From the NCBI RefSeq assembly GCF_001425785.1, contig NZ_LMDI01000003.1:45176-101546 (forward strand): a DNA stretch of 56,371 nucleotides. The letters run 5' to 3'. Below, in pieces: positions 1 through 56,371 of the stretch. The notes under the pieces were generated by a model that was not told where the DNA came from, made no database searches, and saw nothing but the letters and a program-made list of their open reading frames with translations. The position numbers and the translations under genes were made by a program. Numbering within the stretch: the stretch's first letter is position 1; every line of letters begins with the position of its first letter. The stretch comes from Rhizobacter sp. Root1221 (lineage in GTDB: Bacteria; Pseudomonadota; Gammaproteobacteria; Burkholderiales; Burkholderiaceae_C).

Positions 1-33
1 AGTCCGCTGCTCTACCAACTGAGCTAACAACCC
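1..33 (-). tRNA. tRNA-Lys, 5' half (cut by the window edge)
   Basis: Read on the minus strand the first 33 bases give an acceptor strand GGGTTGT, the TA linker and a D-arm (GCTCAGTTGGTAGAGC), then the 5' side of the anticodon stem. The window stops before the anticodon. The acceptor and D-arm match proteobacterial tRNA-Lys, so the isotype is inferred from similarity and not from the anticodon. Confidence 0.8.
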
Positions 34-70
34 GCAAGCCCACGATTATACGGTGGTAGTTTCTTGTTGG

Positions 71-832
71 TCAAGCCTTGTTGGCAAGCCAGCATTGTAC
101 CGCTTCTGATGCTGCAACCAAACCGAAAGTTGCAGTGACCGTCACGGCCGAACCGTAGCCATGGCAGTTGAGGTTGCTGTCGATGTCCGCGCCTTCGGTG
201 GCACACACCTCGGGCAGCGTGACCTGCTCGCGCGAGAACACGCAGCGCACGCCCATCGACCCGGTGCGTGCCGCGCCATGCTGCTTGCGCAGACGCTGGC
301 GCATCGAGGCGAGAAGCGGGTCGTGCGTGGTGGCGGCCAGGTCATCCACCTCGACGGCCTGCGGCTTGCGCTTGCCGCCGGCCGCGCCCACGGTGACAAA
401 CGGCGTGCGCGTGTCGCGCGCCCAGGCCGCCATGGCCACCTTCGCGTGCACCTGGTCGCAGGCGTCGACCAGCACATCGATGTCGCGGGTCAGCAGCGCG
501 GGCCAGTTGTCGGGTGACACGAAGTCGTCGACGAGGTGGATGTGGCAGCCCGGGTGGATGTCGGCGAAACGCGCGCGCAGGGCCTCGCCCTTCGACTGCC
601 CCACGGTGGCGCCCACGGCCTGCACCTGGCGGTTGATGTTCGACTCGGCCACGTGGTCCATGTCGATCAGCACGAGTTCGGCCACCCCGCTCCGGGCAAG
701 CGCCTCGGCCGCCCAGGACCCCACGCCACCCAGCCCCACGACGCACACGCGCAACGCGCGCAGCCGCGTGTAGCCGGCCTCGCCGTAGAGGCGGCGCAGG
801 CCGCCGAAACGGCGCTCGAGGTCGGCGTCCAT
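71..832 (-). CDS. tcdA: tRNA threonylcarbamoyladenosine dehydratase TcdA (YgdL/CsdL)
   Basis: E1-like (ThiF/MoeB superfamily) enzyme of 253 aa that uses ATP to cyclise t6A37 of ANN-decoding tRNAs to ct6A. The nucleotide-binding glycine motif GLGGVGS is at residues 33-39, followed by an acidic strand (LVLIDMD, about 53-59) and the family motif NINRQ (65-69). No zinc-binding cysteine pairs are seen, which fits TcdA and not MoeB/ThiF. It is the last gene of a minus-strand run, 18 nt after cpoB, and the next feature downstream is a tRNA-Lys; that proximity may be coincidental. No clear Shine-Dalgarno precedes the ATG, so translation may be coupled to cpoB. Confidence 0.93.
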   Translation of the reverse strand: MDADLERRFGGLRRLYGEAGYTRLRALRVCVVGLGGVGSWAAEALARSGVAELVLIDMDHVAESNINRQVQAVGATVGQSKGEALRARFADIHPGCHIHLVDDFVSPDNWPALLTRDIDVLVDACDQVHAKVAMAAWARDTRTPFVTVGAAGGKRKPQAVEVDDLAATTHDPLLASMRQRLRKQHGAARTGSMGVRCVFSREQVTLPEVCATEGADIDSNLNCHGYGSAVTVTATFGLVAASEAVQCWLANKA

Positions 833-850
833 GCGCGGGTTCGGCTCAGC

Positions 851-1627
851 TCAGCGCAGCGACGCCAGCCGTTCCTTGGCCGCCACGGCGGCTTCGGACT
901 TCGGGTACGTCTTGAGCAGTTCCTCGAGCGTGCGGCGGGCGGCCTTGGTGTCCTTCAGGTCGCTCTGCGAGTTGGCCACCGACAGCAGCGCTTCCGGCGC
1001 ACGCGGGTGGTCGGGCGCGCGGGACACGAACGAGCGGAACGCCGTGATGGATTCCTTGAAGTCGCGCTTGCCGTACTGCGCATTGCCGAGCCAGAACAGC
1101 GCCGACGGCGCGTAACCGCTCGCCGGATAGCGGCGCTGGAACGACGACAGCAAGTCGGCGGCCTCGGCGAAGCTGCCCTTGCGCAACACGTTCATGGCCT
1201 CCTCGTAGAGGCGGGTCTCCTCCGGCTCGGCCAGGAATTCCCGGCCGTCGACGGAGACGGTCTGCGGTTCGAGCTTGCGGATGCGGTCATCGACCCCTTG
1301 GCGGATGTCCTTCTGGACACGCTGCAGGTCGGAGACGTCGCGGGCGAGCTGTTCGCTCTGCCCGCGCAGCCGCGCGTTGTCGGCGCGTGCTTCTTCCAGC
1401 TGGCGGTTCAGGTCGAGCAGGCTGCGTTGCAGGTGCGCGATCTGCTCGGCGGTGGCCTTCGAATCGGCATCCGCCTTGTCCTTGAGCTGGGCCACCACGG
1501 TGCGCAAGTCGATGATGGCCTTGCGCGCCTCGGTGTCGTCAAAGAGCGCCGCTTGCGCGGGCGCGGAAATCAGTGCACCGAACGCCAGGGCCACGGCCAC
1601 GGCCCCGTGTCGAATGAAAGAGGTCAT
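851..1627 (-). CDS. cpoB: Tol-Pal system protein CpoB (YbgF)
   Basis: Periplasmic coordinator linking the Tol-Pal machine to PBP1B during septal peptidoglycan synthesis. The 258-aa product has a signal peptide (1-26, ending AQA), a heptad-like coiled coil rich in Q/E/R/L (about 35-105, the trimerisation part in the family) and C-terminal TPR repeats (about 130-255, with the recurring pattern FAEAADLLSSFQRRYP / FKESITAFRSFV / KAARRTLEELLKTYP). It follows pal by 30 nt in the conserved tolB-pal-cpoB order. An AAGGA sits about 8 nt before the ATG. Confidence 0.94.
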   Translation of the reverse strand: MTSFIRHGAVAVALAFGALISAPAQAALFDDTEARKAIIDLRTVVAQLKDKADADSKATAEQIAHLQRSLLDLNRQLEEARADNARLRGQSEQLARDVSDLQRVQKDIRQGVDDRIRKLEPQTVSVDGREFLAEPEETRLYEEAMNVLRKGSFAEAADLLSSFQRRYPASGYAPSALFWLGNAQYGKRDFKESITAFRSFVSRAPDHPRAPEALLSVANSQSDLKDTKAARRTLEELLKTYPKSEAAVAAKERLASLR

Positions 1628-1657
1628 GGCCCTGTCCTTCGTTCCAGTGCGTGTGGA

Positions 1658-2188
1658 TCAGCGGCTGACCAGTTCGGCGCGGCGGTTCTTCGCGTAGGCG
1701 GCTTCGTCGCTGCCTTGCACGGCCGGACGCTCCTTGCCGAAGCTGACGGCTTCGACCTGCGATTCCGTGGCGCCGAGCAGCGTCAGGGACTTCAGGACGG
1801 CTTGCGCACGCTTCTGGCCGAGGGCGAGGTTGTACTCGCTGCCGCCGCGTTCGTCGGTGTGGCCTTCGACCGTGACCTTCTTCGCCTTGTTGGCGGTGAG
1901 CGTCTTGGCCTGGGCTTCGATGACCGAGCGGTACTCGTCCTTCACGACGTAGCTGTCGTAGTCGAAGTACACGATGCGGCCCGAGGCGTTGTCGGCGTTG
2001 TTGCCCTTGGTCAGGTCAACGCTGGCGACGGGGGAGTCGGTCACCGGCTTGCTGTTGGCGTTGTTGGTGACGGGCGAGCGTGTCTCGACCTGGGCGTTCT
2101 TGCTGTCGTCGAGCTTGACGTCCGACGCGCAGCCGGCGATGAAGAGGGAGGCAATGGCGACGAGGCCGGCAAGTTTCGAGTTGATCAT
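1658..2188 (-). CDS. pal: Peptidoglycan-associated lipoprotein Pal
   Basis: Outer-membrane lipoprotein that tethers the outer membrane to peptidoglycan and is the TolB partner. The 176-aa protein has a lipoprotein signal with lipobox IAGC (Cys20) and a C-terminal OmpA-like domain with the diaminopimelate-binding motif GHTDERG and a following NLALGQKRA helix. The start was set at 2188 because GGAG lies about 9 nt upstream and the signal peptide begins there; an open frame extends about 40 codons further up but encodes no signal. It sits between tolB (40 nt upstream) and cpoB. Confidence 0.95.
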   Translation of the reverse strand: MINSKLAGLVAIASLFIAGCASDVKLDDSKNAQVETRSPVTNNANSKPVTDSPVASVDLTKGNNADNASGRIVYFDYDSYVVKDEYRSVIEAQAKTLTANKAKKVTVEGHTDERGGSEYNLALGQKRAQAVLKSLTLLGATESQVEAVSFGKERPAVQGSDEAAYAKNRRAELVSR

Positions 2189-2228
2189 GATGTAGATATC
2201 TCCAGGGACAGGGAAAAGAGACGGCAGG

Positions 2229-3512
2229 TCAGCGGCCGAACGGGCCCCACACGGGTTCGCGGTAGTCGCCCGTGGTGGAAGCCAGCTTGGATTTGACCTT
2301 GCCGTCAAGGGTGGTGGTCATCAGCACGTCGCGCCCTTGCGAGCGGGTGGCGTACAGGATCAACCGCCCGTTCGGCGCGAAGCTCGGACTTTCGTCGTCG
2401 CTCGAATCGGTCAACGCCCGGGCCGAGCCCGGATCGGGGTTGGTCAGGTCGGCCAGGTACACCCGGAACGCACCGCCTTGCCTCGAAATGTAGGCGAGGT
2501 AGCGGCCGTCCGGGCTGATGGCCGGGCTGATGTTGTAGTTGCCGGTGAAGCTCACGCGGGTGGCCGGCCCACCGGACACGGGGGTGCGGTAGATCTGCGG
2601 GCCACCCCCGCGGTCGCTCACGAACAGCAGGTTCTTGCCGTCGGGCGTGAACACAGCCTCGGTGTCGATGGAGGGGCTGTTGGTGATGCGGCGCGGGTTC
2701 TCGCCGTTGCTGCCGATGATGTACAGCTGGGAGCCGCCGTCGCGGGTCAGCGTCACGGCCAGCGAGCCGCCGTCGGGCGACCAGGCCGGCGCGCTGTTGG
2801 ACCCGCGGAACGCCGCGATCTCGCGCCGCGCCCCCGTGGCCACCACCTGGGCGTACACGACCGCCTTCTGGCGTTCCTGGAACGACACGAAGGCGAGCTC
2901 CTTGCCGAGGGGCGACCAGGCCGGCGAGATGATGGGGTCGTTGGAGCCGATCAGCAGCTGGGCGTTTTCACCGTCTGAATCGGCGACCCGCAGCACGTGG
3001 TTGCGGCCCTTGCGATCGACGAAGGCGATTCGGGTGGCAAACACCCCTTTCTCGCCGGTGACGAGTTCATAGATGTAGTCGGCCAGGCGGTGCGCGCCCA
3101 CGCGCAGATCGGCTGGGGCCACGACGAATGCCTGCCCGCCCAGTTCCTTGTTGCGGACCACGTCCCACAGCTTGGCGCGCAGGTCGAAGCGGCCGTCGGC
3201 GAGGCGCATGACGGATCCGCCCACCAGCAGGTCGGCCGTCTTGGAGCGCCACTCGGCCATGTTGGGCTGGGACGTTTCATCGAGCACGGCCACGGTGTCG
3301 ATGCCGCGAAAGACCCCGATGCGCTCCAGGTCGGCCCGGATGATGGCCGACACGGGATGGGGCACCTTGTCCTCGTCCCGGAATCTCGGGATCGCGATGG
3401 GGATCTGGGTGGCGCCGACGCCCGAGATTTCGACGCGGAACTGGGCCTGGGCGGAGCCCACGGCCAAGCCCAGTGCGGTGGCGGCGGAGAAAGTGCGGCG
3501 GTTCATCAACAT
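2229..3512 (-). CDS. tolB: Tol-Pal system translocation protein TolB
   Basis: Periplasmic six-bladed beta-propeller that shuttles between Pal and TolA. Of 427 aa, residues 1-24 are a signal peptide ending AQAQ, followed by the TolB N-domain (IPIAIPRF) and WD40-like PD40 repeats (SPAWSPLGKELAFVS, APAWSPDGGSLAVT, EAVFTPDGKNLLFVS, SPAISPDGRYLAYIS). The start is taken as ATG 3512 (MLMNRR), behind AGAGAGG; the only longer start is a TTG that would bury the signal peptide. The signal contains NRRTF, which resembles a Tat motif. Usually tolQRA lie directly upstream, but here a glycosyltransferase gene ends 22 nt before this start. Confidence 0.95.
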   Translation of the reverse strand: MLMNRRTFSAATALGLAVGSAQAQFRVEISGVGATQIPIAIPRFRDEDKVPHPVSAIIRADLERIGVFRGIDTVAVLDETSQPNMAEWRSKTADLLVGGSVMRLADGRFDLRAKLWDVVRNKELGGQAFVVAPADLRVGAHRLADYIYELVTGEKGVFATRIAFVDRKGRNHVLRVADSDGENAQLLIGSNDPIISPAWSPLGKELAFVSFQERQKAVVYAQVVATGARREIAAFRGSNSAPAWSPDGGSLAVTLTRDGGSQLYIIGSNGENPRRITNSPSIDTEAVFTPDGKNLLFVSDRGGGPQIYRTPVSGGPATRVSFTGNYNISPAISPDGRYLAYISRQGGAFRVYLADLTNPDPGSARALTDSSDDESPSFAPNGRLILYATRSQGRDVLMTTTLDGKVKSKLASTTGDYREPVWGPFGR

Positions 3513-3534
3513 GAAGGTTCCAGACCTCTCTTTG

Positions 3535-4317
3535 TCAGCTTGGTTCAATGGAATGCCCGAGCTGGCCGCTCAGGATTCCCATTTTCAGATAGCGGTAGTA
3601 CGTGCCCTCGGCGATGTACATCGCCAGCACGAAGCCGAGTTTCCCGTCGAGGAAACCACGGCGCATCACATAGCTGCGCAGGAATGCCCACACGCCGTGG
3701 GACAGCGCCGCCCCCAGGCCGCCGCGCTTGCCGCCGCGCACCTTGTCGATGGCACGGCCCCGACTGTACCGGTTCATCTTGTCGATGGCGTCATCGAGGG
3801 ACGGCATCGTCTCATGAAGCAGGTGCCCCTGCAGCCGGGCCGTGGGGCCATCGACCACGACGCGCTCGTGCACCTGGTCGTCGGTGAACCGCCCGCTGTC
3901 GCGGCGGAACAGCCGCAGCACCCGGTCGGGGTACCAGTCGCCATGGTGCATCCACTGGCCACAGAAGCGGGAAAGGCGGCTCAGCTCGAAGCCAAGGGCC
4001 GCCCCGCCCTGCCCCGCCACCACGGCCTGGATGCGCGCGGCCAGCTCGGGCGAAACGCGTTCGTCGGCGTCGAGGCTCAACACCCAGTCGCCGGTGGCCA
4101 GCGCCAGGGCCTTGTTCTTTTGCGGGCCGAAGCCCGGCCAGCCGTCGCTGCGCACCACCCGCGCGCCCAACGATTCAGCCAGTTCGCGGGTGTTGTCGGT
4201 GCTGCCCGAGTCCACCACGACCCACTCGTCGGCGAACGCCACACTCTTCAGGCAGTCGACGATGTTCGCGCCTTCGTTGTGCGTGATCAGGGTGACCGAG
4301 AGGGAAATACGGGGCAT
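3535..4317 (-). CDS. waaE: Family 2 glycosyltransferase, WaaE/KdtX-like (LPS core)
   Basis: GT-A fold, GT2 family, 260 aa. The N-terminus has the family strand SVTLITHNEGANI and VVVDSGSTDNT, and the metal/nucleotide-binding motif LSLDADERV (about 88-96). It matches the WaaE/KdtX type that adds a sugar to the inner core of lipopolysaccharide. The start ATG 4317 begins the first beta strand. It is divergent from msbA (108-nt gap), a context that supports an LPS role, and tolB follows on the same strand. The exact acceptor and sugar cannot be read from sequence; the symbol reflects family similarity only. Confidence 0.8.
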   Translation of the reverse strand: MPRISLSVTLITHNEGANIVDCLKSVAFADEWVVVDSGSTDNTRELAESLGARVVRSDGWPGFGPQKNKALALATGDWVLSLDADERVSPELAARIQAVVAGQGGAALGFELSRLSRFCGQWMHHGDWYPDRVLRLFRRDSGRFTDDQVHERVVVDGPTARLQGHLLHETMPSLDDAIDKMNRYSRGRAIDKVRGGKRGGLGAALSHGVWAFLRSYVMRRGFLDGKLGFVLAMYIAEGTYYRYLKMGILSGQLGHSIEPS

Positions 4318-4410
4318 GTACGGCGGTTGGGACCGGTGCGGTGAACCCGTGATTGTAGGCAAGCCGGACGGCGCCGTCGTTTCTCCGGCCGGCGGGACCG
4401 CAAGGCGTTG

Positions 4411-4416
4411 GATAAT
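4411..4416 (+). promoter_or_regulatory. Possible -10 element (GATAAT) just upstream of msbA
   Basis: GATAAT ends 9 nt before the msbA ATG, so a transcript starting the usual 6-8 nt downstream would begin almost at the start codon. No good -35 hexamer is visible 17 nt upstream, and the stretch between (mostly C) has no Shine-Dalgarno. Inference only. Confidence 0.35.
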
Positions 4417-4425
4417 CCCCCCCGC

Positions 4426-6162
4426 ATGAACACGCCAGAACTCACCCTCAAGACCCGCATCGCCCGCCTGGCGCCGTACTTCGCGAACAGCCGCCGCGGG
4501 TTCATCCTGATGATCATCGGGTCGCTCGTGGGGGCAGCCACCGAACCCCTGGTGCCGGCGTTGATGAAACCCCTCTTCGACAACGGGTTCAGCGGGGCCA
4601 CGTTCCCGCTGTGGATGGTGCCGGTGGCCATCATCGGCACGTTCGCGTTGCGCGGTGTTGCCGGCCTGGTGGCCCAGTACGGCCTCTCCTGGGCCGCGAA
4701 CCGCGGCACGCAGGAGATGCGTGAAGTGATGTTCCGCCGCATGCTGAAGGCCGAACCCTCGCTGTTCGGCAAGAACACCGCCAGCAGCCTGACCAACATG
4801 CTGACCTACGAGGTGCAGACCGGCTCCACGCTGCTGGTGGGTTCGCTGATGACGCTGGTGCGCGACTCCTTCACCGTGCTTGCCCTCTTCGCGTACCTGA
4901 TCTACGTGAACTGGGCGCTGACCCTGTTCGTCGCGGTGCTGTTCCCGCTCACCGCGGTGGTGATGCGCAAGCTGAGCAAGCGCCTGCACCGCCTCACCAT
5001 CGAAGGCCGCAAGGCCACCGACCAGCTCGCCTACGTGGTCGAGGAGAACGTGCTCGCCTGGCGCATCGTGCGGCTGCATGGTGCCGAGAACGTGCAGGCG
5101 TCGCGTTTCGACGGAGTCAGTGACGTGTTGCGCCGCCTGTCGCTGAAATCGGCGATGGCCGGCGCCACGATGACCCCCATCACGCAGATGATCGCGGCCT
5201 GTTCGCTGTCGGCCGTGGTCGTGGCCGCCTTGTGGCAAGGGGGCAGCCAGGGCACCTTCGTGTCGTTCATCACCTGCATGCTGATGCTGCTGGCGCCCAT
5301 CAAGCACCTGTCTGACGTGGCTGCACCCATCACGCGCGGCCTGGCCTCGCTGGAACGCGGCGTGGCGCTGATCAACGAGGTGCCCATGGAACACGGCGGC
5401 ACGCACGACCCGGGCCGCGCCCTCGGCAAGGTCGAACTGCGCGACGTGACCCTGCAGTACAAGACGGACCAGCAGCCTGCCCTGGCTGGCCTGACCTTCA
5501 CCATCGAGGCCGGCGAAACGGTGGCGCTGGTGGGGCCGTCCGGCGCCGGCAAGTCCACCCTCGTCAACCTGCTGCCCCGGTTCCTCGAACCCACGAGCGG
5601 CACCGTGCTGCTCGACGACCAGCCGCTGCAAGAATGGCGGGTCGACGCGCTGCGCCGGCAGTTCGCCCTCGTGAGCCAGGACGTCGTGCTCTTCAACGAC
5701 ACCATGGCCGCCAACGTGGCACTCGGCACCGCGACCAACGTGCCGGTGGACCGGGCCGCGGTCAAGGAAGCGCTTCGCGCCGCCAACCTCCTGGACTTCG
5801 CCGAAGGCCTGCCGCAGGGCCTCGACACGCTCGTGGGCCACAACGGCAGCCAGTTGTCCGGCGGCCAGCGCCAGCGTCTCGCCATTGCCCGGGCCATCTA
5901 CAAGAATGCCCCCATCCTGATCCTCGACGAGGCCACGTCGGCCCTCGACTCCGAGTCGGAACGGCTCGTGCAGGAGGCCCTGGAGGCCCTCATGAAGGGC
6001 CGCACCAGCATCGTCATCGCGCACCGCCTGTCCACCATCAAATCGGCCGACCGCGTGCTCGTGCTGGAAGAAGGCCGCGTGATCGAACAAGGCACCCACG
6101 CCGAGCTGCTCGCGCAGGGTGGCCTGTTCGCACACCTCCACTCGCTGCAGTTCCGCCACTGA
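4426..6162 (+). CDS. msbA: Lipid A export ABC transporter MsbA (ATPase/permease)
   Basis: Half-transporter that flips lipid A-core across the inner membrane, 578 aa (family about 580). Residues 1-330 carry six membrane segments; the nucleotide-binding domain has Walker A GPSGAGKST (from residue 370), signature LSGGQ (477-481), Walker B ILILDEATSALD (near 500) and the H-loop IVIAHRLS. ATG 4426 was preferred over an in-frame TTG 18 nt upstream because family members begin near the first basic/amphipathic segment. It heads a plus-strand run of glycosyltransferase genes; the next gene starts 14 nt after the stop. Confidence 0.95.
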   Translation: MNTPELTLKTRIARLAPYFANSRRGFILMIIGSLVGAATEPLVPALMKPLFDNGFSGATFPLWMVPVAIIGTFALRGVAGLVAQYGLSWAANRGTQEMREVMFRRMLKAEPSLFGKNTASSLTNMLTYEVQTGSTLLVGSLMTLVRDSFTVLALFAYLIYVNWALTLFVAVLFPLTAVVMRKLSKRLHRLTIEGRKATDQLAYVVEENVLAWRIVRLHGAENVQASRFDGVSDVLRRLSLKSAMAGATMTPITQMIAACSLSAVVVAALWQGGSQGTFVSFITCMLMLLAPIKHLSDVAAPITRGLASLERGVALINEVPMEHGGTHDPGRALGKVELRDVTLQYKTDQQPALAGLTFTIEAGETVALVGPSGAGKSTLVNLLPRFLEPTSGTVLLDDQPLQEWRVDALRRQFALVSQDVVLFNDTMAANVALGTATNVPVDRAAVKEALRAANLLDFAEGLPQGLDTLVGHNGSQLSGGQRQRLAIARAIYKNAPILILDEATSALDSESERLVQEALEALMKGRTSIVIAHRLSTIKSADRVLVLEEGRVIEQGTHAELLAQGGLFAHLHSLQFRH

Positions 6163-6176
6163 CCGCGAACGACCGA

Positions 6177-7067
6177 ATGACCTCACGCGCCACCGCGGAC
6201 ATCACGCCGGTCCTCGTGACCTACAACAGCGCCGGGATCCTCGGGTGGTCCCTGCCCTCGCTCTCGCGTTTCGACGACGTGGTCATCGTCGACAACCAGA
6301 GCCATGACGCCACCGCGGACATCGCCCGGTCGCTGCTGCCGCAGGCCCGCGTCATCCGGGCCGGCGGCAACCTCGGCTTCGGCCGCGCCAACAACCTCGG
6401 CATCGCCCAGGTGCGCACGCGGTATGCGCTGCTCATCAACCCCGACGCCCAGTTGCAGGACGGGGCCATCGAAGCACTGCACGCCGCCGCACGGCGCTAC
6501 CCCGAAGCGGCCATCCTGGCGCCGGTGCTGTACGACGAGCCCGGCGTGGTGGGCGACTTCTTCCGCGGTCCGTTCCACGTGCGCCAGCACGGCCCCAGGG
6601 TGACGCCCGAGGGCGACCTCTGCGCCGAATTCGTCACCGGCGCCGCCATGCTGCTGAACCTCGACGCCATGCGCGGCATCGGGTTCTTCGACCCATGGTT
6701 CTTCCTGTACTTCGAGGACGACGACCTCTGCATGCGCGTGCGGCGGGCCGGCCGGCCCATCCTGGTGGTGCATGACGCCGCCATGCTCCACCGCACGCGG
6801 CAATCGAGCACGCCATCGGCCCGCACCACGCTGCGCCGCGTCTACTGCATGACGCTGTCGAAGTTCTACATCACGCGGAAGTACTTCGGCACGGCCGCCT
6901 GCATCGGCCTCGTGCTGCGCGTGGGCCTCGGCAGCCTCCTGACGCTGCCACTGCAGCTCCTCGCGCCGCGCAAGGAACGGCTGCTGCGCCACGTGGCCCG
7001 CATCGGCGCGGCGCTGGGCGCCTGGCGGCACCTGTCGCGCGCCCATTGCTTCGAACCGGCGGACTGA
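6177..7067 (+). CDS. Family 2 glycosyltransferase, rhamnosyltransferase (WbbL)-like
   Basis: GT2 enzyme of 296 aa. Visible motifs are TPVLVTYNSAGIL at the N-terminus, VIVDNQSHDAT, NLGFGRANNLGI, the LLINPDAQL DXD-type motif, and WFFLYFEDDDLCMRVRRAG (the acidic ED-D catalytic region) as in O-antigen rhamnosyltransferases. The C-terminal 70 residues include one hydrophobic, probably membrane-associated segment (AACIGLVLRVGLGSLLTLPL). It follows msbA by 14 nt and precedes the next glycosyltransferase by 2 nt, so the three are probably co-transcribed. Sugar specificity is unknown. Confidence 0.85.
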   Translation: MTSRATADITPVLVTYNSAGILGWSLPSLSRFDDVVIVDNQSHDATADIARSLLPQARVIRAGGNLGFGRANNLGIAQVRTRYALLINPDAQLQDGAIEALHAAARRYPEAAILAPVLYDEPGVVGDFFRGPFHVRQHGPRVTPEGDLCAEFVTGAAMLLNLDAMRGIGFFDPWFFLYFEDDDLCMRVRRAGRPILVVHDAAMLHRTRQSSTPSARTTLRRVYCMTLSKFYITRKYFGTAACIGLVLRVGLGSLLTLPLQLLAPRKERLLRHVARIGAALGAWRHLSRAHCFEPAD

Positions 7068-7069
7068 CG

Positions 7070-8062
7070 ATGACCACCCGCCCCGATTCCGGACCGGGCC
7101 CCGCCCCGCTCGCAAGCGTGCTGTTCCTGGCGTTCAACCAGGAGACCACCGTGCGTGGCGCGGTGGCGTCCATCCTTGCCCAGGCCGGCCCGCCCATCGA
7201 CATCATCCTGTCCGACGACGCGTCCACCGACGGTACCTTCGAGGCGATGGCCGAGGCCGCCCGCGGGTACACCGGCCCGCACCACGTCACGCTGCGCCGC
7301 AACCCCGCCAACGTGGGCATCGGTGAACACCTGAACCGCCTCGTCGCCGCGAGCCGGGGCGAGCTGCTGTTCGTGGCCGCCGGCGACGACGAATCGGAAC
7401 CGCGCCGCGTCGAGACGGTGCTTCGGGCGTGGCAGGCCGGCGGGTGCCGGGCCGACCTCGTCGCCTCGCACCTGACCGACATGGACGTCGGCGGCGGCCT
7501 GCACGGCCCGCTGGCCGTGGACGACCTCTCGCGCTGGCGCACGGCGGACGACTGGGTGGCACGACGGCCCCACGTCATCGGTGCCGGCCACGCCTGGACC
7601 CGGCGTGTCTTCGACCACTTCGGCCCCTTCGAACCCGACACGGCCTACGAAGACCAGGTCATGGCCTTTCGGGCCCTGGCGAGCGGCGGGGGCATCACGG
7701 TCGAGGAGCCGCTGGTGCGGTATCGGCGTGGGGGGGTCTCCGCGAAGGAACAGGCGCCGTCCAATGCACAGCGCGCACGCCGGTTGGCCGTGCAGAATCG
7801 CCGCCACTTGGCGGAGATCCGCCAGTTGATGAAGGACGCCGCACGCACCGCCTGGGCGCCACGCGTCACCAGGCCGCTCCAGGCGGAATGGCGCAAGCAG
7901 GCGTACATCGAGGCGTTGCTGTCGGCGGGCAGCGCGAGGGCCCTCGTCAGCACGTTCATGAGCGGGTCCGGGGTGCCGCCCGCGTGGCGTTTGCGCAAGT
8001 TCTGGGCAGCGCTCCGGCTCGGTGCCTGGCGCCACGGTGCGGAAGCCCGCACCGGGCGCTGA
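7070..8062 (+). CDS. Family 2 glycosyltransferase
   Basis: GT2 protein of 330 aa with the N-terminal strand ASVLFLAFNQE, the nucleotide-binding LSDDASTDGTFEAM, ELLFVAAGDDESEPRRV (DD metal site) and FGPFEPDTAYEDQVMAFRAL in the acceptor-side region. The start at 7070 leaves 2 nt after the previous stop; an upstream in-frame start would overlap it. The C-terminal third, rich in Arg and Trp, has no recognisable domain. It presumably acts on the same surface glycan as its neighbours, but donor and acceptor cannot be assigned. Confidence 0.8.
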   Translation: MTTRPDSGPGPAPLASVLFLAFNQETTVRGAVASILAQAGPPIDIILSDDASTDGTFEAMAEAARGYTGPHHVTLRRNPANVGIGEHLNRLVAASRGELLFVAAGDDESEPRRVETVLRAWQAGGCRADLVASHLTDMDVGGGLHGPLAVDDLSRWRTADDWVARRPHVIGAGHAWTRRVFDHFGPFEPDTAYEDQVMAFRALASGGGITVEEPLVRYRRGGVSAKEQAPSNAQRARRLAVQNRRHLAEIRQLMKDAARTAWAPRVTRPLQAEWRKQAYIEALLSAGSARALVSTFMSGSGVPPAWRLRKFWAALRLGAWRHGAEARTGR

Positions 8063-8206
8063 GAGACCGAGACCGGCCGGAGGTGGCTTGCCCACAAGTG
8101 ATAATCCACCCCCATTGCCCCTGGTTTCCACCTTTTCGCCCATGCGCAGCACCGCCTGTCCTGACGAGTTCAACGCGAACCCGGCCCTGCCTGGAGGAGG
8201 CTCGCG

Positions 8207-9283
8207 TTGAAGGCGGCCTGGTGGCCCGCGGACACGCACGCACCCAGCGCGCGGCAGCGGTGTTCCCGGATCGTGGCGCACCTTCGTGGGCTCGGCAGCC
8301 CGGTGTGCCTGTACACCCCCGGTGACGCCGCCCCGGATGTGCTCGTGCTGTCCGGGCGCTGCGACCCCGACTCGTTGGACCACGCGCTCGACCTGCGCGC
8401 CCGCATGGGCAGCGTGCTCGTGCTGGACCTCTGCCACAACCACTTCTACGTCGAGGACGATCCGGATGGCCGGCTTCAACGGCAGGCCGATGCCGTGCGT
8501 CACGCGGCCGCCAGCGTCGACCTCGTGATCGCGGTGTCGCGGGCCCTCGCCGAAATCGTGCTGGACCAGGCCCCCGGGGTGCGGGCGATCGAGGTGGTGG
8601 CCGATGCGGTCGAACCGCCGAACATCCCGTCGCGCCCGGCATGGCTCACCGAGTGGCGTGCACACCACCACCTCCGCGCGCTGACCCGCTGGCTCGCGGG
8701 TCACCCGGAAGTCACCCACGCGAGCCGGATGGTCTGGTTCGGGGATGACGACGGGCCGGGGCTCGACCTGGGCCTCGCTGGCCTGCGCCGCATCCGTCCC
8801 GACCTCGAGTTGGCGGCCCGCCAGCACGGCCCCTTGAGCCTGACAGTGATCAGCCACAGCGCGACCCGGTTCGCCGAGGTGACCACCGGCTGGACCGTGC
8901 CCACGCGGCATGTGCCCTGGCACTCCACCACGTTCAGCCAGGCCCTGATGGCGCACGGCACGGCACTGGTCCCCAACAACCTCGACCCGTTGACCGTGGG
9001 CAATCCCGCCAACCGCGTGCTGACCGCGTTCGTGCATGGCCTGGCCGTGGTCGGCGACAGCATCCCGAGCTACGCCGAGTTCCGGGACTGCGCGGTGCTC
9101 GACGACTGGGAGACCGGGCTCGGTGCCTACCGGCTCGACACGGCCGGCCGCGAAGCCGACGTGGCCCAGGGCCGCGCCATCGCCACCGGCCGCTTCGGCC
9201 TCGAGGCCGTGGCCCGTCGCTGGCTGGACGTGCTGTCCGCCGTCGGCACTTCCTCCCCCTCTCGCCCCTCGCCCGCCGCATGA
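8207..9283 (+). CDS. Putative glycosyltransferase (GT-B type), function unassigned
   Basis: 358-aa protein starting at TTG 8207; the start is supported by a strong AGGAGG ending 6 nt upstream, and no in-frame ATG lies nearby. I see a Rossmann-like N-terminal half (DVLVLSGRC, GSVLVLDLCHNHFY, VDLVIAVSRALAEIV) and a C-terminal half with SLTVISHS, HGTALVPNNLDP and AFVHGLAVVGDSIPSYAEF. The order resembles GT-B enzymes, with a nucleotide-sugar site in the second half, but the classic E-x7-E motif is not clear. It overlaps the following gene by 4 nt (ATGA), so the two are translationally coupled. The assignment is by fold-like pattern and context. Confidence 0.6.
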   Translation: MKAAWWPADTHAPSARQRCSRIVAHLRGLGSPVCLYTPGDAAPDVLVLSGRCDPDSLDHALDLRARMGSVLVLDLCHNHFYVEDDPDGRLQRQADAVRHAAASVDLVIAVSRALAEIVLDQAPGVRAIEVVADAVEPPNIPSRPAWLTEWRAHHHLRALTRWLAGHPEVTHASRMVWFGDDDGPGLDLGLAGLRRIRPDLELAARQHGPLSLTVISHSATRFAEVTTGWTVPTRHVPWHSTTFSQALMAHGTALVPNNLDPLTVGNPANRVLTAFVHGLAVVGDSIPSYAEFRDCAVLDDWETGLGAYRLDTAGREADVAQGRAIATGRFGLEAVARRWLDVLSAVGTSSPSRPSPAA

Positions 9284-10707
9284 AACACTTCTTCGACTGG
9301 TTTGCCGCCGAAGGCCTTGCCCAGGCCCACTGGCTGATCCTCGGCAAGGGGCCATCGTTCAGCCAGTTCCGCACACGCCCGGACGTCGCGAACTACCGCC
9401 TGTTGAGCCTCAACCACGTGGTGCGCGAAGGCCCCGTGGCCATCGCGCACATGATCGACATCGACGTGGCGTTCGACTGCGCCGACGCCATCGAGGCGAA
9501 CGCCGGCGTGCTGGTGATGCCCTGGTACCCGCACGTCAAGAACCTCGTCGGCACGAAGACGCTGGCGCAGTGGACGGCGGAGACGCCGTCGCTGCAACGC
9601 CTGGCCGATGCCGGGCGGCTGCTCTGGTACGACCTGTCCACCAGCAAGCAGCGCCATGGCCCCGGCCCGCTCGTGCGCGCCGCGGCGTTCAGCAGCGAAG
9701 CCGCGCTGAACCTGCTGGCCACGGCGGGCGTCAAGGTGGTCCGTTCGCTGGGCATCGACGGCGGCACGTCGTACGACGGCCGCTTCGCCGACCTGAAGGA
9801 CACCACGCGGCTGAACAACGGCCAGCCGAGCTACAACGTCCAGTTCCAAGGTTTTGCACGCACCATCATGTCCACCCGCATCGACTACGCCCCGCTCGAC
9901 CTGCAAAGCCCCATCCGTGTCTACGTCGGCAGCGAAGAGGCCCAGATGCTGTCGGTGAAGGTGCTCGAACACTCCATCCGCCGGCACGCCAGCATGTCGG
10001 TCGAGGTGTTTCCGTTGCACCGGGCGGACATCACGTTCGCACAGCCGAAGGACCCCAGGAACTGGCCGCGCACGCCGTTTTCGTTCCAGCGGTTCACCAT
10101 CCCGCAGCTGGCCGGCCACCAGGGCCGCGCCATCTACCTCGACTCGGACATGCTGGTGTTCCGCGACATCCGCGAACTCTGGACACTGCCGTTCGACGGC
10201 GCCGACCTGCTCGCCGCCCGTTCGGCCGACCACACCGCGCGCCGCCCCCAGTTCAGCGTGATGCTGCTGGATTGCGAGCGGCTGAAGTGGGATCCGGCCT
10301 CGGTGGTCGAATCGCTGGATTCGGGCCGCCTCGACTACGAGCGGCTCATGTACGACATGGCGCTCGCGTCCGAGGTGCGCGCCGGCATCGACCCGGAATG
10401 GAACTCGCTCGAACACCACGAGCCCGGCCGCACCGCGCTGCTCCACTACACCGACATGAGCACGCAGCCGTGGGTGTATGCCCGCAATCGCCATGGCCGG
10501 CTCTGGATGCGCGAGCTGCTGTCGGCCGTGGACGACGGGTTCATCTCGGTCGACGAGATCCGCGACCACGTGGAACGCCAATGGGTGCGCCCGTCGCTGC
10601 TCAAGCAGGTGCTGGCCCACAAGGAGCGGCTGTCGCCGCTGTCGGGCTGGGGCTGGCTGGACGACCGGCGTTTCGTGGCGCCCTACCGCAGCATCAAGCG
10701 GGCCTGA
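9280..10707 (+). CDS. Bifunctional-looking protein: DUF115/MAF-like N-domain plus GT8-like glycosyltransferase
   Basis: 475-aa protein that appears to be two domains. Residues 1-200 begin WLILGKGPSF and include RLLSLNHVV, IAHMIDIDV and VVRSLGIDGGTSY, a Rossmann pattern like the DUF115/motility-accessory-factor and CstI-type sialyltransferases. Residues 210-475 begin IRVYVGSEEAQMLSVKVLEHSI and contain RAIYLDSDMLVFRDI (the DXD motif of GT8), FSVMLLDCERL and LLHYTDMSTQPW, typical of GT8/GT24-like enzymes. It is coupled to the upstream gene by a 4-nt overlap and ends 16 nt from the convergent rng. I infer surface-glycan biosynthesis from the context; no substrate can be named. Confidence 0.65.
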   Translation: MKHFFDWFAAEGLAQAHWLILGKGPSFSQFRTRPDVANYRLLSLNHVVREGPVAIAHMIDIDVAFDCADAIEANAGVLVMPWYPHVKNLVGTKTLAQWTAETPSLQRLADAGRLLWYDLSTSKQRHGPGPLVRAAAFSSEAALNLLATAGVKVVRSLGIDGGTSYDGRFADLKDTTRLNNGQPSYNVQFQGFARTIMSTRIDYAPLDLQSPIRVYVGSEEAQMLSVKVLEHSIRRHASMSVEVFPLHRADITFAQPKDPRNWPRTPFSFQRFTIPQLAGHQGRAIYLDSDMLVFRDIRELWTLPFDGADLLAARSADHTARRPQFSVMLLDCERLKWDPASVVESLDSGRLDYERLMYDMALASEVRAGIDPEWNSLEHHEPGRTALLHYTDMSTQPWVYARNRHGRLWMRELLSAVDDGFISVDEIRDHVERQWVRPSLLKQVLAHKERLSPLSGWGWLDDRRFVAPYRSIKRA

Positions 10708-10723
10708 GCGCCGCCATCACCCA

Positions 10724-12217
<1,494 letters not shown>

Positions 12218-12246
12218 TGGAGAACGGGGTGTCCGGTGAGGCCGCG

Positions 12247-12864
12247 TCAGGCCGACGCGGCGGGGAAGCGCAAGCCTGCCTGCCGAAGCAGTTCTGCCGT
12301 CTCGTACAAAGGCAAACCCATGATAGCGGAGTAGCTGCCTTCGATCCGCGAGATCCAGGCCGCGGCGGCACTCTGGATCGCATAGGCACCGGCCTTGCCG
12401 AACGGTTCACCGCTGGCCACGTAGGTGGCGATCTCGTCGGCCGCCACGGAGGCCATGTGCACCTTCGACACGTTGACGGCGATGGCCTCGAACGCACCAT
12501 GGGCCACCGCCACCGCGGTGATCACGCGGTGGGTGTGGCCCGACAGCTTGGACAACGTGCGTTGTGCATCGGCCGCGTCGGCCGGTTTGCCCAGGATGCG
12601 GCGCCCGAGGGCCACCGTGGTGTCGGCGCACAGGATGGGCGCGGGGGCGAGGCCCCGTGCCGTCCAGCGCGCGCGGGCGGCGCCGAGCTTGGCCCGCGTG
12701 ACCCGCGCCACGTAGTCTTCCGGGCGTTCGCCCGCACGTTCGGCCTCGAGGGCCTCGGTGTCCTCGTCGGGGTCGGCCAGCAGCATCTCGTGCCGCACGC
12801 CGATCTGCTCGAGCAGCTGGCGCCGGCGGGGGCTTTGCGAGGCAAGGTAGATGAAGTCGGTCAT
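12247..12864 (-). CDS. maf: Maf-like nucleoside triphosphate pyrophosphatase (YhdE type)
   Basis: House-cleaning enzyme of 205 aa that hydrolyses dTTP/UTP or modified nucleotides to monophosphates. The N-terminal LASQSPRRRQLL is the family signature, followed by the substrate/metal site PEDYVARVTRAKL, LCADTTVALG (catalytic Asp) and the LSGHTHRVITAVAV strand. Subfamily YhdE is suggested by length and motifs; I cannot separate dTTPase from m7GTPase activity with certainty. It lies in the rlmH-maf-rng run, 16 nt after rlmH. Confidence 0.92.
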   Translation of the reverse strand: MTDFIYLASQSPRRRQLLEQIGVRHEMLLADPDEDTEALEAERAGERPEDYVARVTRAKLGAARARWTARGLAPAPILCADTTVALGRRILGKPADAADAQRTLSKLSGHTHRVITAVAVAHGAFEAIAVNVSKVHMASVAADEIATYVASGEPFGKAGAYAIQSAAAAWISRIEGSYSAIMGLPLYETAELLRQAGLRFPAASA

Positions 12865-12880
12865 GGGGGCGCCGGGCCGC

Positions 12881-13348
12881 TCACTCCCGGTGATAGGGGT
12901 GGTTCACCAGCACGGTCCATGCACGGTACAGCGCTTCGGCGAGCAGCACACGCACAAATGCATGAGGCAGCGTGAGATCGGACAGGCGCAGGGTTTCATC
13001 GGCGGTGGCCTTCAGGGCCGGGTCGAGCCCGTCGGGGCCACCAATGAGAAGCGCCACGTCACGGCCATCGTGCTGCCAGGCCTCCATGCGGGCGGCCAAC
13101 TGCACGGTGGTCAGGCGGGTGCCGCGTTCGTCCAGCACGACGCGCCGCACACCTTTCGGCAATGCGGCCTCCAGGCGGGTGGCCTCCGCGGCCATCAGCT
13201 GTTCGGCCGTCTTCGAGCCGCGGGCTTCCGCCTTGACGGCCTTCAGCTCCAGGCGCATTTCCGGTGGAAAGCGCTTGGCGAAGTCGTCGTAGGCGGTTTC
13301 CGCCCACGACGGCTGCCGCTGCCCGACCGCGGCGAGCAGCAGCTTCAC
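12881..13348 (-). CDS. rlmH: 23S rRNA (pseudouridine1915-N3)-methyltransferase RlmH
   Basis: SPOUT-class methyltransferase acting on 70S ribosomes, 155 aa, the exact family size. The knot includes [12 protein letters not shown] (SAM binding) and the C-terminal [20 protein letters not shown] and NHPYHRE, which are almost invariant in the family. The start is GTG, overlapping the rsfS stop by 4 nt (GTGA), so translation is coupled. The rsfS-rlmH pairing is conserved widely in bacteria. Confidence 0.96.
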
Positions 13349-14097
13349 TTGCGGGCGGCAGGCTTCTTGGCCGGGGCCTTCTTCGCGGCCACCGGCGTGG
13401 ACTTCACCCCGGTGGTGCGCGTGACGCCGGCCTTCGGCGCCGCGGCCTTCCTGGCCACGACCTTCTTGGCCGCCACCTTCTTGGCGGGCGCCTTCTTGGC
13501 CACCGGCTCGTTGACCTTCATCGTGCGCACCGGTGCCGCCGCCTTTTTCGCGGCGACCTTCTTGGCCGGTGCAGCCTTCGCTGGAGCGGCCTTGGCCGGG
13601 GCTGCCTTCTTCGCCGCCACCTTCTTGGCTGCGGGTTCAGCAGCCTTGGCCGGGGCCTTCTTGGCAGCGGCCTTCTTGGCAGCGGCCTTCTTGGCTGGCG
13701 CCTTCTTGGCCGCGGGTGCCGGCTCCTCGGCCTTGACGAGCTTGGTGCTGCGTTCGGTCTTGTTGAGCTTGACCGGTTTGTCGCCCCAGATTTCCTCGAG
13801 GTGGTAGTACTCGCGGATGGTGGGTTGCATCACGTGCACGACGGCAGCGCCGCAGTCCACGATGATCCATTCGCCGTTCACCTCGCCCTCGGTGCGGGGC
13901 ACCTTGAAGCCTTCGGCTTTGACCGCATCCCGCACGCTGGCAGCAAGTGCCTTGGTTTGCCGGTTCGAGGTGCCCGAAGCAATGATCACGCGCTCGAAGA
14001 GCGGCGAAAGGTGTTCGGTGTCAAAGACGGCGATGTCCTGGGCCTTGACGTCTTCAAGGCCATCGACGATGGCGCGCTGCAGTTTTCGGATGTCCAT
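13345..14097 (-). CDS. rsfS: Ribosome silencing factor RsfS with a long histone-H1-like tail
   Basis: RsfS binds uL14 and blocks 50S-30S joining in stationary phase. The conserved domain spans about residues 1-118 ([56 protein letters not shown]). It is followed by about 125 residues made almost only of Lys, Ala, Pro and Val in [10 protein letters not shown]-type repeats, bringing the protein to 250 aa where usual RsfS is 105-130 aa. The tail resembles the AlgP/histone H1-like tails that bind nucleic acid. The DNA of the tail is a codon-level repeat rich in cttcttggc. It abuts nadD with no gap and overlaps rlmH by 4 nt. Confidence 0.94.
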
Positions 14098-14691
14098 TCA
14101 GCTCCCGTGGGTTCCTCGATAGAGGTGGTGTAGGTCAATATAGCGCGCCACGGCGGCAGGCACCAGCGCATCTACGCGCTGTCCGGCCGCCACCTGGGCG
14201 CGAATGTGGGTGGACGAGATGTCCATCATGGGGAGCGCCACCGCCTGGTGGGCTACCTGCTCGACTTCGGGACTCGCCTGCAACGGCGCCCCGGGCCGGT
14301 TGGCGACCGCAAGTGTCACACGCTCCAGCAACTTCTGCCAGCCGAGCCACGTGTGGAGGCCCGCGTACTGGTCCTGGCCGATGATCAGGAACCACTCTGC
14401 GCCCGGCTGCGCGGCCTGAAGCTCCCGCACCGTGTCATAGGTGTAGCTGGCGCCGCTGCGGTCGATTTCGCAGCGGTCCAGCACGAACCGGGGTTCGTCG
14501 GCGATGGCAAGGGCCACCATCGCCGCCCGGTGGGTGGCGGACGTGAGCGACCGGGCCTTCTGCCACGGCCGGCCCGCGGGGACCCAGTGCACCTCGTCGA
14601 GCTGCAGCTGGTCGAGCGCCACCCGGGCCAGCGTCACGTGGGCCAGGTGAACGGGGTCGAACGTGCCGCCGAAGAGGCCGATGCGTTTCAA
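14098..14691 (-). CDS. nadD: Nicotinate-nucleotide adenylyltransferase
   Basis: Adenylates nicotinate mononucleotide in NAD synthesis. The 197-aa protein opens with [15 protein letters not shown] (the nucleotidyltransferase HxGH-type motif), has [26 protein letters not shown] and the C-terminal ISSTHIR loop. The start codon is TTG, overlapping the hemF stop by 4 nt, with a GAGGGA about 6 nt upstream. The nadD-rsfS-rlmH order is the conserved one. Confidence 0.95.
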
Positions 14692-15611
14692 CGCGATCCC
14701 TCGTCCGCCCAGGGGCGCGGACGCAGGAAGTCCGAGTACAGCCGCGCCTCCGGCGTGCCGGGCTCAGGCGCCCAGTTGTACCGCCAGGTCACGACCGGCG
14801 GCATCGACATCAGGATGGACTCGGTGCGGCCACCCGATTGCAGGCCGAACAACGTGCCCCGGTCGAAGACCAGGTTGAACTCGACGTAACGGCCGCGGCG
14901 GTAGGTCTGGAAGTCGCGTTCGCGTTCCCCGTGGGGCATCGCCTTTCGGCGCTGCACGATGGGCAGGTAGGCACCCAGGAGTGCGTCGCCCACCGCGCGG
15001 GTCACCGCAAAGCCGTTGTCGAAGCCGCCGTCGGTGAAATCGTCGAAGAACACACCACCGATGCCGCGCGGCTCGTTGCGGTGCTTGAGGAAGAAATAGT
15101 CGTCGCACCACTGCTTGAAGCGCGGGTACAGCGTGTCGCCGAACGGGGCGAGCGCGTCGCGGTTCACCCGGTGGAAGTGCGCGGCGTCTTCCTCGAAGCC
15201 GTAGTACGGCGTGAGGTCCATGCCGCCGCCGAACCACACCACGGGCTCCCGCCCGGCCGGCAGCGCGGCGAACATGCGCACGTTCATGTGCACCGTGGGC
15301 ACATACGGGTTGCGCGGGTGGAACACAAGCGACACCCCCATGGCCTCGAACGGCGCGCCCGCCAGTTCGGGCCGGTGGGCGGTGGCCGACGGGGGCATGG
15401 TGCGCCCGCGCACGTGCGAGAAGTTGCAGCCGCCGCGCTCGAGCAGCGTGCCGTTCTCGATGAGCCGCGAACGGCCGTCGCCCTCGAGCGGGCCACCCGG
15501 CTCGCGCGCCCAGGCGTCGGTGGCGAAGGTGTCGCCGCCTTCGGCCTCCAGCGCCGCGACGATGCGGTCCTGCAGGCCGAGCAGGTACTGGCGAACGGCA
15601 GAGAAGTCCAT
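14688..15611 (-). CDS. hemF: Aerobic coproporphyrinogen III oxidase HemF
   Basis: Oxygen-dependent decarboxylase that makes protoporphyrinogen IX in haem synthesis; 307 aa, family size about 300. Clear motifs are [75 protein letters not shown] (shown in the sequence from 15040 to 15180) and [26 protein letters not shown] 15611 was chosen because it starts just before the conserved helix; upstream codons belong to purD read in another frame. purD ends 8 nt before it. Confidence 0.96.
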
Positions 15612-15619
15612 GCGGTGGT

Positions 15620-16912
15620 TCAGCGCGGTTTGATGGCGCGGTGGCCGATGTCGCGGCGGAACTGCGCGCCGTCGAAGTGGATGCCCTGCAGCACGTCGTA
15701 CGCGCGTTGCTGGGCCATTTTCACCGAGTCGCCAAGGGCGGTGACACACAGCACCCGGCCGCCGGCAGACGCGGTGCTGCCCTTGCCTGCCGGCGTGGTA
15801 CCGGCGTGGAAGACCATCGCATCGGGCAGTTCGGCCGGCAGGCCGGTGATGTCGTCACCCTTGCGCGGCGTGAGCGGGTAGCCGTGGGCGGCCATCACGA
15901 CACCCAGCGCGACACGGCGGTCCCACTGCAGTTCGACCTGGTCCAGCGTGCCGTCGGTGGCGTGCAGGAAGACGTCCACCAGGTCGCTCTTGAGCCGCAT
16001 CATGATGGGCTGCGTTTCCGGGTCGCCCATGCGGGTGTTGAACTCGAGCGTCTTGGGCACGCCGTCGTCGTCGATCATCAGGCCGGCGTACAGGAAGCCC
16101 GTGAACGGGATGCCGTCGCGCGCCATGCCGGCGATGGTGGGCAGGATGATGTCCTGCATGGCCCGGGCGTGCACGTTGGGCGTGACCACCGGGGCGGGTG
16201 AATACGCACCCATGCCGCCGGTGTTGGGGCCTTCGTCGCCATCGAGCAGGCGCTTGTGATCCTGGCTGGTGGCGAGCGGCAGCACGTTCTTGCCATCGCA
16301 CAGCACGATGAAGCTGGCTTCCTCGCCGCGCAGGAATTCCTCGATCACGACGCGCGCGCCGCCGGCGTTGTGCTGCACGCCGAGCTTGTTGTCGTCGCCG
16401 GCGAGCATCCAGTCGACGGCCTCATGGGCCTCGGCCAGCGTCATGGCCACTACCACCCCCTTGCCCGCCGCCAGGCCGTCGGCCTTCACGACGATGGGCG
16501 CGCCGATGCGGTCCACGTACGCGTGCGCGGCGGCCACGTCGGTGAACGTGTCGTAGGCGGCGGTGGGGATCGCGTGGCGCTTCATGAAGTCCTTCGCGAA
16601 GGCCTTCGAGCTTTCGAGCTGCGCCGCGGCCCGCGTGGGGCCGAAGATGCGCAGGCCGCGGGCCCGGAATTCGTCGACCACGCCAGCGGCCAGCGGCGCC
16701 TCGGGGCCCACCACGGTGAGACCGATCTTCTCGGCCTCGGCGTAGTCGGCGAGCGCCTTGACGTCGGTGATGGCGACGTTGCGCAAGTTCGGGTCGAGCG
16801 CGGTGCCACCGTTGCCGGGGGCCACATGGACGGCCTGGACGCGCGGGGATTGCGCCAGCTTCCAGGCCAGCGCATGTTCGCGGCCACCCGAGCCGATCAC
16901 GAGAATTTTCAT
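15620..16912 (-). CDS. purD: Phosphoribosylamine--glycine ligase (GARS)
   Basis: ATP-grasp ligase of purine synthesis, 430 aa. The N-terminal [19 protein letters not shown] marks the start and the GAR-synthetase N-domain; then come VVGPEAPL, the ATP-grasp region [17 protein letters not shown], the metal-binding [14 protein letters not shown] and the C-domain [11 protein letters not shown]. The start at 16912 is fixed by this N-terminus; the longer frame upstream has no homologous sequence. It lies in the yebC-purD-hemF run, a common Burkholderiales order (47 nt after yebC). Confidence 0.97.
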
Positions 16913-16959
16913 GGGGTCACCAGTGTGTCTTGCTTGGTCGATCGGTGTGTCGTGTGCCG

Positions 16960-17682
16960 TCACGGCAGCACGGCGTTGTGGAAGACGTCCTGGGTGTCGT
17001 CGAGGTCTTCCATCATGTCGAGCAGTTTCTGCATGCGGGCCGCGTCCTCGCCTTCGAGTTCGACGTTGTTTTCCGCGCGCATCGTCACCTCGGCCACGTC
17101 GGCCTTGAACCCGGCGGCCTCCAGCGCGGCCTGCACGGCTTCGAAGCCGGTGGGAGGGGTCAGCACCTCGATGGCGCCGTCGTCGTCGGTGACGACGTCG
17201 TCGGCGCCGGCGTCGAGTGCCACTTCCATGATCTTGTCCTCATCGGCGCCCGGTGCGAACACCAGTTGCCCGACGTGCTTGAACTGGAACGCCACCGACC
17301 CTTCGGTGCCCAGGTTGCCGCCGTACTTGCTGAACATGTGGCGCACTTCCGCCACCGTCCGGACGCGATTGTCGGTCATGCAGTCGATGATGATGGCCGC
17401 GCCGCCGATGCCGTAGCCCTCGTAGCGCACTTCCTCGTACGACGAGCCCTCCAGGTTGCCGGTGGCCTTGTCGATGTTTTTCTTGACGGTGTCGAGCGGC
17501 AGGTTGACCGCCTTGGCCTTCTCGATGGCCAGGCGCAGGCGCGGGTTCTCCTTCGGGTCACCCCCGCCGTGGCGGGCGGCGACGATGATCTCGCGGATCA
17601 CGCGCGTCCACAGCTTGCCGCGCTTTTCATCCTGACGCCCCTTGCGGTGCTGGATGTTGGCCCATTTGGAATGTCCGGCCAT
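16960..17682 (-). CDS. yebC: YebC/PmpR family protein (translation or transcription regulator)
   Basis: 240-aa member of the YebC/TACO1 family with the invariant N-terminus [18 protein letters not shown] and the [17 protein letters not shown] and GPGG-type central region ([14 protein letters not shown]). YebC proteins were annotated as DNA-binding regulators; recent work on the family connects them with translation through proline stretches. Which applies here cannot be read from sequence. It is first in the minus-strand housekeeping run and is divergent from the HerA-like gene, 134 nt away. Confidence 0.95.
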
Positions 17683-17816
17683 GAAGGCTCCTCGTGCGGG
17701 CCGTTCCGGGGAGGATTGCTCCCGCCGGCGGCCACTCTGGTGTTCTGAAAAATCAGGGGGTCTTGCGAATAGACTGTGATTTTATAGCCCCCGCACCCAC
17801 TCCCCGGAGCACCGAC

Positions 17817-19355
<1,539 letters not shown>

Positions 19356-19462
19356 AAAACGAAGCAAGCGAAGCGCCAGATCAAGCCACCCGCGAGGACC
19401 GGCTCCGCCGGCCGACCCGGGGTCGCCCCCTGGGGGCAGGAGGCGAACAGCCGACTGGGGGG
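19356..19462. repeat. Convergent intergenic spacer with a GC-rich palindromic repeat
   Basis: The 107-bp gap between convergent genes holds GCCCCCTGGGGGC (19425-19437) inside a longer GC-rich stretch with AAGCGAAGCG and GGCTCCGCCGGCC. This kind of C5/G5 palindrome recurs between genes in Comamonadaceae-type genomes. No T-run follows, so it is not a classical terminator in either direction, though it could still fold. Confidence 0.5.
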
Positions 19463-20395
19463 CTAATAGACCTCAGGGACGACGATCTCTTGGGGCACCG
19501 GCTGCCGCTGATAGTCCTCCCGCCGCTCCCGCTTCGGCAACACCACCGACGGATGCTCCGTCTCCTGGTACGGCATCTGGCCCAGCAGATGGTGGATGCA
19601 ATTGAGGCGGGCCTTCTTCTTGTCCACCGCCTGCACCACCCACCAGGGGGCCTCCGGGATGTGCGTGCGCTCGAGCATCACTTCCTTGGCCTTGGTGTAG
19701 TCCTCCCAGCGGCGGCGGCTTTCCAGGTCCATCGGGCTCAGCTTCCATTGCTTGAGCGGGTCCTGGATGCGGCCGAGGAAGCGCGAGTGCTGCTCCTCGT
19801 CGGAGATCGAGAACCAGTACTTGATGACCTGGATGCCCGAGCGCACCAGCATGCGCTCGAACTCGGGCACGGAGCGGAAGAATTCCTCGTACTGGTCGTC
19901 GGTGCAGAACCCCATGACCCGTTCGACACCTGCACGGTTGTACCAGCTGCGGTCGAACAGCACGATCTCGCCGGCCGCAGGCAGGTGCGACACGTAGCGC
20001 TGGAAGTACCACTGCGTGCGCTCGCGGTCGTTCGGTGCCGGCAGCGCGGCCACGCGGCACACGCGCGGGTTCAGGCGCTGCGTGATGCGCTTGATGACCC
20101 CGCCCTTGCCTGCGGCATCGCGCCCCTCGAACAGGATCACGACCTTGTGCCGGCTCGACACCACCCAGTCCTGCAGCTTGACCAGTTCCCCCTGCAGGCG
20201 GAACAGTTCCCGGAAATAGCGCTGGCGGTTCTCGCGGTACTCGTCGGAGCGGTGCACCCCGCCCTCGCCGGCATAGGCCTCGAGGGCGCGGTCGTCGAGT
20301 TCGAGCTCCAGCTCCTCGTCGTAGCTGTCGATCAGGTCGTCCTGGAGCCGCTGCAGCAGCGCATCGTCTTGGGTGGTCACGGGCAGATGGGGCAA
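19463..20395 (-). CDS. ppk2: Polyphosphate kinase 2 (PPK2)
   Basis: PPK2 uses polyphosphate to phosphorylate nucleoside diphosphates (class I). The 310-aa protein has Walker A EGRDAAGKGG (90-99), the lid-type RITQRLNPRVCRVAALPAP and the DRSWYNRAGVERVMGF Walker B region, and FSISDEEQHSRFLGRIQDPLKQWKLS (visible around 19740-19820) as in single-domain class I enzymes. The longest frame starts with TTG at 20395; a GTG at 20380 is an alternative, and neither has a clear Shine-Dalgarno. The N-terminal 50 residues are very acidic. It stands alone between the HerA-like gene and a peptidase. Confidence 0.93.
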   Translation of the reverse strand: MPHLPVTTQDDALLQRLQDDLIDSYDEELELELDDRALEAYAGEGGVHRSDEYRENRQRYFRELFRLQGELVKLQDWVVSSRHKVVILFEGRDAAGKGGVIKRITQRLNPRVCRVAALPAPNDRERTQWYFQRYVSHLPAAGEIVLFDRSWYNRAGVERVMGFCTDDQYEEFFRSVPEFERMLVRSGIQVIKYWFSISDEEQHSRFLGRIQDPLKQWKLSPMDLESRRRWEDYTKAKEVMLERTHIPEAPWWVVQAVDKKKARLNCIHHLLGQMPYQETEHPSVVLPKRERREDYQRQPVPQEIVVPEVY

Positions 20396-20444
20396 AGCGA
20401 AAGTACCGCCACCCTAACCGCTGCCCGTGGCAATTTCGTGAAGG

Positions 20445-22157
20445 TCAGGGCACCAGCGTGCGGCGCACCTTCGGCACCGCGGTGACCTTGCGCAGGCGTG
20501 CTGGCGATGACACCACCTTGTTGGCCAGGAACCCCTGGGCCGAATCGGGTTCCAGCGCGGCCACGACGAGGTTGCCCCACGGCTGGCTCAGTGGCACGTA
20601 GTAGCTGCCGGCCGGTGCCTTGAACTCCAGCGTCTCGCGCTCGCCCGCCACCGGCGCACCCGAATTGGCATCAGCCTGCATGCCGTCGAACGCTTCGCTG
20701 AGCTGCTCCACCCGCAGGCCGAGGCCCCGCAGGCGGCCCACGGCATTCGACTGGTCGGCACCGAGCCAGTAACCACAGGGGCGGCTGCGGCGCTTGGCGT
20801 CGCGCAGTGCCAGCGACGAATCCCAGTTGCTGAGTGCAACGGACTTGTCGGCACCCGTGGACGGGTCCAGCAGCACCAGCGTGTGCTCGGCGGGCGTCAG
20901 GCGTGCGTCGATCAGGGCCGTGCCGCTGCACACGTCGGCCCGCACCGACGCATCGACGTACTTGCGGAGCTTGACGAGGTCGTCGGCACGCTGGGCACTG
21001 CTCTTGAGCAGCGCACCGATGGCTGCCACGTGGCTGAAGACGCGGCGGCCCAGGTGCGCCCGGCCCAGGTTGCCGCCACGCGATTCGAGCACCACGCTCA
21101 CCGCGTTGCGCAGGCCGTTGACGTTGCGTGCGGTGTCAGGCCGGGCATTGCCCATCGTCACCCGCTGGCCATCGGCCGCGACACGGTGGGCCCACTCGAT
21201 CGACAGGCCTTCCTGCTTCAGCGCGCCCAGCAGCGGCTGCCGGAACCACTCTTCGGAGGCCTTCGAGATGAAGTCGGGCACCCCGGCCGTGCCGGCGTAC
21301 TGCAGTTGCAGGTCGGCCCGCTGGGCACCGCCCACACGTTCCGCGTAAGCCGTGTCCACGGGGTACTCGTGGGCGTCGATGACCAGCAGCGGCCGGTAGT
21401 CGGACGCGAGACGCGCCATGGCACGGGCCTCGGGGCTCGTGAGCAGCAGGTGGTCGGTGTCGAGGTCGGTGCCATCCGACAACGCGGCCTTCGCCCGCGC
21501 CGCGCCGTCCGGGTTGGCGCGCGGCAGGATGACGACGTTGATGCGTTCCAGCAGGTCCTGCAGGCTGCCGCCCGCCAGTTCCTCGGCGATCAGCAGCAGC
21601 GCTTCGGTGCCGGCGGGCTCGTCGCCGTGCTGCTGGGCCACGATCATCACCGTGGGGCGGCCGCCGCGCACGATGACCGCCGGGGTGGGCGACGGGTGTT
21701 TGGTGAACACCAGGGCCTGCAGCGGCGCGCCGTCCTGCGAGTTGCCGAGCGGCACCAGCGTGATGCTGGTGGGATTGCCCGTGGGTGTGGATGCGCGGGG
21801 CACCACCAGCGCCTGCAGGCGCTCCTGCAGTTCGGCCGGGGTCGTGAATTCCTGCCGGCCGGGCTCGAGCGAGGCCAGCGCATAGGTCACCGGCGGTTCC
21901 GGGAACCGTGCCGCGATGGCACCCGGTTCGAGGGGGCTGGTGACGGCCGGCGGAGCCACCGGGGACGCCGGGGACGGTGCCGCGGACACGGTGGACGCAG
22001 AGGCAGAGGCCGCCGGGCGCAGCGCACCGGCCGGGGGCAGCACCGGGCCCTTCGGCATCGGGCTCGACCCGCACCCCGCCAGCCAGAGCGCCGGCAGCAG
22101 GACCGACATCGGACCCGGCAAACGACGGAGGAAGGTGGGGCGGCGGCGGCGGGACAT
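20445..22157 (-). CDS. M14-family zinc carboxypeptidase lipoprotein
   Basis: 570-aa exported metallopeptidase. Residues 1-29 form a lipoprotein signal (Arg-rich start, then WLAGC, Cys29), followed by a Pro/Ala/Ser linker to about 80. The M14 zinc site is visible as HGDE (His177, Glu180) and DAH (His263), with NPDG between as expected. RVTMGNARPDTARNVNGLRNAVSVVLESRGG fits the substrate Arg/Glu side of the active site. The C-terminal 180 residues are a separate beta-rich region. Family members cleave C-terminal residues or murein peptides; the substrate here is unknown. GGAGA lies 7 nt before ATG 22157. Confidence 0.82.
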   Translation of the reverse strand: MSRRRRPTFLRRLPGPMSVLLPALWLAGCGSSPMPKGPVLPPAGALRPAASASASTVSAAPSPASPVAPPAVTSPLEPGAIAARFPEPPVTYALASLEPGRQEFTTPAELQERLQALVVPRASTPTGNPTSITLVPLGNSQDGAPLQALVFTKHPSPTPAVIVRGGRPTVMIVAQQHGDEPAGTEALLLIAEELAGGSLQDLLERINVVILPRANPDGAARAKAALSDGTDLDTDHLLLTSPEARAMARLASDYRPLLVIDAHEYPVDTAYAERVGGAQRADLQLQYAGTAGVPDFISKASEEWFRQPLLGALKQEGLSIEWAHRVAADGQRVTMGNARPDTARNVNGLRNAVSVVLESRGGNLGRAHLGRRVFSHVAAIGALLKSSAQRADDLVKLRKYVDASVRADVCSGTALIDARLTPAEHTLVLLDPSTGADKSVALSNWDSSLALRDAKRRSRPCGYWLGADQSNAVGRLRGLGLRVEQLSEAFDGMQADANSGAPVAGERETLEFKAPAGSYYVPLSQPWGNLVVAALEPDSAQGFLANKVVSSPARLRKVTAVPKVRRTLVP

Positions 22158-22361
22158 GCAGGGTTCTCCGGGTTGATCGACCGGACTATAGACGCCAGAT
22201 CGGAGGGCACCAATCCCTCCTTCGGGGCGCGAACCACACCGGTTCGTGCCGTCTGCACGGCATTTCGCGCCCGCGGGCTGCAGGCCGTCGCAACCGGGTG
22301 GTGCAGGCACCGCCGGGCCCCGAGGATCACCCCGTCGACACGCCAACTTGAGGAGACCAGC

Positions 22362-22892
22362 ATGACCCCCGCCCCCACCCAGATCGTCACCCACGCCCCC
22401 ACCTGGGTCTGGGGCCTGCTGCTGGCGCTGTTGCTGCTGGGCCTGTCCCAGGCCCGCGACCGCCTCGTGGGCCGCCGTGCGGCCATGATCCTCCCGATCG
22501 TGATGCTGCTGGTGTCGCTCAACGCCTTGCGCACCGCCTTCGGCCTCGGGACCCTGCCATTCGGCGCATGGGCCCTTGGTGTGGCGGGCACGGCCACGGC
22601 GATCGTGCTGGCCGGCTGGCCCCGGGGCATCACGTGGCGCGCCGGCGCCAATCGGTTGGCCGTACCGGGCAGCTGGGTGCCGCTGATGATGTTCCTCGCG
22701 ATCTTTGCGTTGAAGTTCGCCGTGGGCGCCGCCACCGCGATCGGCGCGCCGGTGACCGGGCATCCCGCGTTTGTCCCGGTGGTTGCATCGGCGTATGGCG
22801 CCTTCAGCGGGGTGTTCCTGGGTCGCGCGGCGGCCATGTGGCAGGCGATGCCGACTAGACTCCGGTGCTCCGAAGCGCCGTCCCATTCATGA
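22362..22892 (+). CDS. Four-helix membrane protein (DUF6622-like)
   Basis: 176-aa integral membrane protein with hydrophobic segments at about 14-28, 40-56, 66-84 and 105-123, plus a fifth near 140-155. AGGAGA is 6 nt upstream of ATG 22362. I recognise it only as the DUF6622-type of small Burkholderiales membrane protein; no catalytic motif is visible. Its stop overlaps the sensor kinase start by 4 nt (ATGA), so it is translated with the LytS/LytTR pair and may modulate it or be a signal-sensing accessory. Confidence 0.7.
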   Translation: MTPAPTQIVTHAPTWVWGLLLALLLLGLSQARDRLVGRRAAMILPIVMLLVSLNALRTAFGLGTLPFGAWALGVAGTATAIVLAGWPRGITWRAGANRLAVPGSWVPLMMFLAIFALKFAVGAATAIGAPVTGHPAFVPVVASAYGAFSGVFLGRAAAMWQAMPTRLRCSEAPSHS

Positions 22893-23938
22893 GCAACCCA
22901 GTCGCGCCGCGCCATTTCATCCGTCACCTGGCGATCGTGCTGGTCGTCAACACGGTGATCGCCGCCGCCATGACACTCTCCGGCCGAGGTCCGCTGGCCT
23001 ATCAGCTCGTGATGTCGCATGCGATCGGCATCACGACCTGGGCCCTGATCGACTTCGGCCGGCTGGCCGTGCGGCGCGACAACGAGAGCGGCTGGCCCGC
23101 GGGTTGGCGCGCTTTCGCGCTGCCGGCCCTCGGCGTGGTGGTGGGCAATCTCGCCGGCGGCAAGCTCGGCGACACCATCGTCGGCGGCGACCGCTGGGCG
23201 GCGATGTTCACGTCGGCGGACTCCGCGGTGAAGCACGTGTTCCTGCTGGGCGGCATCGGCGCCCTCGTCTCGTATTTCTTCTGGACCACGGGGCGCGCAC
23301 GGCACTACGCCGAAGCCCTCGTGACCACCCGGCGCGACGCGGCGGAGGCGCAGCTGATGCTGCTGCAGTCCCAGCTCGAGCCGCACATGCTGTTCAACAC
23401 GCTCGCGAACCTGCGCGCCCTGATCGCCACCGACCCGCCCCGCGCGCAGGAACTGCTGGACCACCTGATCGCGTTCCTGCGGTCCACCCTCGCCAGCTCG
23501 CGTGCCACGTTGCACCCGCTGTCGGCCGAGTTCGACCGCACGGCCGATTACCTCGCGCTGATGAAGGTGCGCATGGGTGACAGGCTCACCACCACGCTCG
23601 ACCTGCCGGACGACCTGGCCGCGGTCCCCGTGCCCACGCTGCTGCTGCAGCCGCTGGTCGAAAACGCCATCAAGCACGGGCTCGAACCCCACGTTGACGG
23701 CGGCCGCCTGATCGTGCGGGCCCGCGGCGAGCGTGGCCAACTGGTCATCGAGGTGCGCGACACCGGCGCGGGCCTCGACGCCCCCGCGGCCCACGGCACA
23801 CGCTTCGGGCTGACCCACGTGCGAGAGCGGCTGGCCACGAAGTACGGCCCGGCAGCTTCGATGACCCTCGCCCCGGCCGCCGATGGCGACGGCGGCGCCC
23901 TCGCCACCGTCCGGCTGCCCCTGGAGACCACCCGATGA
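22889..23938 (+). CDS. LytS/AlgZ-type sensor histidine kinase
   Basis: 349-aa membrane kinase (His_kinase plus HATPase_c). Four hydrophobic segments occupy residues about 10-135. The phospho-acceptor motif QLEPHMLFNTLANL puts His166 as the phosphorylation site; the N-box is LLQPLVENAIKHGLEP and the G-box is EVRDTGAGL, with GLTHVRERL after it. The ATG overlaps the upstream membrane-protein stop, and the stop overlaps the regulator start, each by 4 nt. The signal is unknown. Confidence 0.9.
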   Translation: MSNPVAPRHFIRHLAIVLVVNTVIAAAMTLSGRGPLAYQLVMSHAIGITTWALIDFGRLAVRRDNESGWPAGWRAFALPALGVVVGNLAGGKLGDTIVGGDRWAAMFTSADSAVKHVFLLGGIGALVSYFFWTTGRARHYAEALVTTRRDAAEAQLMLLQSQLEPHMLFNTLANLRALIATDPPRAQELLDHLIAFLRSTLASSRATLHPLSAEFDRTADYLALMKVRMGDRLTTTLDLPDDLAAVPVPTLLLQPLVENAIKHGLEPHVDGGRLIVRARGERGQLVIEVRDTGAGLDAPAAHGTRFGLTHVRERLATKYGPAASMTLAPAADGDGGALATVRLPLETTR

Positions 23939-24729
23939 ACCCCACCGCCGTGATCGCCGAAGACGAACCGCTGCTCGCCGCGAGCCTGCAGTCCGAGTTG
24001 CGGACGCTGTGGCCGGAGCTCGAGGTGGTGGCCGTGGCGCCGAACGGGCTCGCCGCGGTGCAGCAGGGGCTGGCCCACCGGCCCGACATCGTGTTCCTGG
24101 ACGTGCGCATGCCCGGCCAGAGCGGGCTGGAGGCCGCCCAGGCGCTGGCCGAGGAGTGGCCCGGCGACACCCCGCTGCCCCTCACCGTGTTCGTGACGGC
24201 GTACGACGAATACGCGCTGAAGGCCTTCGACCTGGCCGCGGTGGACTACGTGCTCAAGCCCGTGCGTGCAGACCGGCTGGCCCTCACCTGCTCACGGCTG
24301 AAGGACGCGCTGGCCCGCCGCCATGCCGGCGAGACGGGCCACGACGACACCTCGCTCGCGCAGTTGCGTGCGCTGTTGGCCAGCGCGGGAGCGGCACCAG
24401 CCGCGAAGCTGGCGGTGATCCAGGCAAGCGCCGGAAACACCATCCACATGGTGCGCATCGACGACGTGCTGTACTTCGAGGCAGCCGACAAGTACGTGCG
24501 GCTCGTGACGGCCGAACGCGAGCACCTGATCCGCATGTCGCTCCGCGAGTTGCTCCCGCAACTCGACACCCAGCGGTTCTGGCAGGTGCACCGCGGCACC
24601 GTGGTGCGCGCGGACGCCATCGCGACGGCCACGCGCGACGAGGCCGGCAAACTCACGCTGAGCCTGCGCGGCCATGCCGACCGGCTGCCGGTGAGCCGGC
24701 TCTACAGCCACCTGTTCAAGGCGATGTGA
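23935..24729 (+). CDS. LytTR-family response regulator
   Basis: 264-aa regulator: receiver domain 1-120 with acidic pocket Asp10/Glu11, phospho-acceptor Asp56 (IVFLDVRMP) and Lys108 (VLKPV), then a LytTR DNA-binding domain from about 155 (HMVRIDDVLYFEAADKYVRLVT, HRGTVVRADAI, LPVSRLYSHLFK). It is the partner of the kinase encoded just upstream, as in AlgZ/AlgR-type pairs. No LytTR target site could be identified by eye. Confidence 0.93.
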   Translation: MNPTAVIAEDEPLLAASLQSELRTLWPELEVVAVAPNGLAAVQQGLAHRPDIVFLDVRMPGQSGLEAAQALAEEWPGDTPLPLTVFVTAYDEYALKAFDLAAVDYVLKPVRADRLALTCSRLKDALARRHAGETGHDDTSLAQLRALLASAGAAPAAKLAVIQASAGNTIHMVRIDDVLYFEAADKYVRLVTAEREHLIRMSLRELLPQLDTQRFWQVHRGTVVRADAIATATRDEAGKLTLSLRGHADRLPVSRLYSHLFKAM

Positions 24730-24755
24730 TACCGCCCTGGGCAGGTGCGGCCCCT

Positions 24756-25142
24756 TCAGCGGCCGTAGTGATCGCGGTGCCCGCGGCGGTCGTCCCAGCC
24801 ACGGCGCCCATCCCGGTCATGGCGGTCATCCCAGCCGCGGCGGTCGTCGCGCCAATGGTGGCGGTGGTGACGCTCCCACGAACCGCCCACGATGGCAGGC
24901 GGGCCCGGGCGGTACACCACCACCGGCGGGCGGTACACCACGGCCGGACGCGGTTCGTAGTAAACCGGCGGCGGCGGCGCGTAGTACACCGGCGGCGGCG
25001 CGTAATACACCGGCTCCGAGTACACGACCCCCGGGATGCCGATGTTGACGGACCAGTTGACACCACCCGCATGGGCCACGCCAGCGAACAGGCCACCGGC
25101 CAAGGCCAGCGCCGCGAGGAAGGAAGTCTTTCGGACAGTCAT
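24756..25142 (-). CDS. Exported Pro/Tyr- and Arg/Asp/His-rich protein
   Basis: 128-aa low-complexity secreted protein. A signal peptide (1-25, ending AHAGG) precedes a short beta segment, then a PVYYAPPPVYYAPPP repeat zone (about 42-72) and a tail of RRGWDDRHDRDGRRGWDDRR (about 95-125) made of Arg, Asp, Gly, Trp and His. AGGAG lies 8 nt before ATG 25142. Similar YYxPP/DDRR proteins are common in Burkholderiales and have no known function. It faces convergent lytTR regulator DNA. Confidence 0.75.
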   Translation of the reverse strand: MTVRKTSFLAALALAGGLFAGVAHAGGVNWSVNIGIPGVVYSEPVYYAPPPVYYAPPPPVYYEPRPAVVYRPPVVVYRPGPPAIVGGSWERHHRHHWRDDRRGWDDRHDRDGRRGWDDRRGHRDHYGR

Positions 25143-25371
25143 GTTTTGCTCCTGGTCAGGCTGCACGCATCCGGCAGCGCCTGACGAGACAACGCACCGG
25201 ATAGCGTGTCAGACGACACGGCGTTGACCGGAATTCCCTCCGTTACACACCTGATTGTTGCCGTTTGTTAATGCGCGCCGCCTCGCTCGGCGGGCGCCGC
25301 GGCTGCGCTGGCAGCGAACCCGATGCCGCACATCGCCTGGATCGGCGGCAAACCCGGGGTCTACAATGGTT

Positions 25372-25377
25372 CGAGCA
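25372..25377 (+). promoter_or_regulatory. Possible -10 element (TACAAT) for glnS
   Basis: TACAAT lies 43 nt before the chosen glnS ATG in an otherwise GC-rich leader. A convincing -35 is not seen. It fits a sigma-70 promoter by composition and position only. Confidence 0.4.
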
Positions 25378-25420
25378 CGTGCCAGAGATGGCCCAACCCA
25401 TTGAATTTCAAGCGGATTTC

Positions 25421-27217
<1,797 letters not shown>

Positions 27218-27226
27218 CCGGCGGCA

Positions 27227-27250
27227 CGCCGGGTGCTCAGGCGCCCGGCG
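27227..27250. terminator. Hairpin between convergent glnS and RDD gene
   Basis: CGCCGGGTGC / GCGCCCGGCG forms a 10-bp stem with one T-G pair and a TCAG loop, 9 nt after the glnS stop. It overlaps the last codons of the convergent RDD gene. GTTT follows on the plus side only, so termination strength is uncertain. Confidence 0.5.
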
Positions 27251-27749
27251 GTTTCGGCGGATCGAACGTCACCGGCGAGATGCCGCGGTGCTTGGGCCGT
27301 ACCACCACCGTGCCGGCCATCTTGTCGTGCCAGCCCTGTTTGCGGGCGTCGAACCCTACCCACATGAAGCCGAGCCCGAGCGGCACCAACGACACGTAGT
27401 AGCCGAGGTACCGCACCAGGGATTGGGTGACCGTCACCGGCGCTCCGGTGCGGGCATCGACGATGCGCGAGCCGATCGCCATCTTGCCTGGCGTGGCCTG
27501 CTTGTAGACCCAGAATGCCAGCACCGCGGCCGCCGGAAGCACCCATGAGATCAAGCCGTCCGCCGGGCCCGCGAGCATGCCGGTGCGCTCCGGATCGAAG
27601 TAAGCCCAGCCATAGACCCAGACGACCAGCGGCGTCACGACGCACATCAGCAGCACCGTGTCGATCAGCGACGCGCCCGTGCGGGCCCAGAAACCGACGT
27701 ACTCGAGTTCTTCGTCCGCCGGCATGGGGGCTCCCTGATTGGCGGTCAT
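27237..27749 (-). CDS. RDD-family integral membrane protein
   Basis: 170-aa RDD protein: YVGFWARTGASLIDTVLL contains the conserved Arg and Asp of the first helix, and TPGKMAIGSRIVDARTG is the loop between the second and third helices with a conserved Lys. Three membrane segments lie at about 22-42, 62-80 and 108-130. The start 27749 overlaps the upstream stop by 4 nt; a second ATG at 27725 has a better Shine-Dalgarno (GGGAG, 5 nt) and may be the true start. Function unknown; some family members affect ion exchange. Confidence 0.85.
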   Translation of the reverse strand: MTANQGAPMPADEELEYVGFWARTGASLIDTVLLMCVVTPLVVWVYGWAYFDPERTGMLAGPADGLISWVLPAAAVLAFWVYKQATPGKMAIGSRIVDARTGAPVTVTQSLVRYLGYYVSLVPLGLGFMWVGFDARKQGWHDKMAGTVVVRPKHRGISPVTFDPPKPPGA

Positions 27750-27970
27750 CGCTGGCTGCGCGCCTTGCGCTTGTCCACCTCGGCCAGCTGGGCCTTCAGC
27801 AGCTGCTGCAGCACGCGGGCGTTTTCCTCGCTCATGCTGAGCCAGGTGGTGGGGGCGCGGTCTTCGCTGGGCTTGAGCGGCAACACGAGGCAGTCCACCT
27901 GTGCGGTGATCAGGCCGTTGCCGTTGTTCATGGACTTGAACCGCTGGACTTCGATGTTGTAGGTTTTCAT
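27746..27970 (-). CDS. Small conserved-looking protein of unknown function
   Basis: 74-aa soluble protein beginning MKTYNIEVQRFKSMNNGNG, with a predicted beta strand (LITAQVDCLVLPLKP) followed by an amphipathic, Lys-rich C-terminal helix (SEENARVLQQLLKAQLAEVDKRK). It is locked between dusC and the RDD gene by 4-nt overlaps at both ends (TCAT on the plus strand), which argues that it is a real gene. No family is recognised. Confidence 0.7.
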   Translation of the reverse strand: MKTYNIEVQRFKSMNNGNGLITAQVDCLVLPLKPSEDRAPTTWLSMSEENARVLQQLLKAQLAEVDKRKARSQR

Positions 27971-28950
27971 GACACTTCTCCGTAACAGGATGGAGCGTAC
28001 CGCACGCCGGCATCGGCAGGCATCCCGAAGAGCCCCTCGGCCACCCGCGCTGGTTCGTTGACGGTGCGCAGCCGGCCGTAGGCTTCCTCGGCCTCGGGGT
28101 AGTGGCGGCGCAGGTAGTTCAGCCACTGCTTGAGGCGCCCCGCGCGGGCCTTCGGCTCGATCTTGTCGCACACGAGCGCCCAGAACTGGGCCATCAGCGG
28201 CATCAGTGCCACCCAGTCGAGTGGCGGGCGGGCGGGGTTGGCGATGGCCAGTGCCAGGCCCGGGTACGACACCATGCCACGCCCGAGCATCAGGTCATCG
28301 CAGCCGGACTGGCGCCGGCACTCGGCCGCATCCGCCACGTTCCAGATCTCGCCGTTGGCCACCACCGGCACGCGCACCGCCTCGCGGATGCCCGCGATGC
28401 ACTCCCAGCGGGCGGGCGGCTTGTAGCCATCGGCCTTCGTGCGGGCATGCACCACCAGCTCGTCGGCACCGGCGCCGGCAATGGCCAACGCACACTCGAC
28501 CGCACGCGACGTGTCGTACAGGCCCAGCCGCATCTTTGCCGACACCGGCACGTGCGCCGGCACCGCGCGGCGCACGGCCGACACGATGCGGGCCAGGAGT
28601 TCGGGGTCGGCCAGCAGGGCCGCGCCGCCCCCGTGGCGGTTGACCACCTTCGCCGGGCAGCCGAAGTTCAGGTCGATCCCGGCGGGCCCGAGGCCGGCCA
28701 GGCGGGCCGCGTTCTCGGCCAAGCACACCGCATCCGAGCCCATCAGCTGCGCGCGCACCGGCACCCCGGCCGTCGTGCGGCCGCCGTGGTTCAGTTCGGG
28801 CACGACACGCGTGAACACCCGTTCCGGCAACAGGGTGCCGGTGACGCGGATGAACTCGGAGACACAGCGGTCGATGCCGCCCACCCGGGTGAGGATGTCC
28901 CGCAGCGTGAAGTCGAGCAGCCCTTCCATGGGCGCGAGCAGGATGGTCAT
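27967..28950 (-). CDS. dusC: tRNA-dihydrouridine(16) synthase DusC
   Basis: FMN-dependent reductase making dihydrouridine in the tRNA D-loop, 327 aa. Motifs are ILLAPMEGLLDFTLRDIL at the N-terminus (FMN binding), GIDLNFGCPAKVVNRHGGGAALL with the catalytic Cys, SAKMRLGLYD, LVVHARTKADGY and VVANGEIWNVADA. LDWVALMP and KQWLNYLRRHYPEAEEAY in the C-domain are DusC-type and not DusA/B. ATG 28950 fits the family N-terminus; the longer frame upstream has no similarity. Confidence 0.93.
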   Translation of the reverse strand: MTILLAPMEGLLDFTLRDILTRVGGIDRCVSEFIRVTGTLLPERVFTRVVPELNHGGRTTAGVPVRAQLMGSDAVCLAENAARLAGLGPAGIDLNFGCPAKVVNRHGGGAALLADPELLARIVSAVRRAVPAHVPVSAKMRLGLYDTSRAVECALAIAGAGADELVVHARTKADGYKPPARWECIAGIREAVRVPVVANGEIWNVADAAECRRQSGCDDLMLGRGMVSYPGLALAIANPARPPLDWVALMPLMAQFWALVCDKIEPKARAGRLKQWLNYLRRHYPEAEEAYGRLRTVNEPARVAEGLFGMPADAGVRYAPSCYGEVS

Positions 28951-29053
28951 GGGACAACGGAGCGAAGCCTGCCATTGTCCCCGATGACACCCCTCCATTT
29001 GCGCGGAGTCCCGTGAACGGACATCATGTCGCCCTTTCGACCGGAGACTTCGC

Positions 29054-29494
29054 ATGAAAAAACTGCTCTGCCTCGCTGCCCTCACCCTGTCGGCCTCGTT
29101 CGCCCACGCCCAGGCCGCCAGTGGCACGCCCGCCGCCGGCGCCAAGGAAAAAGGGTCGGTGACCACCCCGAGCGGCCTCGTCTACCTCTCGCTCAAGGAA
29201 GGCAAGGGCGCCAGCCCGGCGGCCACCGACACCGTCAAGGTGCACTACCGCGGCACCTTCCTCGACGGCAAGGAGTTCGACAGCTCGTTCAAGCGCAACG
29301 AACCCACCAGCTTCCCGCTCAACCGCGTGATCCCGTGCTGGACCGAAGGGGTGCAGCGCATGAAGCCGGGCGGCAAGGCCAAGCTCACCTGCCCGCCGGC
29401 CATCGCCTACGGCGAACGCGGTGCCGGTGGGGTGATCCCGCCGAACGCCACGCTTCAGTTCGAGATCGAGCTGCTGGAAGTGGCGGGGAAATAA
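29054..29494 (+). CDS. Exported FKBP-type peptidyl-prolyl isomerase
   Basis: 146-aa periplasmic foldase with a signal peptide (1-19, ending AHAQ). The FKBP core is VTTPSGLVYLSLKEGKG, VKVHYRGTFLDGKEFDSSF, FPLNRVIPCWTEGVQRMKPGGKAKLTCPP and IAYGERGAGGVIPPNATLQFEIELLEV, with the active-site Tyr, Asp, Phe and Trp residues present. One extra Cys pair (Cys in VIPCW and LTCPP) could form a disulphide. It stands alone and ends before a strong hairpin. Confidence 0.94.
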   Translation: MKKLLCLAALTLSASFAHAQAASGTPAAGAKEKGSVTTPSGLVYLSLKEGKGASPAATDTVKVHYRGTFLDGKEFDSSFKRNEPTSFPLNRVIPCWTEGVQRMKPGGKAKLTCPPAIAYGERGAGGVIPPNATLQFEIELLEVAGK

Positions 29495-29499
29495 CTCGC

Positions 29500-29527
29500 G
29501 GGGGGCGGCGCAACGGCCGCCCCCCTT
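29500..29527. terminator. Strong GC hairpin between convergent genes
   Basis: GGGGGGCGGC, loop GCAACG, GCCGCCCCCC: a perfect 10-bp stem starting 5 nt after the FKBP stop and ending 5 nt before the cytochrome c stop. Only two T follow on the plus side. It probably serves both genes. Confidence 0.7.
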
Positions 29528-29532
29528 GCCCG

Positions 29533-29937
29533 TCACTTGGGCGCGGTGAGATAGGCGATCAGCGCCTCGAGCGACTTCGGATCGGCCAACCCCTCGTACT
29601 TCATCTTGGTGCCGGGATTCGCCTTCTTGGTCGGCTGAGACAGGTAGCTGCGCAACGTCTCCTGGTTCCACGTCCAACCCGTTCGGCGCAACTCTTCCGA
29701 AAACTCGAACCCGGGTTGGGTGCCGGCCTTTCGTCCCAGCGTGCCGAACAGGGTGGGCCCCTTCTTGTTGCGCCCTTCCTTCAGGCTGTGGCACTCACCA
29801 CATTCCGCCGAGAAGACCGCCGCGCCCGGCGCGTCTCCGGCGGAGAAGGCCGGTTGCGTCCATGCGACCAGGGCGGGCAGAAGCACGGCGCCCCCCACCT
29901 TGCGGGCACGTGCGCCCCACGAATTACGTTCCATCAT
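29533..29937 (-). CDS. Periplasmic class I cytochrome c
   Basis: 134-aa c-type cytochrome with an export signal (1-32) and haem motif CGECH (Cys46, Cys49, His50). The distal ligand is likely Met112 (NPGTKMKYEGL), and the fold is mitochondrial/c2-like (GPTLFGTLGRKAGTQPGFEFSEELR). It is the last gene after the cytochrome-porin fusion (16 nt gap), so it is a natural electron carrier between that protein and inner-membrane partners. The direction of electron flow is inferred only. Confidence 0.92.
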   Translation of the reverse strand: MMERNSWGARARKVGGAVLLPALVAWTQPAFSAGDAPGAAVFSAECGECHSLKEGRNKKGPTLFGTLGRKAGTQPGFEFSEELRRTGWTWNQETLRSYLSQPTKKANPGTKMKYEGLADPKSLEALIAYLTAPK

Positions 29938-29953
29938 CGCGCAGCCTCCCGGG

Positions 29954-31303
29954 TCAGAAGGCCGTTCGCAGGGAGAGCGAGAACTGGTCCAGGTCCTTCG
30001 CGTTGGTCAGCGGCGCGCCAGATCCCGCGTTCGTGCCGAAAATATCGGTGGCGCTGCCATTGAACTTGCTGAACTTGAACCAACCGGCGGAGAGGCGCAC
30101 GTTGGCCCACGGTGCCGCCCAGGAGTCCTCCTTGCCGAACGGAACCCACGAGACAAGGACCAAGGTACTGGTGGTGTCCGGCCGGCCGTACGGGAGGAAG
30201 CGGACGGCGTCATCCGCGGCTGTCCCGATCATGCGCGCCACCGTGATGTCATAGCTCTGCTGGTAGACGTAGGTCATGGCCAGCGACTGGTCACGGCTGC
30301 GCCCGGTAGCGTTGGCCACCAGGCCCGGCACGAACGGGCTCGCCGGCGTGCTGCCGTACTTGCGGCGCTCGAGGATGTTGACGTAGCGCAACTGCAGCAT
30401 GTGTTCGCGCGAGCCCAGGTATTGGTAGCTCAGGTCGACACCCAGGTCCTTGATGTCATCGGCCGGGCCACTGCGATTCAGCTGGCGCTTGGTGTTCAGC
30501 CCCACCAGGCCTACCGAGAAGAACTGCGTCTTCAGGTCCTTCATGTAGGCAAGCCGCCAATAGCTGGTGCCGCTGAGCTTGCCGGGATCATCGGCCGGGT
30601 CGAAGCCCAGCCGGTCCTGCGCGGAGACCGACATGGAACGGTAGGTGCCGAGTTCGCCGTACCAGCTCCCGTCGTGGAGGCCGTAGACGCTCGTGCCCAG
30701 CACCCTGTTGGCGAGACGCCGCGTGCTGGCCGGGTTGAGCAACGTTCCGTCGGTGCTGGGCACCGTGAAGCCCCGCGCCGGGAGGATCGCGATGGGATCC
30801 TGCACGCCCGGGCTGTTGTTGAAGCTCAGGCCGACGAGGGTGTCCTTGTCGGTCACCTTCAAGTCCTGGACGAAGCGCAGGTCCAGGTTTTCGAAGGTGG
30901 TATTGACCGTGCTGCCATCGTCGCGACGGCTGACACGCGCCATGCCGCCGACCTGGTCAGCGAACTTGCCCGCCACGTAGAGATCCGCCTCGGACAGGCG
31001 TGTTCGCGTCGACCCGGTTTTCGGGTTCACGTTTTCGCCGATGAGTTGAACCGCCAGCGGGATCTTCAGGCCCTTGCCGTCGGAGTCGACGTACCCGCCC
31101 GCCTTGAAGCGGATGCCGTAGGGTGTCAGGTTCAGGCCGTACGAGCCCATGTGGCAGGCCGCGCACTCGGAGCCGGTCTGGCGGCTGAAACTGGGCACGG
31201 CATGGGCTGCGCCACTGGCCGCGAGCAGCATGACGCCGATCCCCCCTGGTAGCGCGAAAAAGCCCAGCAGCCGCGTCAGGCACTGGCGCAGGATTGTTAG
31301 CAT
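29954..31303 (-). CDS. Fused monohaem cytochrome - outer-membrane beta-barrel (Cyc2-like architecture)
   Basis: 449-aa protein. After a signal peptide (about 1-35) comes PSFSRQTGSECAACH, with a single c-haem motif (Cys47, Cys50, His51), then LNLTPYGIRFKAGGY. The remaining about 380 residues alternate polar and hydrophobic strands with aromatic girdles and end in the outer-membrane signature Phe (SLSLRTAF). Cyc2 of iron oxidisers has the same layout: an F-A/S-R-Q-T stretch, one haem, a FK-x-GGY-type motif and a 16-strand porin. Related fusions in non-iron-oxidisers exist, so the substrate is open. GAGGA lies 8 nt before ATG 31303. Confidence 0.8.
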   Translation of the reverse strand: MLTILRQCLTRLLGFFALPGGIGVMLLAASGAAHAVPSFSRQTGSECAACHMGSYGLNLTPYGIRFKAGGYVDSDGKGLKIPLAVQLIGENVNPKTGSTRTRLSEADLYVAGKFADQVGGMARVSRRDDGSTVNTTFENLDLRFVQDLKVTDKDTLVGLSFNNSPGVQDPIAILPARGFTVPSTDGTLLNPASTRRLANRVLGTSVYGLHDGSWYGELGTYRSMSVSAQDRLGFDPADDPGKLSGTSYWRLAYMKDLKTQFFSVGLVGLNTKRQLNRSGPADDIKDLGVDLSYQYLGSREHMLQLRYVNILERRKYGSTPASPFVPGLVANATGRSRDQSLAMTYVYQQSYDITVARMIGTAADDAVRFLPYGRPDTTSTLVLVSWVPFGKEDSWAAPWANVRLSAGWFKFSKFNGSATDIFGTNAGSGAPLTNAKDLDQFSLSLRTAF

Positions 31304-31331
31304 GTTGAAGTCCTCGTCTTGATGAAAAAAC

Positions 31332-31883
31332 TCATGGCCGCGGCCGCGGCAACATCGCCGACAGCACGGAGTCCCGCAGCACGAAGTGATGCCACAGCGC
31401 AGCCGCTGCGTGCATGACGCCCAGGGCGAGCAGCGCCCACGCTGCGTTCACGTGCCAGGCCAGCAGTTCGTCGCCGAGGTCCTCGTCGGCACCCACGAGG
31501 GCAGGCAGAGGCCAGCCAAGCAAGTCGACCGTCCTGCCCTGGGCGTTGATCGAGGCCCAGCCGAGCAAGGGCAACGCGAACAGCAAGGCATACAAGCCGG
31601 CGTGCGCAAGGCCCGCCAGGACGCGGCCCGCGAAGCCACCGTCGCCCGGCAGCTTGCCGAGCCTGAGCCGCAGCAGGACGCGGGCGACTCCCAGGCCCAG
31701 CACCAGCAGGCCCATGTGCGCGTGCCCCTCGAGAAGCCAGGAACGCAGCGCCTTGCCGTCGAATGCCTCGCGCATCCAGATGAACGAGACACCTGCGCAC
31801 AGCGCGAGAAGCGTCGTCCAGTGAAACCACACGAGGAGCCGGGGACGTGCGGCCGGCGGTGAGGCGGCCTGTTGTTTGTTCAT
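31332..31883 (-). CDS. Cytochrome b561
   Basis: 183-aa inner-membrane dihaem cytochrome with four helices (about 17-36, 55-72, 88-110, 140-165). Candidate haem ligands are His21, His54/His56, His94, His144 and His158, in the usual VWFHWTTLL, EGHAHMGLL, HAGLYALLFALPLLGW and WHVNAAWALL contexts. In this place it could oxidise quinol or pass electrons between quinone and the periplasmic cytochrome. It starts 17 nt after the HxH lipoprotein stop; an alternative GTG start is slightly upstream. Confidence 0.88.
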   Translation of the reverse strand: MNKQQAASPPAARPRLLVWFHWTTLLALCAGVSFIWMREAFDGKALRSWLLEGHAHMGLLVLGLGVARVLLRLRLGKLPGDGGFAGRVLAGLAHAGLYALLFALPLLGWASINAQGRTVDLLGWPLPALVGADEDLGDELLAWHVNAAWALLALGVMHAAAALWHHFVLRDSVLSAMLPRPRP

Positions 31884-31900
31884 CACGTCGCGCACGGTGT

Positions 31901-32272
31901 TCACACGCAAGTGGCCGTCACGTCGTGCGCGTGCTGGAACGTGGTGGTGGACGCCACCGTGACGCTTTGTCCGGCCTTCAATGCCTGCAACTGCGCCGGC
32001 GTGAACGTCACCGAATGGTCGTGGCTGGACGTACCGGCAATGCTGTAGGTCTTGTCGGTCGCCGAATCGAGGTCGGCCGCGGCGATCGCGAGCACGTGCC
32101 CATGGTTGCCGGAGATCGCGGCGCCCGTGGAACTGCATTGGGGGGCTGCTGCCGCGCCACTGTTGCTGCTGCCGTTGCTGTTGTCGTCATCGCCGCCACC
32201 GCAGGCTTGCAACAGCAACAGAATGGCGCCACCAGTGGCTGCGCCCAGGAATCCCTTGCGTGTCATCGTCAT
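31901..32272 (-). CDS. Small lipoprotein with three HxH motifs (putative metal-binding)
   Basis: 123-aa exported protein, first gene of the b561/cytochrome-porin operon. The signal has TRKGFLG (Tat-like) and a lipobox-like LQAC (Cys24), followed by a Gly/Asp/Asn/Ser linker. The folded part contains HGH (57-59), HDH (84-86) and HAH (114-116), evenly spaced about 28 residues apart, plus Cys46 and Cys122, which could pair. VTFTPAQLQALKAGQSVTV looks like a beta-sandwich edge. Three HxH motifs suggest a metal site, perhaps copper or iron. I do not recognise the family. AAGGAG is 7 nt before the ATG. Confidence 0.7.
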   Translation of the reverse strand: MTMTRKGFLGAATGGAILLLLQACGGGDDDNSNGSSNSGAAAAPQCSSTGAAISGNHGHVLAIAAADLDSATDKTYSIAGTSSHDHSVTFTPAQLQALKAGQSVTVASTTTFQHAHDVTATCV

Positions 32273-32373
32273 TCAATCGCTCCTTGCTTCGACCTGCCGC
32301 CCATGTCCCGGCCACGAAGCCATGCCCTCCGGACCGCAGTCCACGGAGGTCATCGCTGTGACCAGGTACTTCT

Positions 32374-32409
32374 GTCGGTGAGTGCGGCCTGCGCCGCAAG
32401 CGGTTGCGG
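32374..32409 (-). promoter_or_regulatory. Candidate ECF-sigma promoter of the redox operon
   Basis: On the minus strand CCGCAAC is followed after 17 nt by GCACTCACCGAC. The same 7 + 17 + 12 arrangement occurs upstream of the ECF sigma gene (34998-35033) and was not seen elsewhere by eye. It lies about 100 nt upstream of the HxH lipoprotein start. Assigning it as -35/-10 is inference from position and ECF-type spacing. Confidence 0.7.
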
Positions 32410-32432
32410 CGGCGTCGAAACAATTTGTTCGA

Positions 32433-32453
32433 GCGCCCCCGGGCCGGGGGCGC
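32433..32453 (-). terminator. Possible terminator hairpin after the subtilase gene
   Basis: GCGCCCCC, loop GGGCC, GGGGGCGC is a perfect 8-bp inverted repeat just past the subtilase stop. No T-run follows in the minus direction, so efficiency is doubtful. It separates the sigma operon from the redox-operon promoter. Confidence 0.4.
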
Positions 32454-32459
32454 GGCGCG

Positions 32460-33785
32460 TCAACGCGGAGGCGTGGCCTCGCGGGCACCCGCGGCTTGCA
32501 AGACCTTGCGACGCGACGTGCAAGTGGCTGCATGGCGCAGCCCGCCCAAGGCCACGCAGGCATCGATCGAACCGGTGGCATCCAGGGGCTCCTGGCTGCG
32601 TTGCAGCAGTGCCCGCATGGCCGTGGCATCGAGCCCCGGCACTGCGCTGAGCAGCAGGGCCGCCACCGCGCTGACGTGCGCGGCCGCGAGCGATGAGCCC
32701 GAGCCGAAGTCGTAGTGCCCCCCGGGCTCCAGCGTCAGGATGTCTCGCCCGGGCGCATGCAGCACGTCTCGCCGAGCGGCCCCCCGGCCGGTTGAATCGA
32801 CCACGATCACGCCCGGGACGCCGGCGGGGAATCCCGACAGGCGGCCGTCTGCCGGCATGGCGCCCACCACGATGCGCCCCTGCTTCAGTGCATGCTCGAC
32901 CAGGCGGCCGAGCAGTGCGTCAGCAGGCCCGCCCAGGCTCAGGTTGATGATGTGCGAGCCCGCGTCGAGGCTGGCCGCGAGCGCCAGGGCCAGCGTGTAG
33001 GAGTTGCATTGCGCACCCGCGCCGCTCGCGTTCTGCCAGCAGGCCTTGTGCACCGTGAGACTGGCTTCCGGGGCGATGCCGACGATGCCCTGGCCGTTGT
33101 TCGCGACGGCGGCAATGATGCCGGCGACTTCGGTGCCGTGCCGGTCGCGATTGAACTGGGCTTCATCGCGGTCGACGAAGTTTCGCGTCGCCTCGATGCG
33201 GCCCTGCAGGTCGGGATGTGTCGCGTCGACACCGGTGTCGATGACCGCGATGCGCACGCCCTTCCCCCGCGAAGCCTGATGCGCCTCGGCGGCGCCGATT
33301 TCGATGAAGCCGCGCTGGAGTCCCACATAGGGGTCGTTGTAGCCCGTCGGGTTGTCGGTCAAGGTACCGAAGTTCTGCAGCGGCTGCGCGATCTCGACCC
33401 GCTTGTCTTCGGCGAGGGCCTTCAGCAATTCATCGCGCGACTCACCCGGGGCGATCCCGAGCACCACGCAGTGCAGCCGCAACGCGGTGATCGGCCAGCC
33501 GGTGAGCTCGCTCAGGCGGTAGTCCTTTTTCAACGCTGCCACGGTCGCCCTGGCGGTGCTGCCCGCTGAATAACGCTGGGATGCGGCATAGCCGGCCAGC
33601 GTGGAGCCCGCCTGGGTGGCCAGTGTTTCCTGCGGGTTGGTGACCGCCACGACGATGAAGCGCTCGGGATGCTCGCGCATCGCCTGGCCCTCGGTGCCGG
33701 TGCCCGGCAAGGCAACCGGCGCGCTGCCGCACGCACCGAGCAGCAGGGCAACGGCCAGGCACCAGAAGCGGGCGCAGATCATCAT
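32460..33785 (-). CDS. S8 (subtilisin-like) serine protease lipoprotein
   Basis: 441-aa protein with a lipoprotein signal (LLGAC, Cys19), an N-terminal I9-like region (about 40-135) and an S8 domain. Triad residues are Asp183 (VIDTGVDATHPD), His216 (RHGTEVAGI) and Ser365 (GSGSSLAAAHVSA). The segment where the oxyanion-hole Asn normally sits (AAAGN in subtilases) reads VVGAMPADG, so that Asn is missing. Its start overlaps the anti-sigma stop by 4 nt, placing it in the sigma/anti-sigma operon; it might process an envelope protein, possibly the anti-sigma factor, but that is speculation. Confidence 0.85.
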   Translation of the reverse strand: MMICARFWCLAVALLLGACGSAPVALPGTGTEGQAMREHPERFIVVAVTNPQETLATQAGSTLAGYAASQRYSAGSTARATVAALKKDYRLSELTGWPITALRLHCVVLGIAPGESRDELLKALAEDKRVEIAQPLQNFGTLTDNPTGYNDPYVGLQRGFIEIGAAEAHQASRGKGVRIAVIDTGVDATHPDLQGRIEATRNFVDRDEAQFNRDRHGTEVAGIIAAVANNGQGIVGIAPEASLTVHKACWQNASGAGAQCNSYTLALALAASLDAGSHIINLSLGGPADALLGRLVEHALKQGRIVVGAMPADGRLSGFPAGVPGVIVVDSTGRGAARRDVLHAPGRDILTLEPGGHYDFGSGSSLAAAHVSAVAALLLSAVPGLDATAMRALLQRSQEPLDATGSIDACVALGGLRHAATCTSRRKVLQAAGAREATPPR

Positions 33786-34462
33786 CGGCCGGGTTCGCGC
33801 GCCTGGATGGGCTCGACGAGGCGCATGCCCGGTTCAGCGCGCAGGCTCGCGAGTTGTTTGTCGAGCGAACGCCCTGCGGACAGCGGCGCCAAGGCATAGG
33901 CCCCCACCGCATTCGGTCCCGCCACCACCTGGAGTTCCTGGGCCGCGAGGAGTGCCTGCAGTTCACCCAGGCTCATGCTTGCGGCGGGCACCACCCGGAT
34001 CGTGGCACCACGGTCGTGGGCCACCGGGTCGCTCAACGTCTCATAGCTTGGCGCGGGCGTGGTGCGCGAAAGCAGTCCCACGCCCAGCACCGAGATCCCG
34101 ATCGCTTCGACAACGACGGCGATCGTCAGGCCGAAGATCAGCGTGCCGGCACCGAAACGCCGGCCAGTGTGCCGGCCGTGGTGCCGCGACCCGGCGGCGG
34201 ATGCGCTGTCATCGGCCGCCTGGTCGATGCGCTTCCACAGGTGCCGCAGCCCTGCGGCGGGGTCGGTCACGACGGCTTGTTCATGCGTCATGGCCGACTG
34301 CAGCTCGCGCTGGCGCTCGAGTTCGTCGCGGCAGTCCGCGCAATCGCGCGCATGCGCCTCGACCAATCGGCGCTGCGCGTCGCTGGCGCTGCCGTTGACG
34401 ACCCAGGGGATGTTGTCCCAGGCCCGATGGTGTTCGGACACGCCTTCAGTTCGATTGTTCAT
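33782..34462 (-). CDS. Zinc-finger anti-sigma factor
   Basis: 226-aa membrane protein. The N-terminal cytoplasmic zf-HC2 domain has HxxxCxxC (His37, Cys41, Cys44) in EAHARDCADCRDELERQ, one membrane helix is at about 108-131, and the periplasmic C-terminus (132-226) is of unknown fold, ending in an Arg/Pro-rich tail. It overlaps the sigma gene by 17 nt and the protease gene by 4 nt. The function, sequestering the cognate sigma until a periplasmic signal, follows from family and gene order. Confidence 0.9.
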   Translation of the reverse strand: MNNRTEGVSEHHRAWDNIPWVVNGSASDAQRRLVEAHARDCADCRDELERQRELQSAMTHEQAVVTDPAAGLRHLWKRIDQAADDSASAAGSRHHGRHTGRRFGAGTLIFGLTIAVVVEAIGISVLGVGLLSRTTPAPSYETLSDPVAHDRGATIRVVPAASMSLGELQALLAAQELQVVAGPNAVGAYALAPLSAGRSLDKQLASLRAEPGMRLVEPIQAREPGR

Positions 34463-34964
34463 CTTCGTTCTCCTCGGCACGCGCACCGCCTTGCCCGGCC
34501 AGCACCGGCAGCAGGTTCCGCAGCTTGACACGCGCGTGAAACATGCGCGCCTTCACCGTGCTGACCTGGCATTCCATGATGCTGGCGATCTCTTCCAGCG
34601 AATGGCCCGCGCCGTAGGCAAGCTCCAGGGCCATGCGTTGCTCGGCCGGGAGGCGGCCCAGGCCCTTGGATACCCAGTCCTGCAGTTCATGCGCCGCGTG
34701 CGGGTCGACGAGGGAATGCCCCCCTTCGGCCTGCTCGGTCAACTCCAGCGGATCGCCGCCATGCTGACGCAAGGTTTTCAGCGCGCAGCGGTAGGCGATC
34801 CCCACGATCCAGGTGGACACGCGCGAGTCGCCTCGAAACTGGTCCGCCTTCTGCCAGACGATCCAGAAGGTGTCGTTGATCACCTCCTGCAACAACCTCG
34901 CCTCCGCTTCGTCATCGGACGCGCCAGCGCGTAACCGACGAGGGATCAAGGAGAGTAGCGGCAT
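34446..34964 (-). CDS. ECF RNA polymerase sigma factor (short N-terminus)
   Basis: 172-aa sigma-70 family protein. Region 2 is visible as LLQEVINDTFWIVWQKADQF and FRGDSRVSTWIVGIAYRCAL; region 4 as LPAEQRMALELAYGAGHSLEEIA and VSTVKARMFHARVKLRNLL. The N-terminal helix of region 2.1 is shortened: an in-frame TGA lies 8 codons upstream of ATG 34964, so no longer start exists. No Shine-Dalgarno precedes it. A motif identical to that of the redox operon lies 34 nt upstream, suggesting that it regulates its own gene. Confidence 0.88.
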   Translation of the reverse strand: MPLLSLIPRRLRAGASDDEAEARLLQEVINDTFWIVWQKADQFRGDSRVSTWIVGIAYRCALKTLRQHGGDPLELTEQAEGGHSLVDPHAAHELQDWVSKGLGRLPAEQRMALELAYGAGHSLEEIASIMECQVSTVKARMFHARVKLRNLLPVLAGQGGARAEENEDEQSN

Positions 34965-34997
34965 GGCGTGCGTACGGGGGGCTATTCAGCGGTATCG

Positions 34998-35033
34998 GTC
35001 GGTGAGTGCGCCGGGGCGAGGAAAAAGTTGCGG
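34998..35033 (-). promoter_or_regulatory. Candidate autoregulated ECF-sigma promoter
   Basis: CCGCAAC-N17-GCACTCACCGAC on the minus strand, identical in both boxes and spacing to the site at 32374-32409. It ends 34 nt before the sigma-factor ATG. Together the boxes match at 19 of 19 bases, while the 17-nt spacers differ, as expected for a promoter and not for a duplication. Confidence 0.7.
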
Positions 35034-35074
35034 AAATCTGCTCGGGTCGGGCGCAGCCTGGCCCTGGGGGGCCT

Positions 35075-35779
35075 TCAGAACGTCCACGTCAGCCCGGCCG
35101 CCCAACGGTCCGAGGCGCCCTCACCGTACTGCGCCTTCGCCGTGGTGTCGGTCATGATGTACGACATTTCGAAACGAGCCTGGCCCATTCGCACGCCGAT
35201 ACCGCCATGGCCGTAGGCGTAGCCAAAGCCCGAGCGGCGGTGGAGATCCTGGTAGCCGACGCCTGCGATCAGCGACAAGCCGGGCCGCACGGGGTAGCGT
35301 CCGGTCAGGTCATAGGCCACGCTGGCGCGGCTGCCGCCATCGTCCAGCCGCGCATTGCGCAAGCCGGAGACGGACAAGGCCACCAGGTCGCGGTAGAGGA
35401 AGGTGGCGTTCAGTTCGTCGCGATCGAAGGGCCGCAGCGATTCACTCGAAGGGTAGGCGTACCGCGCATAGTCCAGTTGCGCGCCCCAGTCTTCGGACAA
35501 GGTCCAGACGTAGCCCACCTTGCCGGTGACCAGCCACGCCCCGGCGTCGTCCGACGGCGAGCGCAACGACGTGAAACCGATGCCGGCAAGCCACCTCGAC
35601 GCGCCGTAGAACGTGGCCGCGGCCTGCACGGACGGCTCGTTGCGGCCCAGGAGAAGGCCCCGGATGACCACGCCGGAGTTCAGTCCGAGCACCAGGTTGG
35701 TTTCCTGGGCCTGGGCTGCGCCGCAGCCCAGCGTCAAGGCGATGGCCACGGCGCAGGCGCCCGGCACGCGCGCACGCAT
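35075..35779 (-). CDS. TorF-like outer-membrane protein
   Basis: 234-aa beta-barrel protein with a signal peptide (1-25, ending AAQAQ). The region LVLGLNSGVVIRGLLLGRNEPSVQAAATFYGASRWLAGIG (visible around 35570-35690) resembles the TorF/gcw_chp family (SDYVFRGIS-type, NKPAVQ, YAG), and the protein ends with the outer-membrane Phe (GLTWTF). The start at 35779 was chosen for the signal peptide; a longer ATG start at 35839 adds 20 residues with no signal. It lies just upstream of the sigma gene on the same strand with a 110-nt gap. Confidence 0.7.
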   Translation of the reverse strand: MRARVPGACAVAIALTLGCGAAQAQETNLVLGLNSGVVIRGLLLGRNEPSVQAAATFYGASRWLAGIGFTSLRSPSDDAGAWLVTGKVGYVWTLSEDWGAQLDYARYAYPSSESLRPFDRDELNATFLYRDLVALSVSGLRNARLDDGGSRASVAYDLTGRYPVRPGLSLIAGVGYQDLHRRSGFGYAYGHGGIGVRMGQARFEMSYIMTDTTAKAQYGEGASDRWAAGLTWTF

Positions 35780-35964
35780 GGAATGATCTGGGAAGCGCGC
35801 CTCGGTACGCGCCGTGGGGAATGTGTCGTCTGAAGCCATTGATTTGTGTGACGGGATACCGGAGGTCGACGATCCACCGAGGGCCCGGGCATTGTCCGTC
35901 GCCTTGCATGCGGAACCGCTCGAACGGCCACGAGGTCGTGTGATTTTGTTACACGCGACACCGC

Positions 35965-35970
35965 GATAAT
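35965..35970 (+). promoter_or_regulatory. Possible -10 element (GATAAT) directly upstream of pbp1A
   Basis: GATAAT ends 6 nt before the GTG start, so a transcript would begin at or inside the start codon. There is no room for a Shine-Dalgarno. The same arrangement is seen at msbA. Inference only. Confidence 0.35.
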
Positions 35971-35976
35971 CCGAGG

Positions 35977-38346
35977 GTGAGCTTCTCCTTTCAGTCCCTC
36001 TGGCGCGGGCAGCCCGGCGCCGTGTTTCGCAGTGCGTCGATGGTGCTCGTGGCCCTGTTTGTCGCGGTGTTCTTCACCGCGGCCATCGGTGCCACCCTGC
36101 TGTACCAGCGCCAGCCCGACCTTACTGCGCTGACCGACTACCGTCCGAAGCAGCCGCTGCGCATCTTCACCGACGAAGGCGTGGAGATCGGCCAGTTCGG
36201 TTCCGAACGCCGGTACCTGATGCCCATCGGGCAGATCCCGAAGCAGTTGCAGGATGCCGTGCTGGCGGTGGAAGACAAGCGCTTTCGCGACCACTTCGGC
36301 GTCGATGCCCGCGGTGTCGTGCGCGCGGTGCTCACGAACCTGTGGCGCTCGCGGCGCAGCCAGGGCGGCTCCACCATCACGCAGCAGGTGGCCCGCACGT
36401 TCTACCTCTCGTCGCGCAAGACCTACGTGCGCAAGATCAACGAGATGCTGCTCGCGGTGAAGATCGAACGGCAACTCGGCAAGGACCAGGTGCTCGAGCT
36501 GTACATGAACCAGATCTTCCTCGGGCACCGTGCGTACGGGTTCGAGGCAGCGTCGCAAGCCTACTTCGGCAAGACGCTGTCGGACCTCTCGCTGGCCGAA
36601 TGCGCGATGCTCGCCGGGCTGCCGCAGAACCCCGTCTACGCGAACCCCATCACCAACTTCGAGCGGGCGCGCCAGCGCCAGTGGCAGGTGCTCGCCCGCA
36701 TGCGCGACGCCGGCATGATCACCGCCGAGGCCGAACAGGCCGCGCGCATCGAGGCGCTGCACATCCACAACGACCGCGACACCACGCTGCACGCCGAACA
36801 CGTGGCCGAGATGGCGCGGCAGATCGTGTTCGCCCGCTACGGCGACAGCGCCTACTCGCTCGGCCTGAAGGTCACCACCACGCTGCACGCCGAGGACCAG
36901 CAGGCCGCCTACCGCGCGTTGCGCAAGGGTGTGCTCGACTTCGATCGCCGCCAGCCCTACCGCGGCCCGGAGGACCAGGAAGACATGCCCGACGGGATGG
37001 GGCCGCACGACGCCGGCGTGGCCCAGTTGCTGGCCGACTACCGCGACGACGACGACCTGCGCGTGGCCATCGTCAGCGAGGCCAGTCCGCAGCAGGTGGT
37101 GGCCACGCTGGCCACCGGCGAGGTCGTGCAGGTGCGTGGTGACGGGTTGAAGCAGGCGCAGCCGGCCCTGTCGTCACGCGCCAAGGGGGCCGAATCCATC
37201 CGGCGCGGGTCGGTGATCCGGCTCGCGCAGGACCTGGGCTCGTCCGGCCAATGGGCCATTCGCCAATGGCCCGGCGTGGAAGGCGCCCTCGTGGCCACCG
37301 AACCGGCCACCGGCCGCGTGCGGGCACTCGTGGGCGGGTTCGATTTCGCGCGCAACCAGTTCAACCACGCGAGCCACGCGTGGCGCCAGCCCGGATCCAG
37401 CATCAAGCCGTTCCTCTACTCGGCCGCACTCGAACACGGGGTCATGCCGGCCACGCTGATCAACGACGCGCCGCTCGTGCTGCCGGGCGACGTCGAGGCG
37501 TCCGGCTGGGACCCGAAGAACTCCGACGGCGGCTTCGACGGTCCCATCACCCTGCGCCAGGCCCTCGCCCGCTCGAAGAACCTCGTGACGATCCGGCTCG
37601 TCAAGATGCTGGGGCCCGACGTGGCCCGCGAGTGGCTGGGCCATTTCGGTTTCGATCCCGCGCTGCAACCCGACAACCTGACGCTCGCACTCGGTTCGGG
37701 CCAGACGAGCCCGCTGCAACTCGCCTCCGCGTACGGGGTGCTGGCCAACGGGGGCTATCGCGTGGAACCCCGGCTCATCCAGCGCATCACCGACGCCAAG
37801 GGCAACGTGCTGTTCGAGGCCCCGCCCACCGAACTCGGCGACGACGCGCGGGCCATTTCGCCCCGCAATGCCTTCGTCACCAACAGCCTGCTCAACGAGG
37901 TCACGCGCAGCGGCACCGCCGCGAAGGCGCAGGCGCTGCTCAAGCGGCCGGACCTGTACGGCAAGACCGGCACCACCAACGATGCCGTCGACGCGTGGTT
38001 CGCGGGCTTCCAGCCGAGCCTCGTGGCCGTGGTGTGGATGGGCCACGACAACCCGCGCAGCCTCGGCGCGCGAGAATCGGGCGGCGGCCTGTCGCTGCCC
38101 ATCTGGATCGACTTCATGGGACACGCGTTGCGGGGCGTGCCGGTGGACCAGCCTGCCGCGCCCGACGACGTGCTGAAGCTCGGCGGCGACTGGGTCTACA
38201 TGGACTGGGCGTTCGGCGGCGCGAAGACCCACGTGGGCTTCGACGATGCCACCGAGGCACTCGGGGCACCCGGCTCGGCCGCCTCCGCCCCGGTGCCCAA
38301 GGCCCCCGAGCCGCCGCTGCCCGGCGTGGTCATGGGGCCGAACTGA
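35977..38346 (+). CDS. mrcA: Penicillin-binding protein 1A (bifunctional)
   Basis: Class A PBP of 789 aa that polymerises and cross-links peptidoglycan. A membrane anchor at about 20-42 is followed by the GT51 glycosyltransferase with catalytic Glu99 (AVEDKRFRDHFGVD) and GGSTITQQVARTFYLS. The transpeptidase has SxxK Ser474-Lys477, SKN 533-535 and KTGT 663-666. The start is GTG 35977; the next Met would remove the cytoplasmic N-terminus. Like other Burkholderiales PBP1A, it has an OB-like insert between the two domains (about 330-430). Confidence 0.95.
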   Translation: MSFSFQSLWRGQPGAVFRSASMVLVALFVAVFFTAAIGATLLYQRQPDLTALTDYRPKQPLRIFTDEGVEIGQFGSERRYLMPIGQIPKQLQDAVLAVEDKRFRDHFGVDARGVVRAVLTNLWRSRRSQGGSTITQQVARTFYLSSRKTYVRKINEMLLAVKIERQLGKDQVLELYMNQIFLGHRAYGFEAASQAYFGKTLSDLSLAECAMLAGLPQNPVYANPITNFERARQRQWQVLARMRDAGMITAEAEQAARIEALHIHNDRDTTLHAEHVAEMARQIVFARYGDSAYSLGLKVTTTLHAEDQQAAYRALRKGVLDFDRRQPYRGPEDQEDMPDGMGPHDAGVAQLLADYRDDDDLRVAIVSEASPQQVVATLATGEVVQVRGDGLKQAQPALSSRAKGAESIRRGSVIRLAQDLGSSGQWAIRQWPGVEGALVATEPATGRVRALVGGFDFARNQFNHASHAWRQPGSSIKPFLYSAALEHGVMPATLINDAPLVLPGDVEASGWDPKNSDGGFDGPITLRQALARSKNLVTIRLVKMLGPDVAREWLGHFGFDPALQPDNLTLALGSGQTSPLQLASAYGVLANGGYRVEPRLIQRITDAKGNVLFEAPPTELGDDARAISPRNAFVTNSLLNEVTRSGTAAKAQALLKRPDLYGKTGTTNDAVDAWFAGFQPSLVAVVWMGHDNPRSLGARESGGGLSLPIWIDFMGHALRGVPVDQPAAPDDVLKLGGDWVYMDWAFGGAKTHVGFDDATEALGAPGSAASAPVPKAPEPPLPGVVMGPN

Positions 38347-38358
38347 ACGCGGTGTTGT

Positions 38359-38439
38359 ATGCTCGGTTCCGTGAACGCCTCCCTCACCCCGCTTCCCGTC
38401 CGGGCCTCCACCCGACGATCCGCTCGACGTCGACGTTGA
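38359..38439 (+). CDS. Arg-rich leader peptide of argD (attenuator)
   Basis: 26-codon frame (ATG 38359, or GTG 38371 in the same frame; stop TGA 38437-38439) whose last dozen residues read RASTRRSARRRR. Seven of 26 codons are Arg, four of them consecutive at the end, and four of the seven are CGA, a codon usually rare in GC-rich betaproteobacteria. It lies upstream of argD and its Arg codons fall inside hairpin 1:2. No Shine-Dalgarno is clear, so initiation could be leaderless. Recognised from architecture, not from a known family. Confidence 0.75.
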   Translation: MLGSVNASLTPLPVRASTRRSARRRR

Positions 38440-38508
38440 GCGGTTTCGCCCTGCCCGAACGCAAGTAGCCCGCGTTCATCCTCCAGGCCACGAGACCCCT
38501 CGTGGCCT
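38421..38508 (+). promoter_or_regulatory. Transcription attenuator of argD (1:2, 2:3 and 3:4 pairings)
   Basis: Hairpin 1:2 (38421-38442) pairs CGCTCGACG with CGACGTTGAGCG over the run of Arg codons (9 bp, one G-U, TCGA loop). The alternative 2:3 pairs GAGCGGTTTCG (38438-38448) with CGAGACCCCTC (38491-38501): 10 of 11 positions, including one G-U. This is incompatible with the terminator 3:4 (38485-38508). A ribosome stalled at Arg codons would free strand 2, form 2:3 and allow readthrough into argD. Confidence 0.75.
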
Positions 38509-38518
38509 TTGTTGTTTC
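38485..38518 (+). terminator. Intrinsic terminator of the argD attenuator
   Basis: AGGCCACGAG, loop ACCC, CTCGTGGCCT: a perfect 10-bp stem followed by TTTGTTGTTT, a genuine T-rich tail in a GC-rich genome. It lies 46 nt after the leader-peptide stop and 90 nt before the argD start, so it blocks argD unless disrupted. It may also terminate transcription coming from pbp1A. Confidence 0.88.
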
Positions 38519-38607
38519 TGGGGGTGCCGCCGCGGTGGGGTCCCCGGCCCGAGGTGGTTCCGTTCCCGTCTGGTTGTTCCGTCCTCCCTCCACCAGGAAC
38601 TTCACCG

Positions 38608-39792
38608 ATGACATCCTCCCCTCGCCTTCCCGTCGACGCCCTGATGACCGTCGCCAACCGCCCCGACACCGTGTTCACACGCGGCGACGGCAGCTGGCTC
38701 TGGGACGAACACGGCCGCCGCCACCTCGACCTCGTGCAAGGCTGGGCGGTCAACACGCTCGGCCATGCCGCGCCCGAGATCGCGGCCGCACTGGCCGCGC
38801 AGGCCGGGCGGGTGTTGCACGTGGGCCCCGGCTTCCACAACGACCGCGCCATCGCGCTCGCCGGACGGCTCACGGCGCTCAGCGGCCTCGACCGCTGTTT
38901 TTTCACGAACAGCGGTGCCGAGGCGAACGAAGGGGCCATCAAGCTCGCCCGCAAGTTCGGCCAGGTGCACCGGGGCGGCGCGTACGAGATCATCACGTTC
39001 GAGCACAGCTTCCACGGCCGCACGCTGGCCACGATGAGCGCGAGCGGCAAGCCCGGCTTCGACACCCTGTTTGCACCCCAGGTGCCGGGGTTCCCGAAGG
39101 CGCGGCTCAATAACCTCGCCAGCGTCGAGGCACTCGTCAACGCCAACACGGTGGCCGTGATGCTGGAGCCCATCCAGGGCGAGGCCGGGGTGGTCGAGGC
39201 CACGCCCGGGTTCCTGCAGGCCCTGCGCACGCTGTGCGACTCACGTGGGCTGCTGCTGGTCCTCGACGAGGTGCAGACCGGCGTGGGCCGCACCGGCACC
39301 TGGTGGGGGCACGATGCCGCGGGCGTCGTCCCCGACATCATGACGCTCGGCAAGGGCCTCGGAGGCGGTGTCCCGATCGGGGCCCTGCTGGCCCGCGAGG
39401 CCGTGTGCTGCTTCGCCCCGGGCGACCAGGGCGGCACCTACAACGGCAACGCGCTCGTGTGTGCCGCGGCCCTGGCCGTGGTGAACGCCGTGGACGCGCC
39501 CAGTTTCCTGCCGAACGTGCAGGCCCGCAGCCACCAGCTGCGCACGGGCCTCGACCGCATCGGACACCGGGTAGGCAGCCCGCCGGTGCGCGGCCGCGGC
39601 CTGCTGCTGGCACTGGACCTGCCTGGCGCCGGGCAAGCGCTGCAGGTGGCCGAGACGCTGCGCCTGCGCGCGGAGACGGGCGTGCTGGTCAATGCCGTGC
39701 GGCCCCAGCGCCTGCGCCTGATTCCGGCGCTGAACATCACCGAGGCGGAGGTTGCCCTGGCGCTGGCGGCGCTGGAGGAGGCGATCCCCTAA
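38608..39792 (+). CDS. argD: Acetylornithine aminotransferase
   Basis: Class III PLP aminotransferase of 394 aa in arginine synthesis (N-acetylornithine / 2-oxoglutarate). Motifs are FFTNSGAEANEGAIKLARKF, HSFHGRTLATMSASG, MLEPIQGEAGV, LLVLDEVQTGVGRTG and the PLP lysine K249 in TLGKGLGGGVPIGA. ATG 38608 with AGGA 9 nt upstream begins before the conserved domain. ArgD and SuccDAP transaminase activities are hard to tell apart by sequence, but the Arg-codon leader in front supports arginine. Confidence 0.92.
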   Translation: MTSSPRLPVDALMTVANRPDTVFTRGDGSWLWDEHGRRHLDLVQGWAVNTLGHAAPEIAAALAAQAGRVLHVGPGFHNDRAIALAGRLTALSGLDRCFFTNSGAEANEGAIKLARKFGQVHRGGAYEIITFEHSFHGRTLATMSASGKPGFDTLFAPQVPGFPKARLNNLASVEALVNANTVAVMLEPIQGEAGVVEATPGFLQALRTLCDSRGLLLVLDEVQTGVGRTGTWWGHDAAGVVPDIMTLGKGLGGGVPIGALLAREAVCCFAPGDQGGTYNGNALVCAAALAVVNAVDAPSFLPNVQARSHQLRTGLDRIGHRVGSPPVRGRGLLLALDLPGAGQALQVAETLRLRAETGVLVNAVRPQRLRLIPALNITEAEVALALAALEEAIP

Positions 39793-40424
39793 CGCGGAGG
39801 GCGTTCCACGAGGGACGCCATCTCGCGGGCCTGCGCGTCGGCTTCGGCCCGCAGGCCCGTGGCCACGCCTGCCCGGTCGGCTTCGCCGCGGTTCTGGCTC
39901 ACCTTCCATTTGCCGACGAGCCGCGTGAGGGGAATCTCGATGCCCACGATCACCCGGGCGAGTTGTGCCGTGTACTCGGCCGGGGCATCGGCCACGCGCC
40001 ACGGGTGCTCGCGGCCCGCCTCGAAGTGGTCGGTCAACTGGCTCACGATGCGCAACACGTCGGCCGGGTCTTCCAGCGCGCGGGCCACGCCGTGCGCCTG
40101 CACCGTGGCGTAGTTCCAGGTGGGCACCACCTTGCCATGTTCGCGCTTGCCGGCGTACCACGATGGCGACACGTAGGCCTGCGGCCCCTGGAAGACCACC
40201 AGCGACGCCTCGCCACGGGCACACGTCTTCCACACCGGGTTGGCGCGGGCGACGTGGCCCACGAGCGTGCCGAACTCACCGCGCGACGGATCGAGCAGGA
40301 ACGGGACGGGGTTGGCCACGGGTTCACCGTTGTCCACGACGATCCACGTGCCGAGCGGGTGGGCGTGCACCAGCTCGTGCTGGGCGGCTGTGTCGGCGAT
40401 GCCGAAAGGAGGAAGGACGTACAT
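39789..40424 (-). CDS. PaiB-family FMN-binding protein
   Basis: 211-aa PaiB-type protein (called negative transcriptional regulator in B. subtilis) with a split-barrel flavin fold. It starts MYVLPPFGIADTAAQHELVHAHPLGTWIVV and continues with NPVPFLLD, GHVARANPVWK, ASLVVFQGPQAYVSPSWYAGK, VPTWNYATVQAHG and RLVGKWKVSQNR, all family hallmarks. An AAGGAGGA lies about 5 nt before ATG 40424. It converges on argD, with stops that overlap by 2-3 nt. Its role in this organism is unknown; some relatives bind haem or flavin. Confidence 0.9.
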   Translation of the reverse strand: MYVLPPFGIADTAAQHELVHAHPLGTWIVVDNGEPVANPVPFLLDPSRGEFGTLVGHVARANPVWKTCARGEASLVVFQGPQAYVSPSWYAGKREHGKVVPTWNYATVQAHGVARALEDPADVLRIVSQLTDHFEAGREHPWRVADAPAEYTAQLARVIVGIEIPLTRLVGKWKVSQNRGEADRAGVATGLRAEADAQAREMASLVERPPR

Positions 40425-40538
40425 CAGGTATTCCAAGGCGGTGGGGCTCGGCCCGACGCGTTGCCAAGCGAACGGCCGCGGCGAACGATGCTGCGAGTAT
40501 GACGTGGACGTCTCGACCTCGACCGGCACCGACCTGCC

Positions 40539-41321
40539 TCAGGTTTCCGCGAAGAACTGGCCGGGCGGCTGGCCGAACTGCTTGCGGAACATGCTGGCGA
40601 AAGCGCTTGGACTCTCATAGCCCAAGGCCAGGGCGACGTCGATGACTTTCTCGCCGGTGGCCAGCAACTCCAGCGCGCGCAGGAGCCGGGCCTGCTGCCG
40701 CCATTGTCCGAACGTGAGCCCGGTCTGCTTCAGGAACAGGCGTTGGATCGTCTTGACATCCACCGCCAGGCGGCGCGCCCAGTCCGCCATGGTGGAGGCG
40801 TCATCGAATCGTTGTTGCAAAGCGTCGCAGATCCGAAGCAGCCGAGCGTCGGTGGGCATCGGCAGATGCAGCGGCAGCACCGGCAACGCGCGCAGTTCAT
40901 CGAGTATCAGCCGCATGACCCGCCCGTCGCGGGTGCCGGGCACATGCGGTTGTCGAACGTCCATCGCGGCACGGATGAGTTCACGCAGCAGCGGCGAGAT
41001 GCCGACGGCTTGCGTCTGGTCCAACAGCTTTGGCGCGGCAACGGGTGCCACCCGGAGGCTGCGCATGTGCACTTCGCCCACGCAACGAATCGTATGGGTC
41101 ATGCCCGCCACCATCCAGATGGCACGCGTTGGCGGCACCACCCAACGGCCGGCCTCGCTCTGCACGACCATGACACCTCGCACGGCGTGGATCAGTTGAT
41201 GTTTCGCATGCGAATGCGGTTCGATGCGCCAGCCGGCCGGGTAGTCCGTCGCTCGCCCCGTGACAGGCGAGGTGGCCCCCTCGACCTTTCCGGGTGCTTC
41301 AGGCAAGGGAGTCGGGTCCAT
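40539..41321 (-). CDS. AraC-family transcriptional regulator (cupin plus AraC HTH)
   Basis: 260-aa regulator. Residues 30-105 form a cupin-like sensor domain (HSHAKHQLIHAVRGVMVV, WVVPPTRAIWMVAGMTHTI), and 160-258 form two HTH motifs (TMADWARRLAVDVKTIQRLF and VIDVALALGYESPSAFASMFRKQFG). This is the NimR-type layout of drug-responsive AraC proteins. It is divergent from the MetC-like gene with a 114-nt gap (or 69 nt to the alternative start) and likely controls it; no operator repeat was found by eye. Confidence 0.88.
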   Translation of the reverse strand: MDPTPLPEAPGKVEGATSPVTGRATDYPAGWRIEPHSHAKHQLIHAVRGVMVVQSEAGRWVVPPTRAIWMVAGMTHTIRCVGEVHMRSLRVAPVAAPKLLDQTQAVGISPLLRELIRAAMDVRQPHVPGTRDGRVMRLILDELRALPVLPLHLPMPTDARLLRICDALQQRFDDASTMADWARRLAVDVKTIQRLFLKQTGLTFGQWRQQARLLRALELLATGEKVIDVALALGYESPSAFASMFRKQFGQPPGQFFAET

Positions 41322-41435
41322 GTCCTTTTCGAGATGGTTCGTGGCCGATTGGCGCGAGACAGGCGCAACGGCGCTTCCGATAATTCTGACATGCCAGCCA
41401 CCGGCCGCGCTCGATCAACTCACAGGACACGCCAC

Positions 41436-42611
41436 ATGCATCACCACACACTGCTCGTTCACGCGGGTCGGGAGACCTCGGCTGCCGCGCACTCCGTCAG
41501 CCCACCGCTCGTACGCACCTCGACCACGGTGTTCGCCACGTTGGAAGACTACAAGCAGGCCCAGCGCGGGCAGGTCTTCGACGCCCCTCGCTACGGCCGG
41601 TCCGGCACCTCCACCACCTTCGAGCTCCAGCGCGCGATGGCGGCCCTGGCGGGCACCGAGGCGTGCATTGCAACGAGCTGCGGGCTTTCGGCGATCACCG
41701 CCGTGCTTGCCGCCCACGCAGGCCCAGGGCGGCACATCCTGCTGAGCGATGGTGTCTACGGACCGACGCGCGTGTTCTGCGAGAAAGACCTGGCGCCCTC
41801 GGGCACCACCGTGGAGTTTTTCTCCCACGGCGCGGACATCGCGACGCTCCTTCGCGGCAACACCAGCCTCGTCTTCATCGAGACACCGGCCTCCTTGACG
41901 ATGGAGATGCTGGACGTGCGCGCGATCTGCACGGCTGCGCACGGGCGTGGGGTGCCGGTGGCGTGCGACGCCACGTGGGGAACGCCCTTGTTCTTCGACG
42001 CGCACCAACTCGGCATCGACATCTCGGTGCACGCCGCCACCAAGTTCATCAACGGTCACTCCGATCTGCTGCTGGGCCTGTGCACGGGCACCTCCGAAGC
42101 GCTGTCGCCGGTGCGCGCCTACTGTGATCGCAGCGGGGCCCATGCCGCACCCGACACCTGCTGGCTGGCACTGCGAGGGTTGCGCACGCTGGCCGCCCGA
42201 CTCGCGCGCCACCAGGCCTCGGCCTTGACCTTGGCGCGATGGCTTCAGGCGCAATCCGCCGTGCAGCGCGTGCGCTTTCCCGCGCTCCAGACGGACCCGG
42301 GCTTTGAATTGTGGCGCTCGCAGTTCTCGGGTGCAGCCGGCCCCTTCACCGTCGACCTCGCGCCGTGCAGCGAGGCCGCTTTCAGCCGGTTCATCAATGG
42401 CCTTTCCCTCTTCAGCCTGGGCACAAGCTGGGGAGGGTTCGAGAGCTTGGTCATGCCGGCGGTGCCTCACCACCTGCGGGCCCTTGCCGCGCCCGAGGAT
42501 GCACCGAGGCTCGTGCGGCTGCACATCGGATTGGAAGACCCGGCAGACCTTTGCGACGACCTGCACTCAGCCTTGCGGAGGATGCATCAGGGTGAAGACG
42601 CTGCCACGTGA
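41436..42611 (+). CDS. MetC-like cystathionine beta-lyase / Cys-Met PLP enzyme
   Basis: 391-aa gamma-family PLP enzyme. Motifs are HAGRETSAAAHSVSPPLVRTSTTVF, YGRSGTSTTFELQRAMAALAG, FIETPASLTMEMLDV, ACDATWGTPLFF and the PLP lysine K203 in HAATKFINGHSDLLLG; the C-terminal SLGTSWGGFESLVMP is typical. Beta-lyase (MetC) fits best, but gamma-synthase and related lyases are similar. The family N-terminus points to ATG 41436; an in-frame ATG at 41391, 6 nt after a GATAAT, is an alternative. It is divergent from the AraC gene. Confidence 0.88.
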   Translation: MHHHTLLVHAGRETSAAAHSVSPPLVRTSTTVFATLEDYKQAQRGQVFDAPRYGRSGTSTTFELQRAMAALAGTEACIATSCGLSAITAVLAAHAGPGRHILLSDGVYGPTRVFCEKDLAPSGTTVEFFSHGADIATLLRGNTSLVFIETPASLTMEMLDVRAICTAAHGRGVPVACDATWGTPLFFDAHQLGIDISVHAATKFINGHSDLLLGLCTGTSEALSPVRAYCDRSGAHAAPDTCWLALRGLRTLAARLARHQASALTLARWLQAQSAVQRVRFPALQTDPGFELWRSQFSGAAGPFTVDLAPCSEAAFSRFINGLSLFSLGTSWGGFESLVMPAVPHHLRALAAPEDAPRLVRLHIGLEDPADLCDDLHSALRRMHQGEDAAT

Positions 42612-42623
42612 CACCGGCGCTTC

Positions 42624-43160
42624 TCACGCCGCTGCAGGTGACAGGTGCAGCACCTGCCGCACTTCACGCAACGAGACCCCGCCCACGTTGACGACCTTCA
42701 GCGGCCCGGCATCGGCGGCGAACCCGGCGCGCTCGTAGAAGCGAAGCGCGCGTTCGTTGTCGTCGATCACCCACAGTGTGACCGCGGACGCGCCCTGGTC
42801 ATTCAGTTGGTCGAGCGCCGCATGCCACAGGGCCTGCCCCACCCCGGTGGACCAATACGCCGGCTCCACGTAGAAGGCCCAGATCTCGGCGACACCCTCG
42901 CGGGCATCCCCATCGCGCGACGGGCCGAACGCCACGAACCCCACCAGGTCGTCGTCGACGTGGGCCACCACCAGTTCGGGACGGTGCTTGGTCATGGACT
43001 CGAGCCACATCGCCTCGCGGCGGGCCACGGACAGCCCGGACAGGTACGCACGCGGCAGGATGTTGCGGTACGCCTGCTGCCAGGAGCGCACATGCACCTC
43101 CGCGATTTCGCGGGCGTCATGCAGGCAGGCCGGGCCGGTGCGAATGGGGTGGGGGCTCAT
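42624..43160 (-). CDS. GNAT-family N-acetyltransferase
   Basis: 178-aa GNAT enzyme. The acetyl-CoA core is LVVAHVDDDLVGFVAFGP, VAEIWAFYVEPAYWSTGVGQALWHAALDQL (the Q/RxxGxG/A-type motif is STGVGQA) and VTLWVIDDNERALRFYERAGF. The N-terminus IAEVHVRSWQQAYRNILPRAYL is the common small-molecule GNAT pattern. Substrate unknown. The gene ends 12 nt from the convergent metC-like gene, and another GNAT gene lies just upstream on the same strand. Confidence 0.9.
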   Translation of the reverse strand: MSPHPIRTGPACLHDAREIAEVHVRSWQQAYRNILPRAYLSGLSVARREAMWLESMTKHRPELVVAHVDDDLVGFVAFGPSRDGDAREGVAEIWAFYVEPAYWSTGVGQALWHAALDQLNDQGASAVTLWVIDDNERALRFYERAGFAADAGPLKVVNVGGVSLREVRQVLHLSPAAA

Positions 43161-43197
43161 GGCCCCATGTTGAACCAGACGGCGTGGCTTGAACCCC

Positions 43198-43728
43198 CTA
43201 TCCCGTGGGATGGACCGGCAGCGCACAAAGCATGTGGACGTCGTCATGGAACCTGCCGTCGGCATGCAGCGCATCGGGCTCGCGGCCCCAGATGGCGAAT
43301 CCGAGCGATTCGTAGAGGGCGATGGCCCCCGTGTTGTTCGCCGTGGCCACGAGCGACACCTGGCGCACGCCGGCCAGCGTGGCGGCAAAGGCCAGCGCCT
43401 CGTGCATCAGTTGCCGCCCGACACCACGGCCGCGGGCGGCCTGGGCCACGTAGATGCCGCGCACGAAAGCCTTGTGGGCCAACTTGCGGGCCGCCTCGCG
43501 GCCGACGCCCACGCACCCCACCAGGGTGCCATCGGCGAACGCGCCGAACAGGTAGCGGCCCGAGCCGGGCCGCATGCGCGCCGCCACGACCTCCAGCGGC
43601 AACTCGGCCTCTTCCTCGAGGCTGGCACTGAACGCGGCCGGGCAGTCGCGCAAGGCCACCAGGCGCAGTGCCTGGAAGGCCTCGGCGTCGGCAGGTTCCA
43701 GCCGGCGGATCTCGACAACGGAAGGCAT
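43198..43728 (-). CDS. GNAT-family N-acetyltransferase
   Basis: 176-aa GNAT enzyme with the core GAFADGTLVGCVGVG, KAFVRGIYVAQAARGRGVGRQLMHEALAFA (ARGRGVGRQ is the CoA pyrophosphate loop) and VSLVATANNTGAIALYESLGF. The N-terminus IRRLEPADAEAFQALRLVAL is the usual opening strand. It lies 37 nt from the second GNAT gene; the two are only distantly similar, so a recent duplication is unlikely. Substrate unknown. Confidence 0.9.
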   Translation of the reverse strand: MPSVVEIRRLEPADAEAFQALRLVALRDCPAAFSASLEEEAELPLEVVAARMRPGSGRYLFGAFADGTLVGCVGVGREAARKLAHKAFVRGIYVAQAARGRGVGRQLMHEALAFAATLAGVRQVSLVATANNTGAIALYESLGFAIWGREPDALHADGRFHDDVHMLCALPVHPTG

Positions 43729-43853
43729 GTGGCAGCGTGCAATGGCGGATTGGCGGACCGGGGCCGACAGCTTACCGCCGGAACCGGGCGGCAGGGGGAA
43801 ACCCCGCCGCCCGCTTGTCTCCCGCCCCCGTCCCCCACCTTCCACACACACAC

Positions 43854-46505
43854 TCAGTTGCCGGACGCCACCTCCAGCAGCACCACCCCGGCGCTGCCCA
43901 CGTCCACGCTGGCCTTGCCAGCCGCCACGGTGGCAAGTGCACCGGTGTAGGCATCGCGCACGACGGTGCCGTCGGCGAAGATGCCGGCCACAGTGATCGC
44001 GGCCCGGCCGCCCGCGCCGATCGCCACCACCACCTTGTCGCTGTCCTTCACCCGGGCGAAGGTGAACGGGGCATCGGCCAGCTTCGAATGCGTGCCGGCA
44101 CCGACCGCCGGGTGGGCGTTGCGGAACTGGCCCAGTTTCTTTGCGTGGGCCAGCAGCGTGGCGTTCGGGGTGCTCCAGTTCATGTCGCCGCGCCAGGCGT
44201 GGTCACCGGTCCAGTTGCCCATCAGCGGCCGGGCGCTTTCGTCGCCGTAGAAGAGCTGCACACCGCCCGGGGCCAGCAGCAGGCTCGTGAGACCGGTCTG
44301 CAGGTTGTTGCGGTCGAACAGGCCCTTGTCGTGGCTCGAGATGTACGACAGCACGTTGTAGGGCGTGCTGTTGTTCGCGTTCACCGTTGCCAGTTCGGTG
44401 TACGTGGCGTTGAGACCGCCCGTGTTGCCCGCCGCGCCCTGGAAGTTGAAGTTGATGATCGAGTCGAAGCCGTTGTCGAAGTACGCGGAGCGGCCCACGC
44501 CGTGGCCCCACACCTCGCCCGTCATCCAGAACGCCGTCTCGCCCTTGAGCAGCGCGGCCTTCACCGGATTCGCGGCCAGCCACGCCTGGCGGGCCTTGAC
44601 GGCCTCGGTCTTCAGGTCCTTCAGCACGTTCATGTCCACGTGCTTGGCGGTGTCGACGCGAAAGCCATCGATGCCGAACTCGCCCACGTAGTCGGTCAGC
44701 CACTTGACGAGGTGGTTGGCCGGCGTGCGGGCCTTGCCCGTCTGCGCGAACCAGGCGTCGAGCTTCTGCTGCTCGGTGGCCAGGCGCCCTTCACGGCCCC
44801 ATTTGACCGTGAGGATCGACGGCAGGCCCACGTTGCTGGTCACCTCGGTCTTGAGGTCCGGCAGGAAGCCCACGCAGCCCTTCAGCCCGTCGGTGCCTTC
44901 GCACGGGTCCATGCCGGCCACCGCGTTCATGCGGATCCAGTCACGCGTCCAGTAGGTGCCGGCCCAGTTGCCGCTGGTGTAGTCGATGTACCGGCCCACG
45001 TCGTTCTGCCAGTCGGTCAGCACGTCGGCCGGCTTGTACGCGGTGGCCTCCCAGCCGCTGTTGAGCTTGCCGTAGCCGTACTCGGCCATGTCCTTGATGT
45101 TCTCGTAGCCCGTGTGGTTGAGCACGACGTCCATCACGACGCGGATGCCTTGGGCGTGGGCGGTGTCCACCAGTTCCTGCAGGTCGGCGCGCGAGCCCAT
45201 GTTCTTGTCGATCGCCGTCCAGTCGAGTGCGTAGTAGCCGTGGTAGGCGTAGTGCTTGGCACCGTTGCCGCCGAACACGAACCCGTGGATCTGTTCGTAC
45301 GGCGCGGTGATCCACAACGCGTTGACGCCCAGGTCCTTGAAGTAGTTGGCCTTCAACTTGGCGGTGATGCCCTTCAGGTCGCCCCCGTGGAAGCCGCTGG
45401 GCATCTGCGTCAGGTCGTTGCCGAACGGCACGCAGGCCTGCGACGACTCGCGGCAGTAGCTGCGGTCGTTCGACGTGTCGCCGTTGGCGAACCGGTCGTT
45501 GAGCAGGAAGTAGACGGTGGCGTTGTCCCACGTGAACGCCGACGACACCACGGTGAGTTCACCGGTCTTCACGGGCACGATGTTGCTCGCGCCCGAGTCG
45601 AGGCCCACCGCATTCCTGGCGGAGACGACGTAGTTGTAGACCGTGTTGGCCGCACCGGTGGTGTCGGTGTAGGTGGTGATGGCCGACGTGAACGAGACGG
45701 TGCCCGACGTGCCGCCGGTGCGGGTCACGAGGTACGACAGGCTGCTCTCGGGGTCGGTCGAGGCATCCCAGGTCAGCTTCACCGAGGTCCCCGTGGCGGT
45801 GCCCGCGAGGTTCGTCGGCGTGGTGGGTGGCGTGACGTCGACCACGCATGGACTCGGTGCGTTCGAGGTCACGGCACCGTTGACGACGGTGGTGACCCCG
45901 GTGCCGAGCGCGTAGTTGCGCCCGCCGTTGTTGTCCCACGTGGTGCCGTTGTTGAACGTGACGGCCAGGCCCGTGGCGGTGCCCAGCGAGACCGTCTTCT
46001 TGCGCCAACCGGTGCAGGCCACGTCCATCGACACGCCGGGTGGCGTGGTCCAGAGGCCGCCGTTCGGGGCGTAGTGGATGTTGACGGTGGTCCATGCGGT
46101 GTTCGGCTTGTAGAACACCGTGGCGGTCTGCTCCTGCACCGCCGCGCACGGGTCACCGGCGTTCGCCACGATGGCGCCGTTCTTCACCTGGTGGACGCCC
46201 GCGGGCACCGTGTAGTTGCCGCCGCCGCTGGGGTTGTCCCACGCCGAGCCGGTGCCGTTGTTGAACACGGCCTGGAAGTTCGTGGTGCTGAAGTCGATCG
46301 TCTTCTTCTTCCAGTCCGTGCAGCCGGCGTCCATCGCGATGCCGGGCACGCTGGTCCAGCTGCCGCTGGCGTTGTGGTGGATGTTCGCGGTGCTCCAGCC
46401 CTTGTACGGGGTGTAGTAGTAGACGGTCGCGGTGGCTGCGAAAGCCGCCGGCGCGGCGCCGGCGAGCAACAGCCCGGCCAGCGCGTGCATGCGCCAGTTT
46501 TTCAT
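43854..46505 (-). CDS. Exported multidomain alpha-amylase (GH13) with starch-binding modules
   Basis: 883-aa secreted enzyme. After a signal (1-23) come two tandem CBM25/26-like starch-binding modules (about 24-115 and 128-215, both with TATV[YF]Y..., NIH..., W..P and FNNGT..WDN motifs), a fibronectin III domain (about 225-312) and the GH13 barrel (about 325-790). Catalytic residues are Asp618 (GFRVDTAKHVD), Glu664 (TGEVWG) and Asp726 (ISSHDKG), followed by a C-terminal beta domain. It is close to MalS-type periplasmic/secreted amylases. No maltose-uptake genes are nearby. Confidence 0.93.
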   Translation of the reverse strand: MKNWRMHALAGLLLAGAAPAAFAATATVYYYTPYKGWSTANIHHNASGSWTSVPGIAMDAGCTDWKKKTIDFSTTNFQAVFNNGTGSAWDNPSGGGNYTVPAGVHQVKNGAIVANAGDPCAAVQEQTATVFYKPNTAWTTVNIHYAPNGGLWTTPPGVSMDVACTGWRKKTVSLGTATGLAVTFNNGTTWDNNGGRNYALGTGVTTVVNGAVTSNAPSPCVVDVTPPTTPTNLAGTATGTSVKLTWDASTDPESSLSYLVTRTGGTSGTVSFTSAITTYTDTTGAANTVYNYVVSARNAVGLDSGASNIVPVKTGELTVVSSAFTWDNATVYFLLNDRFANGDTSNDRSYCRESSQACVPFGNDLTQMPSGFHGGDLKGITAKLKANYFKDLGVNALWITAPYEQIHGFVFGGNGAKHYAYHGYYALDWTAIDKNMGSRADLQELVDTAHAQGIRVVMDVVLNHTGYENIKDMAEYGYGKLNSGWEATAYKPADVLTDWQNDVGRYIDYTSGNWAGTYWTRDWIRMNAVAGMDPCEGTDGLKGCVGFLPDLKTEVTSNVGLPSILTVKWGREGRLATEQQKLDAWFAQTGKARTPANHLVKWLTDYVGEFGIDGFRVDTAKHVDMNVLKDLKTEAVKARQAWLAANPVKAALLKGETAFWMTGEVWGHGVGRSAYFDNGFDSIINFNFQGAAGNTGGLNATYTELATVNANNSTPYNVLSYISSHDKGLFDRNNLQTGLTSLLLAPGGVQLFYGDESARPLMGNWTGDHAWRGDMNWSTPNATLLAHAKKLGQFRNAHPAVGAGTHSKLADAPFTFARVKDSDKVVVAIGAGGRAAITVAGIFADGTVVRDAYTGALATVAAGKASVDVGSAGVVLLEVASGN

Positions 46506-46656
46506 GGAAATCTCCTTGCGAGCGCAGCCCGTCCTCCCGGGGTGTGCGCAGGTGAATGCCGTTCGCGAGCGTGCACCGTCCCACGGCGCATGGACGTCGC
46601 GAAGTCCTCGAAGACGTGCCCGGACAGGACGTTCGGGGTGCTTCGACGGAGCGGAT

Positions 46657-46672
46657 TCTGAATTGATTCAGA
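46657..46672. promoter_or_regulatory. AT-rich palindrome upstream of the amylase gene
   Basis: TCTGAATTGATTCAGA is a perfect 6-bp inverted repeat with a 4-nt centre, about 150 nt before the amylase ATG in a 288-bp intergenic region otherwise without features. Its low GC stands out. It could be an operator for the amylase or the small downstream gene; no regulator is identified. Confidence 0.4.
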
Positions 46673-46793
46673 GTTGCTGTCGGCTTGGGAGTTTCCCTGA
46701 CGGTAGAAACGGGTCAGCCCCGGATCGCGGGGTTGCCGCGACCCGCCCGGAAAGCGAAGATCAGATGGCCTACAAAGCCACACCCTGTCGACC

Positions 46794-46970
46794 ATGAACG
46801 CAGACCAACCTTCCGGCCAGAAAGTCGGTGCAGCCACCCCCGCGCTGGCACTCGCTCGCTGGGCAGAACTGCTCGCTGAAATGTCCGAGCTGCACGCCAA
46901 GCTCGAATACGTGAACCTGATGCTGCGCCTCGGCAGCCCCCGCAGCCCCGAAAGCACGCCCGACCGCTGA
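46794..46970 (+). CDS. Small protein of 58 aa, probably helical
   Basis: Small frame with ATG 46794 and TGA 46968-46970. Residues about 16-46 form an amphipathic helix ([20 protein letters not shown] and [11 protein letters not shown]), ending in a Ser/Pro tail. Codon use is like the neighbours (GCC, CTG, CGC). No clear Shine-Dalgarno is present. I do not know a family, but similar short L-E-Y-x-x-L-M-L-x-L proteins occur in Burkholderiales. It lies between the amylase gene and miaA. Confidence 0.6.
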
Positions 46971-47112
46971 GCGGCCCAGCTGGCCCGCCTGGTCCTTCAG
47001 GCTTTCGCCGGCCGCGCGCCCTGCTCCACCCGCCTGCGCCACCCGCGCGGCGTTCTGCTGCGTCGCCGGAGGCTGCTACGCTCGGAGGTCTCCCCACCGT
47101 GACCGAGCGTTC

Positions 47113-48054
47113 GTGACCCCTGTTCCCCCCCCGCTGCGATGCCTGTGCCTGGCCGGGCCCACCGCGTCCGGCAAGACCGCGGCCGCTTTGGCCATTGCCC
47201 GCGTGCTGCCCGTGGAGGTCGTCAGCGTCGATTCTGCGCTGGTGTACCGGGGCATGGACATCGGCACCGCCAAACCCACGGCCGCCGAGCAGGCGGCGGT
47301 GCCACACCACCTGATCGACCTGATCGAGCCCACGCAGTCGTACTCGGCGGCGCAGTTCGTCGCGGACACGCAGCGTGTGGCCGCCGGCATCACCGCGCGG
47401 GGCCGGCTGCCGCTGCTCGTGGGGGGCACGATGCTCTACTTCAAGGCGCTGTTCGACGGGCTCGACGAGATGCCCGCGTCCGACCCCGCGGTGCGCGCCG
47501 CACTCGATGCCGAGGCCGCGGAACGCGGCTGGCCCGCGCTGCATGCCGAGTTGCAGGCGGTGGACCCGGTCACCGCCGCGCGCCTGCCCCCCACCGACGC
47601 ACAACGCATCCAGCGTGCGCTCGAGGTGTACCGGGTGAGCGGGCAGCCGCTGTCGTCGTTCCACCGCGAACGCCGGGCCGCGGAAACGCCCCCGATGATT
47701 TCGCTCGAGCCCACCGACCGCGCGTGGTTGCACCACCGCATCGGCCAGCGATTCCACCAGATGCTTCACGACGGCCTGGTGGACGAGGTCACCGCCCTGC
47801 GGGCCCGCGGCGACCTGCAACCGTCGATGCCGTCAATGCGCTGCGTGGGCTACCGCCAGACCTGGGAAGCCCTCGACCGCGGTGACCTGGCCGGCCTGCC
47901 CGAGCTGGGGGCCGCGGCCACGCGACAGCTCGCCAAGCGCCAGATCACCTGGTTGCGCAGCATGCCGCAGCGGCACGTGGTCGCGTGTGACACGGCGGAC
48001 GCCACCGCGCAGGCCGTGGCCCTCGCGGTGCGCTTCGCGGAGTCGCTGCGTTGA
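47113..48054 (+). CDS. miaA: tRNA dimethylallyltransferase
   Basis: Adds dimethylallyl to A37 of UNN-decoding tRNAs, 313 aa. The P-loop [15 protein letters not shown], the metal/catalytic region [20 protein letters not shown] and [43 protein letters not shown] and GYRQTWE are all canonical. The start is GTG 47113. Hfq often follows miaA, but not here; an ABC ATPase follows with a 4-nt TTGA overlap. Confidence 0.96.
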
Positions 48055-48707
48055 CGGCGCCGCTCGTCGACGTGCGCGGCCTGGCGAAGGCCTACCCGGG
48101 CCAGCCGCTCTTTGCCGGCGTGGACCTGCAGATCGCACCGGGCGAGTTCGTCGCGGTGGTGGGTGAGTCGGGCGTGGGCAAGTCCACGTTCCTCAACTGC
48201 CTGGCCGGGCTCGACACGGTGGACGCAGGCACGGTCACCATCGCCGGCCACGAGGTGACCCGGCTAGGTGACACGCAGCAGGCCCTCTTCCGCCGCGAAC
48301 ACCTAGGTTTCGTGTTCCAGGCCTTCCACGTGCTGCCGCACCTGACGGTGGCCCACAACGTGGCGCTGCCACTGTTGCTGCAGCACCGGCCCGACGACGC
48401 CCGCGTGGCCCAGGTGCTCGCCGCGGTGGGCCTCGACGGCCTCGGCGACCGGCTGCCGCAGACGCTGTCGGGCGGACAGCTGCAGCGGGTGGCGATCGCC
48501 CGCGCCCTCGTGCACCGCCCCGCGCTGATCCTCGCCGACGAACCCACCGGCAACCTCGACCCCGCCACCGCCACGCGCGTGATGGACGTGCTGGTGGCGC
48601 AGGTGCGCGAGGAAGGGGCCGCCTGCGTGCTCGTCACACACTCGCACACCGCCGCGGCCCGCGCCGACCGGGTGCACGTGCTCACCGCGTCGGGCCTGGC
48701 GGGCTGA
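48051..48707 (+). CDS. LolD/YbbA-type ABC transporter ATPase
   Basis: 218-aa ATPase of the MacB/LolD group: Walker [11 protein letters not shown]-loop [14 protein letters not shown], signature [15 protein letters not shown], Walker [14 protein letters not shown] and H-loop VLVTHSH. The start is TTG, overlapping the miaA stop by 4 nt. Its partner is the permease encoded next (1-nt gap). The pair resembles YbbA-YbbP of unknown function more than the LolCDE lipoprotein exporter, since only one large permease is present. Confidence 0.9.
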
Positions 48708-48708
48708 C

Positions 48709-51204
48709 ATGCTGGCCCTGCTGCGCCAGCTGTCCTGGCCGGAGCTGCGGCACCACCCGTGGCGCAACCTCGCGGCACTGCTGGCGGTGATGCTGGGTGT
48801 GGCGCTCGCGTTTTCGGTGCACCTGATCAACGCGTCCGCGCTCAGCGAGTTCAGCGCTGCCGTGCGCTCCGTCAACGGCGACCCCGACTTCGAACTGCGC
48901 GCCCAGCGAGGCGGTTTCGACGAAGCCCTGTACGAACGGGTCACCACCCACCCCGGCATCCTGGTGGCGAGCCCGGTCGTGGAGGTGGACACCTACGCGG
49001 TCGATGCCGCAGGGAAGCGTGTGCCCTTGCGCGTGCTGGGGCTCGACGCGCTGGTGTCGGGCGCCGTGTCGCCCGCCTTGACACCGCGTCCGGCCGACGG
49101 TGACGACCGCTTCGCAGCGCTGGCCCCCGACACCGTGTTCCTCAACGCCACCGCCCGCGAAGCGCTGGGCCACACCGGCCCGCTGCGGCTCCAGACGCCC
49201 ACGGGCAGTGCCACCCTGGCCATCCGCGGCACCGTGAGTGCCACCGGTGCGCCGATGGCCGTGATGGACATTGCCGGGGCCCAGGCCACCTTCGGCTGGC
49301 TCGGCCGGCTGAGCCGCATCGACGTGCGCCTGGCCGAGGGGGCCGACCGCGCCCGGGTGGTGGCCGACCTGGCCCTGCCCGCCGGCGTGCGTGCGGCATC
49401 CCCGGACGAAGCGGCCCAGCGCGTGTCCAACGTGTCGCGTGCCTACCGCGTGAATCTCACCGTGCTCGCGCTGGTGGCCTTGTTCACCGGGGCGTTCCTC
49501 GTGTTCTCGATCCTGTCGCTGTCGGTGGCCAAGCGGCAGGCCCAGTTCGCGCTGCTGGGTGTGCTCGGGCTCACCGGGCGTGAGCGGCTCGCGCTGGTGG
49601 TGGCCGAATCGGCCGTGCTGGGCGCTGTAGGCAGCGTGCTCGGCATCGCGCTCGGCACCGCGCTGGCGGCCACGGCGCTGAAGCTGCTCGCGGGCGACCT
49701 GGGCGGCGGGTACTTCCCTGGCGTGGTGCCCACCCTCCAGTTCAGTGCCGGCGCCGCGCTGCTCTACGGTGGCCTCGGCGTGCTGGCGGCGGTGGTGGGC
49801 GGCTGGTTGCCCGCGCGCTCGGCACAACGCCTGGCACCGGCCCTCGCGCTGAAGGGCCTCGGCGGCGAGGCGCATGGCACCTGGCCGTGGTTCGGCCCCA
49901 TCCTGATGGTGCTCGGCGCCGGGCTCGCGCTGCTCCCGCCGGTGGCCGGCGTGCCGCTGGCCGCCTACGCCGCCGTGGCGTGCCTGCTGCTCGGGGGCAT
50001 CGCCTGGGTGCCCGCCGGCCTCGCCCTGCTGCTGCGGGCGGTGCGGCCGCCGCGCGAACCGCTCGCGCTGCTGGCGGTGGAGCGCGCCCGGCACCAGCGC
50101 AACGCCGCCACCGTGGCGGTGGCTGGCGTGGTGGCGAGCCTGAGCCTCGCCGTGGCACTCACCGTGATGGTGGCGAGTTTCCGCGACGCCGTGACCCAAT
50201 GGCTCGACACCGTGCTGCCCGCCGACCTGTACGTGCGCGCCGCGTCGGCGGGCGCGGCCGGCGACCTCGTCGCGCTGCCCGACGCGCTCGTGCAGCGCGC
50301 CACCACGGTACCGGGTGTGCAACGCGCCGAACCGCAGCGCGTGTCGCAAGTCCTCGTCGACGCAAGTCGCCCTCCGGTGACGTTGATCGCCCGGCCGTTG
50401 ACCGACCCGGCCCGCGAACTGCCCCTCACCGGCGACCTGCGCCCCCTGCCCGCGGGCGCCACCGCGGTGTACGTCAGCGAAGCGATGGTGGACCTGTACC
50501 GCGCAGCCCCCGGCACGTCGTTCGACCTGCCGCTGCCCGATGGTTCGCACACCCGCGTGTTCGTGCGCGGCGTGTGGCGCGACTACGCGCGCCAGCACGG
50601 CGCCGTGATGCTGCATGCGGCCGACTACCGGCGCCTCACCGGCGACACCCGTGTCAACGACCTGGCGATGTGGCTCGCCCCCGGCACCGACCCGCTCGCG
50701 GTGCAGCAGGCCCTGCGGGTGGGGTTCGACAGCGCGCTGCTGGAGTTCGCGTCACCGGGCGAGATCCGGGCGCTGTCGCTGCGCATCTTCGACCGCAGTT
50801 TCGCGGTGACCTACTGGCTGCAGGGCGTGGCCATCGCGATCGGGCTGTTCGGCATCGCGGCCAGCTGGTCCGCGCAGGTGCTGGCGCGCCGCAAGGAGTT
50901 CGGCTTGCTGAGCCACCTCGGGCTCACGCGGCGGCAGGTGCTGTCCATCGTCGCGCTCGAAGGGGCCGTGTGGACGGGGGTGGGCGCGGTGCTCGGGCTG
51001 CTGCTGGGCATCGCCGTGAGCGTGGTGCTGGTGAAGGTGGTGAACCCGCAGAGCTTCCACTGGTCGATGGACCTGCTGCTGCCATGGACTCGCCTGCTCG
51101 GGTTGTGTGCCGCGGTGCTGCTGGCTGGCACACTCACGGCCTGGGCTTCGGCCCGAAGCGCTGCGTCCCGCCAGATGGCCCTGGCCGTCAAGGAGGATTG
51201 GTGA
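48709..51204 (+). CDS. FtsX/MacB-type ABC permease (YbbP-like)
   Basis: 831-aa permease with about 10 membrane segments and two FtsX domains: N-terminal helix near 22-45, the first cluster at 245-345 and the second (VAIAIGLFGIAASWSAQVL and later) at 700-820, with large periplasmic regions between. It has the YbbP-type layout. The function is likely mechanotransmission or export of an envelope substrate, by analogy to MacB/LolCE; the substrate is unknown. It precedes an HD-domain gene with a 4-nt overlap. Confidence 0.88.
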   Translation: MLALLRQLSWPELRHHPWRNLAALLAVMLGVALAFSVHLINASALSEFSAAVRSVNGDPDFELRAQRGGFDEALYERVTTHPGILVASPVVEVDTYAVDAAGKRVPLRVLGLDALVSGAVSPALTPRPADGDDRFAALAPDTVFLNATAREALGHTGPLRLQTPTGSATLAIRGTVSATGAPMAVMDIAGAQATFGWLGRLSRIDVRLAEGADRARVVADLALPAGVRAASPDEAAQRVSNVSRAYRVNLTVLALVALFTGAFLVFSILSLSVAKRQAQFALLGVLGLTGRERLALVVAESAVLGAVGSVLGIALGTALAATALKLLAGDLGGGYFPGVVPTLQFSAGAALLYGGLGVLAAVVGGWLPARSAQRLAPALALKGLGGEAHGTWPWFGPILMVLGAGLALLPPVAGVPLAAYAAVACLLLGGIAWVPAGLALLLRAVRPPREPLALLAVERARHQRNAATVAVAGVVASLSLAVALTVMVASFRDAVTQWLDTVLPADLYVRAASAGAAGDLVALPDALVQRATTVPGVQRAEPQRVSQVLVDASRPPVTLIARPLTDPARELPLTGDLRPLPAGATAVYVSEAMVDLYRAAPGTSFDLPLPDGSHTRVFVRGVWRDYARQHGAVMLHAADYRRLTGDTRVNDLAMWLAPGTDPLAVQQALRVGFDSALLEFASPGEIRALSLRIFDRSFAVTYWLQGVAIAIGLFGIAASWSAQVLARRKEFGLLSHLGLTRRQVLSIVALEGAVWTGVGAVLGLLLGIAVSVVLVKVVNPQSFHWSMDLLLPWTRLLGLCAAVLLAGTLTAWASARSAASRQMALAVKEDW

Positions 51205-51818
51205 ACCCCTTCCCAGCCCCAATGAACGATTTCCTCGCCCCCCTCCCCGCCGCGCTGACCAGCAACCTCGCGGCCCGCTACGCCGAACCGCACCGCCACT
51301 ACCACACGCTCGCGCACGTGCAGGCGCTGCTGCGCCACCTCGACACCCACCGCGCGCTCGTGCGCCAGCCGGCCCACGTGGAGGCGGCCATCTGGTACCA
51401 CGACGTCGTGTACGACACACACCGGTCCGACAACGAGATCTGCTCGGCCGACGTGGTGCGGTTCGAGCTGATGTCGATCGGCTGGCTGGGCGTGGACGTG
51501 GAGCGTGTGGCCGGCATGGTGGAAGCCACGCAGCACCACCGCGCCGCCGAAGGCGACACCGACACACAGCTCTTCCTCGACTTCGACCTCTCGGTGCTGG
51601 GCGCCGCACCGGCGGTGTACGACACCTACCGCGACGCGATCCGCGCCGAGTTCAGCTGGGTGCCCGAGGCCGACTACCGCGCCGGCCGCACGAAGGTGCT
51701 GCGGTCGTTCCTCGACCGCCCGGCCATCTACCGCACCCCGGCGCTGGCCGCCCTGTGGGAGGCGCCGGCGCGGGCCAACCTGCAGCGTGAACTGGTGGCG
51801 CTCGGCGCGCCTGCGTGA
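51201..51818 (+). CDS. HD-domain predicted metal-dependent phosphohydrolase
   Basis: 205-aa HD protein: RHYHTLAHVQALLRHL, EAAIWYHDVVYDTHRSDNEICSA (the HD motif is Y-H-D-V-V) and ATQHHRAAEGDTDTQLFLDFDLSVLG supply the metal ligands. GTG 51201 is preferred because AAGGAGG precedes it by 4-5 nt and it overlaps the permease stop (GTGA); ATG 51222 is the alternative. The substrate is unknown. It is the last gene of the miaA-ATPase-permease run and the last gene of the ordinary chromosome part. Confidence 0.85.
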   Translation: MNPFPAPMNDFLAPLPAALTSNLAARYAEPHRHYHTLAHVQALLRHLDTHRALVRQPAHVEAAIWYHDVVYDTHRSDNEICSADVVRFELMSIGWLGVDVERVAGMVEATQHHRAAEGDTDTQLFLDFDLSVLGAAPAVYDTYRDAIRAEFSWVPEADYRAGRTKVLRSFLDRPAIYRTPALAALWEAPARANLQRELVALGAPA

Positions 51819-51887
51819 GCCGTCGGCCGGAGGGCCGTCCCGTACACGGATGAGCCGGCCCGCCCCGGCTACTGCAGCGCGGCCCCC

Positions 51888-51998
51888 TTCGCTGCCATTG
51901 AGCCGGCAACGTTGCATGCGGTGGTCTTGCCCGGTATGTCCGATCGCCGGTTCGACGGCCTGACGCCGCTTCAGCCAACGCCCCTGCACTGCCGTGAG
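51888..51998 (-). pseudogene. IS5-family transposase C-terminal remnant
   Basis: On the minus strand LTAVQGRWLKRRQAVEPAI then GHTGQDHRMQRC and RLNGSEG match the C-terminal DDE-domain consensus of IS5/IS1106-type transposases (RRAAVEPVIGHLKSDHRMDRCWLKGSEGD-type). After the last segment the frame decays into unrelated sequence, and upstream of it no transposase sequence can be followed. No terminal inverted repeats were found. It is a relic only, in the 490-bp gap before the substrate-binding protein; I see nothing else convincing in that gap. Confidence 0.7.
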
Positions 51999-52308
51999 GC
52001 AGAAGTCATCCAGTCAAGCACCTTCTCGGACTAGGGATGGTTCTTTCACGAAGTGTTTGCTGAAATGCTTGCAGACCCTGGCACGCGCACAGGAGCGTGG
52101 TCAGCAGGCGAATGATCAATGCGAGCACCGTGCACGACAAGTTCCTGTCTCCTGGTCCCTCTCGGCGAGGCCATTGATCAGGTCCGTCCGTCCCTGAGTC
52201 TGCACGCCTCATCACATGCGCATTCAAGATCAAACCATGGTCTCCGCAGTTGGACCTGTCTGCACGTGGGGGGAGCTTTGTCCAACACATCCCAGGAGAT
52301 CAAGATCG

Positions 52309-53460
52309 ATGAACGTTTCAAAGGCGTGTCGAGCCATCGTCGCAAGCACGGCGGCACTGCTGGCCACGTTGGCACACGCCCAGGGTGTCAGCTCACGCGA
52401 GATCGTCCTCGGCCAATCGGTCTACCTCACCGGTGCGCTGGCGGAACTGGGGAATGACTTCACGAACGGCGCGAACGCCTACTTCAGCAAGGTCAACGCA
52501 TCGGGCGGCGTCCATGGCCGAAAGATTCGCGTGATCACCATGGACGATGCCTACGATCCGAAGAAGGCATTGGCCAACGTGGACGAACTGGAACGGCAGG
52601 GCGCATTCGCGCTGTTCCAGTTTGCAGGAACGGGCACGGTGCACGAGGTTTCAACCGTCGCGGCGTCTCGGCAAATTCCGCTTGTAGCCGCCGTGGCCAC
52701 CGGCCCTCGGCTGCGCGCAGCACACAACCCCTACACCTGGTACGTGCGGGCCGGAAACACCGAAGAACTGGAAGCAATCATCGATCACCTCGCGACGATC
52801 GGACACAAGCGCGTGGCCACCGTCTACGTCGACTCGCCGTACGGACTGGAAGCGTACGAGGCCATGCAATCGATCATCGCCAGGAAGAGCGGCAGCTTCG
52901 AGGCTGGCCGCTTGGTCGCTGCGGTAGCGATGAAGACCAATGGGGACGGTGCCGAAGCGGCGGCGACGCAGTTGCGAGATGCCGCTCCGCAAGCGGTCGT
53001 CATGATCACCGTCCCGGCGTCCAGCAAGGCGTTCATCTCGGCCGCCAAGCGGGCGGGCCTGCGCTCGACGCTGTACTCGCTCAGCGCCGGGCTTCCAGTG
53101 GGAGCCCTGCGAGAGCTGGGCGGTGAGGCCCACGGCGTGATCGTCAGCCAGGTCATGCCCAGCGCCAACCGGGCAGCGATCCCCGTGGTGCGGGAGTACC
53201 AGCAAGCCTACCTCGGCGCGGGTTTCGACAAGTTCACCAGCGCCTCCCTGGAAGGCTACATCAATGCCAAGGTCATGGTCGAAGCACTCACGCGGGCGGG
53301 CAGGAACTTGACACGAGCCGGCCTGGTTCAGGCGCTCGACTCGATGAGCAGCTACGACATGGGCGGCTACAAGGTCCGCTTCTCCAACACCGCACACGGT
53401 GGAAGCCGCGCCGTCGAACTGACCATCATCGGCAGTGGCGGCGGACAGTTCATCTACTGA
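52309..53460 (+). CDS. Branched-chain amino acid-type ABC substrate-binding protein (orphan)
   Basis: 383-aa periplasmic binding protein (Peripla_BP_6, LivJ/LivK-like). A signal peptide (1-25, ending AHAQ) precedes IVLGQSVYLTGALAELGND, NASGGVHGRKIRVITMDDAYDPKKALANVDEL, VPASSKAFISAAKRAG and TSASLEGYINAKVMVEAL. AGGAGA lies about 8 nt before ATG 52309. No permease or ATPase genes are nearby; the next gene encodes an exported acetolactate decarboxylase 17 nt downstream. Ligand unknown. Confidence 0.9.
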   Translation: MNVSKACRAIVASTAALLATLAHAQGVSSREIVLGQSVYLTGALAELGNDFTNGANAYFSKVNASGGVHGRKIRVITMDDAYDPKKALANVDELERQGAFALFQFAGTGTVHEVSTVAASRQIPLVAAVATGPRLRAAHNPYTWYVRAGNTEELEAIIDHLATIGHKRVATVYVDSPYGLEAYEAMQSIIARKSGSFEAGRLVAAVAMKTNGDGAEAAATQLRDAAPQAVVMITVPASSKAFISAAKRAGLRSTLYSLSAGLPVGALRELGGEAHGVIVSQVMPSANRAAIPVVREYQQAYLGAGFDKFTSASLEGYINAKVMVEALTRAGRNLTRAGLVQALDSMSSYDMGGYKVRFSNTAHGGSRAVELTIIGSGGGQFIY

Positions 53461-53477
53461 CTCGCACCAATACCATC

Positions 53478-54272
53478 ATGAAGCGAAAACACATCCGCAG
53501 GGCATGCGCAGCCGCCCTTCTTGGCGCGCTGGCACTCGGGGCACGTGCGCAGGAACCCGTCTTGTATGTCTATTCCACGATCGACGCGCTTCTCGCCGGC
53601 GCGTACGACGGAGACCTGACCGTCCGGCAACTGGCGACCAAGGGCAACTTCGGACTGGGAACATACAACCACCTGCATGGCGAGATGGTGCTGCTGGATG
53701 GCACGATGCATCACGTCAAGGCCGATGGCACGGTGACGGTCGCCGACCCGGGCGAGCGCGTGCCCTTGGCCTATGTGGTTCCCTTCCTGCCGACAGACAC
53801 GTTCGTGGTCGAGTCACCGGCATCAGCCAGGCCCTTGGCGGAACTGGAAGCTTCCATCGACGCACGACTGCCGAACAAGAACCTGTTCTACGCGGTCAGA
53901 GTCTCCGGCGCGTTCACCAACGTCTCGACGCGTGCGATCGCTCCCCAGGTGCGGCCGTACCGCCCGCTGGCCGAGGTCGCCAAGGAACAGGTGGTGTTCA
54001 AGCGCGCGGAGGTTACTGGCTCGTTGGTTGGTTTTCGGAGCCCCGCGTTCTCGAAAGGCATCTCGGTGCCGGGTTGGCACTGGCACTTCATCTCTGATGG
54101 CAAGGACTATGGCGGCCATGTGCTCGCCGGAAGCCTGGTCCGCGGGGTCGTGACGGTCGCATCCGTCCGGAAGTTCGATGTGCAACTGCCGGCGAATGAC
54201 GACTTTGCCAATGCCGACCAGACCAAGGACCGCTCCGTAGAACTCCACCAAGTGGAGAGTGGCAAGCGCTGA
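53478..54272 (+). CDS. Exported alpha-acetolactate decarboxylase (BudA/AlsD-like)
   Basis: 264-aa ALDC, normally cytoplasmic, here with a clear signal peptide (1-24, ending ARAQ), so acetoin would be formed in the periplasm. Zinc ligands are His201 and His203 (GWHWHFISDGKDYGGHVL) and His214, catalytic Glu69 (LHGEMVLLDG) and Arg141; a C-terminal Glu (255 or 260) matches the family's last active-site residue. No acetolactate synthase or acetoin dehydrogenase is nearby. An integrase relic begins at the stop codon. Confidence 0.9.
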   Translation: MKRKHIRRACAAALLGALALGARAQEPVLYVYSTIDALLAGAYDGDLTVRQLATKGNFGLGTYNHLHGEMVLLDGTMHHVKADGTVTVADPGERVPLAYVVPFLPTDTFVVESPASARPLAELEASIDARLPNKNLFYAVRVSGAFTNVSTRAIAPQVRPYRPLAEVAKEQVVFKRAEVTGSLVGFRSPAFSKGISVPGWHWHFISDGKDYGGHVLAGSLVRGVVTVASVRKFDVQLPANDDFANADQTKDRSVELHQVESGKR

Positions 54273-54443
54273 CTCCGTCAGCATCAAGGTCCGGGACATC
54301 TGCCGTGGCGACCAGGTGGCAACTCGCGCCGTGGTAGCGCAACACAAGAACCAGCGACCAGCGCAGTTCGAAATCACGCAGGCGACCCGCGAAGCCGTAC
54401 AGAAGTGATCAAGCAAGCGAGCCTGGCCGGCGTCAACCATCTT
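54271..54443 (+). pseudogene. Tyrosine site-specific integrase remnant
   Basis: In the frame from 54271 the sequence reads DSVSIKVRDICRGDQVATRA then VVAQHKNQRPAQFEITQATR and EAVQK, then a stop; this is the conserved segment of a common proteobacterial integrase (LKVRDV...RPVQFEIT.QTR.AV). One missing base (AAGTGATC for AAGTGGATC) shifts into IKQASLAGVNHL, the normal continuation, after which it decays. The catalytic His-x-x-Arg and Tyr are absent. The 289-bp gap between the decarboxylase and the lipoprotein holds nothing else. Confidence 0.75.
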
Positions 54444-54561
54444 GTCCGCCGCCGGCGGCCAAGGCAAATTGTCGTGCATATGTCGCAGCAACCGGTGTCG
54501 AAGCGAGGGAGGCGCTGCCCATAATTCCTGGGATGAACAATGCGTCCAGCGAGAGAAGCAG

Positions 54562-55341
54562 ATGAGAAGCAACGCCATCGGGAAACGTGGGCCCGGCGTG
54601 GCGGCAGTGGTCGCAACATGGGCGACGGTATTGCTGGTCAGCGGGTGCGCCGTACCCATCCGCCCGTCGGATCTGCCGGTGCCGGCGAAGGTCACCTGCC
54701 TGCAGTTGGCGACACCGTTGGAGTCCACCGAAACGCGTGGCCTTCTGAGCATCGTCTGGATCACCCGCCTGGAGCGAGGTCCCTACGTCGCAGAGCGCGA
54801 AGACGACGAGGGAACCTATTTCCGGGCACCACCGGGAGGGATTTCCGTCACTGCGCCTGCCGAAGCGAAGAGGATGCCGTTGGCCTACCGGAGCGTCGCG
54901 GACGGTGGTTTCTGGATCCCGCGCGATCCGTCGAAGCTGCCGCGTGTGTACAGGTACCTCTCGGCCGAATCCGCGGCTGTCACAGTGCCTCCGGCGAGTG
55001 CGCATTGCGCGACGTCGACCTACACCCGCGACCCCGTCACGCAAGACCTCCGCCTGATGGATTTTGCGGCAGGAGGCGCTGTGGCCGGGGCGACAGGGGC
55101 CGTCGTGGCCCGGAGCATGGGACTTGGTGCTCCGAGCGGCATGAGCTACGGGCAGTCGGCCGCGGTGGGCGCGGTAGGGGGAGCCATCGGAGGCCTCATC
55201 GTGGCATCACTCATCAACATGGACATGGGCAAGATCACGTTTGATTCGACGACCCTCGAGGGGCCGTTTGTCGACGCGCTGCGGCGCGCCGCGCAAGACC
55301 CCATTACGCTCGACGACATCAGCCCTCGCCGCCAAGACTAG
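54562..55341 (+). CDS. Lipoprotein with glycine-zipper segment
   Basis: 259-aa lipoprotein (lipobox VSGC, Cys29). The N-terminal half (30-165) has mixed beta sequence and Cys45/Cys148; residues 170-225 form a Gly/Ala-rich pair of membrane-inserting helices (AAGGAVAGATGAVVARSMGLG and AVGAVGGAIGGLIVASL). The C-terminal 35 residues are soluble. No family is recognised. GAGAGA lies 5 nt before ATG 54562. It is the last intact gene before the rearranged end. Confidence 0.72.
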   Translation: MRSNAIGKRGPGVAAVVATWATVLLVSGCAVPIRPSDLPVPAKVTCLQLATPLESTETRGLLSIVWITRLERGPYVAEREDDEGTYFRAPPGGISVTAPAEAKRMPLAYRSVADGGFWIPRDPSKLPRVYRYLSAESAAVTVPPASAHCATSTYTRDPVTQDLRLMDFAAGGAVAGATGAVVARSMGLGAPSGMSYGQSAAVGAVGGAIGGLIVASLINMDMGKITFDSTTLEGPFVDALRRAAQDPITLDDISPRRQD

Positions 55342-55976
55342 CGGCATCTGCTGTCGACGGCCAGCCATGCGGCATCGATTCGGATTACCGCAGCAGCGCT
55401 CACCTTGCCTCCGCGCAACGCTGCGGTGGTCCGCCCCTCGCGCGTGGCCACCTGGTGGCCCAGCGCGTCGTAGTACACGAACGATTCGGCACCGTCCGGC
55501 TTGTGCTCGGACGTGAGCTGGTTGTTGGCGTTGTAGGTGTAGGTGGTGTTCCAGCCCCCGTAGCGGGGGTCGGACACCGACACCACGTTGCCCCAGCGGT
55601 CGGTCGTCTGCGCGATGGCTGGGCGCACGGCGGTATTGCTGCCCGAACCCGGCTCGCTCGATCCACCGATCGTGATGACACCGGTGCGCGTGGTGGCCGG
55701 GCCTTGCCACGCATACCAGAGGCTCGACGTGCGCTGGTACTCGCAGGTGCCCGGTGGCAGCGCGCTGGACGGGTAGCGCAGCGTGTCGCCATAGCGCACC
55801 GGCATGCCCGGGATGGTGGTCCATGCATCGTTGGAGCCGACCACCCGTACCACCAGGCTCATCGCCGCGCCACCGTCGGCAGGCGCGGCCACTTCCACGG
55901 CATTCGTGGTGGCGTCAGGAGCGCCATCGCTGACCAACTGCCAGACCCCGGCACTGTCCGGGGGCAGCTGGCTTCC
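55338..55976 (-). pseudogene. RHS/YD-repeat protein fragment
   Basis: An open frame on the minus strand encodes WGNVVSVSDPRYGGWNTTYTYNANNQLTSE (visible around 55500-55590) and YYDALGHQVATREGRTTAALRGG, a YD-repeat segment, preceded by GSQLPPDSAGVWQLVSDG-type sequence. It is cut at both ends: a TGA (55977-55979) interrupts it upstream, and after the YD repeat the C-terminal tail is unrelated to the RHS core. It has no start with a Shine-Dalgarno. It overlaps the lipoprotein stop and is probably a broken piece of a larger RHS gene. Confidence 0.65.
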
Positions 55977-56028
55977 TCAGGGCGAAGCACCTGCCTTCAG
56001 GATTGCCCAGTATGTCGGGGGTTTTGAT

Positions 56029-56057
56029 GGGTCAGGCAAGACGCAAGACTTGACCCC
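56029..56057. repeat. REP-like palindrome at a junction
   Basis: GGGTCA (56029-56034) and TGACCC (56051-56056) flank 16 nt that include two copies of CAAGAC. Similar GGGTCAGGTCTTGC-like elements recur between genes in Burkholderiales. It lies exactly between the RHS fragment and the TonB-receptor piece, consistent with a recombination junction. Confidence 0.45.
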
Positions 56058-56371
56058 GGCTCCCCCGCCAGCGGCGTGCTGCTCGACGCCAAGAACAAGA
56101 AGACGCTCGACGGCGACGGCGATGGCGTGGGTGACCTCGACGGCAAGCGCGTGACCGGCACGTCGCGGGGCCAGGTGACCGGCTACGTCGAATACAGCGT
56201 GCCCTCGTTGCCGCTGGTGGTCACCGGTGGCGGCCGCTACGTCAGCGCGCGGTTCCACGACAACCAGAACCGCTACACCCTGCCCGCCTACGCGCTGATG
56301 GACCTCGGTGCCCGCTACACCACCCGCATCGGCGGCACCGACACCACGTTCCGCTTCAACATCGACAACGT
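56058..56371 (+). pseudogene. TonB-dependent receptor, 5'-truncated and cut by the window edge
   Basis: The plus-strand frame reads SGVLLDAKNKKTLDGDGDGV, then GKRVTGTSRGQVTGYVEYSV, GGGRYVSARFHDNQNRYTLP and AYALMDLGARYTT, the near-C-terminal barrel strands of a siderophore-type TonB receptor. The frame has no start, plug domain or N-terminus: a stop at 56025 and the palindrome lie just upstream. It continues beyond the window, so whether it ends normally is unknown. Confidence 0.7.

Follow-up and report, generated by a model that had tools for sequence, protein, structure and literature searches.

A probable arginine-sensing leader-peptide attenuator ahead of argD in Rhizobacter and other Burkholderiales

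Introduction

Amino-acid leader-peptide attenuators are known for his, trp, leu, thr, phe and ilv, and in some of these classical systems rare codons serve the sensing. Their common layout is a short frame containing a run of end-product codons, three mutually exclusive RNA pairings (1:2, 2:3 and 3:4), a terminator, and the gene behind it. To our knowledge, arginine is missing among the amino acids whose synthesis genes are controlled by leader-peptide attenuation in proteobacteria. The element described here stands in front of argD in Rhizobacter sp. Root1221. It shares each part of the classical layout, but its codon run is arginine, its target is argD and its frame is apparently leaderless.

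Several described systems resemble the element in part. The attenuator RNA of Sinorhizobium meliloti trpL (rnTrpL/peTrpL) starts at the leader ATG and is leaderless, according to the accessible text of PMC7298713 and PMC10117765, as is proposed below for argD; trpL differs in reading tryptophan, in controlling trpE(G) and in belonging to another order. The upstream ORF orf34 of Salmonella speF carries consecutive Arg codons and responds to arginine, but its target is an ornithine decarboxylase, which it controls with Rho, RNase G and RNA structure at the start of speF; as far as the available part of that source goes (PMC6386406), it is unlike the argD element in being no intrinsic-terminator attenuator and in acting on a gene outside arginine synthesis. 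The Rfam family RF02884 (BcKCsr7) lies at the same place as the element, and is the same element, in Burkholderia, Paraburkholderia and Caballeronia loci, but it is filed as an sRNA, and the accessible portions of the sources mention neither a function nor an arginine leader for BcKCsr7. According to a review, that RNA (RIT34 = nc5U30 = Bc_KC_sr7) maps to Burkholderia cenocepacia chromosome 1 at 2,967,641-2,967,787 and is expressed in biofilms; expression of Bc_KC_sr1 to sr7 has been confirmed, and BcKCsr7 changed in some conditions (PMC10987360, available part). In the accessible text of two further papers on B. cenocepacia, short 5'UTR transcripts are described as attenuation or processing products (PMC5688073) and leaderless transcripts are reported (PMC4603805).

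An initial annotation of the locus had put forward an arginine attenuator on argD as new. Our literature search found no argD attenuator, although it was made mostly without subscription papers, so that absence from print is unproven; the claim needs amending in that the element is widespread and its Burkholderia form is already in Rfam as an sRNA.

Methods

The window is the whole stretch of DNA that was analysed, 56,371 nucleotides of Rhizobacter sp. Root1221 contig NZ_LMDI01000003.1. Two overlapping sets of argD loci were compared with it. The 82 argD-clade loci comprise all rows of a family search (17 of 150 genomes, E<=1e-100) and all rows of an order search (63 of 399 genomes, 65 rows, E<=1e-115), plus one locus of the same genus, L010. 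The named set is the best 80 loci of a longer list and overlaps in part with the 82. Upstream stretches varied in length, 341 nt being the shortest among the 39 loci with a leader described below. Random 420-nt segments of the window served as controls.

Three rules were applied to call leaders. The strict rule combines a terminator, a frame of 10-60 codons with at least three Arg in eight codons, and a sigma-70-like site 6-7 nt before the start; the relaxed rule is the strict rule without the promoter. The terminator-blind rule takes TTGACA at 5/6, a start codon 34-38 nt on, and at least three Arg in eight codons. For segment 2, the best duplex was computed with the terminator 5' arm plus loop as one partner and, as the other, everything from the first Arg cluster up to the terminator. 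Swapped arms were taken from other loci differing at three or more core positions. The argD tree holds 78 rows; L016, L029, L072 and L103, one of them a leader row, were left out for their short translations.

Results

The element in the window

The features of the window element are collected in Table 1. The upstream gene, which encodes a penicillin-binding protein, ends 24 nt 5' of the leader GTG on the same strand and is outside the attenuator. The argD start at 38608 is 99 nt past the terminator stem. The best family for its product is NF002985 (554.1 bits vs a cut-off of 568); TIGR00707 gives 396.5 vs a cut-off of 410.05, and NF002325 is just over, at 372.8 vs 372.

The initial annotation had described a 26-codon leader frame. 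Such a frame does run from ATG 38359 to the TGA at 38437-38439 (sequence read directly, 37500-40500); it encodes MLGSVNASLTPLPVRASTRRSARRRR, ends TRRSARRRR, and has its Arg run where it had been placed. What changes is the start, which is most likely GTG 38371, for a frame of 22 codons. The GTG aligns with the GTG of L010 and with the ATG of Caldimonas mangrovi. We rejected ATG 38359 as the start, given that it overlaps the -10-like box TATGCT and that the equivalent ATG of L010 meets a stop after four codons.

Table 1. Features of the argD leader region in the window, with the Bradyrhizobium loci that carry an argD leader
Feature	Coordinates	Strand	Remarks
Class A penicillin-binding protein (PBP1A family), upstream gene	35977..38346	+	TIGR02074 over cut-off
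-10-like box TATGCT	38358..38363	+	7 nt ahead of GTG start; -35 position GGGCCG poor, 2/6
Leader peptide frame	38371..38439	+	GTG start, 22 codons, MNASLTPLPVRASTRRSARRRR, TGA stop; probably leaderless
Arg codon cluster CGA CGA TCC GCT CGA CGT CGA CGT	38413..38436	+	6 Arg in 8 codons
1:2 (protector) hairpin	38420..38443	+	10 bp, spans last Arg codons and stop codon
Segment 2 (antiterminator)	38438..38448	+	pairs with 38491-38501 in segment 3, 10/11 positions
3:4 intrinsic terminator	38485..38517	+	stem 38485-38508, then T-rich tail
argD, acetylornithine transaminase	38608..39792	+	second argD of the genome; presumed target of the regulation
Bradyrhizobium argD leader loci			L116, L169, L172, L179, L180, L182-L184, L186-L189, L191

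The three pairings were all recovered. The 1:2 hairpin, which had been given as 9 bp at 38421-38442, proved to be one pair longer at 38420-38443; its computed fold has a UCGA loop, two G-U pairs and an energy of -17.0 kcal/mol. The alternative pairing of 38438-38448 with 38491-38501 was likewise found at 10 of 11 positions. All ten of these pairs are present in the minimum-energy fold computed for 38438-38501, in which arm 4 is still unmade. Once arm 4 is added, the terminator beats the 2:3 pairing in the fold. The terminator itself is as first described, a perfect 10-bp hairpin at 38485-38508 (-18.7 kcal/mol) followed by TTGTTGTTT, and it is the sole terminator-like site detected in 38200-38700, where 0.2 were expected. 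The 191-nt region as a whole folds with a z of -3.49 against shuffles.

Near relatives

The leader region was matched in one of 10 other genomes of the genus searched, namely at L010, with 80% identity over the matched stretch. This copy keeps the GTG-AAC-GC start and the CGA CGA.CC GCT CGA CGT CGA CGT TGA end, its 1:2 and terminator hairpins are identical to those of the window, its identical -10 box lies 6 nt ahead of the GTG, and it stands behind the same penicillin-binding protein gene. Caldimonas mangrovi is the nearest named relative among the matches listed (argD 67% identical in the best segment). Its promoter and leader read TTGACG-18-TAGTCT-7-ATG, its leader ends NRRTRRRR, and its terminator is AGGCCACGAG..CTCGTGGCCT. 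The leader frame and its start are conserved in both. The loss of Arg codons or stems in relatives had been named as a reason to abandon the attenuator; the Arg codons and the terminator are kept in these two nearest relatives.

Distribution across Burkholderiales

A terminator within 420 nt upstream was found in 42 of the 82 argD-clade loci, the other 40 being without one by our rule. The order leader, alternative pairing, terminator, argD was present in 39 of the 82, spread over 12 family codes; these 39 leaders have a terminator by construction, having been looked for ahead of terminators. The proportion of 39 leaders in 42 terminator-bearing loci needs weighing, because the relaxed rule also called 11 of the only 48 control segments that bear a terminator. 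The strict rule called 31 of the 82 loci, 39 of the best 80 named loci and 0 of 2,958 controls, and the relaxed rule 39, 48 and 11 of 2,945, respectively. The window copy was called by the relaxed rule; the strict rule missed it and the L010 copy, because the -35 is poor (2/6 in the window).

Strict calls among the best 80 named loci include Caldimonas, Burkholderia, Paraburkholderia, Caballeronia, Pandoraea, Cupriavidus, Ralstonia, Herbaspirillum, Collimonas, Undibacterium and Propionivibrio, among others, as well as MAGs labelled Herminiimonas and Hylemonella; four Polynucleobacter and two Bordetella loci, among others, were not called by this rule in the same set. On the argD tree, the leaders require 11 changes vs 26.3 with shuffled labels. 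The comparison across Burkholderiales thus bears out the initial proposal, in that an Arg-run leader, a terminator and a matching segment 2 recur in the 12 family codes on different sequences. The leaders of different groups are very unlike one another, with little in common beyond the Arg codons.

Three loci are mentioned for themselves. L155, a MAG labelled Marinobacterium (which we take to be a gammaproteobacterial name), was called by the strict rule, and its label may be wrong. The leader of L018, MIHLNLFSRRCMNARRQSGEPCCVCGKSMEDKRFR, has a Cys cluster after the Arg codons. In L078 argD is followed on its strand by an argC-like frame (G536:C3:99514), so control by the attenuator may extend beyond argD in that genome.

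Pairing and codon statistics

Across the 39 loci, the 2:3 duplex had a mean z of -1.56 against dinucleotide shuffles, with p<0.05 in 16; singly, the window is not significant (p 0.076) and L010 gives p 0.017. The pairing of segment 2 with its own arm beat the swapped-arm mean in 31 of 39 loci, and the observed mean was reached by none of 20,000 permutations, figures that are inflated because the loci are related and the pairing tests are not independent. It follows from this own-arm preference that changes in segment 2 go along with changes in segments 3 and 4. Segment 2 starts at a median of 28 nt past the first Arg of the run. The 1:2 hairpin, strong in the window, has a mean z of only -0.57 across the 39 loci and is significant in 8. 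The covarying stems foreseen in the initial annotation were therefore found in part: the joint change of 2:3 with 3:4 is clear, and that of 1:2 is weak.

The codon usage of the leaders is skewed. Of 234 leader Arg codons 38% are CGA, as against 3% of 868 in the argD bodies; in the window the figures are 4 of 7 leader Arg codons and 1 of 87 in ponA and argD combined (Fisher p 5.6e-5). Besides sensing, base pairing could account for this excess. Arg makes up 21.7% of the 791 residues of the 29 leaders that have a TTGA/TTTA -35 box, more than any other amino acid; read in their two other frames, the leaders contain 13-14% Arg. Against dinucleotide shuffles of each leader, the Arg run was significant in only 8 of 39.

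Promoter and leader start

When the 420 nt upstream were searched with the leader ignored, the best sigma-70-like site lay 6-7 nt 5' of the leader start in 29 of the 39 loci, a count that is not wholly independent because the starts were picked with the Arg count and the promoter score. Stronger evidence for a leaderless start comes from the fixed spacing of perfect or near-perfect TTGAC boxes. This spacing places the predicted first base at, or adjoining, the leader start codon, which suggests that the mRNA is probably leaderless. In the window the poor -35 makes the promoter strength uncertain, and read-through from the upstream gene could contribute. A promoter between terminator and argD driving the gene had been named as a finding that would count against attenuation; no promoter-like site scoring above 5 of 12 was found in 38503-38607.

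Relation to RF02884

The gathering score of RF02884 (59 bits) was reached in three of 11 named loci scanned (L124, L125 and L139, which are one Burkholderia, one Paraburkholderia and one Caballeronia locus), and L086 is also over it. One Pandoraea and one Cupriavidus locus fell below the gathering score, and the six other loci of the 11 gave no match at E<=0.1. In 37000-40000 of the window, RF02884 had no match at the element at E<=1, and no Rfam leader family matched there. The published coordinates of Bc_KC_sr7, which were compared in place of the J2315 sequence, span 147 nt; in L086 the predicted stretch between leader ATG and end of the stem measures 148 nt. In that locus the Rfam match begins 14 nt ahead of the leader ATG (778 vs 792) and is by itself no support for a leaderless start. 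The lack of a short transcript had been listed among the possible objections to an attenuator; in Burkholderia, a short RNA has been recorded for the homologous element (PMC10987360, available part).

The short RNA might primarily be a trans-acting sRNA, the leader frame and terminator serving that RNA with no arginine control of argD. The sRNA filing of the Burkholderia form by Rfam would fit this, as would the reviewed expression of BcKCsr7 and its change in some conditions (PMC10987360, in the part accessible). Yet the RF02884 match reaches the gathering score in three of the 11 loci, falls below it in two and is absent from six, and the Arg codons, the 2:3 complementarity and the argD linkage persist all the same; such persistence is the pattern of a cis attenuator, and we regard a purely trans-acting RNA as very unlikely. 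An additional role in trans has a precedent in the trp attenuator RNA (PMC7298713, accessible text).

Linkage of leader and terminator

The link between leader and terminator was retested with the terminator-blind rule because the original 39 leaders had been sought ahead of terminators. This rule called 31 of the 82 loci, 51 of the best 80 named loci and 35 of 2,953 controls. Over the 162 loci (best 80 named included), a terminator stands behind 76 of 82 leaders called in this way vs 16 of 80 loci with no such call. In the upstream stretches examined, the penicillin-binding protein gene was found ahead of argD in 2 of the same 162 loci, the window and L010 only.

Two further explanations were considered. 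A translated leader could sense something other than Arg-tRNA, for instance ornithine through a stalled nascent peptide, or could act through Rho, as Salmonella speF, with its Arg-codon leader ORF, Rho and ornithine response, would lead one to consider (PMC6386406, available part); but leader peptides that are alike in little beyond their Arg codons are unlike an arrest peptide, and the strong association of terminators with the terminator-blind leaders also speaks against it, so that we give the other-signal explanation very little weight. The last explanation, that the hairpin is merely the terminator of the penicillin-binding protein gene and the frame a chance Arg-rich one in GC-rich DNA, can point to the short distance from that gene on the same strand, the poor -35, the commonness of Arg codons in these stretches and in the other two frames, and the relaxed calls among terminator-bearing controls, but we reject it as highly improbable in view of a leader-terminator order that recurs at loci where that gene was not found upstream, the 76/82 vs 16/80 linkage, the empty strict controls and a segment 2 that changes with segment 3 across loci.

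Bradyrhizobium

An Arg leader of 28-30 codons (e.g. MINARTHQRTEMLRRRSRDDDGLRHVRRRR) precedes argD in 13 of 13 Bradyrhizobium loci (Table 1), and in all 13 it starts 36-38 nt past the start of TTGACA. A terminator was found by rule in nine. These loci were read separately, the strict rule having missed all 13 (four without a terminator, nine with an unaccepted start). The arrangement therefore reaches Alphaproteobacteria. An Rfam scan of six of these loci gave weak Thr_leader matches below the gathering score in L172, L180 and L182, sitting just upstream of argD.

Other arg genes and ArgR

Strict leader calls ahead of argC, argG, argF and carA in 10 leader-bearing genomes numbered 0 of 54 loci, the stretches being set from the profile match rather than from a mapped gene start and some rows being paralogues below the family cut-off. 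The relaxed rule gave four matches, three at argC and one at carA; the three at argC end in what is presumably a ribosomal protein S9 tail. Seven argC matches begin at profile position 53-61, so their 420 nt are partly coding. With relaxed matches only, a leader ahead of these other arg genes was rejected. The other argD-like gene of the window's genome (L002, G000:C75), with argF next downstream, was called by the relaxed rule and missed by the strict one. Ahead of it, at about 1350-1420 of that locus, lie the sequence TAGAAT and a strong GC hairpin followed by a T tract; this upstream element could be a simple terminator or an attenuator of a different type.

Among 120 genomes sampled from the order, none had a match to the arginine repressor ArgR (PF01316) over the cut-off, and one match fell below; of 14 control genomes, 8 had a match over the cut-off. 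In the window's genome neither PF01316 nor PF02863 gave a match at E<=0.001. ArgR has been reported absent from the other proteobacterial classes covered by a published comparison (PMC5343134, accessible part).

Discussion

We consider it highly likely, on the strength of the sequence comparisons, that the element is a transcription attenuator of argD, mediated by the ribosome and sensing charged arginine tRNA; the relatives, with the leader-terminator order in 12 family codes, support this reading of the initial annotation. Arginine very probably regulates argD by this route, the leader presumably being translated. With enough Arg-tRNA, the ribosome would pass the CGA and CGT codons as far as the UGA at 38437 and cover segment 2, the 3:4 hairpin would form, and transcription would end near 38517. 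With little Arg-tRNA, the ribosome would stall at about 38413-38427, disrupting 1:2 and leaving segment 2 free; 2:3 would then form before arm 4 is made, and RNA polymerase would read into argD. If the leader were not translated, the 1:2 hairpin would hold segment 2 and termination would be the default. The gene would thus probably be switched on only at arginine shortage.

The attenuator-type element is widespread and its probable mechanism ordinary; the amino acid and the target are new as far as our literature search reaches. In many Burkholderiales and in the Bradyrhizobium examined, an Arg-rich frame, mostly with a terminator, probably lets the ribosome gauge arginine before argD is transcribed. 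In lineages without ArgR, such an attenuator would give argD its arginine response. On balance, we favour a broader proposal, with rather less confidence: that a leaderless arginine attenuator is an old and general control of argD in the ArgR-less Burkholderiales, that it travelled with argD into Bradyrhizobium (or is shared), and that RF02884 represents the RNA left by its termination, which may also act in trans.

If confirmed, the attenuator would explain how argD is adjusted to arginine in an order with no detectable ArgR. It would also give a function to the orphan Rfam sRNA family RF02884, and studies of attenuation would gain a wide natural collection of leader peptides that are probably leaderless.
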